Assembly (NCBI GenBank): GCA_001508005.1
Contig: LGEZ01000001.1
Coordinates: forward strand, 1 to 52,391
Source: Clostridia bacterium 41_269
GTDB taxonomy: Bacteria; Bacillota; DTU086
DNA: 52,391 bases
Reading direction: 5' to 3'
Position numbers and translations under genes: made by a program. The notes under the pieces were generated by a model. That model saw only the letters and a list, made by a program, of their open reading frames with translations, searched no databases and was not told the origin of the DNA. Positions 1 through 52,391 of this stretch are shown piece after piece (within the stretch, counting starts at the first letter, position 1; each line of letters opens with the position of its first letter).

Positions 1-32
1 TTCTTCTTCTTCTTCTTCTTCTTCTTCTTCTT
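1..32. repeat. (TTC)n trinucleotide microsatellite
   Basis: Ten uninterrupted TTC units plus TT fill the first 32 bases, and the tract may continue to the left of the window. Read as frame 1 it would be a poly-Phe tail ending in a TAA that overlaps the ATG of the next gene (TAATG). Other frames give poly-Ser or poly-Leu, and the reverse strand gives poly-Glu/Lys/Arg. I cannot tell whether it is coding. Confidence 0.9.
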
Positions 33-50
33 GATTATTAGGGGTTTTTA

Positions 51-437
51 ATGTGCATTCCAGAGGAGGTTTGCTTTGTGGAGGAAAAGCGCTATTTTGC
101 CATTGTGTGTCTAAACAGTTATTTTGGAGCAAAAATACTAAAACCCGGCATGAATCTTGTTTTAAAAAAGGAGCCGGAAAATGAATTTGATGCGGAAGCC
201 ATTGGGGTTTATCTGGAGCCGGTAGGGAAGGTTGGTTATGTGGCAAACAGCATTCATACTGTTCCTAGGGGCTGCTGCAGTGCGGGTAGGCTTTATGATC
301 ATTTTAATGAGCAGGCATACGGCGTGGTAAGATTTGTCCTTGAAAATACAGCCATTGCAGAATTTTGGGAAGAAAAACCTCCAAAAAGTTATGGTCAGGA
401 GCAGGAACTGCTGATAATTGTAAAGTCAAATATTTAA
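51..437 (+). CDS. Small HIRAN-domain protein
   Basis: A 128-aa protein whose residues about 25-80 match the HIRAN pattern: a PGM-NLVL strand, the EPENEFDAEAI core and a VGYV strand. HIRAN domains occur alone in bacteria and fused to Rad5/HLTF helicases in eukaryotes, where they bind DNA ends. The bacterial stand-alone role is not established. The start is ATG at 51, preceded by AGGGG with six bases between, and overlapping an upstream TAA. There are no membrane segments. The neighbour to the right is convergent and separated by a shared terminator. Domain assignment is fairly secure; function is not. Confidence 0.7.
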   Translation: MCIPEEVCFVEEKRYFAIVCLNSYFGAKILKPGMNLVLKKEPENEFDAEAIGVYLEPVGKVGYVANSIHTVPRGCCSAGRLYDHFNEQAYGVVRFVLENTAIAEFWEEKPPKSYGQEQELLIIVKSNI

Positions 438-460
438 ACTAAATATTAAAATAAAAAAGC

Positions 461-515
461 ATGGGGCAGAGGGGATTTTTAGGTAAAAAAATGGCAGCTC
501 TGCCCCATATTTTTT
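461..515. terminator. Bidirectional terminator between HIRAN gene and korC
   Basis: A perfect 11-bp stem (ATGGGGCAGAG at 461-471 with its complement at 498-508) encloses a 26-base loop. A T-rich run follows on the plus strand and an A-run (ATAAAAAA) precedes it, so it can act on both convergent genes. The plus-strand T tract overlaps the korC stop codon. Confidence 0.75.
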
Positions 516-1041
516 ATACCAGCTCCATTCCCCTTTTGAAGGACTTAATGTTTAGCTCCAAATAAGGGCTTTTGAAGAACTCATTAAGAGCCTTTATGAA
601 AGGATCTGAAGGCATTATTTCAGTAATTTTCAGTGCTGTCCCCAAAGCTAATATGGTTATTCCCAGGGGATGGCCTAGTTTTTTTGCTTCCTTTGCAAAG
701 GGAAAAGAATATTCCTTTACCCTTCCCATAGGCTCAACAGCTGTATCAGAGTCATAAAGGATGATTCCGCTGTCCTTTACCATGGGTTCATATTTTTTGT
801 ATGCTTCAGAGGTTAGGGCAAGAAGAAAATCTGCTTCTTCAACAAAGGGATAGATAATTTCTTCTTTACTTATTATAATTGTTGACTGGCTTAGACCGCC
901 CCTTGCCATGGCGCCGTAGCTCTGATTATGTACAGCGTTGTAGTTTTTATATATAATTGCAGCTCTTCCAAGAATATTTCCAGCTACTCCCAGTCCCTGT
1001 CCCCCTGAACCCGCCAGTATAATATCCCATCTTGTTTTCAT
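514..1041 (-). CDS. korC: 2-oxoacid:ferredoxin oxidoreductase, gamma subunit (KorC-like)
   Basis: Gamma (catalytic-domain III) subunit of a four-subunit 2-oxoacid:ferredoxin oxidoreductase. The N-terminal GSGGQGLGVAG segment and the Y-MARGG segment are the usual signatures of this subunit. It helps form the coenzyme A/TPP site together with KorA and KorB. It is the last gene of the eam - transporter - korD-korA-korB-korC operon, 19 bases after korB. I chose ATG at 1041 rather than the GTG nine bases upstream because the GTG sits inside the AAGGATGTGAGG ribosome-binding region. About 175 aa is normal for the family. The exact substrate is inferred from KorB motifs and context. Confidence 0.85.
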   Translation of the reverse strand: MKTRWDIILAGSGGQGLGVAGNILGRAAIIYKNYNAVHNQSYGAMARGGLSQSTIIISKEEIIYPFVEEADFLLALTSEAYKKYEPMVKDSGIILYDSDTAVEPMGRVKEYSFPFAKEAKKLGHPLGITILALGTALKITEIMPSDPFIKALNEFFKSPYLELNIKSFKRGMELV

Positions 1042-1060
1042 ATACCTCACATCCTTCTTT

Positions 1061-1879
1061 CTATTTCATAGCTGATTGCTGTTTTTTGTATTTGTTTAAA
1101 AAGTCTTCCCGACTGCGCTGCACCAGTTTCCCCCTCCAGAAAAATTTCTGCTTTTCTTCATGGGATAAACTTTGAAATTTTTCCAGAGGAAGAGCCGTTT
1201 CTTTAAGCCAATTAAGCATCTCAGGGGAATTTCCAATTTTATTGTACCGTCCGTAATAGGTGGGGCAGGGTGATATTACTTCTACCAGTGAAAAGCCTTT
1301 TGTGGAAATGGCTTCTTTTAAAAATTTATGCAGTTCTCTTACATGATAAACAGTGGTTTTGGCAACATAATTTGCACCGGCTTCTGCTGCGATGGAGCAG
1401 ATATCCATTATAGATTCACTTTTTCCTGAGCGAGAAGTGCTTGTAATGCTGTTTTCAGGAGTTAGAGGAGAAAACTGCCCTCCGGTCATTCCATAATTAA
1501 AGTTATTTGAAATCACGGCAGTTATATTTATGTTTCGCCGCGCTGCATGGATCAAGTGGTTGCCGCCAATAGCACCTGCATCTCCGTCTCCCATAAAAGC
1601 TATTATGGTAAGATCTGGCTGTGCCGCAGCTATACCCGTTGCAAATGCTAGGGTTCTTCCATGGGTTCCCTGAAAACGGTGGCATGCTATATAGTCTCCT
1701 GCTCTTCCTGAGCAGCCTATGCCTGTTGCCAGAAGAGCTTTGTGGGGAGGAATGTCTAGTTCTCCTAGGGCTAGTATGATTCCTTTAAGAATTATGCCGT
1801 GTCCGCATCCTGCGCACCACAAATGTGGAAGCTGTTCCCATGCAATGTAATCTGAATATGAATCAGGTATACCCTGCAT
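1061..1879 (-). CDS. korB: 2-oxoglutarate:ferredoxin oxidoreductase, beta subunit (TPP- and 4Fe4S-binding)
   Basis: A 272-aa beta subunit. Residues 21-28 (WCAGCGHG) supply two cluster cysteines (C22, C25), with further cysteines at C56 and in SPCPTYYGRYNK near residue 205; this set ligates the [4Fe-4S] cluster. The TPP/Mg motif starts at GDGDAGAIGG (about 97-106) and ends in NN near 125. The PCPT-GR-NK segment resembles 2-oxoglutarate-type KorB more than pyruvate-type PorB, which supports conversion of 2-oxoglutarate plus CoA to succinyl-CoA, CO2 and reduced ferredoxin. A divergent sucCD pair next door fits this. The ATG is three bases past the korA stop, implying translational coupling. Confidence 0.85.
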   Translation of the reverse strand: MQGIPDSYSDYIAWEQLPHLWCAGCGHGIILKGIILALGELDIPPHKALLATGIGCSGRAGDYIACHRFQGTHGRTLAFATGIAAAQPDLTIIAFMGDGDAGAIGGNHLIHAARRNINITAVISNNFNYGMTGGQFSPLTPENSITSTSRSGKSESIMDICSIAAEAGANYVAKTTVYHVRELHKFLKEAISTKGFSLVEVISPCPTYYGRYNKIGNSPEMLNWLKETALPLEKFQSLSHEEKQKFFWRGKLVQRSREDFLNKYKKQQSAMK

Positions 1880-1881
1880 TT

Positions 1882-3012
1882 TTACTTCACCACACTTTCT
1901 ATTTTATCTAATATTTCAGAAGGGGTAATTACATTTGTATCGTACCGCAGTATGGGCATTACCTCAGCTTTCCCTTTAAATATTTTTTGAACTTCTCCTG
2001 TTATCTGACCCATGTTTAATTCAACAACAAATATTTTTTCTGCTTGATCGCACAGATTCATAATATGTTCTTCTGGAAAAGGCCATACTGTTTGAAGATT
2101 GATCATTCCCATATTTATTCCTTTTTTAATTCCTCTCTCAGCTGCTTCCCTTGCGGATCTGGCGGATATGCCGTATGAAATTAAGATGATTTCTGCTCCA
2201 TCTTTACCGTAGTATTTGGGAGGGGGAAGCTCCTTTTGATGATTTAGAATTTTACTGTGCAGCCTTTCAAGGAGCTTTCTGCATTTTTCGGGATTGCTTG
2301 TGGAAAAGCCCCTTTCGTCATGAAAAAGTCCTGTAACTCTAAGGATATGTCTGCCGCCGTATGGGGCCAGTGTTGGAATACCATTCACATCAGGAGAGTA
2401 AGGAAGATATTCTTCAGGGGAGACACTGGGAGTTTTTCGGTTGATAATGTTTAGTTCTCCTTCATCTTTTATAATGACTCTTTCTCTTAAGTGTGCAAGG
2501 GCAGCATCTGTAAGTACCAGTACCGGAGAAGAAAATCGCTCTGATAAATTAAAAGCCTGGACAGTCAGATCGAAGCATTCCTGAACCGTTGAAGGTACCA
2601 ATGCAATAATGGGATGATCTCCATGGGTGCCCCATCGTGCTTGCATTATATCCTGCTGTCCTGGTTTTGTAGCTACACCTGTGCAGAGTCCATAACGCTG
2701 AACGCTTATGAGAACGCAAGGAACTTCTGCCATAACGGCAAAACCCAAGTTTTCCTGCATCAGGGAAAAACCGGGACCGCTCGTAGCTGTAAAAGCCTTC
2801 ATACCTCCTAAACTGGCACCAATTACTGCAGCAAGCCCACCTATTTCGTCCTCCATCTGAATAAATATGCCGCCTAATTTAGGAAGCTCCCGGGAACAGA
2901 ATTCAGAAAGCTCATTTACGGGGCTGATGGGATATCCTGCAAAAAACCTTGCTCCTGCATTTATGGCACCCAATGCGCAGGCTTCGTTGCCCTGAATGAA
3001 CATATCTTTCAA
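1882..3012 (-). CDS. korA: 2-oxoglutarate:ferredoxin oxidoreductase, alpha subunit
   Basis: A 376-aa alpha subunit carrying the pyrimidine-binding and transketolase-C-like domains. The N-terminal GNEACALGAI and GYPISP segments and the MEDEIGGLAAVIGASLGG stretch are hallmark features of KorA/VorA. It starts at TTG (3012), eight bases after GGAGG; the TTG lies directly beside the korD stop (TTAGTTG), so the genes are translationally coupled. It forms the cytoplasmic heterotetramer with KorB, KorC and KorD. A branched-chain 2-oxoacid substrate is possible, but the neighbouring sucCD and glutamate aminomutase favour 2-oxoglutarate. Confidence 0.85.
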   Translation of the reverse strand: MKDMFIQGNEACALGAINAGARFFAGYPISPVNELSEFCSRELPKLGGIFIQMEDEIGGLAAVIGASLGGMKAFTATSGPGFSLMQENLGFAVMAEVPCVLISVQRYGLCTGVATKPGQQDIMQARWGTHGDHPIIALVPSTVQECFDLTVQAFNLSERFSSPVLVLTDAALAHLRERVIIKDEGELNIINRKTPSVSPEEYLPYSPDVNGIPTLAPYGGRHILRVTGLFHDERGFSTSNPEKCRKLLERLHSKILNHQKELPPPKYYGKDGAEIILISYGISARSAREAAERGIKKGINMGMINLQTVWPFPEEHIMNLCDQAEKIFVVELNMGQITGEVQKIFKGKAEVMPILRYDTNVITPSEILDKIESVVK

Positions 3013-3219
3013 CTAAGCCACCTCCGGTTTCAGCCTAATGGCAAAATCAGGACATCTGTAAAAGCACATTTTGCATGATATGCACTTTTCAGGATGTTCA
3101 ATCTTGGGCAAATCGTCTTCTCCGGTGATGTACACCTTTGTGGGACAAAAAGCAATGCAGAGACCGCATTTTTTACAGAGTTTTGGATCAATATAAAAGG
3201 GATACTGTTTGTTTTCCAC
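3013..3219 (-). CDS. korD: 2-oxoacid:ferredoxin oxidoreductase, delta subunit (2[4Fe-4S] ferredoxin)
   Basis: A 68-aa ferredoxin-like subunit with two CxxCxxCxxxC motifs (C15, C18, C21, C25 and C46, C49, C52, C56), each able to bind a [4Fe-4S] cluster. It carries electrons from the TPP/4Fe4S centre of KorB to external ferredoxin. The start is GTG at 3219, six bases after a GAGG Shine-Dalgarno sequence. It lies 23 bases after the transporter stop and abuts korA, so it belongs to the same operon. Gene order D-A-B-C in transcription direction is the classical kor arrangement. Confidence 0.88.
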   Translation of the reverse strand: MENKQYPFYIDPKLCKKCGLCIAFCPTKVYITGEDDLPKIEHPEKCISCKMCFYRCPDFAIRLKPEVA

Positions 3220-3242
3220 TATTTACCTCACCTTCTTTAAAC

Positions 3243-4496
3243 TTAATGGGGTAGGGGGAGCTTGTGAAGGAGTATGCTGAAAAAAACCATAAAAAATAGG
3301 GCAACGGGATATGTGGCTCCGTATCCCATAGCTGCTTTATCTGATTGAATGCTGTCTATGGCTGCTCCCAAACCGGGGGTGCTGGTCATACCGCCGCACA
3401 GAGCTCCTGATAAAAGTATCCAGTTCAATTTAAATAAATATCTTCCAATAATGAAACCTACTGCAAGGGCAAGGGTTCCGGAAAGAAAAGCTGTTGCTAT
3501 TAGGGGAGTACTTCCAGCAATGAAAGTATTAACAGCTGCATACCCGTAGTTAAGACCCACCACTGACAAGAAGAAGGCTAATGATATTTGGCGCAGAGCT
3601 GTCAAAATTTTTTCATCCATTCTAAATTGAAAAGGTCCAATTTTTCCTATGTACCCCAGGGCTAAGGAGGAGATGAGGACTCCTCCTGTTAGCCCAAGGT
3701 TTAAGAACCCCAAGGGGCCGATATATATTTTAACTGAGCCCAGCAGCTGTCCCAACAGGCATACTCCAGTAAATTCCAGCAGATGAAATTTTCCTTTTTC
3801 ACTGGCTTCGTCTAAATCTTCCTGACTTTTTTCATTTGATGAAATTTCTTTCTCTAATTTTTCAAATTCCCTGGACATATCCATGGAAAAAATCTTTGGT
3901 ATGAGGTTTACCGCCAGTACAACTATAATAACTCCTATTGGGTAGGCAGCTGCATGTCCCGCTGCAACTGCTTCCTGTGCAGCGTACCCTGCGCTGCTCA
4001 CAGATTCTAGGGCTGCTCCCAAACCTGGGGAGCTGGTAAGGGCTCCAGTAAAAACTCCTGCCAGAGCGTATGGGTCAGCATCTTTAAAAATAAAAGTTGA
4101 TAGATAGCATACGAGGGCTCCGGTGAGGGTTACTGCAAATCCCAGGATGGAGAACTTTATTCCGAATTTTTTTATAACAAGCCCCATATCCTTTGCAGCA
4201 AGTAGGCCCACTGAGGCAGAAAAAATAATAAGAAAGAGATTAAAGAGGCTTTCATCTACAATCTCTGCTTCTGCTGATCTTTGAGCTAGAAAGTTTATGC
4301 TTTCCTGATCCAGTGAATTATTCATTATTAAAAAGGTAGTGAGCCAGCCGAAGAATATACCAGTAAAGAGAGTTCCTGAGATTCCAAGCTTAATCTGCTT
4401 GTACTGAATTCTGCCCAATAAGAGCCCCAGAAGTACGGAGACCAATAATAGAAAAAATTGGTTGAAGATTAGAGCCTTTATATCCAATTCTATCAT
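3243..4496 (-). CDS. AspT/YidE-family transporter without RCK (TrkA-C) domain
   Basis: A 417-aa integral membrane protein made of two repeats of the AspT/YidE duplication domain. Each half has the signature TS(S/T)PGLGAA: TSSPGLGAALE near residue 153 and TSTPGLGAAID near 368. About ten hydrophobic segments are visible. The central linker (about 200-235) is only a charged stretch (REFEKLEKEISSNEKSQED); the two RCK domains present in AspT and YidE (about 560 aa) are missing. Known members exchange aspartate for alanine (AspT) or export succinate (Corynebacterium SucE). Located between glutamate 2,3-aminomutase and korDABC, with gaps of 27 and 23 bases. A glutamate, beta-glutamate or succinate exchanger is my inference. 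Confidence 0.8.
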   Translation of the reverse strand: MIELDIKALIFNQFFLLLVSVLLGLLLGRIQYKQIKLGISGTLFTGIFFGWLTTFLIMNNSLDQESINFLAQRSAEAEIVDESLFNLFLIIFSASVGLLAAKDMGLVIKKFGIKFSILGFAVTLTGALVCYLSTFIFKDADPYALAGVFTGALTSSPGLGAALESVSSAGYAAQEAVAAGHAAAYPIGVIIVVLAVNLIPKIFSMDMSREFEKLEKEISSNEKSQEDLDEASEKGKFHLLEFTGVCLLGQLLGSVKIYIGPLGFLNLGLTGGVLISSLALGYIGKIGPFQFRMDEKILTALRQISLAFFLSVVGLNYGYAAVNTFIAGSTPLIATAFLSGTLALAVGFIIGRYLFKLNWILLSGALCGGMTSTPGLGAAIDSIQSDKAAMGYGATYPVALFFMVFFSILLHKLPLPH

Positions 4497-4523
4497 TTTT
4501 TTAACCTGCCTTAAGTTTCAAAT

Positions 4524-5786
4524 TTAAACTTCTGTGCTTTCATCATCCATTGAAATATTGGGATATCTTAGCATTCTTCCCTCCCATGTTCTTATGTAGA
4601 CTGCATCTGGGGCCATTGAAACAAGATATTCAGGGAGCATGGGTGTTTTTCCAAAACCCTTGGGAGCATTGATTATATACTGAGGAATGGCAAGACCTGA
4701 TGTGTATCCTCTGAGGTGTTCCATGATGTTGATTCCATCCTCAATTTTTGTAATGAAGTGTCCCGTTCCCTTAACTGTTTTGGCTTGAAAGATATAATAA
4801 GGTCTTACTTTTATTTTTAAAAGTTCGTGATTGAGCTTCTTTATTACATGGGGATCATTATTAATTCCCTTTAAAAGAACAGTCTGATTGCCTAAGGGTA
4901 TACCCAATCGTGCCAGTTTGTCGCATGCCTTTTCTGAATCTTTGGTGACTTCTTTGGGATGATTAAAATGGGTGTTGATGTAAAGGCGGGGATGCTTGTC
5001 CAAAATTTCACAGAGTTCATCATTTACCCTCATGGGAAGAGTTACCAGCATTCTGGTGCCCAATCTTTTTATTTCCACATGATCAATTTTATCCAGCTCC
5101 GTTAGAATCCAGTCTAATTTGCTGTTGCTGAGCATGAAAGCATCTCCACCGGTCAAAAGGACGTCCCTTATCTCTTCATTTTTGCGGATGTAATCCAGAG
5201 CTTGAAGTATATCTTCGGTGGGAGCAGCTTTATCTACTTCTCCTATATTTCTTCTTCTCTGGCAGTGCCGACAGTACATGGCGCATGCATTGGTGACATT
5301 TATTATTAGCCTATCAGGATAGCGTCGGGTGATGGTGGGTGCAGGGGAGGTGTATTCTTCGGCCATTGGATCCAGTTCTCCGAAGGGAATGGTTATTTCA
5401 TAAATGGAAGGTATTGCCTGTTTTCGTATGGGACAGTTGGGATCATCGGGATCCATGAGACTTGCGTAGTAAGGGGAAACTGCCCAGCGGTACGTTTTTC
5501 CCACTTCGTTGATTTCCTTAATTTCTCTTTCGGAAAGATTGATAACTTTAGCCAGGTCTTCTGCTCTGGTGAAGCGGTTGCGTACATGCCATTTCCAGTT
5601 GTTCCAGTCTTTTTCTGTAGCTCCCAGAACCTTCATGATCCGCCTTTTATTTTCCTCATACTGCTCTGCCAGCTTAAAGCCGTAATCAATCTTTTCCCTG
5701 GCTTCCAAATAATCCTTTATTTTTGCTTTAAGCTCCTCTGCCCTTTTTTGGGCCCTCAACCTTTTTTCCATAATATCATCGGCCAT
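4524..5786 (-). CDS. eam: Glutamate 2,3-aminomutase (radical SAM, PLP)
   Basis: Radical SAM/PLP aminomutase interconverting L-alpha-glutamate and L-beta-glutamate. With numbering from an upstream GTG (protein 423 aa), CAMYCRHC (171-178) binds the 4Fe-4S/SAM centre and K383 in GFGKTP is the PLP lysine. The two aspartates that bind the lysine side-chain amine in lysine 2,3-aminomutase (D293, D330) are replaced by K339 (QAKTVKG) and N376 (IINAPKG), the swap reported for Clostridium difficile glutamate 2,3-aminomutase, with the same 37-residue spacing. Hence glutamate, not lysine. I place the start at ATG 5786 because GGGGAG sits eight bases upstream and overlaps the GTG at 5795. It is the first gene of the operon. 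Confidence 0.88.
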   Translation of the reverse strand: MADDIMEKRLRAQKRAEELKAKIKDYLEAREKIDYGFKLAEQYEENKRRIMKVLGATEKDWNNWKWHVRNRFTRAEDLAKVINLSEREIKEINEVGKTYRWAVSPYYASLMDPDDPNCPIRKQAIPSIYEITIPFGELDPMAEEYTSPAPTITRRYPDRLIINVTNACAMYCRHCQRRRNIGEVDKAAPTEDILQALDYIRKNEEIRDVLLTGGDAFMLSNSKLDWILTELDKIDHVEIKRLGTRMLVTLPMRVNDELCEILDKHPRLYINTHFNHPKEVTKDSEKACDKLARLGIPLGNQTVLLKGINNDPHVIKKLNHELLKIKVRPYYIFQAKTVKGTGHFITKIEDGINIMEHLRGYTSGLAIPQYIINAPKGFGKTPMLPEYLVSMAPDAVYIRTWEGRMLRYPNISMDDESTEV

Positions 5787-5825
5787 GAGTTTCACTCCCC
5801 TATTTTTGCCAGAATAGTTTTTTTT

Positions 5826-5853
5826 ATACTACCATATAAAGCAATGTTGTCAA
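5826..5853 (-). promoter_or_regulatory. Candidate sigma-A promoter for eam-kor operon
   Basis: On the minus strand TTGACA (5853-5848) is followed after 16 bases by TAGTAT (5831-5826), about 40 bases before the eam ATG. The surrounding divergent region up to 6014 is very AT-rich and presumably also carries the sucC promoter, which I could not place with confidence. Confidence 0.5.
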
Positions 5854-6014
5854 AAGGAAGACTTTTAACGTTAATTAAAGATTAATTATGTTAGTTAATA
5901 AAAAAGTTAGAAGATTAAAAAAAATTAACAAAAAGTGATACTCAATATTAATAAGATAAATTAGCAGCTTATGGTAAAATAAACTAGATACACATTTATT
6001 TGGGGGGAATATAT

Positions 6015-7163
6015 TTGAGATTTGTGGAGTACAAAGGAAAGAAAGTTTTTGCCCGGTACGGTTTAGAAATTCCCAGAGGGATTGCTGTTTCTACTCCCGA
6101 AGAGGCACGAAAGGCTGCCCAAAAACTGGGTGGTGAGGTTTTTGTAAAAGCTCAGGTTCCCATTGGAGGGAGGGGCAAAGCAGGGGGAATAAAATATGCT
6201 GCGGATCCTGCTGAGGCAGAGAAAAGAGCTTCTGAGATTTTAGGTATGGACATAAAGGGATACAAAGTTAAAGAGGTGTACATAGAAGAAAAAATTGATA
6301 TAGCTGGAGAAATTTATCTTGGAATTACCCTGGATCGGAGCGCAGGAATGCCCGTTGTAATTTTAAGTGCCGAGGGCGGTATTGATATTGAAGAGGTTGC
6401 ACGGACAAAGCCTGAAAAGGTAGTGAGAAATCATATTGATCCATTGTGGGGTTTTCACAGCTACCAGCTGAGACAGGTAGCTTATAAAGCTGGTATATCT
6501 GAGGATCTGATCGGTGATATAGTGAAAATGGGGCTCAAGCTTTATGAAATTTTTATTGATAATGATGCAGTTTTAGCAGAAATAAATCCTGCTGTTGTTA
6601 CTCCCGAAAGAAAGCTGGTGTGTGGGGACAGCAAGCTGGAGATAGATGATAATGCGCTGTTTAAACATCCTGATTTGGCAGCCTTAAATGAAGGTATAGA
6701 GGAAAATACTTTGGAAGCTGAAGCCAGGGCTAAGGGTATAAGCTTTGTGGAGTTAGATGGAAATATTGCTGTTATTGGAAACGGAGCGGGGCTTGTAATG
6801 GGTACTTTGGACAGCCTTAGTTTGGAAGGGGGTTCTGCTGCCAACTTTTTAGACGTGGGTGGAGGTGCCCTTGCATCAAAGGTAGAAGATGCTCTGGAAA
6901 TAGCATTAAAATTAAAAAATGTTAAGGCAGTGCTCATAAACATTTTTGGAGGGATTACCCGCTGCGATGAGGTTGCCAGGGGAATAGTAGCAGCTTTAAA
7001 GAGACTTAAGCCTTCCGTACCCATTATTGTGCGCCTGGCGGGAAATAACGAAGAAGAAGGCCGTCGCATTTTAAGAGAGAGCGGTCTTAATATACATATT
7101 TTTGAAAGTATGAGGACGGCTGCAATTAATGCAGTCCGTTTTTCCAGGGAGGAAAGAATATGA
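6015..7163 (+). CDS. sucC: Succinyl-CoA synthetase (ADP-forming) beta subunit
   Basis: A 382-aa ATP-grasp acyl-CoA synthetase beta chain. Visible features are the N-terminal ATP-grasp part (VKAQVPIGGRGKAGGIK), a nucleotide loop region with AEINPAVVTP, and the C-terminal ligase-CoA segment (NFLDVGGGA, INIFGGITRCDEVA). With SucD it converts succinyl-CoA, ADP and Pi into succinate, CoA and ATP. TTG at 6015 is the likely start, seven bases after GGGGGG; an in-frame ATG-like start 15 bases earlier lies inside the Shine-Dalgarno run. It overlaps sucD by four bases. Divergence from korDABC suggests substrate-level ATP production from 2-oxoglutarate. Related dicarboxylate-CoA ligases cannot be excluded. 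Confidence 0.85.
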   Translation: MRFVEYKGKKVFARYGLEIPRGIAVSTPEEARKAAQKLGGEVFVKAQVPIGGRGKAGGIKYAADPAEAEKRASEILGMDIKGYKVKEVYIEEKIDIAGEIYLGITLDRSAGMPVVILSAEGGIDIEEVARTKPEKVVRNHIDPLWGFHSYQLRQVAYKAGISEDLIGDIVKMGLKLYEIFIDNDAVLAEINPAVVTPERKLVCGDSKLEIDDNALFKHPDLAALNEGIEENTLEAEARAKGISFVELDGNIAVIGNGAGLVMGTLDSLSLEGGSAANFLDVGGGALASKVEDALEIALKLKNVKAVLINIFGGITRCDEVARGIVAALKRLKPSVPIIVRLAGNNEEEGRRILRESGLNIHIFESMRTAAINAVRFSREERI

Positions 7164-8053
7164 GTATTTTAGCGGATCGGGAAACAAAGGTGCTGATTCA
7201 GGGAATAACGGGTAGGGAAGGAAGCCATCACACGGAACTAATGCTCAAATACGGCACGAAAATTGTGGGCGGCACATCTCCAGGCAAGGGTGGACAGAAG
7301 GTGCATGGGGTACCTGTGTTCAACACTGTTTGGGAAGCAGTAGAAGAGACGGGAGCTGAGGCAAGTATTATTTTTGTTCCCCCTAAATTTGCGCTGGATG
7401 CCCTTTACGAAGCAGTGGAAGCGGGGCTGAGACTGATCATCTGTATAACTGAGGGAATACCCGTTTTGGAAATGATGCATGCCATAAGGAAAATTAAAGT
7501 TTTATATCCTGACACTGTATTAATAGGACCCAACTGTCCAGGGCTTATAAACCCAGGGGAATGCAATTTGGGAATAATGCCGGGAAGCGTTTTTAAGCCT
7601 GGTAATGTGGGAATAATAAGCCGGAGCGGAACTTTGACCTATCAGATAGCTTATAATATGGTAGAGGCAGGAATTGGCCAGAGCACTGTTGTTGGTGTGG
7701 GTGGGGACCCCTTCATCGGCACCAGATTTGTGGACTTAGTAAAAATTTTCAATGAGGATCCTAAAACAAAGGCCCTCTGCATAATAGGAGAAATTGGAGG
7801 TACAGACGAGGAAGAGGCAGCCCAGTATATAAAGGAAAATGTAGATAAACCTGTGGTCGCCTATATAGCAGGGCAGACGGCTCCTCCGGGGAAAAGGATG
7901 GGACATGCAGGGGCAATAATATCAGGGAGTTCAGGAACTGCCCAGTCAAAAATTAAGGCTTTTAAGGAAGCTGGGGTTGAAGTGGCCAAAGCTCCCTATG
8001 AAGCTGCATATATCCTTAAAAAAATGATAAGAAAAAATTTGTTTTCCATCTGA
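7160..8053 (+). CDS. sucD: Succinyl-CoA synthetase alpha subunit
   Basis: A 297-aa alpha subunit with an N-terminal CoA-binding Rossmann domain (QGITGREGSHH) and C-terminal ligase domain. H249 in the GHAGAII motif is the phosphohistidine that relays phosphate between succinyl phosphate and ADP; the GPNCPGLINP segment (about 123-132) is also conserved in SucD. The ATG overlaps the sucC stop (ATGA), indicating coupled translation and a heteromeric enzyme. Length is normal (E. coli about 289 aa). No downstream terminator before the glyQ leader is obvious. Confidence 0.87.
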   Translation: MSILADRETKVLIQGITGREGSHHTELMLKYGTKIVGGTSPGKGGQKVHGVPVFNTVWEAVEETGAEASIIFVPPKFALDALYEAVEAGLRLIICITEGIPVLEMMHAIRKIKVLYPDTVLIGPNCPGLINPGECNLGIMPGSVFKPGNVGIISRSGTLTYQIAYNMVEAGIGQSTVVGVGGDPFIGTRFVDLVKIFNEDPKTKALCIIGEIGGTDEEEAAQYIKENVDKPVVAYIAGQTAPPGKRMGHAGAIISGSSGTAQSKIKAFKEAGVEVAKAPYEAAYILKKMIRKNLFSI

Positions 8054-8096
8054 CCTAAAAAGCTGGTGCAGAGAACTTTAGAAATGAGCCCATTTA

Positions 8097-8125
8097 TTGA
8101 CAGGTGCCGCCTTTTCTGCTAATCT
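8097..8125 (+). promoter_or_regulatory. Promoter of glyQS T-box transcript
   Basis: TTGACA at 8097-8102 and TAATCT at 8120-8125 are separated by exactly 17 bases. The predicted start near 8132 lies just ahead of the T-box stem I. Confidence 0.75.
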
Positions 8126-8131
8126 TTTTAA

Positions 8132-8380
8132 CAAGTGGAAGTGAATATGTTCCTGCTATGAAGGAGAGTAGTAGCTGCTGGAGTTTCTCCAGAGAGCCGG
8201 GGTAGCTGGAAACCGGTGAAATGAAGGCAGTGAAGGCGCTCCTGAGCTGCAGGAGGAAAGCCCCATTTTGGGGTGAGTAAAGCCTGCTTAGATGAGAGGG
8301 TCAGTGTTTTTTGCTGGCCAAACAGGGTGGAACCGCGGGAAGCTCCCGTCCCTGTAGCTTTGCTGTGGGGGGGAGTTTTT
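8132..8380 (+). promoter_or_regulatory. Glycine-specific T-box riboswitch with terminator
   Basis: Uncharged tRNA-Gly should promote antitermination of glyQS. Stem I opens with AGGAGAGTAGTA (8162 on), whose AGGAG pairs with CTCCT at 8239-8243. Directly before that lies the likely specifier GGC (8235-8237). The AGAGAGCCGG and GCTGGAAACCGG arms follow the usual pattern. The T-box core AGGGTGGAACCGCGGG (about 8324-8339) has the UGGA bulge that matches the U discriminator typical of tRNA-Gly. A GC-rich terminator stem at 8342-8375 is followed by TTTTT. A second GGC at 8226-8228 makes the exact specifier slightly uncertain. Confidence 0.92.
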
Positions 8381-8439
8381 AATTTTGGTTTTTAATCTTC
8401 GCTTTAATCTTAAAAAAACATTATGGAGGGCGAAAAACG

Positions 8440-9309
8440 GTGAATTTTCAAGAGATTATTCTCGAACTGAGCCGTTTCTGGAGTGAGAAAGGTTGTGTAA
8501 TTCAGCAGCCCTATGATGTGGAAAAAGGGGCTGGAACCATGAACCCAGCTACTTTTTTAAGGGCTCTGGGGCCAGAGCCATGGAATGTAGCCTATGTGGA
8601 ACCTTCAAAAAGGCCCACAGACGGCAGATACGGCGATAACCCCAACCGGCTTCAGCAGCACTATCAGTTTCAGGTTATACTGAAACCTTCTCCCGATGAT
8701 GTTCAGGAGATTTATTTGGAAAGCTTGGAAAGGCTTGGTATAAAGCCGGAAGAACATGACATACGTTTTGTGGAGGATAACTGGGAATCCCCAACCCTTG
8801 GAGCTTGGGGGCTGGGCTGGGAAGTATGGCTGGACGGTATGGAAATAACACAGTTTACCTATTTCCAGCAGTGCGGAGGATTTGACTGCAAACCTGTTTC
8901 CGCAGAAATAACCTATGGCTTGGAGCGCATTGCCAGTTTTATCCAGAAAAAGGATAATGTTTTTGATGTTATATGGGCAGGGAAAATAACCTATGGAGAC
9001 GTTCATCATCAAGATGAAGTAGAATATTCCATTTATAACTTTGAAGCAGCAGATGTGGAGTTATTATTCAACCTTTTTGAGATGTACGAAAAAGAATGCA
9101 TTAGGGTTATAAAGAAAGGATTGGTACAGCCCGCTTATGATTACTGCCTAAAATGTTCCCATACGTTTAACATGCTGGAAGCAAGGGGTGCCATAAGCGT
9201 TACCGAAAGGACTAATTATATTTCAAGAGTGCGCTATCTTGCCCGTTTATGTGCTGAAGCTTACCTGGAACAGAGGGAAAAAATGGGATATCCCCTTCTG
9301 AAAAAGTGA
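8440..9309 (+). CDS. glyQ: Glycyl-tRNA synthetase alpha subunit
   Basis: A 289-aa catalytic alpha chain of the bacterial heterotetrameric glycyl-tRNA synthetase. It forms glycyl-adenylate and charges tRNA-Gly. The sequence is unmistakable: [14 protein letters not shown] at the N-terminus, [19 protein letters not shown] and the [13 protein letters not shown] motif. The start is GTG at 8440, ten bases after GGAGG. It lies behind a glycine T-box and upstream of glyS. Length is close to the usual 290-300 aa. Confidence 0.96.
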
Positions 9310-9362
9310 AATGTAATCCTCTAAAGTTCTGCAGCGGAAAAGTGAGATAAGGAGGGAAAAAA

Positions 9363-11441
9363 ATGCCCCGGGATTTTCTACTGGAAATAGGCACAGAAGA
9401 GATACCTGCTAGATTTATGGAAAACGGATTAATGGAGTTAAAAAGCAAAGCAGAGGAACTTTTTAAAAATTACAGGCTACCCTTTAAAGAAATAAAGACT
9501 TATGGAACTCCAAGGCGTTTGGTGCTTTATGTTGTGGAGTTGGGAGAACATCAGGAGGCTTTAAGAGAAGAAGTTAAAGGTCCTCCTGCTAAAATTGCTT
9601 TTGATGAAGATGGCAATCCCACAAAGGCGGCTTTAGGCTTTGCCAGAAGTCAAAAGGTTTCAGTGGATTCCTTAACTGTAAAAGAAGTTAACGGAACTCC
9701 TTATGTTTTTGCTGTTCACGAAAGAACAGGAAGTCCTGTTATAGAAATTCTACCCGATGTACTTCCGGATTTAATTAAATCTCTGTCTTTTCCCGTTTCC
9801 ATGAGATGGGGCGATAAGGATGTGCGCTTTGTAAGGCCCATAAGATGGCTGGTAAGCCTTTACGGTTCCAGTATTGTTGAGTTTGAATTTGCTGGCATTA
9901 AGGCGGGCAGCAGAAGCAGGGGCCATCGTTTTCTTTCAAAAGGAGAAGTCGTTATAAATGGGGCTGAGGATTATTTGGAAGCCATGGAAAAGGCTTACGT
10001 TTTGGTGGATCAGAATAAAAGGAAAGAAATTATATGGGATCAAATAGAGAAGCTTGCTGCAGAGGAAGGGGGTATGGTAAGGAGAGATGATGATCTCCTC
10101 TGTGAGATAAATTATCTTCTTGAATATCCCACTGCTTTGTGCGGAAGTTTTCCCGAAAGATATCTTTCTCTGCCGGAAGAAGTTTTGGTAACAACCATGC
10201 GGGAGCATCAGAGGTATTTTCCCGTTTACAGCAGTGATGGAAGAATGCTTCCTAAGTTTATAACAGTAAGAAATGGAACTGATAAGTATATTGAAATTGT
10301 TAGGGAAGGAAACGAAAAAGTGCTCAGGGCACGCCTTGCTGATGCAGAATTTTTCTTTAATGAAGATCAGAAAACGCCCCTTTCTGAAAAAGTTTCCCTT
10401 CTAAAAAATGTGGTTTTTTATGAAAAACTTGGAACGATGTATGATAAATGTGAACGTTTAAAGAATTTAGTTGATTTTATTGGAAACTGCCTTAATTATG
10501 AAGAAGAAGTAAAAAATGCTGCGCGCCGGGCTGCTTTTCTGTGCAAAGCTGACTTGGTTACCAATATGGTAACGGAATTCCCTGAACTGCAGGGTATTAT
10601 GGGTTATTATTATGCAAAAAATGATGGTGAGGACCTTGCTGTCTGTGAAGCTATCCGTGATCATTATATGCCCCGTTTTTCAGGGGATATGCTTCCCAAG
10701 ACTGAAGGGGGCTGCTTGTTAAGTATAGCAGACAAAATTGACAATATTGTGGGATGTTTTTCTCTAGGAATACAGCCCACAGGCTCACAAGATCCTTATG
10801 CTCTGCGGAGGCAGGCGCTGGGGATCTGCAGGATTTTTATTGAATGGCAGCTGGATCTATCCCTTTCGCAGCTTTTCAAAAGAGCTTATGAGATTTATTC
10901 GGCAGAATTTGAGCTTTCTGTTCCCTATGAAGAGCTGGAGGAAAATTTAATGGAATTCTTTAAGCACAGAATTTCAGGGCTTTTGGAAGAAATGGGATTT
11001 AGATACGATATAGTCAATGCAGTGCTGGCGAAGGGCTGGGATAATTTATGGGATGCTTATATGAGAGCAGAAGCTCTAAGGGAATTCAGAGGTGATTCAC
11101 ATTTTGCAGCCCTCCTAACAGGATTTACCCGAGCAGCCAATCTTTCAAGAAACGCTGATAGAAGTGATATAAATCCTGATTTATTAACAGAGGATGCAGA
11201 AAAGGTTCTCTACAGCAAATATCTAGAGGCTAAAGATAAAGTGGAAAATTTGCTGCTAACCCGTCAGTATCTTTCTGCTCTTCGGGAAATTTCTGATCTT
11301 AGAAACTATATAGATAATTTCTTTGATGAAGTTATGGTTATGGTAGATGATGAAAAGATTAGAGAGAACCGTCTGGCTCTTTTGAAAAATATCTCTCAGC
11401 TGATGTCCAGCGTTGGGGACCTGTCGAAAATTGTTTTTTGA
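9363..11441 (+). CDS. glyS: Glycyl-tRNA synthetase beta subunit
   Basis: A 692-aa beta chain with the characteristic LLEIGTEEIPARFM N-terminus, an HD-like central domain and a C-terminal DALR-like helical domain that binds the tRNA anticodon. The start is ATG at 9363, behind AAGGAGGG. It follows glyQ by 53 bases in the same T-box-controlled transcript. Length agrees with the family (about 690 aa). Confidence 0.96.
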   Translation: MPRDFLLEIGTEEIPARFMENGLMELKSKAEELFKNYRLPFKEIKTYGTPRRLVLYVVELGEHQEALREEVKGPPAKIAFDEDGNPTKAALGFARSQKVSVDSLTVKEVNGTPYVFAVHERTGSPVIEILPDVLPDLIKSLSFPVSMRWGDKDVRFVRPIRWLVSLYGSSIVEFEFAGIKAGSRSRGHRFLSKGEVVINGAEDYLEAMEKAYVLVDQNKRKEIIWDQIEKLAAEEGGMVRRDDDLLCEINYLLEYPTALCGSFPERYLSLPEEVLVTTMREHQRYFPVYSSDGRMLPKFITVRNGTDKYIEIVREGNEKVLRARLADAEFFFNEDQKTPLSEKVSLLKNVVFYEKLGTMYDKCERLKNLVDFIGNCLNYEEEVKNAARRAAFLCKADLVTNMVTEFPELQGIMGYYYAKNDGEDLAVCEAIRDHYMPRFSGDMLPKTEGGCLLSIADKIDNIVGCFSLGIQPTGSQDPYALRRQALGICRIFIEWQLDLSLSQLFKRAYEIYSAEFELSVPYEELEENLMEFFKHRISGLLEEMGFRYDIVNAVLAKGWDNLWDAYMRAEALREFRGDSHFAALLTGFTRAANLSRNADRSDINPDLLTEDAEKVLYSKYLEAKDKVENLLLTRQYLSALREISDLRNYIDNFFDEVMVMVDDEKIRENRLALLKNISQLMSSVGDLSKIVF

Positions 11442-11573
11442 AAAAAAAGGTGAATTTTACCACGAAAGAAAGAGGATAAAAAGGATAAAAATAGTATATA
11501 AAATATAGCCTTTTTACCAAAAAGCATGTCATATTTGTCTTAATTGTATGTATCAAAAGGTGGTGGTTTAAAA

Positions 11574-12215
11574 ATTTATCTTACCGAACGCCAGGAAAAA
11601 ATAGTTGATATAGTTAAAAAATACGGCCCAATTACAGGAGAGCATATTGCTAAAAAGCTTAATTTAACTCGAGCTATTTTGAGGCCTGACCTGAGCATTT
11701 TAACTCGTTCGGGTATCCTTGAAGCTCGTCCCCGGGTGGGCTATTTCTACAACGGCAATAGCAGTCAAATTAATTTAAAAAATAAAATTCACAAAATCAG
11801 GGTTAAAGACATAAAATCTCTTCCCGTTGTAATTGAAGAAGATACCACTATTTATAATGCTGCAGTAAAAATGTTTACAGAAGATGTGGGAACTTTATTT
11901 GTAGTTGACAAAAAGGGGAATCTTCAAGGAGTAGTTTCCCGAAAGGATCTTCTAAAGGTGACCCTGGGAAATAGTAAAGATGTCCAGCAGCTTCCGGTTA
12001 GCGTAGTAATGACTCGTATGCCCAATATTATAACCACTACCAATGATGAAACCATTTATATGGCAGCTAAAAAAATTGTGGATCACGAAGTTGATGCTCT
12101 TCCTGTTGTTAGAACTTTTATAGACAATCAGGGGATAGAGCATTTTGAAGTGGTAGGAAGAGTGACTAAAACCAATCTGGCAAAAATACTTGTGGAACTG
12201 GGGGAAGGGAAATGA
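11574..12215 (+). CDS. CcpN-like HTH/CBS-domain transcriptional regulator
   Basis: Winged-helix N-terminus ([23 protein letters not shown]) followed by two CBS domains (about residues 70-210), as in B. subtilis CcpN, which represses gluconeogenic genes and responds to nucleotides. It is followed by ppsR and ppdK, the same partnership seen in B. subtilis (ccpN-yqfL). No ATG, GTG or TTG is well placed: an in-frame TTG at 11544 has no ribosome site, whereas ATT at 11574 lies seven bases after AGGTGGTGG and gives the expected N-terminus MYLTERQ. I therefore propose an ATT start (213 aa). It overlaps ppsR by four bases. Confidence 0.8.
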
Positions 12216-13063
12216 CCCATGAGAATGTATCTGCTGACAGCGGCTGCGAAGCACCGGTAATTTTTGTGGTTTCGGATTCGTTGGGAGAAACGGCTGAGTT
12301 TGTGGGAAGAGCTGCTGCCAGCCAATTTAACAGTGAGCAGGTTGAGGTACGAAGAATACCTTTTGTAAGTGATAAAGAGCATTTGGAAGAGATAGTGGAG
12401 GAGGCAAAAAGCTGCAGGAGTATAATTGCCTTTACTCTGGTTATTCCCGAACTAAGGGAATATCTTAAAAAGCTGGCTGAGGAGAATGATATTCCGGCCG
12501 TTGATATTTTGGGTCCAATGCTTGAAGCTATCAGCAGAATAACCAAAAAGCCTCCTAAGCTTGAACCTGGGCTTATGAGAAAACTTGATGAATATTATTT
12601 CAATAAGGTTGAAGCCATTGAATTTGCTGTCAAATACGATGATGGAAAGGACCCAAAGGGAATACTAAGGGCAGATGTAGTTCTCATTGGGGTTTCCCGA
12701 ACCTCCAAGACACCTGTCTGTATGTATCTGGCTCATAAAAGAATAAAGGCTGCCAATGTACCTCTGATGCCGGAGGTCTCACCTCCTGAGGAACTTTTTC
12801 AAATACCGAAAAACAAGGTTATAGGACTTACTATAAATCCTAAGCAACTCTATCAAATAAGGCAGAAAAGATTAAAAACCATTGGATTGTCTTCTGGTGC
12901 TGACTATGCCAGTTATGACAGGATATTAAAGGAGCTGGAATATGCTGAAGAAGTTATGAGGCGTATTGGATGTCCCATTATTGACGTCACCAATAGAGCA
13001 GTTGAAGAAACTGCCTCTAAAATACTAGAAATATATTATAAGGGGGAGCGACATGGAAGCTAA
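12212..13063 (+). CDS. ppsR: Pyruvate, phosphate dikinase regulatory protein (bifunctional kinase/phosphorylase)
   Basis: A 283-aa DUF299 protein that phosphorylates (ADP-dependent) and dephosphorylates the catalytic threonine of PPDK. The P-loop-like motif GVSRTSKTP (about 160-168) and the N-terminal [12 protein letters not shown] segment are diagnostic. It is sandwiched between the CcpN-like regulator (ATGA overlap) and ppdK (11-base overlap), its presumed target. Family members also regulate PEP synthase, but the adjacent gene here is PPDK. Confidence 0.93.
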
Positions 13064-15710
13064 AAAGTATGTTTATCTATTCGAAGAAGGAAGTAAAGAA
13101 ATGAAAAATCTTTTGGGAGGTAAAGGAGCCAATTTGGCAGAAATGACCAAAATCGGTCTTCCTGTACCTCCTGGGCTTACCATTACCACTGAATGCTGTA
13201 AGGAATATCTCGCAGCAGGCAACAAAATTCCTGAGGGCTTGGAAGAGCAGCTCATGGAAAAACTGGCTGTTTTGGAAGAAAAAATGGGTAAGAAGTTTGG
13301 GGATGAAAATAATCCCCTTCTGGTTTCCGTTCGTTCTGGAGCGCCGGTATCTATGCCTGGTATGATGGATACAATTCTAAACTTGGGCCTTAACGATAAA
13401 AGTGTTTTGGGTTTAGCCCAAGTAACCAACGATGAGAGATTTGCAAAGGACTGCTATAGGCGCTTCATTCAGATGTTCAGTGATGTTGTAATGGGTGTTG
13501 ACAGCATTGAATTTGAAAATGTTCTAGAAAGAGTAAAAAGCCAGAATGGGCTGGAGCACGACTATCAGCTTACCCCTGAACTATTGGACCAGATTATTGA
13601 CGAATTCAAAAAAATAGTCCGCCATAAAACAGGCAGTGAATTTCCTCAGGATCCAAAGAAACAGCTGATGATGGCTGTAGAAGCTGTCTTTAATTCTTGG
13701 AATAATGATAGGGCAAAGGTTTACAGAAAGATTAATAATATTCCCGATGATTTGGGAACCGCTGTCAATGTTCAGACTATGGTCTTTGGCAACATGGGAG
13801 AAGACAGCGGTACAGGTGTGGCCTTTACTCGAAATCCTTCCACTGGAGAAAACAAAATTTATGGAGAGTTTTTGGTCAATGCTCAAGGGGAAGATGTGGT
13901 AGCAGGTATAAGAACACCTCTTCCCATTGATGAGCTGAAAAACAAAATGCCTAAGATTTATGAAGAATTCGAGCAGATCTGCCGTAAGCTTGAAACTCAT
14001 TACAGAGATATGCAGGATATAGAATTTACCATTGAAAAAGGGAAATTATATATACTCCAGACCAGAAACGGTAAAAGAACTGCAGCAGCTGCAGTTAAAA
14101 TTGCAGTGGATATGGTAAACGAGGGACTTATTACCAAGGAAGAAGCAGTAATGCGCATTGAACCCCAGCAGCTGGAAAACCTCATGCACAGCAGAATTGA
14201 TCCTGACATAGATGTAGAGCCTTTGGCTAAGGGTCTTCCTGCTTCACCTGGAGCTGCAACGGGAGCCATTGTATTTGATGCTGATGAAGCAGAGGAATTG
14301 GCCAATAAAGAAGGGGCAAAAGTAATATTGGTTCGTACGGAAACCACTCCCGATGATATTCATGGAATGGTGGCTGCCCAAGGTGTGCTCACCAGCAGGG
14401 GCGGAATGACCTCCCATGCAGCAGTGGTTGCAAGGGGTATGGGTAAACCTGCTGTGGTTGGCTGCGATGCTATTAAAATTGATTATGCCAACGAAAAGTT
14501 TTATGTAGGCAGTGAAGAGTTTTCCAAAGGAGATATAATTTCCATTGATGGTGGAACGGGTTATGTTTACAGGGGAGAAGTTCCTATGGTTGAGCCAGAG
14601 CTGGGAGCCAACTTTGAGACCCTTCTCAGCTGGGCTGATGAGCTGGCAAAAGTGAAGGTTAGGGCAAATGCTGATAACCCCGAGGACGCTAGAAAGGCTA
14701 GAGAATTTGGTGCCGTTGGAATTGGTCTGGTGAGGACAGAACACATGTTCATGGACGGCGGAAGACTGGCTGCTATGCAGGAAATGATTCTTGCGGATAC
14801 TAGGGAAAAGAGGGAAGCAGCTTTGGCAAAGATTCTTCCTTTCCAAAGAGAAGATTTTTATGGAATTCTCAAGGAAATGGAAGGACTGCCTGTTACCATA
14901 AGGCTTCTGGATCCACCCCTTCATGAGTTTTTACCAAACTTAGAAGAACTACTGGTTGAAGTAACGGAGCTCCGCTGCACAAATAAAGATCCTGAGCTGC
15001 TAAAAGAAAAGGAAGCTCTTTTAAGAACTGTTCGCAGTCTTTCCGAACTCAACCCCATGCTGGGGCACAGAGGATGCCGTTTAGGACTGCATTATCCAGA
15101 GATTTATGCGATGCAGCTCAGAGCAATATTTGAAGCAACGGCACAATTGGTAAAGGAAGGGTATAGAGTATATCCTGAAATAGAAATGCCCCTGGTAATC
15201 CACGAAAATGAGCAGAAAAGGCTTAGGAAACAGGCTATTGAAGTGGCTGAGCAGGTGAAAAAAGAAACAGGAGTAGATTTCCCATATAAAGTTGGAGTAA
15301 TGCTTGAAGTGCCTAGGGCATGCCTTGTTGCAGATAAAATTGCTAAGGAATCGGATTTCTTCTCCTTTGGTACCAATGATCTTACTCAAATGGGGCTTGG
15401 TCTGAGCAGGGATGATGCCCAGGGTAAATTCCTTCACACTTATGTGGACGAAGGAATTCTGGAAAATGATCCATTTGTGGTAATTGATAGGGAAGCAGTT
15501 GGTGAACTAATGCGCATAGCAATTACTAAGGCTCGTTCGGTGGATCTAAACTTTGAATTCGGCATCTGTGGGGAGCACGGTGGAGAGCCCAACTCCATTG
15601 AATTCTGCCACCTTGTGGGGCTTGATTATGTAAGCGTTTCTCCTTACAGGGTGCCTGTTTCAAGACTCTGCTGTGCCCAAGCAGCTATAAAGCATAAAGA
15701 TAGATCATAA
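13053..15710 (+). CDS. ppdK: Pyruvate, phosphate dikinase
   Basis: An 885-aa PPDK interconverting pyruvate, ATP and Pi with PEP, AMP and PPi. Domains in order: N-terminal ATP-grasp ([31 protein letters not shown]), central swivelling domain with the phosphohistidine H455 in [13 protein letters not shown], and a C-terminal PEP/pyruvate TIM barrel ([33 protein letters not shown]). The threonine two residues before H455 is the expected target of the adjacent PpsR. The ATG overlaps ppsR by 11 bases. A strong terminator follows. In anaerobes it serves gluconeogenesis or pyrophosphate-linked glycolysis. Confidence 0.97.
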
Positions 15711-15721
15711 ATTAATCCTAT

Positions 15722-15756
15722 AAAAAGCCTTCTGCATGTAAGCAGAAGGCTTTTTA
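15722..15756 (+). terminator. Terminator after ppdK
   Basis: A 12-bp stem (AAAGCCTTCTGC and its complement) with a six-base loop, flanked by A and T runs, 12 bases after the ppdK stop. Confidence 0.9.
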
Positions 15757-15793
15757 AGCTTCGAAATTAACTAAAGGAAAGGAGAGGGAGAAA

Positions 15794-16843
15794 GTGAACT
15801 TAAAAGATGAAATTAGATTAACACAGATGGTCGCCAGCGGTGGTTGAGCAGCAAAAATAGGTCCTTCGGACCTGCTGCAGGTTCTGCAGCATCTGCCAAA
15901 AGGTTTGAAAAACTCAAGGGTTTTAGTGGGCTTTGAAACCAGCGATGATGCTGCTGTATACAAACTTGATCCTGAAAGGGCAGTGGTGCAGACAGTGGAT
16001 TATTTTACCCCTGTGGTTGATGACCCTTACACCTTTGGGTTAATTGCAGCAGCTAATGCTTTGAGTGATATTTATGCCATGGGTGCAGAGCCCATTTTTG
16101 CCCTTAATATTATTGGATTTCCTGTTGGGAAGCTGCCCTTAAAAATAATGGGAGAAATTTTGAGAGGAGGAAAAGATAAAGCTGAGGAAGCGGGTATTCC
16201 AATCCTTGGTGGTCATTCAATTAAGGATGCTGAACTTAAATATGGTTTGGTAGTAACCGGGATTGTTAACCCGGACAAAATATTAACAAACAGGGGAGCA
16301 AAGCCTGGGGATAAGCTTGTATTAACAAAGCCCTTGGGGATAGGTATAATGACTCATGCCATTAAAAAGGATTTCCTTTCTCCTCAATTGATTGAACTGG
16401 CAGTAAAAACAATGACAGCCTTAAATGATAAGGCGTCCAAGGCTGCGGTGGAAATAGGAGTTAATGCGTGTACTGATGTTACCGGCTTTGGGCTTTTGGG
16501 GCATCTTAATGAGATGTTGGAAGCCAGCGGTTGCGGGGCAGTTTTGGAGCTGAAGCGGATTCCCGTTTTGTGCGGGGAGGTATGGGAACTTGCAGAAAAG
16601 GGCATTGTGCCCGGTGGCGGCATATGCAACCTGGACTTTTTAGAGGGAAAAATTAAATGGGATGAAAAGATCAGCCGCAGCCAAAAATTGGTGCTTTCTG
16701 ATCCCCAAACTTCGGGAGGGCTTTTGATCTCTGTAGCCGATGCAAAAACTGAGAGACTTATTGAAAAATTAAATGATTTTGGGACTGCGGCATATGTTGT
16801 TGGTAAAGTTGTGAAAGGAAAAGGAATAAAGGTTTTAGGATGA
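15794..16843 (+). CDS. selD: Selenide, water dikinase SelD (selenocysteine-containing)
   Basis: Makes selenophosphate from selenide and ATP for selenocysteine synthesis. The frame runs from GTG at 15794 and is interrupted only by TGA at 15845-15847, codon 18, in the context VASGG-U-AAKIGPSDL. This is exactly the catalytic Cys/Sec position of SelD, so the TGA is read as selenocysteine; total 349 aa including Sec. The rest (GFETSDDAAVYKL, DVTGFGLLGHL, DPQTSGGLL) is standard SelD. Two perfect hairpins directly after the TGA are candidate SECIS structures. Standard gene finding would truncate the protein at residue 38. The GTG is preceded by GGAGAGGGAGAAA. Confidence 0.95.
15859..15890 (+). promoter_or_regulatory. 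Candidate bacterial SECIS element (two adjacent hairpins)
   Basis: Eleven bases after the Sec TGA, AGGTCC-TTC-GGACCT (15859-15873) is immediately followed by GCTGCAG-GTT-CTGCAGC (15874-15890). Both stems are perfect and both loops have three bases. Bacterial SECIS hairpins lie within the coding sequence just after the UGA; either or both could bind SelB. Confidence 0.65.
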
Positions 16844-17019
16844 AAAGCTTCATAATTGAAAATAAAAAATAAAAGAAAATAAAAATAAGGAAACAAAATT
16901 TAAAAGGTATCTGTGTATTTGTTTTTTAATTTGATAAAATAAAAAAGAACATTTTATGTTATATGTTCAACGTATTCAACATAATATATTTTTAAATTTG
17001 AAAGGAGGATTTGAATACA

Positions 17020-17244
17020 TTGCGCGAAAAAGTTGAAGCCGTATTGAATAAAGTAAGGCCTATGCTGGAAGCCGATGGCGGCAATGTTGAACTGGTCGAT
17101 GTGGATGAGGAAAAGGGAATAGTTAAAGTAAGACTTACTGGAGCCTGTGGAGGCTGCCCTATGGCAACTATTACCCTTAAACACGGTATTGAAGATGCTT
17201 TAAAAAGAGAAGTTGAAGGAATAAAAGAAGTTATAGCAGTTTAA
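17020..17244 (+). CDS. NifU-like (NFU) Fe-S scaffold domain protein
   Basis: A small, about 74-aa, NifU C-terminal domain. The core [10 protein letters not shown]...[11 protein letters not shown] contains the CxxC pair that binds a transient [4Fe-4S] cluster at a dimer interface for delivery to client proteins. TTG at 17020 gives an 11-base spacing to AAAGGAGG; an in-frame TTG at 17011 is only two bases away and less likely. The preceding 165-bp gap is AT-rich and contains TATGTT/AACATA inverted ends (about 16957-16978) that could be an operator. A short GC hairpin follows the gene. Confidence 0.85.
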
Positions 17245-17301
17245 TTATATAAACGATGGTAGTGTAGGTGATTATTGCATTTTAAATCAATGATTTGTGG
17301 A

Positions 17302-17325
17302 AATAAGGCCCGTTTATCGGGCTTT
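17302..17325 (+). terminator. Terminator-like hairpin after the NFU gene
   Basis: AAGGCCCG and CGGGCTTT form an 8-bp stem around a short loop, ending in TTTATTCTT. It lies between the NFU gene and the next start, which argues against longer upstream starts for the following gene. Confidence 0.5.
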
Positions 17326-17353
17326 ATTCTTAGCTGGGGGAGGTGTGAAATCT

Positions 17354-17956
17354 TTGCTTATAGTTGCTGTAAACGGAAGCCCCAGAAAGGACGGCAGCAC
17401 TTCATATCTTCTACAGGAAAGCTTAAAGGTGGCTAGGGAACGGGGGCTTTCAACAGAAATTATCCATGTATCTGAAGTGCTTGAGGATGCAGAACATCCT
17501 TTCTGCAATTACTGCATGGAAGTTTGCACCGGAAAATGTTTTTTGGGTAGCAAGCTGGAGGATGCTTACGCACTTCTAAAAGAGGCTGATGGAATTATTG
17601 TAGGTACCCCCGTTTATTTTGGGACTGTTTCAGCCCAGCTGAAGGGGTTCTGGGATAAAACCAGATTTATGCGTAAAGAAAAGAGTCTGCTTAATACCGT
17701 GGGAGGAGTAGTTACCGTTGGAGGAGCACGTTTTGGGGGGGGGCAGGAAACTGCCTTAAATGCAGTTATTCACATGATGCTGGTTCAGGGCATGACCATT
17801 GTGGGGGATGGGTATTTTGAAAATGACTGCGGGCATTTCGGTAGCTGTGCCCAAAGGCCTTCTGAAAAAGATGAATTTGCCCTACATAGAGCCCATATAA
17901 TAATGAAAAGAATTATTGAAGTTGCCGAGGCAACAAGAGAACTTAGAAAGAGATAA
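17354..17956 (+). CDS. Flavodoxin-fold NADPH-dependent FMN reductase / iron-sulfur flavoprotein-like
   Basis: About 200 aa. The N-terminal VAVNGSPRKDGST is the FMN-phosphate loop of NADPH-dependent FMN reductases, and GIIVGTPVYFGTVSAQLKGF is the second flavin contact. A cysteine cluster CNYCMEVCTGKC (about residues 53-64) is of the type seen in iron-sulfur flavoproteins, although spacing differs from classical Isf, so bound iron is uncertain. TTG at 17354 is preferred: GGGGGAGG is ten bases upstream, while the GTG at 17345 abuts the ribosome site. The electron partner is unknown; the neighbours are an Fe-S scaffold and a dGTPase-like gene. Confidence 0.8.
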   Translation: MLIVAVNGSPRKDGSTSYLLQESLKVARERGLSTEIIHVSEVLEDAEHPFCNYCMEVCTGKCFLGSKLEDAYALLKEADGIIVGTPVYFGTVSAQLKGFWDKTRFMRKEKSLLNTVGGVVTVGGARFGGGQETALNAVIHMMLVQGMTIVGDGYFENDCGHFGSCAQRPSEKDEFALHRAHIIMKRIIEVAEATRELRKR

Positions 17957-17998
17957 GCTTGAGTCATAAGCTTGAATATGTGAAGTGAGCTGATAAAT

Positions 17999-19009
17999 AT
18001 GCTTATTAGGGAGAGAATAGAACAGAGGGAAAAAGAATTTTTATCTCCTTTTGCTGCTTTGAGTGCCAATACCAAGGGAAGAAGGCGTCCTGAGCCTAAG
18101 TGCAGCGTTCGCACTGAGTTTCAAAGAGATAGGGATAGGATTATACATTCGAAAGCTTTTCGCAGGCTCAAACATAAAACCCAGGTATTTATAGCTCCCG
18201 AAGGAGACCATTTTAGGACCCGCTTAACCCATACATTGGAGGTAAATCAAATAGCAAGAACAATAGCAAGGGGACTTAATTTAAACGAAGATTTAACAGA
18301 AGCTATTGCCCTTGGGCATGATTTGGGACATACTCCTTTTGGGCATGCGGGAGAAGAAGTGCTCAATGAAATTGTTCCCGGAGGTTTTAAGCACAACGAA
18401 CAGAGCCTTAGGGTTGTTGATTATCTAGAAGGAGAAGGGGGATTAAATCTAACTGAGGAGGTAAGGGATGGGATTCTTAATCATACTGGCCCAATAAAAC
18501 CCTTTACTTTAGAAGGTCAGATTGTGAAAATTGCCGACCGCATTGCTTATATAAACCATGACATTGATGATGCCATACGGGCTGGGGTACTGAAGAAAGA
18601 AGATCTACCGGCAGATCTCCTTTCCATTTTGGGGGAGGATCACAGCAGCCGTATTAATAAAATGGTAACTGATATAATTGAAAACAGTGAAGGAAAATGG
18701 GAAATTTCAATGAGCCCCCTAATTAAAGAAGCCACTGACCAATTAAGAAAATTTTTATTTGATAACGTCTATATTGGTTCTTCAGCTAAGGCTGAAGAAG
18801 GAAAAGCTAAGCGCTTGTTAAAAGAGCTGTATTTTTACTATTTAGAAAATACTGATGCCCTTCCTGAAAGTGTTAAAAGTAAAATGGATGAGGTGCCCAT
18901 TGAAAAGCTTGTTTGTGATTATATAGCTGGAATGACAGATAGGTATGCCATTTCTCAATATCAAAAATTTTTTGTTCCCCGGGGCTTTAATGTGGATTGT
19001 GCTAATTAA
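17999..19009 (+). CDS. dgt: dGTPase-like HD-domain deoxynucleoside triphosphohydrolase
   Basis: A 336-aa protein of the dGTP triphosphohydrolase family (short, type 2). It has the HD-domain metal motif: HTLEV near residue 79, then [16 protein letters not shown] near 103-118, and a later [11 protein letters not shown]. Such enzymes hydrolyse dNTPs to nucleosides plus triphosphate and often need dNTP activation. A dgt-dnaG-sigA order is common in Clostridia. The start is ATG at 17999 with a weak purine-rich ribosome site. The product followed by a possible structured RNA starts 24 bases after the stop. Confidence 0.88.
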
Positions 19010-19032
19010 TATTTAAAATTTATTTAAAATTC

Positions 19033-19115
19033 GAGGGAAGGCTAAAGAACTCTCTTCGCTGTCAAGCTATCCGGGAACTGACTAGGAACCCGGCAGGAGT
19101 TCAGCACCTTCCCTC
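19033..19115 (+). ncRNA. Unidentified nested-stem structured RNA candidate
   Basis: An 83-base segment is closed by a perfect 9-bp helix (GAGGGAAGG 19033-19041 with CCTTCCCTC 19107-19115). Inside is GAACTC/GAGTTC (19047-19052 with 19097-19102), and inside that CCGGG/CCCGG (19071-19075 with 19089-19093). It is followed by TGCTTTTATT, so it might double as the dgt terminator. I compared it by eye with SAM, ZTP, glycine, SRP and 6S consensus features and none fits. Strand is assumed from the dgt direction and the T-rich 3' side. Confidence 0.5.
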
Positions 19116-19215
19116 TGCTTTTATTATGTAAATTATTCAATACACTTATACAAAAAATCAAAAAATTTATATATAATAAAAATGGAGTATAGATGGATGT
19201 TCTGGAAGGTAAAGG

Positions 19216-19245
19216 ATAGAGAGCGCTTGGAAAAGCGCTCTCTAT
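19216..19245. other. 13-bp hairpin with GGAA tetraloop in dgt-dnaG gap
   Basis: ATAGAGAGCGCTT (19216-19228) pairs perfectly with 19233-19245 across a GGAA loop, a stable GNRA tetraloop. No U tract follows, so it is not an ordinary terminator. It sits in an otherwise gene-poor 650-bp gap; further weak palindromes lie at about 19290-19305 and 19321-19335. Confidence 0.6.
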
Positions 19246-19362
19246 GGTTTAAGGGAGGCTCAAGAAGAATGAAGAGTGGTTCTATACTTGAGTATAGCAT
19301 GTCAGTATTGATATGTCATTAGGTAAGTATTACCTGCATATTGTACAAGTTTGTCTTCTGTC

Positions 19363-19479
19363 CTATCTATTTTTAAAAAGATTCTGCAGGAGATATTGAA
19401 TAATACTTTGGTATATAACATATAGAGTTGTGCCTCCTATTAGCAATAAAAGAAGCACAGCAATAATCTTTTCTGTCAT
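19363..19479 (-). CDS. Small single-pass membrane protein, 38 aa
   Basis: A short minus-strand frame beginning MTEKIIAVLLLLLIGG and ending LLQNLFKNR. One hydrophobic segment (about residues 4-22) is followed by a mixed, positively charged tail, giving a likely inner-membrane peptide. ATG at 19479 has GGAG eight bases upstream (AAAGGAGTG); an alternative ATG at 19485 is too close to that site. No known family is recognised. It is divergent from dnaG and could be a membrane regulatory peptide or a toxin of a type I system with the hairpin RNA region downstream; both are guesses. Confidence 0.55.
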   Translation of the reverse strand: MTEKIIAVLLLLLIGGTTLYVIYQSIIQYLLQNLFKNR

Positions 19480-19666
19480 AAGCATCACTCCTTTATAAGT
19501 TAATTTGGTTAAAATAAAAAAATAAATGCGTATCTTTTTGAGATGTTCTAATTATCAAGGATTAAAAAAGGGAAAGAATTACCTTAAAGTGAGTTTATTA
19601 TATACAAAAGGATATATCCCCAAATAGTATCCCCAAACCCCATTCTTTTAAGGAGGATATTTTACA

Positions 19667-21508
19667 GTGGGCTTATTATCTGAAGCATTGATAGACGAAA
19701 TTCGTGAGCATAACGATATTGTCAACGTTATTTCTGAATTTGTTGATTTAAAAAAAAGGGGGAAAAACTTTGTTGGCTTGTGCCCTTTTCATGTGGAAAA
19801 AACTCCCTCCTTTACCGTAAATCCAGATGCTCAACTGTTTTACTGTTTTGGATGTGGGGTTGGGGGAAATGTGTTTAATTTCTTGATGAAGTACCATGGA
19901 ATTAATTTTTACGAGGCAGTAAAAACTTTAGCTGAAAAGGCAGGAATTCAGATAGAGACGGAGAAGAATTTTATTCCGGCGAAAAAGGACCACAGGGAAC
20001 TTGATGTACTTTATAAAATCAATCATCTGGCAGCCAAATTTTATCATGCGATTCTTACCAACCATAAATTAGGCGCTGAGGGAAGGCTTTATCTTAAAAG
20101 AAGGGGATATAATGAGAACACCATAAGGCAGTTTATGCTTGGATTTGCTCCTGATGAGTGGGATAGTTTGTGTTCCTTTCTTTTAAAAAAGGGCTTTACA
20201 GAAAGGGAACTAATTGATGCGGGAGTTGCCCAAAAGAGCAGGTTGGGAAGGCTGATTGACCGTTTTAGAAATAGGTTAATGTTTCCCATATGGGATTACA
20301 GAGGAAGAATCATAGGTTTTGGCGGACGAGTGCTGGATAAAGAAGAGCCGAAGTATCTTAATTCGCCAGAAACAGTTATTTTCCATAAGGGAAAGATTCT
20401 TTACGGTATTCATGCTGCTATTCCAGAAATTAGAAAAAATAATTTTGTCATTGTGTTTGAAGGATATACCGATGTCTTAACAGCACAACAGAATGGAATA
20501 GGAAACGTTGTTGCTTCCCTAGGGACTGCATTTACTGAGGAACACGGAAAACTTCTGCGGAGATATACTAGAAATGTTGTTATTGCATATGATGCTGATA
20601 CTGCTGGTATGGCAGCAACTTTTCGAGGAATGGAAATTTTAATCCAATGCGGCTGTAAAGTTTCCGTTGTAGACCTTCCCGAAGGAAACGATCCCGATGA
20701 ATATATTAGGAAGCAGGGAAGGGAAGCATTTCTTGATTTAGTTAAGAGGAAAACACTATCCCTTGTAGAATACAAACTGCGTAAAGTATGTAAAGAGTAT
20801 GATATTAACAGCATTTCCGGCAGAATTTCTGCTGCAAATGAAATTATTCCTGTTTTGGCAAAAATCAGCAGTAAAGTGGAGCAGGATGCTTATATAAATT
20901 TGGTTTCTAAGAAGCTTTTTATATCTCCTGAAGCTATAAAGGAGGAAATATTAACATATACAAAAAATCTGCAAAAAAATGGTATTAATTATGATAAATT
21001 AGAGAAAAATAAGTATACTAGAGAAAAAGGCAGTATGCCAGTTCTGCCCAAATTTAATGGGCCGGAAAATATGTTGGTCAGCTTTGTGGTTTTTAATCCG
21101 GAATTTATTGAAATTGTGGATAAAGAGTTGGGAATTGAATCTTTCAGTGAATCTTACATGCAGGAGATATTATCCATAATTAAAAAAAAGTGGGATGAAG
21201 GAGTTAAAATTTCACCTTCTGTTTTGTATGATAAGTTGAGTCTTGAAAGTTCCCGTCATTTTTTAACAGAACTTTTTTTTAAAGAAAACTTGCCGCCTTG
21301 TGATAATATAGATGAGCTGATGTTATATATTAATAGTGTTAAACGCTTAAGAATTAATAAACAAATTGAAGAAAAACAGGCTCTGCTGGCTGAAGCGAAA
21401 AAAAATAATGATAGCCAGCTGGAGAAAAAATGCTTAATTGAAATAAAGAATCTTTTGAAGATAAGGGAAGAACAGAAGAAAATTTCGCCCATAGAAAGGG
21501 GGGATTAA
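19667..21508 (+). CDS. dnaG: DNA primase
   Basis: A 613-aa primase that makes RNA primers for replication. The N-terminal zinc motif is C39-x2-H42 with C60 and C63 (CPFH ... YCFGCG). The catalytic TOPRIM domain has the FEGYTDV glutamate and the AYDADTAG aspartates, about residues 260-320. The C-terminal part (about 430 on) is the helicase-binding/helical region. The GTG start at 19667 follows AAGGAGG at ten bases. The stop at 21508 overlaps the region just before sigA, forming the classical dnaG-sigA operon. Confidence 0.96.
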
Positions 21509-21509
21509 T

Positions 21510-22616
21510 GTGCAGAATCAGGAAAAAGAAAAGGATAAGGAAAAAGATAAAGAAAAGAAAATTGAAGAATTAATTGAAAAAGGGAAAAAACAGGGAGTAT
21601 TGACATATCACGAAGTAATGGATGCTCTGCAGGATGTGGATTTGTCTCCAGAGCAGATTGATGAGATCTACGACCGCTTAAGCGGTCTTGGAATAGAAAT
21701 TTTACCTGAAACTGAAATGGAGGAAACCGAAGGAACAGAAGTGGAAGAAAATCTTGGTGATGTTGACCTTTCTGTTCCTGAAGGGGTAAGTATTGACGAT
21801 CCTGTTAGAATGTATCTTAAGGAAATAGGGCGTGTTCCGCTTCTTACAGCTGAAGAAGAAATAGAACTGGCAAAGAGAATCGAACAGGGGGATGAAGAAG
21901 CTAAGAGGCGTTTGGCTGAGGCCAATTTGAGGCTTGTAGTAAGTATTGCCAAACGCTATGTGGGTAGAGGTATGCTTTTCTTGGATCTCATTCAGGAAGG
22001 TAATTTGGGATTAATCAAAGCCGTGGAAAAATTTGATTACCGCAAGGGATATAAATTCAGCACCTATGCTACATGGTGGATACGTCAGGCAATTACCAGG
22101 GCAATTGCTGATCAGGCTAGAACTATAAGAATTCCAGTTCATATGGTGGAAACAATAAATAAGTTAATACGTGTTTCACGACAGCTGCTTCAGGAATACG
22201 GCAGAGAACCTACTCCTGAAGAAATAGCTGAAAAAATGGGTATTTCAGTGGAACGTGTAAGGGAAATTCAAAAGATTGCTCAAGAGCCCATTTCCCTTGA
22301 AACGCCCATAGGAGAAGAAGAAGACAGTCATTTGGGAGATTTTATTGAAGATGAGGATGCTTTAGCACCTGCCGAAGCAGCATCATATATGCTGCTGAGA
22401 GAACAGCTGGAAGGGGTTTTGGATTCTCTCACTCCTAGGGAAGAGAAGGTCTTAAGGCTTCGCTTTGGTCTGGATGACGGACGTTCAAGGACACTAGAAG
22501 AGGTGGGTAAAGAATTTGGTGTTACTAGGGAAAGGATACGCCAAATAGAAGCAAAGGCTCTGCGCAAGCTTCGTCATCCCAGCCGAAGTAAGAAATTAAA
22601 AGATTACCTTGAGTAA
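21510..22616 (+). CDS. sigA: RNA polymerase primary sigma factor SigA/RpoD
   Basis: A 368-aa housekeeping sigma factor. Region 1.1 is short (about residues 15-75), preceded by a repetitive lysine/glutamate stretch ([12 protein letters not shown]). Region 1.2 ([11 protein letters not shown]), 2.3-2.4 ([18 protein letters not shown]), 3 and 4.2 ([19 protein letters not shown]) are complete. It directs transcription from TTGACA/TATAAT promoters, several perfect examples of which occur in this window. GTG at 21510 is the in-frame start after GGGGGG; the ATG two bases earlier is out of frame. It is separated from dnaG by a single base. Confidence 0.97.
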
Positions 22617-22714
22617 ATTGAGTAAATTTCAGATTTTGCAGTGATTAGACTTTTGCATATACACCTTTCAGTTTGGCTTGATATATATCCACACAGAAAA
22701 AAGGTTTTAGGATA

Positions 22715-22743
22715 TTGACACAGTTTTAAATTTAACGTATAAT
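22715..22743 (+). promoter_or_regulatory. Consensus sigma-A promoter of tRNA pair
   Basis: TTGACA (22715-22720) and TATAAT (22738-22743) are both perfect matches and spaced by 17 bases; the tRNA-Asn gene starts 19 bases after the -10 box. Confidence 0.92.
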
Positions 22744-22761
22744 AACACTTGCGTCAGGTGT

Positions 22762-22836
22762 TCCTCGGTAGCTCAATGGTAGAGCATCCGGCTGTTAACC
22801 GGAGGGTTGCAGGTTCGAGCCCTGCCCGGGGAGCCA
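22762..22836 (+). tRNA. tRNA-Asn (GTT)
   Basis: A complete cloverleaf with anticodon GTT in CTGTTAACC, acceptor TCCTCGG pairing with CCGGGGA, T-arm GGTTCGAGCC and encoded CCA (22834-22836). It is the first gene of a two-tRNA transcript. Confidence 0.95.
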
Positions 22837-22853
22837 AATTAGCTGATAAAGAT

Positions 22854-22873
22854 GCGCCGCTTTTAAGCGGCGC
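22854..22873 (+). other. Inter-tRNA GC hairpin
   Basis: GCGCCGCT-TTTA-AGCGGCGC forms a perfect 8-bp hairpin filling much of the tRNA spacer, and ends three bases before the tRNA-Met 5' end. The U tract after it is only three bases, so it is more probably a processing or partial-attenuation element than a full terminator. Confidence 0.6.
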
Positions 22874-22876
22874 TTT

Positions 22877-22951
22877 GGGCCTATAGCTCAGCGGTAGAGC
22901 AACCGGCTCATAACCGGTTGGTCCCTGGTTCGATCCCAGGTGGGCCCACCA
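22877..22951 (+). tRNA. tRNA-Met (CAT), elongator or Ile2-type
   Basis: Cloverleaf with anticodon CAT (GGCTCATAACC), acceptor GGGCCTA pairing with TGGGCCC, T-arm GGTTCGATCC and encoded CCA. The acceptor has a normal first pair and the anticodon stem lacks three GC pairs, so it is not initiator tRNA. Elongator Met is most likely; a lysidine-modified Ile tRNA cannot be fully excluded by eye. Confidence 0.92.
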
Positions 22952-22965
22952 ACGGGGCAAATTTT

Positions 22966-23005
22966 AAAAAAGCAGACTTATCTGCACGATAAGTCTGCTT
23001 TTTTT
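22966..23005 (+). terminator. Terminator of tRNA operon
   Basis: A long perfect stem (A-run plus GCAGACTTATC and its complement) with loop TGCAC, ending in seven T residues. Confidence 0.92.
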
Positions 23006-23007
23006 AT

Positions 23008-23494
23008 CTTCTAAAGGTTTTTGTCTATTAATAGGTTTTTGGCAGTTTTTTTATTCATTATTCAAAAATTTTTCAGATTATCCAAAAAAATTTTAGAAAT
23101 TTTTACTTATGGTTTTTAACACTTCGTTAATAAGATTTCTGTAAATCAAAATATTTACATAATATATTAAAAATTTATGTAATATTAAATTAATAAACGG
23201 TATAAGAATGAAGTGAGTAGAAAAGGAAGATGTAAGCAGTACATTTTTATTTAAGATTTATATTTTCAGAATATTCCGTATTTTGTATACCAGTATTCCA
23301 AATTATTTACCATAAATTTAAAAAAAAGGGGGTGGCGCTGAAAAAAAAAGAGATCAATTAAGGAGGAGGTGGTTGTAGAATTAGCTGATTTTGGAGGATA
23401 ATGGATTTCAGGGCTGTGAACTTTTAAATTATTTGTTAATAAGTGTAAAGTTTTTTGAAGATTTATTTTGTAGGTTAATTAGGAGGTGAGAAGC
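23008..23494 (+). promoter_or_regulatory. Long AT-rich leader of the Nramp-like gene
   Basis: No protein gene of ordinary size is visible. It contains a perfect inverted repeat TTACATAA/TTATGTAA (23155-23162, 23175-23182), a possible operator. Further on come three strong purine ribosome-type sites. Two of these are linked to very short frames: GTG-started MALKKKEIN (about 23333-23362) and ATG-started MDFRAVNF after GGAGGATA (about 23400-23427). They could be leader peptides. No known riboswitch is recognised. Confidence 0.4.
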
Positions 23495-24958
23495 ATGGCT
23501 GAAGTTCAGCCGCAGAAGTGGGAAGCTGGTAAGTATTTGGATCCCATGGACTTTGGTAAACCCCTGCCCGAGCCTCCGAAGCTTGGGAGTTTCTTTGGTC
23601 CTGGTATGGTTCTGGTGGCGTTGGGCGTAGGTTTAGGGGAGCTGTTCATGTGGCCCCGACTGGTTATGGTATTTGGCGCCAACATCCGCTGGCTGTTCTT
23701 CATGGGTATGCTGGCCCAGGTATTTGCCATGATGGAGATTGCCCGTTGGAGCATGGCCACGGGTGAGAGCTCCTTTATGGCAGCGTACAGGGTATGGCCG
23801 CCGTTTATGTGGTTCTTCTGGATTTTGGCAATTGGAACCTACATCTGGCCTGGACACATTTCTCTAGGTGCCAATGCTCTGGAAACCTTAACGGGAATCA
23901 ATTGGCTTATTTGGGCAACAGGTGGAATTATTCTCATGGGAGTAATTTTAACCTTTGCACCGGTTGCCTATGAAGCCATTGAGAAGATTTTGTCCATAAT
24001 TATCGCCATAGTTGTGGCATCTGGATTTGTGGTAGCAGCTGTTGTGGGTACTGCTGCTGAGTGGTGGGCTGCTATCAAGGGTCTGTTCATGTTTGGATGG
24101 ACCACCCCGAAGATGTTTGATCCTGAATGGTTCCCGGCAATAGTGGGTTCTGTGGCCTTTGCTGGTCCTTCTGGAATGCAGCAGATGTGGTACAGTCTGT
24201 ATCTTCGTGACAAGAAGGCAGGTATGTGCTACTATGCAGGGCGTATTACCAGCTGGCTGACCGGCGAAGAAGAGACTATGCCTTCTACGGGAACAATGTT
24301 TAATACCAAAGATCCTGAAGAGCTTCGCAAGTGGCAGGGATGGAGAAAGTGGAACTTGTATGATGCATGGGTGCTGTTCTGGTTTATTACCACAATAACC
24401 ACGCTGTTCTTTACCGTTATGTCCCTTGCTGCTGTAAGGCTTGATCCCGCAACATATGAGCTCCTTGCAGGCGGTGACAAGGCTAAGGCTATTGACGGTT
24501 TTGCAGTAGCTTATTCAGCTGTTTTTGGTGGAGCAGGTAAGGCTGCAATTTACCTGACCATAGGACTTGTGGGATGGAAGATGACCTTTGGAGTATTTGA
24601 TGCTTTTGCAAGGGGTCAGGCAGACATGACCTGGTATTTCTGGCCCGGCGTCAAGGACAGGTGGAGCATGAGCAAGGTATACTTCGGCTTCCTGTACGGA
24701 GTTATGATCTTTGGAATAATCGTGCTGTTCACCATGGGAGCAACTGAAGGACCTGCTTTTATCCTTGACGTTATGGCATCCATGTCCACGCTGTCCATGG
24801 GTCTTTACTGTCTGCTGATGCTCATTGTAAACAGCAAGTTCCTGCCTGAGGAAATTAGACCTGGAATAATTACCAAAATAGTGCTGGCAATGGGTATCTG
24901 CTTGTACTGGGGCGGATTCTTCTACTGTCTGTTCAAGTATGGTGCCATCGTTGGTTAA
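23495..24958 (+). CDS. Nramp-fold (SLC11-like) transporter lacking metal-binding motifs
   Basis: A 487-aa membrane protein with about 11-12 hydrophobic segments and an Nramp-like layout. The GPGM of TM1 aligns with the Nramp GPG start, but the metal-binding DPGN is replaced by a GLGE-type sequence. In TM6 the MPHN motif is replaced by GMQQMWYSLYLR. The residues that bind Mn/Fe are therefore absent, and the substrate is probably not a standard divalent metal; it remains unknown. ATG at 23495 is chosen because AGGAGG lies eight bases upstream and overlaps the alternative GTG. Codon use looks richer in G/C than the neighbours. A hairpin separates it from an unknown membrane protein that may be its partner. 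Confidence 0.7.
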   Translation: MAEVQPQKWEAGKYLDPMDFGKPLPEPPKLGSFFGPGMVLVALGVGLGELFMWPRLVMVFGANIRWLFFMGMLAQVFAMMEIARWSMATGESSFMAAYRVWPPFMWFFWILAIGTYIWPGHISLGANALETLTGINWLIWATGGIILMGVILTFAPVAYEAIEKILSIIIAIVVASGFVVAAVVGTAAEWWAAIKGLFMFGWTTPKMFDPEWFPAIVGSVAFAGPSGMQQMWYSLYLRDKKAGMCYYAGRITSWLTGEEETMPSTGTMFNTKDPEELRKWQGWRKWNLYDAWVLFWFITTITTLFFTVMSLAAVRLDPATYELLAGGDKAKAIDGFAVAYSAVFGGAGKAAIYLTIGLVGWKMTFGVFDAFARGQADMTWYFWPGVKDRWSMSKVYFGFLYGVMIFGIIVLFTMGATEGPAFILDVMASMSTLSMGLYCLLMLIVNSKFLPEEIRPGIITKIVLAMGICLYWGGFFYCLFKYGAIVG

Positions 24959-24977
24959 TGAAATGGATGAAGGGCTT

Positions 24978-24998
24978 GGCACCCCTTTTTGGGGTGCC
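24978..24998 (+). other. Hairpin between Nramp-like gene and membrane protein gene
   Basis: GGCACCCC pairs with GGGGTGCC across TTTTT (8 bp). There is no 3' U run, so it is likely a weak attenuator or mRNA-stability stem that sets relative expression of the two genes. Confidence 0.5.
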
Positions 24999-25046
24999 TG
25001 CCCCATCTGCTTTATAGAGATTTTTTAGAGAAGGGAGGGGGTTTTA

Positions 25047-25586
25047 GTGGAGCTTTATAGGTTAACAGGGGGTCTTACTGCACTGCTTCTTTCTGGGGGC
25101 TTATCCCTGTGTTTGTTCATAGCGACGAAAGTAAAGGGGTCAATGCCCTTTGATGCTGCAGTGTTTTACATGGTTGTACCGTCCATGGTGCTGTTTGGTC
25201 TTTTATTTGACGTGCAGGGGATATGGCGGAGATTGATGAAGATATCCAGGGTATTTGCTCCTTCATACATTGGTTCGGGGATGTTCTGGCTTATAGCATG
25301 GCCTTTCTGCAAGCTGTTGAGCGACTGTTTTTATGGTTTGTATTCGCTTTTAAAATACGGTGAGGCGATTTTTCCCTCGTACTTTAGTTCTTTAGGCTTT
25401 GATGGACTTATAGGGTTTTTTATATATCAGGCCATAGTGGGTTCCGGTATGGGAATAATATTCTTCTTTGCGTATGGGCCTGTATTTGCTTTTATGACGT
25501 GGCTTCGCAAGCTTCTTGGGTTTGAAGTGAGTTCTCATGAGCTTAGGATGAAAGAAGAGCTTGCGGAGTTTGGATTTAGGAAATAA
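25047..25586 (+). CDS. Unknown multi-pass membrane protein
   Basis: A 179-aa protein I do not recognise. Hydrophobic segments near residues 8-27, 40-57, 73-92, 115-135 and 135-155 suggest four or five membrane passes. A basic loop (RRLMKISR) and a charged C-terminus (SSHELRMKEELAEFGFRK) are on the likely cytoplasmic side. GTG at 25047 is preceded by GGGAGGGGG. It lies 88 bases after the Nramp-like gene, is co-oriented and is followed by strong terminators, so it may be an accessory subunit of that transporter. No catalytic motif is visible. Confidence 0.65.
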   Translation: MELYRLTGGLTALLLSGGLSLCLFIATKVKGSMPFDAAVFYMVVPSMVLFGLLFDVQGIWRRLMKISRVFAPSYIGSGMFWLIAWPFCKLLSDCFYGLYSLLKYGEAIFPSYFSSLGFDGLIGFFIYQAIVGSGMGIIFFFAYGPVFAFMTWLRKLLGFEVSSHELRMKEELAEFGFRK

Positions 25587-25625
25587 GTTTTCCCCCTCCA
25601 TAAGCCTGCTGCGCTATTCTTTTGA

Positions 25626-25657
25626 AACCTGCCTTTGCCCAAGGGCAGGTTTTTTTT
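25626..25657 (+). terminator. Terminator after the membrane protein gene
   Basis: An 8-bp stem AACCTGCC/GGCAGGTT with a ten-base loop, followed by seven T residues. Confidence 0.85.
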
Positions 25658-25673
25658 GTTTCTTTTTTAAAAG

Positions 25674-25697
25674 AAATCCTTTAAAAGGATTTTTTTG
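25674..25697 (+). terminator. Second tandem terminator
   Basis: AAATCCTT and AAGGATTT form an 8-bp stem with a T run on the 3' side, 17 bases after the first terminator. Confidence 0.6.
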
Positions 25698-25769
25698 TGC
25701 TGTTCTGGTAAACTATAACATGTCGGTAATTTTTGTTGAATAATTTATGCTTTTGGAAAGGGGAAGGAA

Positions 25770-26474
25770 GTGCTTTCTGTATCTTCAAGAATCGAAGCGC
25801 TGGCTTCTTTAATCCCATCTGGTGAAGTAGTGGCGGATATAGGTACGGACCATGCTTATCTGCCTATTTATCTAATACAAACAAATAAATCTCCCCGAGT
25901 AATTGCTACAGAAGTTAGCAAAGGTTCTTATCAAAAGGCAAAAAAGATAATAATGGATCTGGGATTAAAAAATAGGATTGATCTTCGCTTTGGAGATGGA
26001 TTAAAAGTTCTTGATCCTGGAGAAGCAGAAGTGCTGGTTTTGGCTGGCATAGGGGGATTAAATATTGTAAAGATTCTTAAAGAGGGGATTGATGTCGCAA
26101 AAACTGCTAAAAGGTTGATTGTTAACCCTGCAACGGGCTGGGGATATGTAAGGAAATGGCTTGTTTATAATGGTTGGGATATTAAAGATGAGGAACTGGT
26201 ATATGAAAAAAGTAAATTTTATCACATTATAGCGACAGAGAGAAGAACAATGACTTTTGAAGATTATGATCCTGTGGTAATGGAAATTGGGCCGAAATTG
26301 ATTGAGAAAAAACATTGCCTTCTTCCCCTGTATCTTGAAAAGCTACAAAGAGAATATTCCAGCATTTATGAAGAATTAAAAAAAAGTAGGCGGCAAGAAA
26401 GCAGTTTGAAACTGCAGGAAGTTAAAGGGTTTTTGAGAAAAATAGAAAAAATATATAATTGCATAAATAAATAA
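25770..26474 (+). CDS. trmK: tRNA (adenine22-N1)-methyltransferase TrmK
   Basis: A 234-aa Rossmann methyltransferase. The N-terminal SSRIEALASLIP, the SAM-binding VADIGTDHAYLPIYL motif and the VLAGIGG motif are typical of TrmK/YqfN, which methylates A22 in tRNA. The C-terminal part is helical. In Bacillus and Clostridia it lies right after sigA and before the YqfO/Nif3 gene, as here. GTG at 25770 follows GGGGAAGGAA. The gap to the next gene is 22 bases. Confidence 0.9.
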   Translation: MLSVSSRIEALASLIPSGEVVADIGTDHAYLPIYLIQTNKSPRVIATEVSKGSYQKAKKIIMDLGLKNRIDLRFGDGLKVLDPGEAEVLVLAGIGGLNIVKILKEGIDVAKTAKRLIVNPATGWGYVRKWLVYNGWDIKDEELVYEKSKFYHIIATERRTMTFEDYDPVVMEIGPKLIEKKHCLLPLYLEKLQREYSSIYEELKKSRRQESSLKLQEVKGFLRKIEKIYNCINK

Positions 26475-26496
26475 ATTATGGGGCAGGTATAAAGAA

Positions 26497-27612
26497 ATGA
26501 CTGTTTTATGTCGAGATGTTATGGAGGCAGTAGAAAAGATAGCTCCAAGGGAATTATCAGAAAAGTGGGATAGTGTGGGTCTTTTGGTGGGCAGCCCCTT
26601 GAAAGAAGTAAAGAAGATTTTGATAGCGCTGGATGTAACTCAAGAAGTAGTAAATGAAGCTGTGCGTGAAAAAGTTGATATGATAGTGTCCCATCATCCC
26701 ATTATATTTAAGCCTCTTTCTAATGTTAGGGAAGATAATCCCATAGGAAATATACTCTTTAGTCTGATAAAGAATGACATCATAGTGTATGCTGCTCACA
26801 CCAATTTGGATTATTGTGAATTGGGAACAAATTACTATCTATCGCAGAAATTGGGGTTGGAGGAAACTGAAGTTCTTCAAACTGCGGAAGAGGATTTATA
26901 TAAAATTGTTGTATTTGTTCCTCGGGGCTATGAGGACAAGGTTAGAGATGCAATGGGCAATGCAGGTGCCGGATGGATAGGCAATTATTCTCACTGTTCA
27001 TTTATGGCTTTGGGAACGGGGACTTTTAAACCTTTGGAAAGAGCTGAACCCTTTATAGGCACTAAGGGACTTCTTGAAAAGGTAGAAGAATTCCGTTTGG
27101 AAACCATTGTGCCCAAAAGCCTAAAAGATAAAGTTATACGTGCTATGATTGAATCTCATCCATATGAAGAGGTAGCCTATGATGTATATAAGTTAGAAAA
27201 TAATGGTAGTAGAAATGGGTTGGGCAGGATAGGCTTTTTAAGGGGAGAAATGACCCTTGCTGACTTTGGAGAAAAAATAAAAAAGGATTTAGGGCTAAAA
27301 CATGTTAGATTTGTGGGAGCCCCTGGAAAAATTGTAAAAAAGATTGCGGTATGTGCAGGTTCTGGAGCCGGATTAATACCTGCTGCAAAGAAAAAGGGAG
27401 CTGATGTTTTTGTATCGGGGGATATTAAATATCATGAGGCTCTTGAGGCCAAACAGGCAGGATTAGCACTGGTGGATGCTGGACACTTTGCAACGGAGTG
27501 GCCAGTGGTTCCAGCCCTTGCAGAGTATCTCCAGAAAGAACTGAACGGGGAGGAACAGAAAGTTCAAATTTTGACTTCACAAATAAGAACAGATCCATGG
27601 GAAGTTATTTAG
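26497..27612 (+). CDS. Nif3/YqfO dinuclear metal-centre protein with PII-like insert
   Basis: A 371-aa Nif3-like protein. Metal ligands are visible in IVSHHPIIFK and AHTNLD near residues 63-105 and in the C-terminal AGHFATEW motif. The middle section (about 130-230, KIVVFVPRGYEDKV through HPYEEVAYDVY) is the extra PII/CutA-like domain typical of the long bacterial YqfO form. Several members act as GTP cyclohydrolase-like or metal-binding hexamers, but the biological role is unsettled. It is co-operonic with trmK, and a short hairpin region follows. Confidence 0.88.
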   Translation: MTVLCRDVMEAVEKIAPRELSEKWDSVGLLVGSPLKEVKKILIALDVTQEVVNEAVREKVDMIVSHHPIIFKPLSNVREDNPIGNILFSLIKNDIIVYAAHTNLDYCELGTNYYLSQKLGLEETEVLQTAEEDLYKIVVFVPRGYEDKVRDAMGNAGAGWIGNYSHCSFMALGTGTFKPLERAEPFIGTKGLLEKVEEFRLETIVPKSLKDKVIRAMIESHPYEEVAYDVYKLENNGSRNGLGRIGFLRGEMTLADFGEKIKKDLGLKHVRFVGAPGKIVKKIAVCAGSGAGLIPAAKKKGADVFVSGDIKYHEALEAKQAGLALVDAGHFATEWPVVPALAEYLQKELNGEEQKVQILTSQIRTDPWEVI

Positions 27613-27663
27613 GATAGCAGGATGTCTGCTATCCTTTTTATTTTGGAAGGAGGTATTTAGCTT

Positions 27664-28383
27664 ATGCAGCTGGATAAGGATTTGGAGGCATTGTGGAAAC
27701 TCCAGGAAGTAAGAAAAGCTTATGATAATTTCGTGAACGAAAGGAGCAGATTAAAAAATTTATCTGATATAAAAATAAAAGAAGAAAAATTAGCTTCCGC
27801 TGAAAAAGATCTTGCTGAAGTTCAGGAGCGTATTGAATTGCTTTCAAAAAATGCAAAAAACCAAGAAATTAACTGTGAAAGGCTCATACAAAAAAGCAGA
27901 GATCTTGAAAAAGAAATGTTTAAGGAAAATGCCAAAGCTAAGGAACTGTCCAGCCTGCAGCAGCAGTTGGATCATACAAAGAAGGAACTTGATGCACTGG
28001 AGAATACAGTTATAAATACAGCTTATGAGATTGAAGGACTAAAAGAAAGGGAAGAAGAAATTAAAAAAAAGATAAAAGAGCTGGAAAGTGATTTAGCGGC
28101 TGCAAAAGCAAACAGAGAGGTAAGAATTCAGGAGATAGATGAACAGCTTAAAGAACTTCAAGAAGAATATGAAAGAATAAAAAAGGAAATTTCTCCCGAG
28201 GTGCTGAAAGTATATGCCAGAAAATTTAACCAATACAAAACTACTACCCTAGCCGAAATAAACAAGAAGACCTGTGGCGGATGTCATATACATCTTCCCA
28301 TATATATTGTAATGGAAGCCAAGAAAAAAACCTCCTTGGTTACCTGTGAAAACTGTGGTAGAATACTATATTATCGTACATAG
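27664..28383 (+). CDS. Coiled-coil C4 zinc-ribbon protein (zf-RING_7, COG1579)
   Basis: A 239-aa protein. Residues about 10-180 are almost entirely heptad-like and rich in E/K/L, giving a long antiparallel coiled coil. The C-terminus carries two Cys pairs (CGGC near 201 and CENC near 225), a C4 zinc ribbon. Members are widespread in Firmicutes and actinobacteria and predicted to bind nucleic acid, but function is unknown. It sits between Nif3 and RNase H genes, with an ATG start behind GGAAGGAGG. Confidence 0.85.
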   Translation: MQLDKDLEALWKLQEVRKAYDNFVNERSRLKNLSDIKIKEEKLASAEKDLAEVQERIELLSKNAKNQEINCERLIQKSRDLEKEMFKENAKAKELSSLQQQLDHTKKELDALENTVINTAYEIEGLKEREEEIKKKIKELESDLAAAKANREVRIQEIDEQLKELQEEYERIKKEISPEVLKVYARKFNQYKTTTLAEINKKTCGGCHIHLPIYIVMEAKKKTSLVTCENCGRILYYRT

Positions 28384-28399
28384 GATGGAGCTGCTATTT

Positions 28400-28810
28400 A
28401 TGTCAAAACTATTTGTTTACTGCGATGGTGCTTCAAGGGGAAACCCTGGAGAAGCAGGGATAGGTTATTTGATTAAAAATGAAAAGGGAGAAGTAATTAA
28501 AAGAGTAGGGGACTATATAGGGCATACAACAAATAATGTGGCTGAGTATACAGCTTTAAAACATGCTCTGCTGGACTGCCTAAAACTCAATGGAAAGGAA
28601 ATTATGGTTTATACTGACAGCGAGCTTATGGTTAAGCAGCTGAAAGGTGAATATCGTGTTAAGAACCAGGGACTCTTAGTTCTTTATAATGAGGTCATGG
28701 ATTTAATTAAAAAATTTGACACCTTTAATATAAATCACATACCCAGAGAAAGAAATAAGGAAGCTGATAAGCTTGCGAATCAGGGGATTGATAAAGGGTT
28801 GACTAAATGA
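28400..28810 (+). CDS. RNase H-family ribonuclease (RNase HI-like)
   Basis: A 136-aa RNase H fold. The start is ATG at 28400, giving MSKLFVYCDGASRGNPG, with GGAG nine bases upstream; an in-frame ATG 54 bases earlier lies inside the upstream gene. Catalytic carboxylates are D9, E49 (TNNVAEY) and D73 (YTDSEL), with a fourth acidic residue in RNKEAD near the C-terminus. It degrades RNA in RNA-DNA hybrids. This compact class lacks the basic handle region. It is directly upstream of rnpB. Confidence 0.88.
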   Translation: MSKLFVYCDGASRGNPGEAGIGYLIKNEKGEVIKRVGDYIGHTTNNVAEYTALKHALLDCLKLNGKEIMVYTDSELMVKQLKGEYRVKNQGLLVLYNEVMDLIKKFDTFNINHIPRERNKEADKLANQGIDKGLTK

Positions 28811-28827
28811 AGAATATGTGCTAGTAT
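28799..28827 (+). promoter_or_regulatory. Candidate rnpB promoter
   Basis: TTGACT (28799-28804) and TAGTAT (28822-28827) are spaced by 17 bases; the -35 overlaps the end of the RNase H gene. Transcription would begin near 28834, slightly ahead of the mature RNase P RNA. Confidence 0.6.
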
Positions 28828-28852
28828 ATATCCGCTGTAAATATCGGATTAT

Positions 28853-29227
28853 AGCTGTTGAGTAAATCAGGTGGTCGCGGGCATATCTTAGCATATGCCT
28901 GAGGAAAGTCCGAACTCCATAGGGCAGGGTGCTGGATAACATCCAGTGGGGGCGACCCTAAGGAAAGTGCCACAGAAACAGACCGCCTAGCCTTTTGTCT
29001 GCATTTGCAGTGGGGCTGGGTAAGGGTGGAAAGGTGAGGTAAGAGCTCACCAGCAGGTTAGGCGACTAACCTGGCTCGGTAAACCCCACCCGGAGCAAGG
29101 CCGAATAGGGGAACATATGAAGTGGCCCGCTTCGTTCCCGGGTAGTGCCGCTTGAGGTGTCAGGCAACTGGCATCCCAGATAGATGACCACCTAAACAGA
29201 ATTCGGCTTATGATTTGCTCAACAGCT
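28853..29227 (+). ncRNA. rnpB: RNase P RNA, class A
   Basis: Catalytic RNA that matures tRNA 5' ends. The ends pair in a 17-bp P1 helix (AGCTGTTGAGTAAATCA with its near-perfect complement at 29211-29227). Universal cores are present: GAGGAAAGTCCGAACTCC near 28900, ACAGAAACAGACCGCC, GGTAAACCCCACC and the 3' AGATAGATGACCACC with ACAGAATTCGGCTTA. Length about 375 nt suits class A. Confidence 0.96.
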
Positions 29228-29240
29228 TTATTTTTAATTA

Positions 29241-29288
29241 AATTAAACTGTACTTTGTAAATTAAAGTGCAGTTTAATTTTTTTTAAC
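29241..29288 (+). terminator. rnpB terminator
   Basis: AATTAAACTGTACTTT pairs with 29264-29279 (one G-U), and eight further T residues follow. Confidence 0.88.
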
Positions 29289-29310
29289 TAATTTTTTTCT
29301 TTTTTACATC

Positions 29311-29345
29311 AGCTTAATTTAAGCTTAAAATTTAAGCTGTATATT
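29311..29345 (+). promoter_or_regulatory. Candidate Pho box and -10 ahead of pstC
   Basis: Repeated CTTAA and TTTAAGC elements (about 29313-29336) in an AT-rich run lie just before TATATT (about 29340-29345). Repeats spaced 11-13 bases upstream of pstC suit PhoP binding, and phoPR is encoded nearby, but no experimental consensus for this organism is available. Confidence 0.4.
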
Positions 29346-29390
29346 TTTATTTAAGGAAAGGAGTTGGGTACTAAGGAGGTAATAATAACA

Positions 29391-30290
29391 GTGGAGAGCA
29401 TTAAACCAAAATTTTTTGAAAAATTAATTCAAAATATTTTAAAACTTACTGCAGGGACAACTATTTTGGTATTATTTTTGATATTCTTTTTTCTTTTAAA
29501 AGAGGGATATGGGATTTTTTCCTATGTTAGTTTAAGGGATTTTATACTGGGAACTCAATGGCTTCCTGAAACTACCCCTCCCAAATTTGGGGCCCTTCCT
29601 TTAATAAAGGGTTCCCTTTATGTTACGGTGGGAGCTACCCTTATTGCTGTGCCCATCGGTATAAGTGTGGCTGTATTTCTTGCAGAAGCTGCTCCTCCCA
29701 TGCTTCGGGAAGTTCTTAAAGCAGTTATTGAACTTTTAGCAGGGATTCCTTCAGTGGTTTATGGATTTTTGGGTTTGACCATTCTTGCACCTTTCATTAA
29801 AGAGCTTTTTAACCTTTCCAGCGCCCTTTGTGCTTTTACTGCTTCCATAGTTCTTGCCCTCATGTCCCTTCCAACAATTGTAAGCATTTCTGAGGATGTC
29901 CTTACCACAGTTCCCAAGGAATACAGGGAGGCATCATTGGCCCTAGGAGCCACAAAGTGGGAAACAACGCTTAAAATTGTTATCCCTGCTGCACGGACAG
30001 GCTTGATAGCTGCTGCTATGCTTGGTATCGGAAGGGCCATAGGGGAAACCATGGCCGTGCTTATGGTTGCCGGCAATGCCGTTATGCTTCCCCATTCCTT
30101 TTTCGATCCCGTCAGAACCATTACCGCCAATATAGCAGCGGAAATGGGTGAAACGGTTCATGGGGGGCTTCACTACCAGGCTCTGTTTGGCTTGGGTATT
30201 GTGCTCTTTGTTATTACTTTCATCATAAATTTTCTGACCAACATTCTGGCTGCTGATAAATTGGGCATGAAGAGAGGTAGATATCTATGA
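29391..30290 (+). CDS. pstC: Phosphate ABC transporter permease PstC
   Basis: A permease of the high-affinity phosphate importer, about 300 aa with six transmembrane segments and the EAA-type loop ([28 protein letters not shown]). It pairs with PstA in the membrane. GTG at 29391 is eleven bases from AAGGAGG; a TTG 27 bases upstream abuts another GGAG, so the start is not certain. It is the first gene of pstCAB-phoU-pstS and overlaps pstA by four bases. Confidence 0.9.
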   Translation: MESIKPKFFEKLIQNILKLTAGTTILVLFLIFFFLLKEGYGIFSYVSLRDFILGTQWLPETTPPKFGALPLIKGSLYVTVGATLIAVPIGISVAVFLAEAAPPMLREVLKAVIELLAGIPSVVYGFLGLTILAPFIKELFNLSSALCAFTASIVLALMSLPTIVSISEDVLTTVPKEYREASLALGATKWETTLKIVIPAARTGLIAAAMLGIGRAIGETMAVLMVAGNAVMLPHSFFDPVRTITANIAAEMGETVHGGLHYQALFGLGIVLFVITFIINFLTNILAADKLGMKRGRYL

Positions 30291-31144
30291 TTTCAAAGAG
30301 GATGATTGAAAAAATTGGTTTCAGTGTTCTTGGTATACTTACCCTTTTGGCTGTTCTGCCTGTGCTGGGGATAATAGCTTACTTGGTTATTAGGGGCTGT
30401 GCTGCTCTGTCATGGGAATTTTTAACCCAGCCGCCCCACAATTTTTTGAGTGCAGGAGGTGTTTTTCCGGCGATTGTTGGGACCCTTTTGTTGACTATTG
30501 GTACTATTCTGGTGGCTTTACCTTTAGGGATTGGGACTGCCATTTATCTGGTTGAATATTCAGAGAGAAACTTATTTACAGCAGTGGTAAGAACTGCTGT
30601 GGTTAATCTTGCGGGGGTTCCATCGGTGGTTTATGGACTTTTTGGTCTGGGCATTTTTGTACTTATGCTGAAGTTGGGAAGGTCTTTAATTGCAGGGGTG
30701 CTCACTTTAGGGCTACTCATTCTTCCCATAATTATTTCCACAGCTGAGGAAGCTTTGAGAAGTGTCCCTGAGGATTTCAGGCACGCCAGCCTTGCTTTGG
30801 GGGCAACCCGTTGGCAGACTGTAAGATACATAGTTTTGCCTTCTGCAATGCCTTCTATATTAACTGGTGCCATTTTGGGTATAGGAAGGGCAGCCGGGGA
30901 AACGGCTCCTATCATGTTTACCGCGGCAGCGGTTTATATGCCCGGGCTTCCTCGATCCATTTTTGATCAGGTTATGGCACTGCCCTATCATTTATATGTA
31001 ATTTCCACCACTGTTCCCAATGTGCCCGAGCATATGGCTTTTGGTTCTGCGTTGGTGCTTTTAATAATTGTTGGTGGGCTTAATTTTGCTGCTGTGGTTT
31101 TAAGGTTGAGGATGAGATTAAAAAGGATGAAATTAAGCAGGTAG
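30287..31144 (+). CDS. pstA: Phosphate ABC transporter permease PstA
   Basis: A 285-aa second permease subunit with six hydrophobic segments and the EAA loop [25 protein letters not shown]. The ATGA overlap with pstC indicates coupled translation. Function: forms the transmembrane channel of PstSCAB, with PstB docking at the EAA loop. pstB follows 23 bases later. Confidence 0.93.
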
Positions 31145-31167
31145 GGTTTAATAAGGGGGAATTAAAC

Positions 31168-31923
31168 TTGGGTATAAAAATGGAAACCAAAAATTTAAGC
31201 ATATATTACAAAAATTATAAGGCTTTAAATTCCGTAAGCCTGCCCATTAAGGAAAATGCAGTAACAGCTCTTATTGGCCCTTCAGGCTGCGGAAAAACAA
31301 CCTTTTTAAGATCATTAAACCGCATGATTGAAGTTATTGAAGGAGCTAGGATTGAAGGTAATGTTCTCCTGGATGGAAAAAACATCTATGACCCCGAAGT
31401 AGATCCTGTGGAACTGCGCAAAAAAGTGGGAATGGTTTTCCAAAAGCCCAATCCTTTTCCCATGTCCATTTTTGACAATGTGGCTTATGGGCCCAGGATA
31501 CATGGTGTTAAAAAAAAGCCGCTGCTTGAAGAAATAGTTGAAAAAAGCCTTAAAGCAGCAGCCTTATGGGATGAAGTTAAGGACAGACTTTATGAATCTG
31601 CTCTGGGCCTTTCGGGGGGACAGCAGCAGAGGCTTGTTATAGCCAGAGTTTTAGCGGTGGAACCCCAAGTTATACTGATGGATGAACCGGCTTCTGCCTT
31701 GGATCCCATTTCCACAGCAAAACTTGAAGACCTCATTGAACAGCTGAAAGAAAAATACACTATTGTTATTGTTACCCATAATATGCAGCAGGCTGCAAGG
31801 ATTTCTGATTATACAGCTTTCTTTTTAAATGGTGAGCTAGTGGAATATGATGAGACCAGAATTATTTTCACGACTCCTAAGGAAAAAAGGACTGAAGATT
31901 ATATTACCGGGAGATTTGGTTAA
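31168..31923 (+). CDS. pstB: Phosphate ABC transporter ATPase PstB
   Basis: A 251-aa ATPase with Walker [10 protein letters not shown] (about 32-40), signature LSGGQQQR, Walker [14 protein letters not shown] and the switch histidine in VTHNM. The [16 protein letters not shown] segment is specific to PstB. TTG at 31168 has eight bases to GGGGG and is preferred over ATG four codons later. PhoU follows 15 bases after the stop. Confidence 0.94.
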
Positions 31924-31938
31924 GGAGAGTGATCTTAA

Positions 31939-32592
31939 GTGAGGAGTAGCTTCAGGAGGGAATTGGAGCTGCTGCAGAACAGCATTTTAAAAATGGGAAG
32001 CATGGTAGCAGATGCCTTAGATAATGCAATGACTGCATTGAAGCAGAGGGATATGGAGCTGGCTCAAAGGGTAATTGCTGAGGATGATAAGATAGATGCT
32101 CTGGAGCTGGAAATTGAGCAGAAAAGCCTTTCCCTAATTGCTCTCCAGCAGCCCATGGCAGGGGATTTAAGATTTCTTGGAACAGCGCTGAAGATAATTA
32201 CAGATTTAGAGAGAATTGGAGATAATGCACTAAGCTTGGCTAAGGTTACCATAAACCTGGGGAACCAGCCATTCATAAAGCCGTTAATTGATCTTCCACG
32301 CATGGCAGAAATATGCCAGAAAATGATAAGGGATAATCTTCAAGCCTTTGTCAACAGGGATCATGAGCTTGCAGTAAAAACTGCTGAGTTGGATCATGAA
32401 ATAGATCATTTATACAATCAGATTTTCAGGGAGCTGTTGGTATTGATGGGGGAAGATCCCAGAAATATCAGGCAGTCTACATATCTTCTTTTAGCGGCAA
32501 GACATCTGGAAAGGATAGGAGATCATGCCACCAATATAAGCGAGTGGATAGTATATATGGTTACGGGCAATAGAGTTGATCTAAATAAATGA
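31939..32592 (+). CDS. phoU: Phosphate transport regulator PhoU
   Basis: A 217-aa PhoU with two three-helix bundles. The repeated metal-binding E/D-rich motifs are visible (LERIGDNA near residue 94 and HLERIGDHATNISEW near 194). It links Pst transport status to PhoR signalling. GTG at 31939 follows GGAGAG. It lies between pstB and pstS. Confidence 0.93.
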   Translation: MRSSFRRELELLQNSILKMGSMVADALDNAMTALKQRDMELAQRVIAEDDKIDALELEIEQKSLSLIALQQPMAGDLRFLGTALKIITDLERIGDNALSLAKVTINLGNQPFIKPLIDLPRMAEICQKMIRDNLQAFVNRDHELAVKTAELDHEIDHLYNQIFRELLVLMGEDPRNIRQSTYLLLAARHLERIGDHATNISEWIVYMVTGNRVDLNK

Positions 32593-32747
32593 GCTTAATG
32601 ATTTCTTTTAGTTTTTTGATTTTTGAAGTTCTTTTAATATTTATTTTGGTCAGCTTTTAGAAATTTAATAAATCTCTAAATTTTAATTAATATTAGTTTG
32701 GTATTCTTTTTACTGAAAAAAATTTAAAAGGAGGGATTTTTCCAAAA

Positions 32748-33638
32748 ATGGGGTTTAGAAAAACTTGTTTGAGGAAATTATTAGCAGCAGCTTTATTAGT
32801 GGGTGTCCTTTTTATGATGGGTGGATGTGGAGGAAATGAGGAAGAAAAAGCTAGTTCTAGCAATGAAGAAAAGGAGTACAGTGGAAACCTACAAGTTAAT
32901 GGCTCAACAACGGTAGCTCCCATAGCTCAGGCTTGGGCTGAAGAATTTATGAAGAAATACCCAGAATCAAAAATTGTTGTTACAGGGACAGGTAGTGGTG
33001 ATGGGATCGCTGCATTGATTAACGGAACCGCTGATATAGCAATGGCTTCAAGAGAAATGAAAGAAGAGGAAAAGAAGCAGTTTAAAGGTGAAAAGCCGAA
33101 AGAGTTCTTTATTGGGACTGATGCCTTGTCGGTTATAGTTCATCCTAAAAATCCTATTAAATCCCTTACATTGGAACAGCTAAAAGATATCTATACAGGA
33201 AAAATAACCAACTGGAAAGAATTAGGCGGTAATGATGCCGAAATTATTGTATACTCCAGGGACAGCAGTTCAGGAACCTATGAGTTTTTTAAAGAATTTG
33301 TACTGGAAGGTGAAGAATACACTCCAGATGCCCGCAGGGCTCCTTCCAATTCAGCAGTTGTACAGTCCGTGGCCCAGGAAGAAAATGCCATAGGATATAT
33401 AGGACTTTCCTTTTTAAATGAAAATGTTAAAGGATTAGCCCTGAGCATAAATGGTAAGGAGCTTGTTGAGCCGAGTTTTGAAACAGCTGCATCGGGTAAA
33501 TATCCCCTTGTCAGAAAACTGTATATGTACACAGTGGGTGACCCCGAAGGTCTTGCCAAAGCTTTTCTGGAGTTCGGTCTAAGTAAGGACGGGCAGGAGA
33601 TAGTTAAAAAGGTGGGGTATATACCAGCTGTCGAATAA
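32748..33638 (+). CDS. pstS: Phosphate-binding lipoprotein PstS
   Basis: A 296-aa substrate-binding protein. A signal peptide with lipobox MGGC puts the lipidated cysteine at C27. Phosphate-contact regions are visible: NGSTTVAPIA, GSGDGIAAL and DSSSGTYEFF. It is encoded last, 155 bases after phoU, and not first as is usual; this gap is AT-rich and may hold its own promoter. The ATG is 13 or so bases after GGAGG. A hairpin and the inverted-repeat element follow. Confidence 0.92.
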   Translation: MGFRKTCLRKLLAAALLVGVLFMMGGCGGNEEEKASSSNEEKEYSGNLQVNGSTTVAPIAQAWAEEFMKKYPESKIVVTGTGSGDGIAALINGTADIAMASREMKEEEKKQFKGEKPKEFFIGTDALSVIVHPKNPIKSLTLEQLKDIYTGKITNWKELGGNDAEIIVYSRDSSSGTYEFFKEFVLEGEEYTPDARRAPSNSAVVQSVAQEENAIGYIGLSFLNENVKGLALSINGKELVEPSFETAASGKYPLVRKLYMYTVGDPEGLAKAFLEFGLSKDGQEIVKKVGYIPAVE

Positions 33639-33664
33639 TTTAAAACTACAAAAAGAGAGATAAT

Positions 33665-33690
33665 AAAAAGTTTCTGTAAACCAACTTTTT
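33665..33690 (+). terminator. Possible terminator after pstS
   Basis: AAAAAGTT and AACTTTTT form an 8-bp AT-rich stem with a ten-base loop, 27 bases after the stop. The stem is weak. Confidence 0.45.
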
Positions 33691-33718
33691 AATGGGTTAA
33701 GCTTTTTACCAACAAAGG

Positions 33719-33934
33719 GGTATCTGCTATAATTTTTTTACTTCTGAATTCACGTTAGACAGCTCTAAGCAAAGCTTTCGGGGCAAAACCGGGCCGCCTC
33801 AAATTCGACATACTGTGAGAGATTGGCTTATTCTTATCTTATGTAAGCACTTCCCGGTTTTGCCTTACGCTTTGCCAAGAGCTGCTAGCGGCATTCATTT
33901 ATCATTTAGTTGTTCGTAAATCACAGCAGAGACT
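33719..33934. repeat. Inverted-repeat intergenic element, copy 1
   Basis: About 216 bp, homologous to copy 2 at 51845-52056. Outer ends are GGTATCTGCT and AGCAGAGACT, an imperfect terminal inverted repeat. Inside, GGCAAAACCGGG (left) and CCCGGTTTTGCC (right), flanked by GCTCT...GCAAAGC and GCTTTGCC...AGAGC, form a long hairpin arm. No protein frame is evident. Both copies lie between convergent genes, here pstS and phoR. It is MITE-like in form; origin and mobility are inferred. Confidence 0.75.
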
Positions 33935-33971
33935 TATTTAAACATACTTTGGGTTTGTCTTTTAGTTGATT

Positions 33972-35750
33972 TTAGAGTATTGAAGTATTTTTATCCTTAG
34001 GAAGAGTAAAGAAAAATTCCGAACCCTTTCCTAGGGTGCTGTTAACCCCTACCATTCCGCCGTGAACATCTATTATGTGCTTTACTATGCTTAAACCCAA
34101 GCCAGTTCCTCCAGCTTTCCGGCTTCTTGCTTTATCAACCCTGTAGAACCTTTCAAAAATGCGGTCTATATCTTTTGGGGGAATTCCTATACCGGTATCC
34201 CGAACCCAAACAATGACATCATGTTCTTTATCTGCAGCTTCTATTTCAATTCTACCCCCTTTAGGGGTGTATTTAATTGCATTATCCATAAGATTAAAAA
34301 GAACCTGTTCTATAAGTTCTTTATCAATATTAACAATTACTTCATTTTTGGGAAGCTTAACCTCCACAGTTAATTCAGCTTCTGTGAACTGTTTTTCCAT
34401 CCTTTTTACGGATTCGGATACCAGCATTCTGATATCCATGGGCTTGAAGGAAAGTTTTACTTCCTTTGCTTCAATTTTTGAGAGTTCAAGGAGTTCGTTT
34501 ATCAACCTAATAAGTCTGTCCGCTTCTCGGTTTATAATTTCAATGAATTCCCTGCAGGCTTTATGATCGTACATTGCCCCATCAAGAAGGGTTTCAGCAA
34601 ATCCTTTTATAGATGTAACGGGAGTTCTGAGCTCGTGGGATGCATTTGCCACAAAATCCCTGCGTATTTTCTCAAGCTTACTAATTTTGGTTATATCATG
34701 CAGCACCACAATTAAGCCTGCAGTTTTTTTCCTCTGATTCTTTAGGGGTATAGCAGTTATTTCAAAGATTTTTTTATTGTTTATGGTTTCTTTTTCTTCA
34801 ATAATTTCGTTTCTTTGAAAGGCTTCGCTGATAATGGAAATAATTTTGGAACTTTTTAATGCGGAAGTATAATGCATTCCTGTACAGCTGTTTTTGCTGT
34901 GGGTGAGAAGCTTTTCTGAAGCAGGATTTGTTAATTCAATGCGGCCGTCTTTATTGATCATAATTATGCCGCTGTTCATATTGGCCAGGATGGTCTTTAA
35001 TTTGCTTCTTTCCTCTGAAAGCAGGTTTATCTTTTCCTTGATGGTTTCTGCCATATGGTTAAGGGTATTGGCCAGCTCTCCAATTTCATCGCTTCCATAA
35101 ACTTCAGCTCTGGTTTTATAATTGCCTTTGGTTATTTCCTTTGCAAATTCATTTAATTTTTCTATGGGTTTGGTGATCTTTTTGCCCAAAAGCAGGCTTA
35201 TGGGTACCGAAAGGATAAAAACAGTCAAAATTGCCAGCAGCAGAGGGGCCCAGATTTTTAAAAAAGCATGTTTTGCTTCGGGAAGGGGATAGGCAAGGCG
35301 TAAATAACCTGCTGTTCTGCCGTCCCGTTTAATGGGAACAGCTGCGTACATCATATCAGTGTTGAGGGTGCTGCTGTGGCGTATAGATGTGCCTATACCC
35401 TTCTTTCTAGCTTCCGTAAACTCTGGTCTGTCCAAATGGTTTTCCATAGAACGAAAATCCTTGTCTGAATCCCCTAACACTCTGCCGTCTTTGCTGATAA
35501 TGGTTACACGTACATTTCCTTCCCCGCTGATGGTCTGGGCAAGTTTGTTAATGCTTTCTGTGCTCCAGTCGTGGGGAGTATCTTCAATTAACCTGCCGGC
35601 CAACTGTGCCTGGGATACTAACCTATTTTTCAGGCTTGTGTAAAAATATTCCTCAATGGAGTTGAAAAGGTATATTCCAAGAATAAGCATGGATATCAAA
35701 ATCAATAATATATATGTTAAAGTGAGTTTTAAGCGCAGCTTTCTAAACAT
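33972..35750 (-). CDS. phoR: Phosphate regulon sensor histidine kinase PhoR
   Basis: A 592-aa membrane kinase. Order: N-terminal membrane segment, extracytoplasmic sensor (about 35-165), second membrane segment (about 170-190), HAMP, PAS with conserved NMNSGII, HisKA with phosphohistidine in FVANASHELRTPVTS, and HATPase_c (NLMDNAIKYTP, DTGIGIP, GTGLGLSIV). It autophosphorylates and passes phosphate to PhoP. ATG at 35750 is five bases after GGAGG; an in-frame ATG 12 bases upstream is less well placed. phoP lies 18 bases upstream in the same operon. Confidence 0.9.
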   Translation of the reverse strand: MFRKLRLKLTLTYILLILISMLILGIYLFNSIEEYFYTSLKNRLVSQAQLAGRLIEDTPHDWSTESINKLAQTISGEGNVRVTIISKDGRVLGDSDKDFRSMENHLDRPEFTEARKKGIGTSIRHSSTLNTDMMYAAVPIKRDGRTAGYLRLAYPLPEAKHAFLKIWAPLLLAILTVFILSVPISLLLGKKITKPIEKLNEFAKEITKGNYKTRAEVYGSDEIGELANTLNHMAETIKEKINLLSEERSKLKTILANMNSGIIMINKDGRIELTNPASEKLLTHSKNSCTGMHYTSALKSSKIISIISEAFQRNEIIEEKETINNKKIFEITAIPLKNQRKKTAGLIVVLHDITKISKLEKIRRDFVANASHELRTPVTSIKGFAETLLDGAMYDHKACREFIEIINREADRLIRLINELLELSKIEAKEVKLSFKPMDIRMLVSESVKRMEKQFTEAELTVEVKLPKNEVIVNIDKELIEQVLFNLMDNAIKYTPKGGRIEIEAADKEHDVIVWVRDTGIGIPPKDIDRIFERFYRVDKARSRKAGGTGLGLSIVKHIIDVHGGMVGVNSTLGKGSEFFFTLPKDKNTSIL

Positions 35751-35768
35751 AGTAACCTCCATCTGACA

Positions 35769-36467
35769 TTAGCTTCTAGCTTCTTTAAATTTGTATCCCA
35801 CACCGCGGATGGTCTTTATATATTCAGGTTTTTTGGGATTGCTTTCAATCTTTTCCCTTAAGTGGCTTATGTGAACATCCACTATTCTGGTATCACCGGT
35901 GTATGTATATCCCCATATATGGTTTAAGAGGGCATCCCTTGTGATTACTTTTCCGGCATTTTGAGCAAGGAAATGCAGCAGTTCAAATTCCTTGGGAGTC
36001 AGTTCAATGGGTTTCCCCTTAAGCAGTACGGTGTATCTTGAAGGATATATACAAAGCTCTCCGATTTTTAAGACCTGCTCATCCATAAAGGTTTCCCATT
36101 GGGAAGTCCTTCTCAAAACTGCCTTGACCCTTGCTAATAATTCCCTTGGGCTAAAGGGTTTTGTTATATAGTCATCTGCTCCCAGCTCCAGACCCAGTAC
36201 TTTATCAATTTCATCATCCTTTGCGGTGAGAATGATCACTGCGGTGGGATATTTTTCCTGCCTAATGTGCCTGCATATTTCAAAACCGTCCAGCTCGGGC
36301 AGCATTATATCCAATATCACCAGATCAGGTCTTTCTTCTTTAATAATCTTCAATGCCTCGTGTCCGCTGTAAGCCTGCAGCGTTTTGAATCCTTCTTTTT
36401 CTAAATTAAAAGTAATCAGTTTCACTATGGATACCTCATCATCAACCACAAGGACTTTGCGGTTCAT
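35769..36467 (-). CDS. phoP: OmpR-family response regulator PhoP
   Basis: A 232-aa regulator. The receiver domain (1-120) carries acidic residues DDE and the phospho-aspartate in LVILDIMLPE, with ITKPF lysine; the C-terminal winged helix (130-230) has ELTPKEFELLHFLA and RIVDVHISHLREKIE. Paired with phoR and beside a pst operon, it is the likely phosphate-starvation regulator. ATG at 36467 follows GGAGGAGATCAT. Two perfect tandem 13-bp repeats lie upstream. Confidence 0.9.
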   Translation of the reverse strand: MNRKVLVVDDEVSIVKLITFNLEKEGFKTLQAYSGHEALKIIKEERPDLVILDIMLPELDGFEICRHIRQEKYPTAVIILTAKDDEIDKVLGLELGADDYITKPFSPRELLARVKAVLRRTSQWETFMDEQVLKIGELCIYPSRYTVLLKGKPIELTPKEFELLHFLAQNAGKVITRDALLNHIWGYTYTGDTRIVDVHISHLREKIESNPKKPEYIKTIRGVGYKFKEARS

Positions 36468-36480
36468 ATGATCTCCTCCA

Positions 36481-36506
36481 AATATTCAAATAAAATATTC
36501 AAATAA
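36481..36506. repeat. Tandem 13-bp repeat upstream of phoP
   Basis: AATATTCAAATAA occurs twice head to tail without a gap (36481-36493, 36494-36506), between yhaN and phoP, 14 bases upstream of the phoP start. Candidate regulator-binding repeat. Confidence 0.6.
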
Positions 36507-36516
36507 ACTTTGTTAT

Positions 36517-39408
36517 TTACTGGGGGCTTATGCTGTACTGATCAAGCCAGTGAATAATTTCACTGCAGTCAGTAAAGGGCCCATAAAATTTACCATTTTC
36601 CAGCCGCCAGTACTGAACCTGCTCACATATTTCTTTTAAGTCTTCCAGCAGCTCAGGGTGACATGTAAGGACGAAAACCTGGTTTGTTTTGATAAGCTCT
36701 GATATTATGTTTACAGCCTGCCTGCGGTGGCAGGGATCAAAATTTACAAGGGAATCATCAAAAATTACAGGGAGAGAAGGCCTGATATCCTTAATCCTGC
36801 TGATCCTCAATGTCAGAAAGAGCTGCTCCTTTGTAGCCCTGCTGAGGATGTCGACAGCAGCTTCACTGCTGCTTCCTTTAGGTACAACCTTGAAATCAAA
36901 GCTGCCGTTGCTTTCGCTGATAATGATTTTTTCATAATCTCCTGCGGTCAGCTGTTTGAAAATAAGACCCGCAGTACCCAAAAACTGGGATTTGGTCTTT
37001 TCGATCAAAGCTTTCTGAACTCCCTGGATCATCATTTCTGCCAGCCTGTAAACTGCATACTGTTCAGCCAATCTTTCAAGGGAAATTTTTGCAGTGTATA
37101 TTTTGTTGTATGCCTTAAGAATTTTTTGATCTGAGGAAAGTTCACGCATTTCTATTTCCAAGGTGGTCTTTCTTTCCCTTTTGCTTTCCAGTTCTTCTTC
37201 AAGATTTTTAATCTGCTGTTCCAGTTGAGTTATTTCCCTTTCTACAGATTCTTTAGCAGCGTATTGTTGATATAGAAAGCCAAAAAGTTCCAGCAGAGAA
37301 AGTGCTTCATCACTTCTGCCTTTGCTGATGATTTCCTTCAGTAGAATTTTTCGTTTTTCCATGCCTAGGGCAGTGATGAGTATCTGCTCAGTTTCCCTTA
37401 ATAAACCCTCCTCTTCTTTCAGTTTTTCAAAAACCCTTCCCCTTTTTATAAAGGAGGAAAGGTCCTCCTTTATGTTTTGGGGTTCCGCTGGAAGGGAATA
37501 TTGGGGGTTTTCTTTCCTAAGGAGGAAAGCTATTTCCTCTTCCAGGTGTTCTTTTTCTTTCATGACTTCATGAAGTTTTTGTGCTTTTTCCATATCATCT
37601 ACAGCTCTTTCAATCAATGAGAATATTTCCATTAAATGATCTTCAATATTTTCATTTTCATCTTCTTTCGAAAGATTATATTTCAAATCTGTAAGGGTTT
37701 CTCCTGCCTTCTGCAGCATAGAAAGAAGCTGATTTTTTATTTCCTGAAGTTCTTTTTTTTCTTGGAACCAGCTTTCATACTTCTCTTTAAGATTTTTTAA
37801 TTCTAGGCTAATGTCCCACAGACGGTTTATAGGTGTGCCGGCATCTAAACCGAATTTGTTTTTGATTTCTGTAATCTGGACCATCAAATTTTCAAAGATG
37901 TTTTCCAGTCTATTTTCTTCTGAGCATAGCATGGAAAACTCATCCTTGAGGCGACTAATCTCATTTTCCAAGTTATCCAATCTGCTTTTAATTTGGGCAC
38001 TTTGGGATTGAAAATAAAAATAATAGGATAGTATTCCTGAAGAAAGAACCAGGGCTGAGGCTGCTGCGGTTAAGGGACCGAAAAGGAAAGCAGCCAAAAT
38101 GCACAGCAGGATTCCTCCCAATATAAAAAATGGAAAAGCTTTGGGCAGGGTGTGTATTCCTTTAATGTCCCTTTTGCTTTCTTCATTGTAAGCTATTTTC
38201 ATTTCCAGCTGTTTTTTTCTTTCCTTTGTATCTTCCAGCTTTTTTTCAATATTGCTGTATTCATCAAAAGCCCGGCGTAGGACTTCTTCTGTGTTTATGT
38301 CAAAATTCAGCTTGGAAAGTACTTCAAGATTTTCTCCCCATTGCGGATTGATCCTCTTTAGCTTTTTTATGAGTTCCTGCTCTGTTTTTTGGTGCAGACT
38401 CTGTCTATTTAAATAATTGTTCAGCTTTTCTTTCCATCCCGAAAGTTCTCTTTTATAGGTTTCCAGGACGGATGCATTTTTAATGAGACTCCAAAATTTA
38501 TCCTTATTTTGGGAATAATTAAATTCTTTGAGGCACTGTTCGTATTCTTCTAAACAGGCATGATATTTGCTGCTGAGCTCTTCTGCCCTTTCAAGCCCTC
38601 CTTTTGGGTAGGTATTTATAAGATCTCTATTTTGAGGGCTGTTCAATTTTTCATTTAAGGTGAGCCAGCTGCTGTACTTATCGTAAAGCTCCAACAATAG
38701 GTATAAAAGTTCCAGCCGTTTCCTGCTGTTTTCCAGCTTTTCTGTTATTTCCGGTATTTCCTTTTGGGCTATTTGGGCAAGCTCTTCCTTTTTTTGGCGG
38801 TAAAGATCCCTTTGTTTGTTGGCTTCATTAAGTTCTTCTATTCCTTTTTTAATGACAAGCCATTTGTCTTTAAACTGCCCGCTGTTTTTTGAGCCTTTTT
38901 TTCTTCCTATGGCGTATGCCTTTTTATTCATTTCTTCCCTAATTTTTGTAAGGCGCAGGGCGTTATAGAGGCCGCTTTCTAAAAGAACCATATTTAGAGA
39001 CTTCTGTTCACTGCTGTCAAGACCTTCAGGGATTTTCTTCAGTTCATCCAAACTGATGGTGAATATCTGCCTATAGGTAAACCCGTCAAGTCCATACAAA
39101 TCTTCTAAATCAATGGGAGGGCTTCCGTTTAAAGGATAAACTTTAGGTCTGGAATAACCTTGAATTTGAATATTGTACAAACTGCCGTCATCATTGACCA
39201 CATCGGCATTGTATTCCAGCTGTTCCCTTTGGGGTGGAGGTATGAAGCTTTTTTTAGGGAGTCCGTATCCTAAATATCTTAAAGCAGTCATAAAGGTGGT
39301 TTTTCCTGCTCTATTAGGTCCTGCAATTACTGCCAGATCAGAAATTTCTTCCAACCCTTGATCCCTAAAAATTCCAAAATCCTTAAAATATATTCTGTGA
39401 ATCTTCAA
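36517..39408 (-). CDS. yhaN: SbcC/Rad50-like AAA ATPase YhaN
   Basis: A 963-aa SMC-like ATPase acting with YhaO in DNA end processing (family inference). Walker A is GPNRAGKTT at 30-38; long coiled coils span about 170-420 and 480-800; Walker B is VIFDDSLVNFDP near 876-888. Two hydrophobic segments separated by a short turn (about 424-466) interrupt the coiled coil where SbcC has a zinc hook; a membrane hairpin is possible. TTG at 39408 gives MKIHRIYFKDFGIF and sits ten bases after AAGGAG; in-frame upstream starts lie inside yhaO. It overlaps yhaO by 26 bases. Confidence 0.82.
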   Translation of the reverse strand: MKIHRIYFKDFGIFRDQGLEEISDLAVIAGPNRAGKTTFMTALRYLGYGLPKKSFIPPPQREQLEYNADVVNDDGSLYNIQIQGYSRPKVYPLNGSPPIDLEDLYGLDGFTYRQIFTISLDELKKIPEGLDSSEQKSLNMVLLESGLYNALRLTKIREEMNKKAYAIGRKKGSKNSGQFKDKWLVIKKGIEELNEANKQRDLYRQKKEELAQIAQKEIPEITEKLENSRKRLELLYLLLELYDKYSSWLTLNEKLNSPQNRDLINTYPKGGLERAEELSSKYHACLEEYEQCLKEFNYSQNKDKFWSLIKNASVLETYKRELSGWKEKLNNYLNRQSLHQKTEQELIKKLKRINPQWGENLEVLSKLNFDINTEEVLRRAFDEYSNIEKKLEDTKERKKQLEMKIAYNEESKRDIKGIHTLPKAFPFFILGGILLCILAAFLFGPLTAAASALVLSSGILSYYFYFQSQSAQIKSRLDNLENEISRLKDEFSMLCSEENRLENIFENLMVQITEIKNKFGLDAGTPINRLWDISLELKNLKEKYESWFQEKKELQEIKNQLLSMLQKAGETLTDLKYNLSKEDENENIEDHLMEIFSLIERAVDDMEKAQKLHEVMKEKEHLEEEIAFLLRKENPQYSLPAEPQNIKEDLSSFIKRGRVFEKLKEEEGLLRETEQILITALGMEKRKILLKEIISKGRSDEALSLLELFGFLYQQYAAKESVEREITQLEQQIKNLEEELESKRERKTTLEIEMRELSSDQKILKAYNKIYTAKISLERLAEQYAVYRLAEMMIQGVQKALIEKTKSQFLGTAGLIFKQLTAGDYEKIIISESNGSFDFKVVPKGSSSEAAVDILSRATKEQLFLTLRISRIKDIRPSLPVIFDDSLVNFDPCHRRQAVNIISELIKTNQVFVLTCHPELLEDLKEICEQVQYWRLENGKFYGPFTDCSEIIHWLDQYSISPQ

Positions 39409-40744
39409 TTCTGTCACGCTCCTTAAGGATATGCTCAACAGCTGTGTCTCGAGCCAACTTAAGGAGATATTGAAATTTTTCTTCGGTGAGGTGAACAGCT
39501 TCTATGGAATTTCTGCTTTCATTTTGGGGTTTGTGCCATACACTTCCCACAAGGTCAAGGGCTTTTTTCTTAAGTTCCGGTTCCTTTTCCACTCGGCTGC
39601 AGAAGTCCACAAGCATGCTGATAATTTCGTCCTTTTCAACCAGTTCTTCCAAAGACGGCATAGGACGGTGGGTATTTATTCTTACAGATTCTGTCCATAT
39701 AAAGGGCTTCTGCATGTCCAAATTTTCACGGAGAACCAGCTCAAAGTGATGGGCCGTTTCTTCTTCTCTTCCTTCAAGGACTCGTTCATGAATGCTTCCC
39801 CTTCCCGTAATTATCCAGCGAACTATATAGCCTTCAGGAGAGTAATTGAGACTTTTTAATTGAAGGCTGTCGTGAGAAAGTAAGATGGTATTTTCTTTCA
39901 GCTCATTGCTGGCATTGATGATGAGCTCTTCTAGATCGCTGATGTCATCCAGGTCTTCTTGGTTGTCTATGGAAATTTCTCTAACAACCCAAATTATTGA
40001 AGAAGTGGGGATAAAGTGTATTTTTGAAATGGAGGTAGAGTCAGCTTCAATAAGTAAAAAGCCTCTTATTCCCTGTTCGCCCATGTCCCTTCCCTGGGGA
40101 ATACCAGGGTATGCGGCAGCGGGCAGGGATTGGCTTACAATTTGGGGCTTATGTATGTGTCCCAGAGCCCAATAGTGGATGTTGGGGATATTTTTTAATT
40201 CTTCTAAGGAACAGGGTACGTGGATATTTGCTGAGGCGTCCAATGCTGTGTGAAGCATTCCTATGTTCAGCAGTCCATCATCTGGAAGGGAGAAGTTTTG
40301 ATGCATTTTTCGGGTTTCAGAAGGGGTTCTGTAGGACTGTCCTATTATTCGAGCGGCAGTTCTTCCCCTTTTATCAACGGCTTCAAAGATTTCTGGTTCT
40401 GCAGAATCAAATATTTTTACATTGTCAGGCAGTTTAAAAAGCTCTGTGTTTTCAGAAAGCGGGTCGTGATTGCCGTAAATGATGAATACAGGAATGTCCT
40501 TTTCTTCCAGTCTTTCCATTTGATCTGCAAAAAATCTGTTGGCAGCTACAGATCGGGAGTCGTTATCGTAAACATCTCCTGAGATCAGCATAAAGTCCAC
40601 GTCATGTTCTATGGCAGTATTTACTATTCTTTCAAAGGAGGTATAAGCTGCTTTCTGCAGGATCTCCTGCAGTTCTGGGGATAGATTACCTGCAGTTTTT
40701 AGCGGGCTTCCCAAATGCAGGTCTGCAGTGTGAATGAATAGAAT
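39383..40744 (-). CDS. yhaO: Mre11/SbcD-like metallophosphoesterase YhaO
   Basis: A 453-aa DNA repair nuclease-like protein. Using ATT at 40744 the N-terminus is MLFIHTADLHLGSPL, supplying D8 and H10 of phosphoesterase motif I. Later motifs are SGDVYDND, YGNHDP and ALGHIHKPQ. The first conventional in-frame start (TTG at 40714) would remove motif I and cannot be correct. ATT is eight bases after GGGAGGG. It overlaps yhaN. Together they form an Mre11-Rad50-type pair; the C-terminal part is variable. Confidence 0.82.
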   Translation of the reverse strand: MLFIHTADLHLGSPLKTAGNLSPELQEILQKAAYTSFERIVNTAIEHDVDFMLISGDVYDNDSRSVAANRFFADQMERLEEKDIPVFIIYGNHDPLSENTELFKLPDNVKIFDSAEPEIFEAVDKRGRTAARIIGQSYRTPSETRKMHQNFSLPDDGLLNIGMLHTALDASANIHVPCSLEELKNIPNIHYWALGHIHKPQIVSQSLPAAAYPGIPQGRDMGEQGIRGFLLIEADSTSISKIHFIPTSSIIWVVREISIDNQEDLDDISDLEELIINASNELKENTILLSHDSLQLKSLNYSPEGYIVRWIITGRGSIHERVLEGREEETAHHFELVLRENLDMQKPFIWTESVRINTHRPMPSLEELVEKDEIISMLVDFCSRVEKEPELKKKALDLVGSVWHKPQNESRNSIEAVHLTEEKFQYLLKLARDTAVEHILKERDRIEDSQNIF

Positions 40745-40870
40745 TTTTAATTCCCTCCCTAAAAAATTATTGGTCCTGCCATTTCTTTATGGGGAAGATT
40801 CTCCTGCTGTTTGGGGTTTTCCTGCAATGTTTTTAAGGAGAATGGGATCTTTCTGGGATTTTTAAGCGTA

Positions 40871-40925
40871 TTGACCCTAATTTTACTTTTAGATTATAAT
40901 AGCCCTAACAAAAGAGGGTTATTAT
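40871..40925 (+). promoter_or_regulatory. Promoter and palindrome ahead of the TrpX-type importer
   Basis: TTGACC (40871-40876), 18 bases, TATAAT (40895-40900). An imperfect inverted repeat, ATAATAGCCCT and AGGGTTATTAT, covers the -10 and the start region (40896-40925). Its position suits a repressor operator. No T-box or riboswitch is visible in the rest of this roughly 275-bp divergent gap. Confidence 0.5.
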
Positions 40926-41019
40926 GCAGGAAATGTAGGATGGTAGGGGGTGTTGGCAGGAGCTTCGCATTATTTCATTGAAATTTTAGTTTTAAAAAAT
41001 TTAACGGGAGGTTTGTTTT

Positions 41020-42018
41020 ATGCTGAAAGGAAGTACAGTTAGGACGGCTGGTTTTTTATTGCTTATTGCTTTAATGGCTGTGGCAGGATTTGGATGCGGT
41101 GGTCAGAATCAAGAAGCTTCCAAGGAACAGGTTAAAATTGGTATTACTCAGATTGTTGAGCATGCTGCATTGGATGCAGCCCGGCAGGGATTTATTGATG
41201 CTTTAAAAGAAGAAGGGTATGAAGAGGGTAAGAATGTTGTTTACTACATAGAAAATGCCCAGAATGATAAATCCAATGCTATGACCATAGCTCAAAAATT
41301 TGTTAATGATAAGGTGGACTTAATTTTAGCAATTTCTACTCCCAGCGCTCAGGCATGTGCTCAGGCAACAAAGGATATTCCCATTTTAATTACAGCTGTT
41401 ACGGATCCCGTTGCTGCTGGTTTGGTCAAAAGCATGGACAATCCAGGTACCAATGTAACGGGGACCACCGATATGAATCCCATATATGAGCAGCTGGAGC
41501 TTATAAAAAAGTTTGTTCCCGATGCAGAAAAAATTGGAGTAATTTATAACGCCGGTGAGGTAAATTCTGAAGTTCAGGTAAAAATTGCTGAGGAAGCTGC
41601 TGATAAGCTGGGCTTGGAGCTTGTAAAGGTTACTGCTGCCACAACCGCCGAGGTTAGCCAGGCTGCAGAATCCCTGGTGGGAAGGGTAGATGCGATTTAT
41701 GTTCCCACGGATAATACCGTTGTTGCAGCTCTGGATTCTGTGCTAAAAGTGGGAGAAAAGAACAAAATACCCGTAATTGCCGGAGAAGGGGATTCAGTGA
41801 AAAACGGTGCTTTGGCCACATACGGCATTGACTATTACGAACTGGGCAGGCAGACAGGGAAGATGGCTGTAAAAATTCTAAAGGGAGAAGATCCTTCCAC
41901 AATGCCTGTGGAAAAACAGAAAGACCTTAAACTTTATATAAATAAAAAAGCTGCAGAAGCTATGGGAGTTAAGATACCATCTGATCTTTTAGAACAGGCT
42001 GATGAGGTTTATGAGTAA
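41020..42018 (+). CDS. ABC transporter substrate-binding lipoprotein, COG2984/TrpX type
   Basis: A 332-aa periplasmic-binding-fold lipoprotein with lipid cysteine C26 (FGCGG). It has the family pattern QIVEHAALDAARQGF near residue 45 and the TGTTDMNP segment. Related TrpX proteins bind tryptophan or other aromatic amino acids in streptococci, but many homologues have unknown substrates. ATG at 41020 follows GGGAGG. The next two genes encode its permease and ATPase in the same direction. Confidence 0.82.
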   Translation: MLKGSTVRTAGFLLLIALMAVAGFGCGGQNQEASKEQVKIGITQIVEHAALDAARQGFIDALKEEGYEEGKNVVYYIENAQNDKSNAMTIAQKFVNDKVDLILAISTPSAQACAQATKDIPILITAVTDPVAAGLVKSMDNPGTNVTGTTDMNPIYEQLELIKKFVPDAEKIGVIYNAGEVNSEVQVKIAEEAADKLGLELVKVTAATTAEVSQAAESLVGRVDAIYVPTDNTVVAALDSVLKVGEKNKIPVIAGEGDSVKNGALATYGIDYYELGRQTGKMAVKILKGEDPSTMPVEKQKDLKLYINKKAAEAMGVKIPSDLLEQADEVYE

Positions 42019-42068
42019 TTGTGATAGGTGAAATTATTAATACAAAAACTTTATTTATGGAAGGTTGA

Positions 42069-42962
42069 GTGTATGTGATGGTAGGGTTTTTTATTGCTTC
42101 CGTTGAACAGGGTTTGGTATATGCAATAATGGCCTTGGGAGTATATTTGACCTTTCGTATTTTGGATTTTCCTGATCTTACGGTGGACGGCAGCTTTCCT
42201 TTAGGAGCTGCCGTTGCCGCCAAAATGATTACTGACGGTTATAGTCCATTGGCTGCAACCCTTGTCCCCCTGCTCTGCGGAGCATGTGCAGGAATCATTA
42301 CCGGCATCCTTCATACAAAGGGCAGAATAACCGGACTCCTTGCGGGAATACTTACCATGACTGCTCTTTATTCCATTAACCTTCGAATAATGGGTAGGCC
42401 TAATATTCCGCTGCTTAGAGAAGAAACTGTGATTACACAATTCAGCAGCAGTATACCCCAACCTTTTGCAAATATCCTTCTTTTTTCCTTTTCTGTTGTT
42501 CTTATAGTGCTTTTCCTAGATTGGTTTTTATATACGGAAATTGGAATGGCTTTACGGGCAACGGGGGACAACCCCTATATGATCCGGAGTCTAGGAGTAA
42601 ATACTGATGCTATGAAAATCCTGGGCTTAGCTATTTCCAATGCTTTTGTTTCTCTGTCCGGCGCGCTGGTAGCCCAGCATCAGGGGTTTGCTGATGCACA
42701 AATGGGAATAGGGATGATTATAGCGGGACTGGCTTCGGTGATAATAGGCGAAGTTGTCTGCGGCGCCAAGTCTATACCCTTTGCAACAGCAGCGGTTGTG
42801 GTGGGTTCAGTTATATACAGATTAGCTATTGCCCTAGCCCTCCTTGTGGGATTTAGGTCTTCCGATTTAAAGCTTATTACTGCACTGCTGGTGATTATTG
42901 CTCTTACAACTCCAAGGGTAAAATCCATCCTCAACATCAATAGGGCTAAATCCACAAGTTAA
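42069..42962 (+). CDS. ABC transporter permease, COG4120/TrpY type
   Basis: A 297-aa permease of the branched-chain-type superfamily with about eight hydrophobic segments. The segment ALRATGDNPYMIRSLGVNTD is the cytoplasmic coupling loop. It partners the preceding lipoprotein. GTG at 42069 is the most upstream start, but in-frame GTG (42075) and ATG (42078) are possible; GGAAGG lies nearby. The substrate is undetermined. Confidence 0.82.
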   Translation: MYVMVGFFIASVEQGLVYAIMALGVYLTFRILDFPDLTVDGSFPLGAAVAAKMITDGYSPLAATLVPLLCGACAGIITGILHTKGRITGLLAGILTMTALYSINLRIMGRPNIPLLREETVITQFSSSIPQPFANILLFSFSVVLIVLFLDWFLYTEIGMALRATGDNPYMIRSLGVNTDAMKILGLAISNAFVSLSGALVAQHQGFADAQMGIGMIIAGLASVIIGEVVCGAKSIPFATAAVVVGSVIYRLAIALALLVGFRSSDLKLITALLVIIALTTPRVKSILNINRAKSTS

Positions 42963-42998
42963 AGGGCATAAGAATTAAGCCTCAGAGGAGGAATATAT

Positions 42999-43796
42999 TT
43001 GCTTGTCATTAAAAATGTGACCAAAATTTTCAATAAAAATACCGTGAATCAAAAAACAGCCCTAAATAATGTGAGCTTGACCTTAGAAGAAGGGGATTTT
43101 GTAACCGTTATTGGAAGCAACGGTGCAGGAAAATCCACTTTATTAAATGTTATAGCAGGGGTTTATTCCATTGATTCTGGTTCCATTAAACTTAATGAAA
43201 ATGAAATAAGCATGCTTCCTGAACATAAAAGAGCGTCGTTTATTGGCAGAGTTTTTCAGGATCCCATGAAGGGCACAGCACCTTCCATGACGGTGGAGGA
43301 AAATTTGGCGCTGGCTATGGCTAGAGGAAAAAGGCGGGGATTAAGGTGGGGTATATCCAAAAAAGATAGAAAATTATTTAAGGAAAAACTTGAGGCTTTG
43401 GGGCTTGGGCTGGAAAAACAGCTTACCAATAAAGTGGAGCTTTTATCCGGTGGTCAGCGTCAGGCAATGACTGTTCTCATGGCCACTTTGGTAAAGCCCA
43501 AACTGCTTCTTTTGGATGAGCACACCGCTGCTTTGGATCCCAAAACTGCTAAAAAGATTGTTGAATTGACCAACAGGATTGTTAAGGAAAACAATTTAAC
43601 CACATTAATGGTGACTCATAATATGGAACAGGCTCTTACCATGGGGAACAAACTCATAATGCTTCATGAAGGTCAGATAATTCTTGAATTAGATGAAAAT
43701 CAGAAAAGAAATATGACAGTCATGGATCTAATAGAAGAATTTGAAAAGGTAAGGGGAGAAAAATTTGTTGAAGATAGGGTGGTCCTTGCTAATTAA
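42999..43796 (+). CDS. ABC transporter ATPase, COG1101/TrpZ type
   Basis: A 265-aa ATPase with Walker A GSNGAGKST (about 38-46), signature LSGGQRQAM, Walker B LLLLDEHTAALDP and switch histidine VTHNM. The unusual DEHTAALDP (H after DE) is normal for this COG. TTG at 42999 lies seven bases after GGAGG. It completes a three-gene importer operon. Confidence 0.87.
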   Translation: MLVIKNVTKIFNKNTVNQKTALNNVSLTLEEGDFVTVIGSNGAGKSTLLNVIAGVYSIDSGSIKLNENEISMLPEHKRASFIGRVFQDPMKGTAPSMTVEENLALAMARGKRRGLRWGISKKDRKLFKEKLEALGLGLEKQLTNKVELLSGGQRQAMTVLMATLVKPKLLLLDEHTAALDPKTAKKIVELTNRIVKENNLTTLMVTHNMEQALTMGNKLIMLHEGQIILELDENQKRNMTVMDLIEEFEKVRGEKFVEDRVVLAN

Positions 43797-43861
43797 TGGT
43801 ATTTATTATAAAAACTAATTAAAGTGTTTTACTTTTACAAGGGAAAGGAAGTGAAAAGGGT

Positions 43862-45121
43862 ATGGATTCTTCCGCTACTCTAAAAGAGGGCCAAGTGTTG
43901 GACGGAAGTATTTTAAAGGAAATTTTTAAAAGCATGGCCTACTGTCTTTTTTCTGCTTCCTACTCGCGGCTTTCCAGCTTCAAAACGGAAAACAGAGTGG
44001 ATTTGATGAGTAGGGAGACTTCTGCACAGGCTTCTGCAACGCAGGAGCTGTCGGCATCCATTGAAGAAACTGCCAGTTCCCTTCAGTTTGCCAATGAAAA
44101 TCAGCAGCTGGTGAATAATTATGTTTCAGAAGGAAAGAATGTGCTGGAAAAAGCCATTAAAAAATTAGAATATTCTAGAAAATCCATAGCCAACCTTGCT
44201 TCATTGGTAGAAGAACTTCAGGAGTGTACGGAACGCATAAGTTATGCGGCAGATGTGATTACCCGGATTACCAGCCAGACACATATATTATCTCTTAATG
44301 CATCCATTGAAGCCGAACGGGCAGGGGAAAACGGACGGGGATTTGCGGTGATTGCCGGTGAGGTAAGGAAGCTGGCAGACAATACCAAAAAGTCCGCAGA
44401 TCAGATACGAGAAGATATAAAGACCCTTGATGAAGGGATGAAGAAGACCGCTCTGGCCATGGAAGAAAGCATGAAATCCATTTATGAAGGAATTGATGCT
44501 TCCAAGGAGATTCTTAATCCCTTCAGGAAAATAGAAGAAAGCACTTCGGAAATGACAGAGCTTATAGAAAGGCTCAGTGCTGTAGCTCAGGAACAAACAG
44601 CGGTGGTTGAAGAAATTGCCTCCAAATCAACGGAAATTGCGGAGGCTGCGGAATTTGCCGATGTTATTGCCAGCGATACCGAGGCTTCCGTTGAATTGAC
44701 AAGAAAAGTAGTGGGAAAAATTTGGGACCAGCTGTTTTCTTCTACTGCTGAAAGCGCAGGTCTTGGAATTTATCTTGCTCAAAGAGTAGTGGATCATGCC
44801 CAATGGATTGATAAGGTTATAAGCATTTTAAAGGGAGAAATTAGTGAAGATGCGGAGCTTTCAGATTACCATCAGTGCAATCTGGGCAGATGGTATTATT
44901 CTCAAGGGAAAAATATTATTAAAGACTATTCGCCAGAAGCCCAAAGACTTTTTAGGGATATTGAAGAGCCTCACCAGCAGGTACATATGTATGGAAAGGA
45001 AGCTGTGCAGAGGCACAGAGAGGGAGATAGAAATGGTGCATATATAGCAATTTCAAATTTAACTGAAGCTTCAAAGAAAATTATCAGTATGTTTATGCAG
45101 CTCATAGATGCAGTGAACTGA
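43862..45121 (+). CDS. Soluble chemoreceptor with C-terminal CZB domain
   Basis: A 419-aa methyl-accepting protein lacking transmembrane segments. Residues about 50-290 form the signalling coiled coil, with the hairpin tip near [25 protein letters not shown]. Residues about 310-415 are a CZB domain: H-xx-W, C-N-LGRWYY and two later H residues (EEPHQQVH) expected to bind zinc. CZB proteins sense zinc or hypochlorite in other bacteria. The ATG start follows GGAAAGGAAG. No che genes are in the window, so it may be a cytoplasmic receptor for a distant cluster. Confidence 0.83.
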
Positions 45122-45147
45122 ATTAACTAATTAAGGGAGAGATTAGG

Positions 45148-46992
45148 GTGGAATATATAAAGCCTCCATGGACGCAGCAGAGGGAAAAGGTGCTCCTTGA
45201 TAGATATGTCCGTAAGGATGAAAGAGGGGAACCCCTAGAAGCAACCTGGGATGAAGTGGCTTCTAGGGTTTCTTCTGCGCTGGCCCTTGTAGAAAAAGAA
45301 AAGGATAGGGAAAAATATGCTGCAGAGTTTTTTGATGCACTGAAAAATTTCAGAGTTGTGCCTGGAGGAAGGGTTATTGCCGCTGCAGGGACGAACACCA
45401 ATTTAACCTATTTCAACTGTACAGTTATTCCCGTGGAGTGCGATGATCCCACCTTTGGAAACGACAGCCGCCAAGGGATTATGGATACCATGAAGAAAAT
45501 GGTAGAAATAACCAGCAGAGGTGGGGGTGTGGGGATTAATTGGAGCGTTTTAAGGCCTAGGGGATCTTATGTTAGGGGAGTTAATGGAAGAAGCAGCGGT
45601 TCCGTAAGCTGGATGGAAGCAGCCGGCGCGGTTGCCCAGCAGGTGGAGCAGGGGGGCAGCAGGAGAGCAGCTTTGATGTTCATGCTTTGGGACTGGCATC
45701 CCGATCTGCTGGAGTTTCTGGAGGCTAAAAGCACAGGGGATTCAAAGCTGGAAAATGCCAATCTTTCCGTTGCCCTTTCCAATAAATTTATGGAGGCAGT
45801 GGAAAAGGATGGGGATTGGATATGGAAGTTTCCTGATTATACTCATCCTGACTACAACAGGAAATGGAACGGCAGCATAAATACATGGGAACAGGCAGGC
45901 CTTCCCGTAGTGGAGTATGGCCTTGATTCTGAAGGAAATGTGGTTCCCAACGGTAAACCTGTTAAGGCCCGATGGATTTGGGAAAAAATCATTAAAGCTG
46001 CCCATTCTTGGGGAGAACCCGGTATTGTTTTTTTGGAAAGATACAATGAACAGTCTAATCTCAGATACAGAGAGGAAATCATATCCGTTAACCCCTGCGG
46101 AGAGCAGGGTCTTGGTCCCTATGGAGTGTGCAATCTCTGCTCCATTAATCTTGTTTCCCATGTTCGGAAAAAAGGCGGCATATTAGATGTGGATTATGAC
46201 CTTCTCAGGAAGAGTGTTGAAACAGCTGTAAGACTTTCGGACAACGTTATCGAGCTTGATAATTATTTTCTTCCCCAATTTGAGAGGTCCCAGCGTTTAG
46301 GTGCCCGAAGAATAGGAATTGGCACCATGGGACTGGCTGATCTTCTAATTTTGAAGGAGATACGCTACGGAAGCAAAGAATCTTTGGATTTTATCGATGC
46401 TTTATACAGATTTATTGCTGTGGAAGCATACAGATCATCCATTGAACTTGCTGTTGAAAGGGGAAGCTTTCCATGGTTTGATAGGGAAGCCTATTTGAAG
46501 GGTTATTTTATAAAAAGGCTTCCAGAGGATGTGCAGAAGGATATTGCAAGAAATGGTATTAGAAATTCCGTGCTGCTAACCCAAGCTCCCACGGGAACCA
46601 CTTCCATATTGGCGGGGGTAAGCAGCGGCATAGAGCCAGTTTTCAGCTTTTCGTATGTTAGAGAAGATAGAACGGGAACCTATCATGTGCGCCACTGGCT
46701 GGCAGAAAAGTTTATGAAGGAAAATCCGGGCAGACCTTTGCCCCCGTATTTTGTTTCAGCGCTGGACCTAACTCCTGAAGAGCATGTTTTGGTGCAGGCT
46801 GCAGTTCAGAAGCATACGGACAGCAGCATTAGTAAAACCGTTAATGCTCCCTTTGAACATTCTTTGGAGGAAGTGAATAAGCTTTTTAAATCAGCTTATA
46901 ACTTGGGCTGCAAAGGTATTACCTATTTTAGAATTGGTACCAGAAAAGCTGTTCTAAAGAAAAAGGAAGACGGATTCTGCTGTTCTTTATAG
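45148..46992 (+). CDS. nrdJ: Adenosylcobalamin-dependent ribonucleotide reductase (class II)
   Basis: A 614-aa class II RNR converting ribonucleotides to deoxyribonucleotides. N315, C317 and E319 in NPCGEQ are the active-site radical set; C91 (YFNC) and C328 (VCNLC) form the redox pair, with the same 11-residue spacing as in Lactobacillus C408/C419. The PTGTTSILAGVSSG loop binds substrate phosphate. No ATP-cone is present at the N-terminus. The tail ends GFCCSL, a vicinal CC rather than the usual CxxC. GTG start behind AGGGAGAG. No cobalamin riboswitch is seen upstream. Confidence 0.9.
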   Translation: MEYIKPPWTQQREKVLLDRYVRKDERGEPLEATWDEVASRVSSALALVEKEKDREKYAAEFFDALKNFRVVPGGRVIAAAGTNTNLTYFNCTVIPVECDDPTFGNDSRQGIMDTMKKMVEITSRGGGVGINWSVLRPRGSYVRGVNGRSSGSVSWMEAAGAVAQQVEQGGSRRAALMFMLWDWHPDLLEFLEAKSTGDSKLENANLSVALSNKFMEAVEKDGDWIWKFPDYTHPDYNRKWNGSINTWEQAGLPVVEYGLDSEGNVVPNGKPVKARWIWEKIIKAAHSWGEPGIVFLERYNEQSNLRYREEIISVNPCGEQGLGPYGVCNLCSINLVSHVRKKGGILDVDYDLLRKSVETAVRLSDNVIELDNYFLPQFERSQRLGARRIGIGTMGLADLLILKEIRYGSKESLDFIDALYRFIAVEAYRSSIELAVERGSFPWFDREAYLKGYFIKRLPEDVQKDIARNGIRNSVLLTQAPTGTTSILAGVSSGIEPVFSFSYVREDRTGTYHVRHWLAEKFMKENPGRPLPPYFVSALDLTPEEHVLVQAAVQKHTDSSISKTVNAPFEHSLEEVNKLFKSAYNLGCKGITYFRIGTRKAVLKKKEDGFCCSL

Positions 46993-47039
46993 GAAAAACA
47001 TTTGTTATATTTTTAAACTAGAGGGATTAAAGGTATCAA

Positions 47040-47068
47040 TTGACAGATATAGAAGGTAAATATATAAT
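47040..47068 (+). promoter_or_regulatory. Consensus sigma-A promoter of liv operon
   Basis: Perfect TTGACA (47040-47045) and TATAAT (47063-47068) with 17-base spacing. A purine-rich leader of about 120 bases precedes livK. Confidence 0.9.
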
Positions 47069-47198
47069 CGTGCTTGTATATTGCGCTTATGGGCAGAAAA
47101 GTTAAAAAAAGGGGGGATAAAGAGGGAATAAAGGGAAAATTAGGTAAATTAGAGGGTTTTTCGTTTTGGTTTACAAATGTTTTGGAAGGGGGAGAGTT

Positions 47199-48386
47199 AT
47201 GAATAAGTGGGCAAAAGTGGTGGGGCTGCTTGTAGTTTTGCTGGCCCTTGGTCTTGCTGCAGGCTGCGGAGGCGGCGGACAAGAGGAAGCCAAGGATACG
47301 GGAGATACCATAAAAATCGGCGTTAATTATGAGCTTTCTGGAGAGGTTGCAACCTTTGGTTCCCATACAAAGGATGGAATAATGCTTGCTTTTGAAGAAA
47401 TTAATGCCAATGGCGGAGTTTTGGGCAAGAAAATTGAGCCCATTGTTAGAGACAACAGGGGAATTGCTGATGAAGCCATGAGCGTTGCAACTAAGCTTAT
47501 TACTGAAGAAGGTATTGTGGCTCATCTGGGAGCTGCTACCACCGGCTGCACCTTAGCTGCTGTTCCCGTCTGTATGCAGTATAAGATTCCCCTTTTAACT
47601 ACTTCAGCTACCAACCCTGATGTTACCGTTGACCCGAAAACTGGTGAAACCAGAGAATACATTTTCAGAACGTGTTTTATTGATCCTCCCCAGGCAATAG
47701 TTGGAGCAGATTTTGCCTATAACGATCTCAAAGCCCGTAAAGTTGCTATCTATTACGACAACACCAATGATTACAGCAAGGGCCTTGCCGTGGAGTTTGA
47801 AAAAGCATTTGAAGCCATTGGAGGGCAGGTAGTGGCAACAGAGGGGTATGGTAAGGATGATGAAGACTTCCGTCCCACACTGACCAACTTCAGCAAAGCA
47901 GGTGCAGATCTCATTTATGTCCCAGGCTATTATCAGAAGGTTGCGAAAATAATAAGTCAGGCAAGGGAACTGGGCATAAAGCTTCCATTCCTTGGTGCTG
48001 ATGGTTGGGATTCACCCGAGCTGGTTTCCATTGCTGGTGCTGAAAACCTAAACAATACTTACTTTACAAACCACTATAGTTCCAGTGACCCCAGTGAAAG
48101 GGTACAGAATTTTGTAAAAGCTTACAAGAAAAAATACGGTTCCGTACCAGATTCCTTTGCCGCTCTGGGATATGATGCAGCATATCTCATTGTTGATGCC
48201 ATAAAAAGAGCGGGTTCAGCAGAACCTGAGGCTATAAAAGAAGCTTTGGCTCAGACTAAAAACTTTGAAGCTGTTACAGGGACCCTTTCCTTCGATGAAA
48301 AGCATAATCCCGTTAAAGAAATAGCTATTATTGAAATGGTAGATGGAAAACAGGTCTTGAAGACCAAGAAAGCTCCAAAGAGTTAA
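47199..48386 (+). CDS. livK: Branched-chain amino acid-binding lipoprotein LivK
   Basis: A 395-aa periplasmic-binding fold protein. The signal peptide ends in the lipobox LAAGC with lipid cysteine C23. The NYELSGEVATFGSHTKDG segment and later AIYYDN-NDYSKGLAVEFE segment are typical of the Leu/Ile/Val binding family. ATG at 47199 follows GGGGGAGAGTT; earlier in-frame starts lie upstream of this site. It heads livKHMGF, with the binding protein first and a stable hairpin after it, suggesting excess production of LivK. Confidence 0.9.
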   Translation: MNKWAKVVGLLVVLLALGLAAGCGGGGQEEAKDTGDTIKIGVNYELSGEVATFGSHTKDGIMLAFEEINANGGVLGKKIEPIVRDNRGIADEAMSVATKLITEEGIVAHLGAATTGCTLAAVPVCMQYKIPLLTTSATNPDVTVDPKTGETREYIFRTCFIDPPQAIVGADFAYNDLKARKVAIYYDNTNDYSKGLAVEFEKAFEAIGGQVVATEGYGKDDEDFRPTLTNFSKAGADLIYVPGYYQKVAKIISQARELGIKLPFLGADGWDSPELVSIAGAENLNNTYFTNHYSSSDPSERVQNFVKAYKKKYGSVPDSFAALGYDAAYLIVDAIKRAGSAEPEAIKEALAQTKNFEAVTGTLSFDEKHNPVKEIAIIEMVDGKQVLKTKKAPKS

Positions 48387-48416
48387 TTTAAAGGTAGCAT
48401 TTAAAAGGGCATCTTA

Positions 48417-48446
48417 AAAGGAGGGGGCTTATTTCCCCCCTCCTTT
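48417..48446 (+). other. Stem-loop between livK and livH
   Basis: AAAGGAGGGGG (48417-48427) pairs with CCCCCTCCTTT (48436-48446). A U tract is short, so partial termination or 3' protection of livK mRNA is likely, raising LivK over permease genes. Confidence 0.7.
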
Positions 48447-48483
48447 GATGCTAATTGTGACAGGGTAAAGGGAGTGGGAGAAG

Positions 48484-49368
48484 GTGACAGAATTTATACA
48501 GCAGATTTTAAACGGCCTTTCTTTGGGAAGTATTTATGCACTCATTGCATTGGGATATACTATGGTTTATGGAGTTATCCAGCTTATTAATTTTGCCCAT
48601 GGAGAAATTCTCATGGTGGGGGCTTTTGCTGCTTTTTTTGCCATTACGGTTTGGGGAGCAAACATTTTTGCTGCCATTATTATTGCCATGATAGCTTCTT
48701 CCCTGCTGGGTGTTGTTATTGAGAGAGTAGCTTACAGGCCCCTGAGAAATTCAGGAAGGCTTGCGGTGCTTATTACTGCCATTGGTGTTTCCCTGCTCCT
48801 TCAGAATGGGGGGCTGATGGTATTTGGAACTGACTTTAGGGCTTTTCCCAGGGTTATTGAAAATACCCATTACAAGTTCTTTAACGGCAGTATAACCATA
48901 ACCAGCTACCAAATTTTAATTTTCACTGTAACTGTGGTTATGATGCTTATTCTGCAGTATATAGTTCAAAAAACCAAAGTGGGTAAAGCTATGCGTGCGG
49001 TTTCATGGGATAAAGATGCGGCAAAACTGATGGGGATTAACGTAGACAACATAATATCCGTTACTTTTGCTATCGGCTCAGCCTTCGCAGCTGTAGCAGG
49101 GGTGCTTCTGGGTCTTTATTATAATACCATTTATCCATTAATGGGATTAATGCCAGGACTGAAAGCTTTTGTTGCTGCGGTTCTGGGAGGAATTGGACTT
49201 ATCCCAGGTGCCTTTGCTGGAGGATTTCTGCTGGGCATAACAGAAACCATGGTAAGTGGTTACTGGAGCACTAAGTGGCGCGATCCCTTTGTTTTTATTA
49301 TATTAATCCTAATATTGATTATTAAACCCTCTGGCTTATTGGGACGAGAAGAAAAGGAGAAGGTGTAG
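48484..49368 (+). CDS. livH: Branched-chain amino acid ABC permease LivH
   Basis: A 294-aa membrane permease with about eight hydrophobic segments. Typical LivH features: GLSLGSIYALIALGYTMVYG at the N-terminus (the start of the first helix), NFAHGEILM, and the loop VGKAMRAVSWDKDAAKLMGIN for ATPase contact. GTG at 48484 follows GGGAGAAG. It is followed three bases later by livM. Confidence 0.92.
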   Translation: MTEFIQQILNGLSLGSIYALIALGYTMVYGVIQLINFAHGEILMVGAFAAFFAITVWGANIFAAIIIAMIASSLLGVVIERVAYRPLRNSGRLAVLITAIGVSLLLQNGGLMVFGTDFRAFPRVIENTHYKFFNGSITITSYQILIFTVTVVMMLILQYIVQKTKVGKAMRAVSWDKDAAKLMGINVDNIISVTFAIGSAFAAVAGVLLGLYYNTIYPLMGLMPGLKAFVAAVLGGIGLIPGAFAGGFLLGITETMVSGYWSTKWRDPFVFIILILILIIKPSGLLGREEKEKV

Positions 49369-49371
49369 AGT

Positions 49372-50331
49372 ATGGATAAACAGAGACTATGGCTTAATGT
49401 TGGAGTTGCTGCTACCCTTGCCGTTGTTTATTTTGCTGTGGATTGGCTGATTAAGACGGGCATCATCACTCCTTTTCAGCAGCTGAACTTATATCTCATC
49501 GGCATAAACATCATTCTTGCTGTGAGCCTTAATTTAATTGTGGGCTTTACGGGACAGCTGGCTTTAGGACATGCCGGCTTTATGGCAGTGGGAGCATATA
49601 TTTCAGCAGTTCTGACTACAAAAATAGGCATTCCCTTTTTACCTGCAACTTTAGCTGGTGCTTTGGCAGCTGCTTTAATGGGTATAATTATTGGACTGCC
49701 AACCCTTAGGCTCAGGGGAGACTATTTGGCCATTGCTACTTTAGGTTTTGGTGAAATTGTTAGGGGAATTTTAATTAATATAGAGTATGTGGGTGGAGCA
49801 GCAGGATTGATCGGTATTAAACAGTACTGCACATGGCCTTGGTTGTTTTTTTGGACTCTTATAACTGTTTTGTTTATTAAAAATTTTATAAATTCAACTC
49901 ACGGAAGGGCATGCATTGCCATCAGAGAAGATGAAATAGCAGCTGAAGCTATGGGAATAAATACAACCAAGTATAAGGTTCTGGCTTTCTCCATTGGTGC
50001 TTTTTTTGCAGGAATAGCAGGCGCTATATATGCTCATTATTTCTTTCTAATACAGCCCAATACTTTTAGCATTTTAAAGTCCTTTGATGCTCTTCTTCTG
50101 GTTGTTTTTGGTGGTCTGGGAAGTTTGACCGGATCCATTATTGCAGCAGTATTTGTTACTTTGATTACTGCTCTTCTGCAGGATTTGGCACAGTTGAGGA
50201 TGGTTATTTATGCTGTGCTGCTGATAATAATAATGATTTTTAGGCCTCAGGGTCTTCTAGGAACCAAGGAAGTAACCTTTGAAGTATTATGTAAAAAAAT
50301 GGGGGGAACAACATGGCACTGCTCGAAGTAA
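49372..50331 (+). CDS. livM: Branched-chain amino acid ABC permease LivM
   Basis: A 319-aa second permease, multi-pass, with the conserved GFTGQLALGHAGFMAVGAY and coupling loop RACIAIREDEIAAEAMGI. It pairs with LivH. Its 3' end overlaps livG by 19 bases, so the two are translationally linked. ATG at 49372. Confidence 0.92.
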   Translation: MDKQRLWLNVGVAATLAVVYFAVDWLIKTGIITPFQQLNLYLIGINIILAVSLNLIVGFTGQLALGHAGFMAVGAYISAVLTTKIGIPFLPATLAGALAAALMGIIIGLPTLRLRGDYLAIATLGFGEIVRGILINIEYVGGAAGLIGIKQYCTWPWLFFWTLITVLFIKNFINSTHGRACIAIREDEIAAEAMGINTTKYKVLAFSIGAFFAGIAGAIYAHYFFLIQPNTFSILKSFDALLLVVFGGLGSLTGSIIAAVFVTLITALLQDLAQLRMVIYAVLLIIIMIFRPQGLLGTKEVTFEVLCKKMGGTTWHCSK

Positions 50332-51080
50332 AACAGCTGTCTAAAACTTTTGGCGGGCTTGAGGCGCTGAAAAACTTTGAACTCAGCCTTGAAAAAAAGG
50401 AACTGGTGGGATTAATAGGGCCCAATGGTGCGGGAAAAACCACTGTATTCAACCTTCTTACCGGAGTCTATAAGCCTACCAGCGGGACCTTTTATCTGGA
50501 GGGAAAGTGTCTTTTAGGGTTAAAGCCCCATCAGATAACTTCGTGCGGAATTGCCAGAACATTCCAAAATATTCGTCTATTTGGGGATTTAAGTGTTTTT
50601 GATAACGTTCGTGTTGCCAATCACTGGTACAGCAGCTATCCTGTAGCCAATGCTGTTTTAAGGTTGCCCAGTTACTTTAAATATGAGAGGAGAATGTCCC
50701 AGAGGGCGTATGAGCTTTTAGAAATTTTCAACCTTTTGGATAAGAAAGACGAGTTGGCAAAAAATCTTCCCTATGGAGAACAGCGCAGGCTCGAAATAGC
50801 GAGGGCTTTAGCTGCAAAACCAAAGGTCCTTCTTTTAGATGAACCTGCGGCTGGAATGAATCCATTGGAAACAAAGGAGCTTATGAATTTAATTTCATGG
50901 ATCAGAGAGGAATTTAATTTGACTATACTTCTTATTGAACATGATATGTCTTTGGTTATGGGAATCTGTGAAAGAATTATAGTCCTTGATCATGGTGAAA
51001 TTATAGCTCAGGGCACTCCTGAAGAAATCAAACGCAATCCTCGTGTTATTGGGGCTTATCTGGGAGAGGAGGCAGTTTAA
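50313..51080 (+). CDS. livG: Branched-chain amino acid ABC ATPase LivG
   Basis: A 255-aa ATPase with Walker A GPNGAGKTT, a GIARTFQNIRLF segment typical of LivG, PYGEQRRLEIARAL signature and Walker B LLLDEPAAGMNP, switch IEHDM. ATG at 50313 has GGGG upstream inside livM. It ends at the livF start with one-base overlap. Confidence 0.93.
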   Translation: MALLEVKQLSKTFGGLEALKNFELSLEKKELVGLIGPNGAGKTTVFNLLTGVYKPTSGTFYLEGKCLLGLKPHQITSCGIARTFQNIRLFGDLSVFDNVRVANHWYSSYPVANAVLRLPSYFKYERRMSQRAYELLEIFNLLDKKDELAKNLPYGEQRRLEIARALAAKPKVLLLDEPAAGMNPLETKELMNLISWIREEFNLTILLIEHDMSLVMGICERIIVLDHGEIIAQGTPEEIKRNPRVIGAYLGEEAV

Positions 51081-51784
51081 TGCTGTCCATTAAGGATATT
51101 GACGTTTATTACGGTGCAATCCATGCTCTTAAGGGAATTAACCTAGAAATAAAACAGGGGGAAATAGTAACCCTCATAGGGGCAAACGGTGCCGGCAAAA
51201 GCACAACTTTAAGAACCATTTCAGGTCTTGTGCATCCTAAAAAGGGAACCATAACTTTTGAAGGTCAGGATATTACTCGGCTTCCTGCTCAGAAAATTGT
51301 GGAACTTGGCATATCTCATGTTCCCGAAGGAAGACGTCCCTTTGCTAAAATGACGGTGCTTGAAAACCTTGAGCTGGGCGCCTATCTCCGTAAAGATAAG
51401 GACGGTGTTAGAAAGAGTTTGGAAAGGGTTTTTGAATATTTTCCAAGGCTGAAGGAAAGAATGTATCAAAAGGCTGGGACTTTGAGCGGTGGGGAACAGC
51501 AGATGCTTGCCATAGGACGAGCTTTGATGTCAAAGCCTAAGCTTCTGCTTCTTGATGAACCGTCCATGGGTCTTGCCCCTATTTTGGTGCAGGAGATATT
51601 CAAAATTATCAAGGAAATTAACGAAGCTGGGACAACCATTCTGCTGGTGGAGCAGAATGCCCATATGGCACTGCAGATAGCGGATAGAGCCTATGTTCTT
51701 GAAACGGGGAGAATAGTTCTTTCGGGAGCTGCAGAAGAGCTGGCAGAAACAGAAGCGGTAAAGAATGCCTATTTGGGTGGCTGA
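51080..51784 (+). CDS. livF: Branched-chain amino acid ABC ATPase LivF
   Basis: A 234-aa ATPase with Walker A GANGAGKST, the LivF-specific SHVPEGRRPFAKMTVLENL, signature LSGGEQQM and Walker B LLLDEPSMGLAP. The ATG overlaps the livG stop (TAATG). It ends the operon and is followed by a terminator and the second inverted-repeat element. Confidence 0.93.
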   Translation: MLSIKDIDVYYGAIHALKGINLEIKQGEIVTLIGANGAGKSTTLRTISGLVHPKKGTITFEGQDITRLPAQKIVELGISHVPEGRRPFAKMTVLENLELGAYLRKDKDGVRKSLERVFEYFPRLKERMYQKAGTLSGGEQQMLAIGRALMSKPKLLLLDEPSMGLAPILVQEIFKIIKEINEAGTTILLVEQNAHMALQIADRAYVLETGRIVLSGAAEELAETEAVKNAYLGG

Positions 51785-51804
51785 GAAAAAAATAAGTTAA
51801 AAAC

Positions 51805-51830
51805 AAAAAAGGGGGCAAAAGCCCCTTTTT
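51805..51830 (+). terminator. liv operon terminator
   Basis: GGGGC-AAAA-GCCCC with an A-run on the left and five T residues on the right; 21 bases after livF. Confidence 0.85.
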
Positions 51831-51844
51831 AGCTTATGGAAAAA

Positions 51845-52056
51845 GGTCTCTGCTGCAAGTTTTTTTACTCCTGAACTCACGCTGGACATCTCTAAGCAAC
51901 GCTTAAAGGCAAAACCGGACCGCCCCAAATTCGACATCCTATCTCAGTTGGGGCTGGCGCTCACATCCTATTCGTGCCTCCCGGTTTTGCCTAACGCTTT
52001 GCAAAGAGCCGATAGCCAGTGCTCGTTAAGTCGTTTCGCAAACCGCAGCAGAGACC
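51845..52056. repeat. Inverted-repeat intergenic element, copy 2
   Basis: 212 bp. The ends GGTCTCTGCTGC (51845-51856) and GCAGCAGAGACC (52045-52056) form a perfect 12-bp terminal inverted repeat. The internal arms GGCAAAACCGG/CCGGTTTTGCC and the AAATTCGACAT stretch are shared with copy 1 at 33719-33934. No protein frame is seen. It lies between livF and a convergent thioesterase gene. Confidence 0.8.
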
Positions 52057-52113
52057 TGCCAAAATTCTAATAATTCTAATAATAGGGTTAGTATTTAGGC
52101 TGTAGGGGGTAAG

Positions 52114-52135
52114 AGGGGCAAAAGTCCCCTTTTTA
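52114..52135. terminator. Possible terminator between repeat and thioesterase gene
   Basis: GGGG-CAAAAGT-CCCC followed by T-rich sequence (plus strand). It resembles the liv terminator and overlaps the thioesterase stop, so it may terminate transcription from either side. Confidence 0.45.
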
Positions 52136-52391
52136 TTTTTGATTTGAAAGTATATAGCACGTTCCTGTCGCCAGGGCGACTAAATTGTTTTGAGAATCAA
52201 ATACATTTACAGTGTATACACCGGTTTTTCGGGTTCTTTTCACTTCTACTGCTTCCGCTCTTAAAACCTCACCGCTTTTGGTTGCCTTAATAAAATTAAT
52301 ACTGCAGTTTAGAGCTACTGAATTCTGCCCGCTGCTGTTAGAGGCTAGGCCCAGTGCCGTATCTGCAAGGGAAAAAATAACTCCTCCGTGA
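52133..52391 (-). CDS. PaaI-like hotdog thioesterase (C-terminal part, truncated by window)
   Basis: The last 85 codons of a minus-strand gene whose 5' end lies outside the window. The visible start HGGVIFSLADTALGLASNS is the hotdog helix region of PaaI/4-hydroxybenzoyl-CoA thioesterase proteins, including the HGG motif. Later strands (FIKATKSGEVLRAEAVEV, VYTVNVFDSQNNLVALATG) fit the hotdog fold. It likely hydrolyses an acyl- or aryl-CoA, exact substrate unknown. It is convergent with the liv operon. Confidence 0.85.
   Translation of the reverse strand, partial: HGGVIFSLADTALGLASNSSGQNSVALNCSINFIKATKSGEVLRAEAVEVKRTRKTGVYTVNVFDSQNNLVALATGTCYILSNQK

Follow-up and report, generated by a model that had tools for sequence, protein, structure and literature searches.

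The insertion sequence IS1272 of staphylococci, the studied member of the IS1182 family, targets hairpins and terminators by their structure, and in the insertions studied the target hairpin was replaced or trimmed and no duplication was formed (PMC5678879, PMC4923244). The model in PMC5678879 includes duplication of the whole hairpin as its pathway b, although the data there showed replacement. The TwoAYGGAY motif (RF01731) was first described as a probable RNA without an assigned function, from human gut samples, Gammaproteobacteria and Clostridiales (PMC2864571); it has been proposed to bind CsrA, and its external stem is poorly conserved (PMC4333381). Two further systems are the CsrA-sponge RNAs of the CsrB/RsmZ type, which are single-locus genes in Gammaproteobacteria (PMC4333381), and the bacterial MITEs RUP, BOX, SPRITE and Correia, which are short, non-coding and intergenic, have terminal inverted repeats and reach high copy numbers (PMC10969869).

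We analyzed a 52,391-nt stretch of the Clostridia bacterium 41_269 genome (contig LGEZ01000001.1; the window). An element of ~275 bp at 51829-52103, for which no strand is assigned, is very probably an IS1182-type MITE, presumably mobilized in trans, that inserted into a terminator, with duplication of the whole hairpin. Its extent is taken from an alignment of the repeat family with its flanks and from an empty site in the congener G001. The element is short, non-coding and multi-copy, the terminal repeats of its family consensus match those of IS1182 elements, and its target duplication comprises a whole hairpin.

The first-pass annotation had described perfect 12-bp inverted repeats as the ends of an element bracketed by two similar hairpins. 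The repeat is perfect over 13 bp (AGGTCTCTGCTGC at 51844-51856 on the plus strand and GCAGCAGAGACCT at 52045-52057 on the minus strand), and the 214-nt unit that it encloses (51844-52057) has an RNA folding energy of -97.8 kcal/mol, compared to -66 +/- 5 kcal/mol in shuffles (z = -6.5). Because its fold lies so far below the shuffles and it recurs in similar places across its own genome, the unit is no chance palindrome. The 13-bp repeat, however, is the inner part of the ~275-bp element, and the true ends lie further out. In the family alignment, similarity continues past the inner repeats to TCAGCTTGTTGACAAA on the left and TTTGTnGACAGTCTGA on the right, and the family consensus has outer terminal repeats of ~15 bp on the left and ~30-46 bp on the right, placed directly against the hairpins. 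The outer inverted repeat of the family, read from its better-preserved copies, is (T)CAGnnTGTnGACAAA. The window copy is an older copy with eroded outer repeats, TTAGCTTATGGAAAA on the left (51829-51843, plus strand) and TTAGTATTTAGGCTGT on the right (52088-52103, minus strand), which have three and five mismatches to the IS1182-type end, respectively.

The element contains no open reading frame of at least 80 amino acids. A sigma-70 scan found one weak site, no more than in shuffles, and we therefore make no claim of a promoter. We also considered, and rejected, an insertion next to terminators in the manner of a group IIC intron, as there was no intron RNA match and the unit is too small for a reverse transcriptase.

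The body of the element, overlooked by the first-pass annotation, is a described RNA motif. Positions 51873-52028 of the minus strand align with TwoAYGGAY across all 168 model positions (1-168), with a full-length three-way-junction fold and two GGA-containing hairpins. The match scores 40 bits (E-values of 1e-4 to 2.5e-5), 3 bits below the gathering score of 43, while several sibling copies in the same genome pass that score, reaching up to 53.7 bits. Unlike the motif for which the family is named, both loops of the window copy read UAGGAU and not AYGGAY. The external stem of TwoAYGGAY is here the inverted-repeat arm of the MITE, and a motif whose Rfam type is Cis-reg is here the core of a mobile element.

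Such a fold may instead act as DNA, as a single strand or cruciform seen by the transposition or replication machinery, a reading that we consider possible but doubtful. It agrees with the stable folding of the element as single-stranded DNA (z = -5.7) and with a transposition target that is itself a hairpin. The comparison of 35 copies argues against it: in 32 of them the TwoAYGGAY strand gives the better fold of the two strands, and loops 1 and 2 retain the GGA in 24 and 32 copies, respectively. Among pairs predicted from both strands, G-U exceeds A-C by 21 to 4 on the TwoAYGGAY strand, but this test is only suggestive because the excess over the union of predicted pairs is small (106 to 85) and structure prediction favors its own strand.

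The case for insertion of an IS1182-type MITE begins with the flanking hairpins. These lie at 51807-51831, a bidirectional terminator hairpin on the livF side, and at 52111-52135, on the side of the convergent gene; they are 80% identical over 25 nt, and both score as intrinsic-terminator-like. The upstream gene (51080-51784, plus strand) encodes a LivF-like ABC transporter ATPase, a name assigned from sequence and gene order and not from a family search. In G001 (locus L204) the gene order is the same, livF and then the convergent downstream gene, and the interval holds a single terminator, CAGGGGCGAAAAAGCCCCTTTTTATTTTTT, and no element; in the window genome the same terminator is present twice, with the element between its copies. 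We identified the single terminator in the L204 sequence itself, as the MAFFT alignment was wrong in the left part of the empty site. The arrangement differs from an IS1272-like replacement without target duplication, as two hairpin copies flank the element while the empty site has one.

The element belongs to a repeat family. We listed 28 matches in its own genome (G000; 1.67 Mb in 30 contigs) at ~25 distinct places, some of them partial and some at contig ends, and found more than 10 copies each in G001 and in G002, which represents another genus of the family. The window itself contains a second, more diverged copy between convergent genes (33718-33935, no strand assigned), without clear terminator duplication. 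We scanned other GTDB genomes, excepting records near the window's genome, for exact patterns of this MITE subtype and found none; by this measure the subtype looks confined to this genus. As in RUP, BOX, SPRITE and Correia, the copies are intergenic. Of the 40 in G000 and G001, 37 lie behind at least one gene end. Unlike in those MITEs, insertion here is into an entire terminator hairpin, with duplications of 18-29 bp, and the body is a described RNA family.

Directly outside its outer repeats, a typical copy has one hairpin sequence on its left and right alike, and this sequence varies between loci, for example GGGCCGTAAAAACGGCCC in L060 and AACCGCCTCGGCAGGGGCGGTT in L081. The left and right hairpins of one copy score far higher than pairs taken from different copies, and none of 10,000 permutations reached the observed mean (P < 1e-4). 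The clear matches abut the outer repeats, almost or entirely without a gap, and extend over 18 to 25 bp, a length that follows the hairpin. In about half of the copies, mostly those of G001, the clear hairpin pair is gone. The suggestion in the first-pass annotation that the element had inserted in, or duplicated, a terminator region is supported by the empty site, by these locus-specific pairs and by the IS1182 elements described below; the target-site duplication that it recommended seeking is the duplicated hairpin itself, which adjoins the outer repeats in the better-preserved copies.

At one orthologous site, the element is found in opposite orientations in G000 (L066:1783-1996) and G001 (L086:3040-3253), which would result either from inversion across the long inverted repeats or from two separate insertions into the same terminator.

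We searched 399 genomes of the phylum for IS1182-family transposase genes (NF033551) and fetched 30 loci, of which 13 have paired ends of the type found here. On either side of nine of these 13 elements lie perfect direct repeats of 21-35 bp, all of them hairpins, such as AGCAGAAGTGAAATCACTTCTGCT in L153 and AAGCGCAGGAGTAGTTTTTACTACTTCCTGCGCTT in L154. A transposase family with matching ends, which the first-pass annotation had proposed looking for, thus exists and makes the same kind of hairpin duplication. Target repeats in the IS1182 family are of very variable length, and its duplication of hairpins may therefore be partly known to specialists. The intact Bacillota elements with perfect duplications (L154, L149-L151, L153, L155, L163, L168 and L176) are genomic cases of the whole-stem-loop route modelled in PMC5678879, adding genomic evidence for what that paper drew only as a model. 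The window element shares with the IS1182 family its outer ends, CAGnnTGTnGACAAA, and the use of hairpin or terminator targets without sequence preference (PMC5678879, PMC4923244), but has no transposase gene; it differs from IS1272 in that the hairpin is duplicated whole. From the shared ends and the shared hairpin duplications, it is therefore best read as an IS1182-type MITE that would target hairpins by their structure.

A candidate parent is present in the genome of the window. Three contig pairs meet at an IS that has the same 15-bp ends and breaks the assembly; its interior is missing from the assembled sequence. Read from its flanks, this IS has a perfect 27-bp hairpin duplication at C21|C10 (L128, L124) and a perfect 26-bp one at C3|C26 (L123, L076), while the third pair, C14|C18 (L125, L126), has no duplication. 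The NF033551 search returned nothing in G000, G001 and G003 and fragments only in G002. Because the interior is unassembled and neither G000 nor G001 yielded an IS1182 gene, we infer the family of this parent, IS1182, from its ends and its target behavior. A relic is also present at L127:2598-2684.

These comparisons suggest how the element may have arrived. An IS1182-family DDE transposase acting in trans would recognize the outer repeats (T)CAGnnTGTnGACAAA and pick its target by shape, a hairpin or cruciform to whose 5' feet the element would be joined. In the window, the target would have been the bidirectional terminator between livF and the convergent gene. Gap repair would then copy the whole hairpin to both sides of the element, leaving each neighboring gene with a terminator. 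Since both neighbors would keep their terminators, insertion would be nearly harmless and copies could build up, which would explain the high copy number. The inserted body is a long inverted repeat around the TwoAYGGAY fold, which lies on the other strand from livF; a transcript of it, if one is made, would present one or two GGA loops that might bind CsrA.

The same locus could be read as a stationary small RNA gene, encoding a trans-acting, CsrA-binding TwoAYGGAY RNA that spread by ordinary duplication and whose flanking hairpins are its own terminators. The Rfam match with two GGA loops, the co-occurrence with CsrA (see below) and the bidirectional terminators on both sides would fit such a gene, but the flanking hairpins vary between loci while matching within each one, and the empty site has one terminator. 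The outer repeats, moreover, match those of an IS family in which the same duplications occur, and we regard a stationary gene as very unlikely, though a functional RNA riding on the MITE is possible. Still less probable is a terminator pair that arose locally, through tandem duplication or gene conversion, and received the element between its copies later, by chance or recombination: conversion could have kept the window hairpins 80% identical, but the same pattern, with hairpins touching the element ends, recurs at many unrelated loci, autonomous IS1182 elements have perfect repeats, and G001 has a single terminator without the element.

We also examined TwoAYGGAY elements in other genomes. 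The motif was found in 51 of the 399 genomes, usually in several copies, and in a deeper search of 61 genomes the count reached up to 26 copies per genome. The same architecture, with IS1182-type ends and hairpin duplications, occurs in two other families: in f52 (G258 and G234), with duplications of 20 and 29 bp in L221 and L222 and of 27 bp in L235, and in f74 (G120), with duplications of 21-23 bp in L228, L229 and L236. The elements of G161 (f12) have similar ends without clear duplication. No IS1182-type ends were seen around TwoAYGGAY in G047, G031, G060, G020, G006, G014, G246, G222 and others, most of which were represented by one locus or a few. Elsewhere, the core lies within repeats with different arms. 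One such case is G047 (L031, L040, L050, L057 and L106-L115), where 6 of 14 copies have direct repeats of ~8-12 bp at a consistent position. These repeats therefore point to another transposition system, which seems to carry TwoAYGGAY cores as well. In G031 and G060, the local direct repeats around the copies are about as long as those in mismatched pairs.

These results give a mobile-element identity to a fifteen-year-old orphan RNA family, RF01731, in at least three to four bacterial families. They also offer a reason for its multi-copy scatter and for its poorly conserved outer stem, which there is the arm of a MITE. A literature search with subscription journals mostly outside its range turned up no report of such MITEs and none that connects TwoAYGGAY with a mobile element.

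The proposal that TwoAYGGAY binds CsrA can now be recast as the testable question of whether sites bound by a global regulator travel on a mobile element. The host genome has a CsrA gene, and CsrA was found in 49 of the 51 genomes with TwoAYGGAY, compared to 236 of the 348 others (Fisher P = 4e-6, not corrected for phylogeny); the two TwoAYGGAY genomes where it was not found are G182 and the 75%-complete G236. This co-occurrence is compatible with CsrA binding by the core but is not a demonstration of it. The core resembles CsrB/RsmZ-type RNAs in its paired GGA hairpin loops and in a host with a CsrA gene, with putative binding here, and differs from those single-locus genes in being a multi-copy mobile element. 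As a tentative generalization, which we hold with limited confidence, TwoAYGGAY as a class could be mobile-element cargo, a CsrA-binding RNA present in dozens of copies across Bacillota genomes and carried by MITEs that belong to two or more transposition systems; one of these systems would place it in terminators through duplication of the entire hairpin. If so, the CsrA network of the host would be titrated by a mobile, dispersed RNA sponge.

The window contains two further structured RNAs, a T-box leader (8149-8356, plus strand) and a class A RNase P RNA gene (28859-29225, plus strand), both of which are ordinary. It also encodes an 885-aa protein (13053-15710) whose closest named record, at 93% identity, is the uncultured Clostridia MAG JAAYIF010000051.1.
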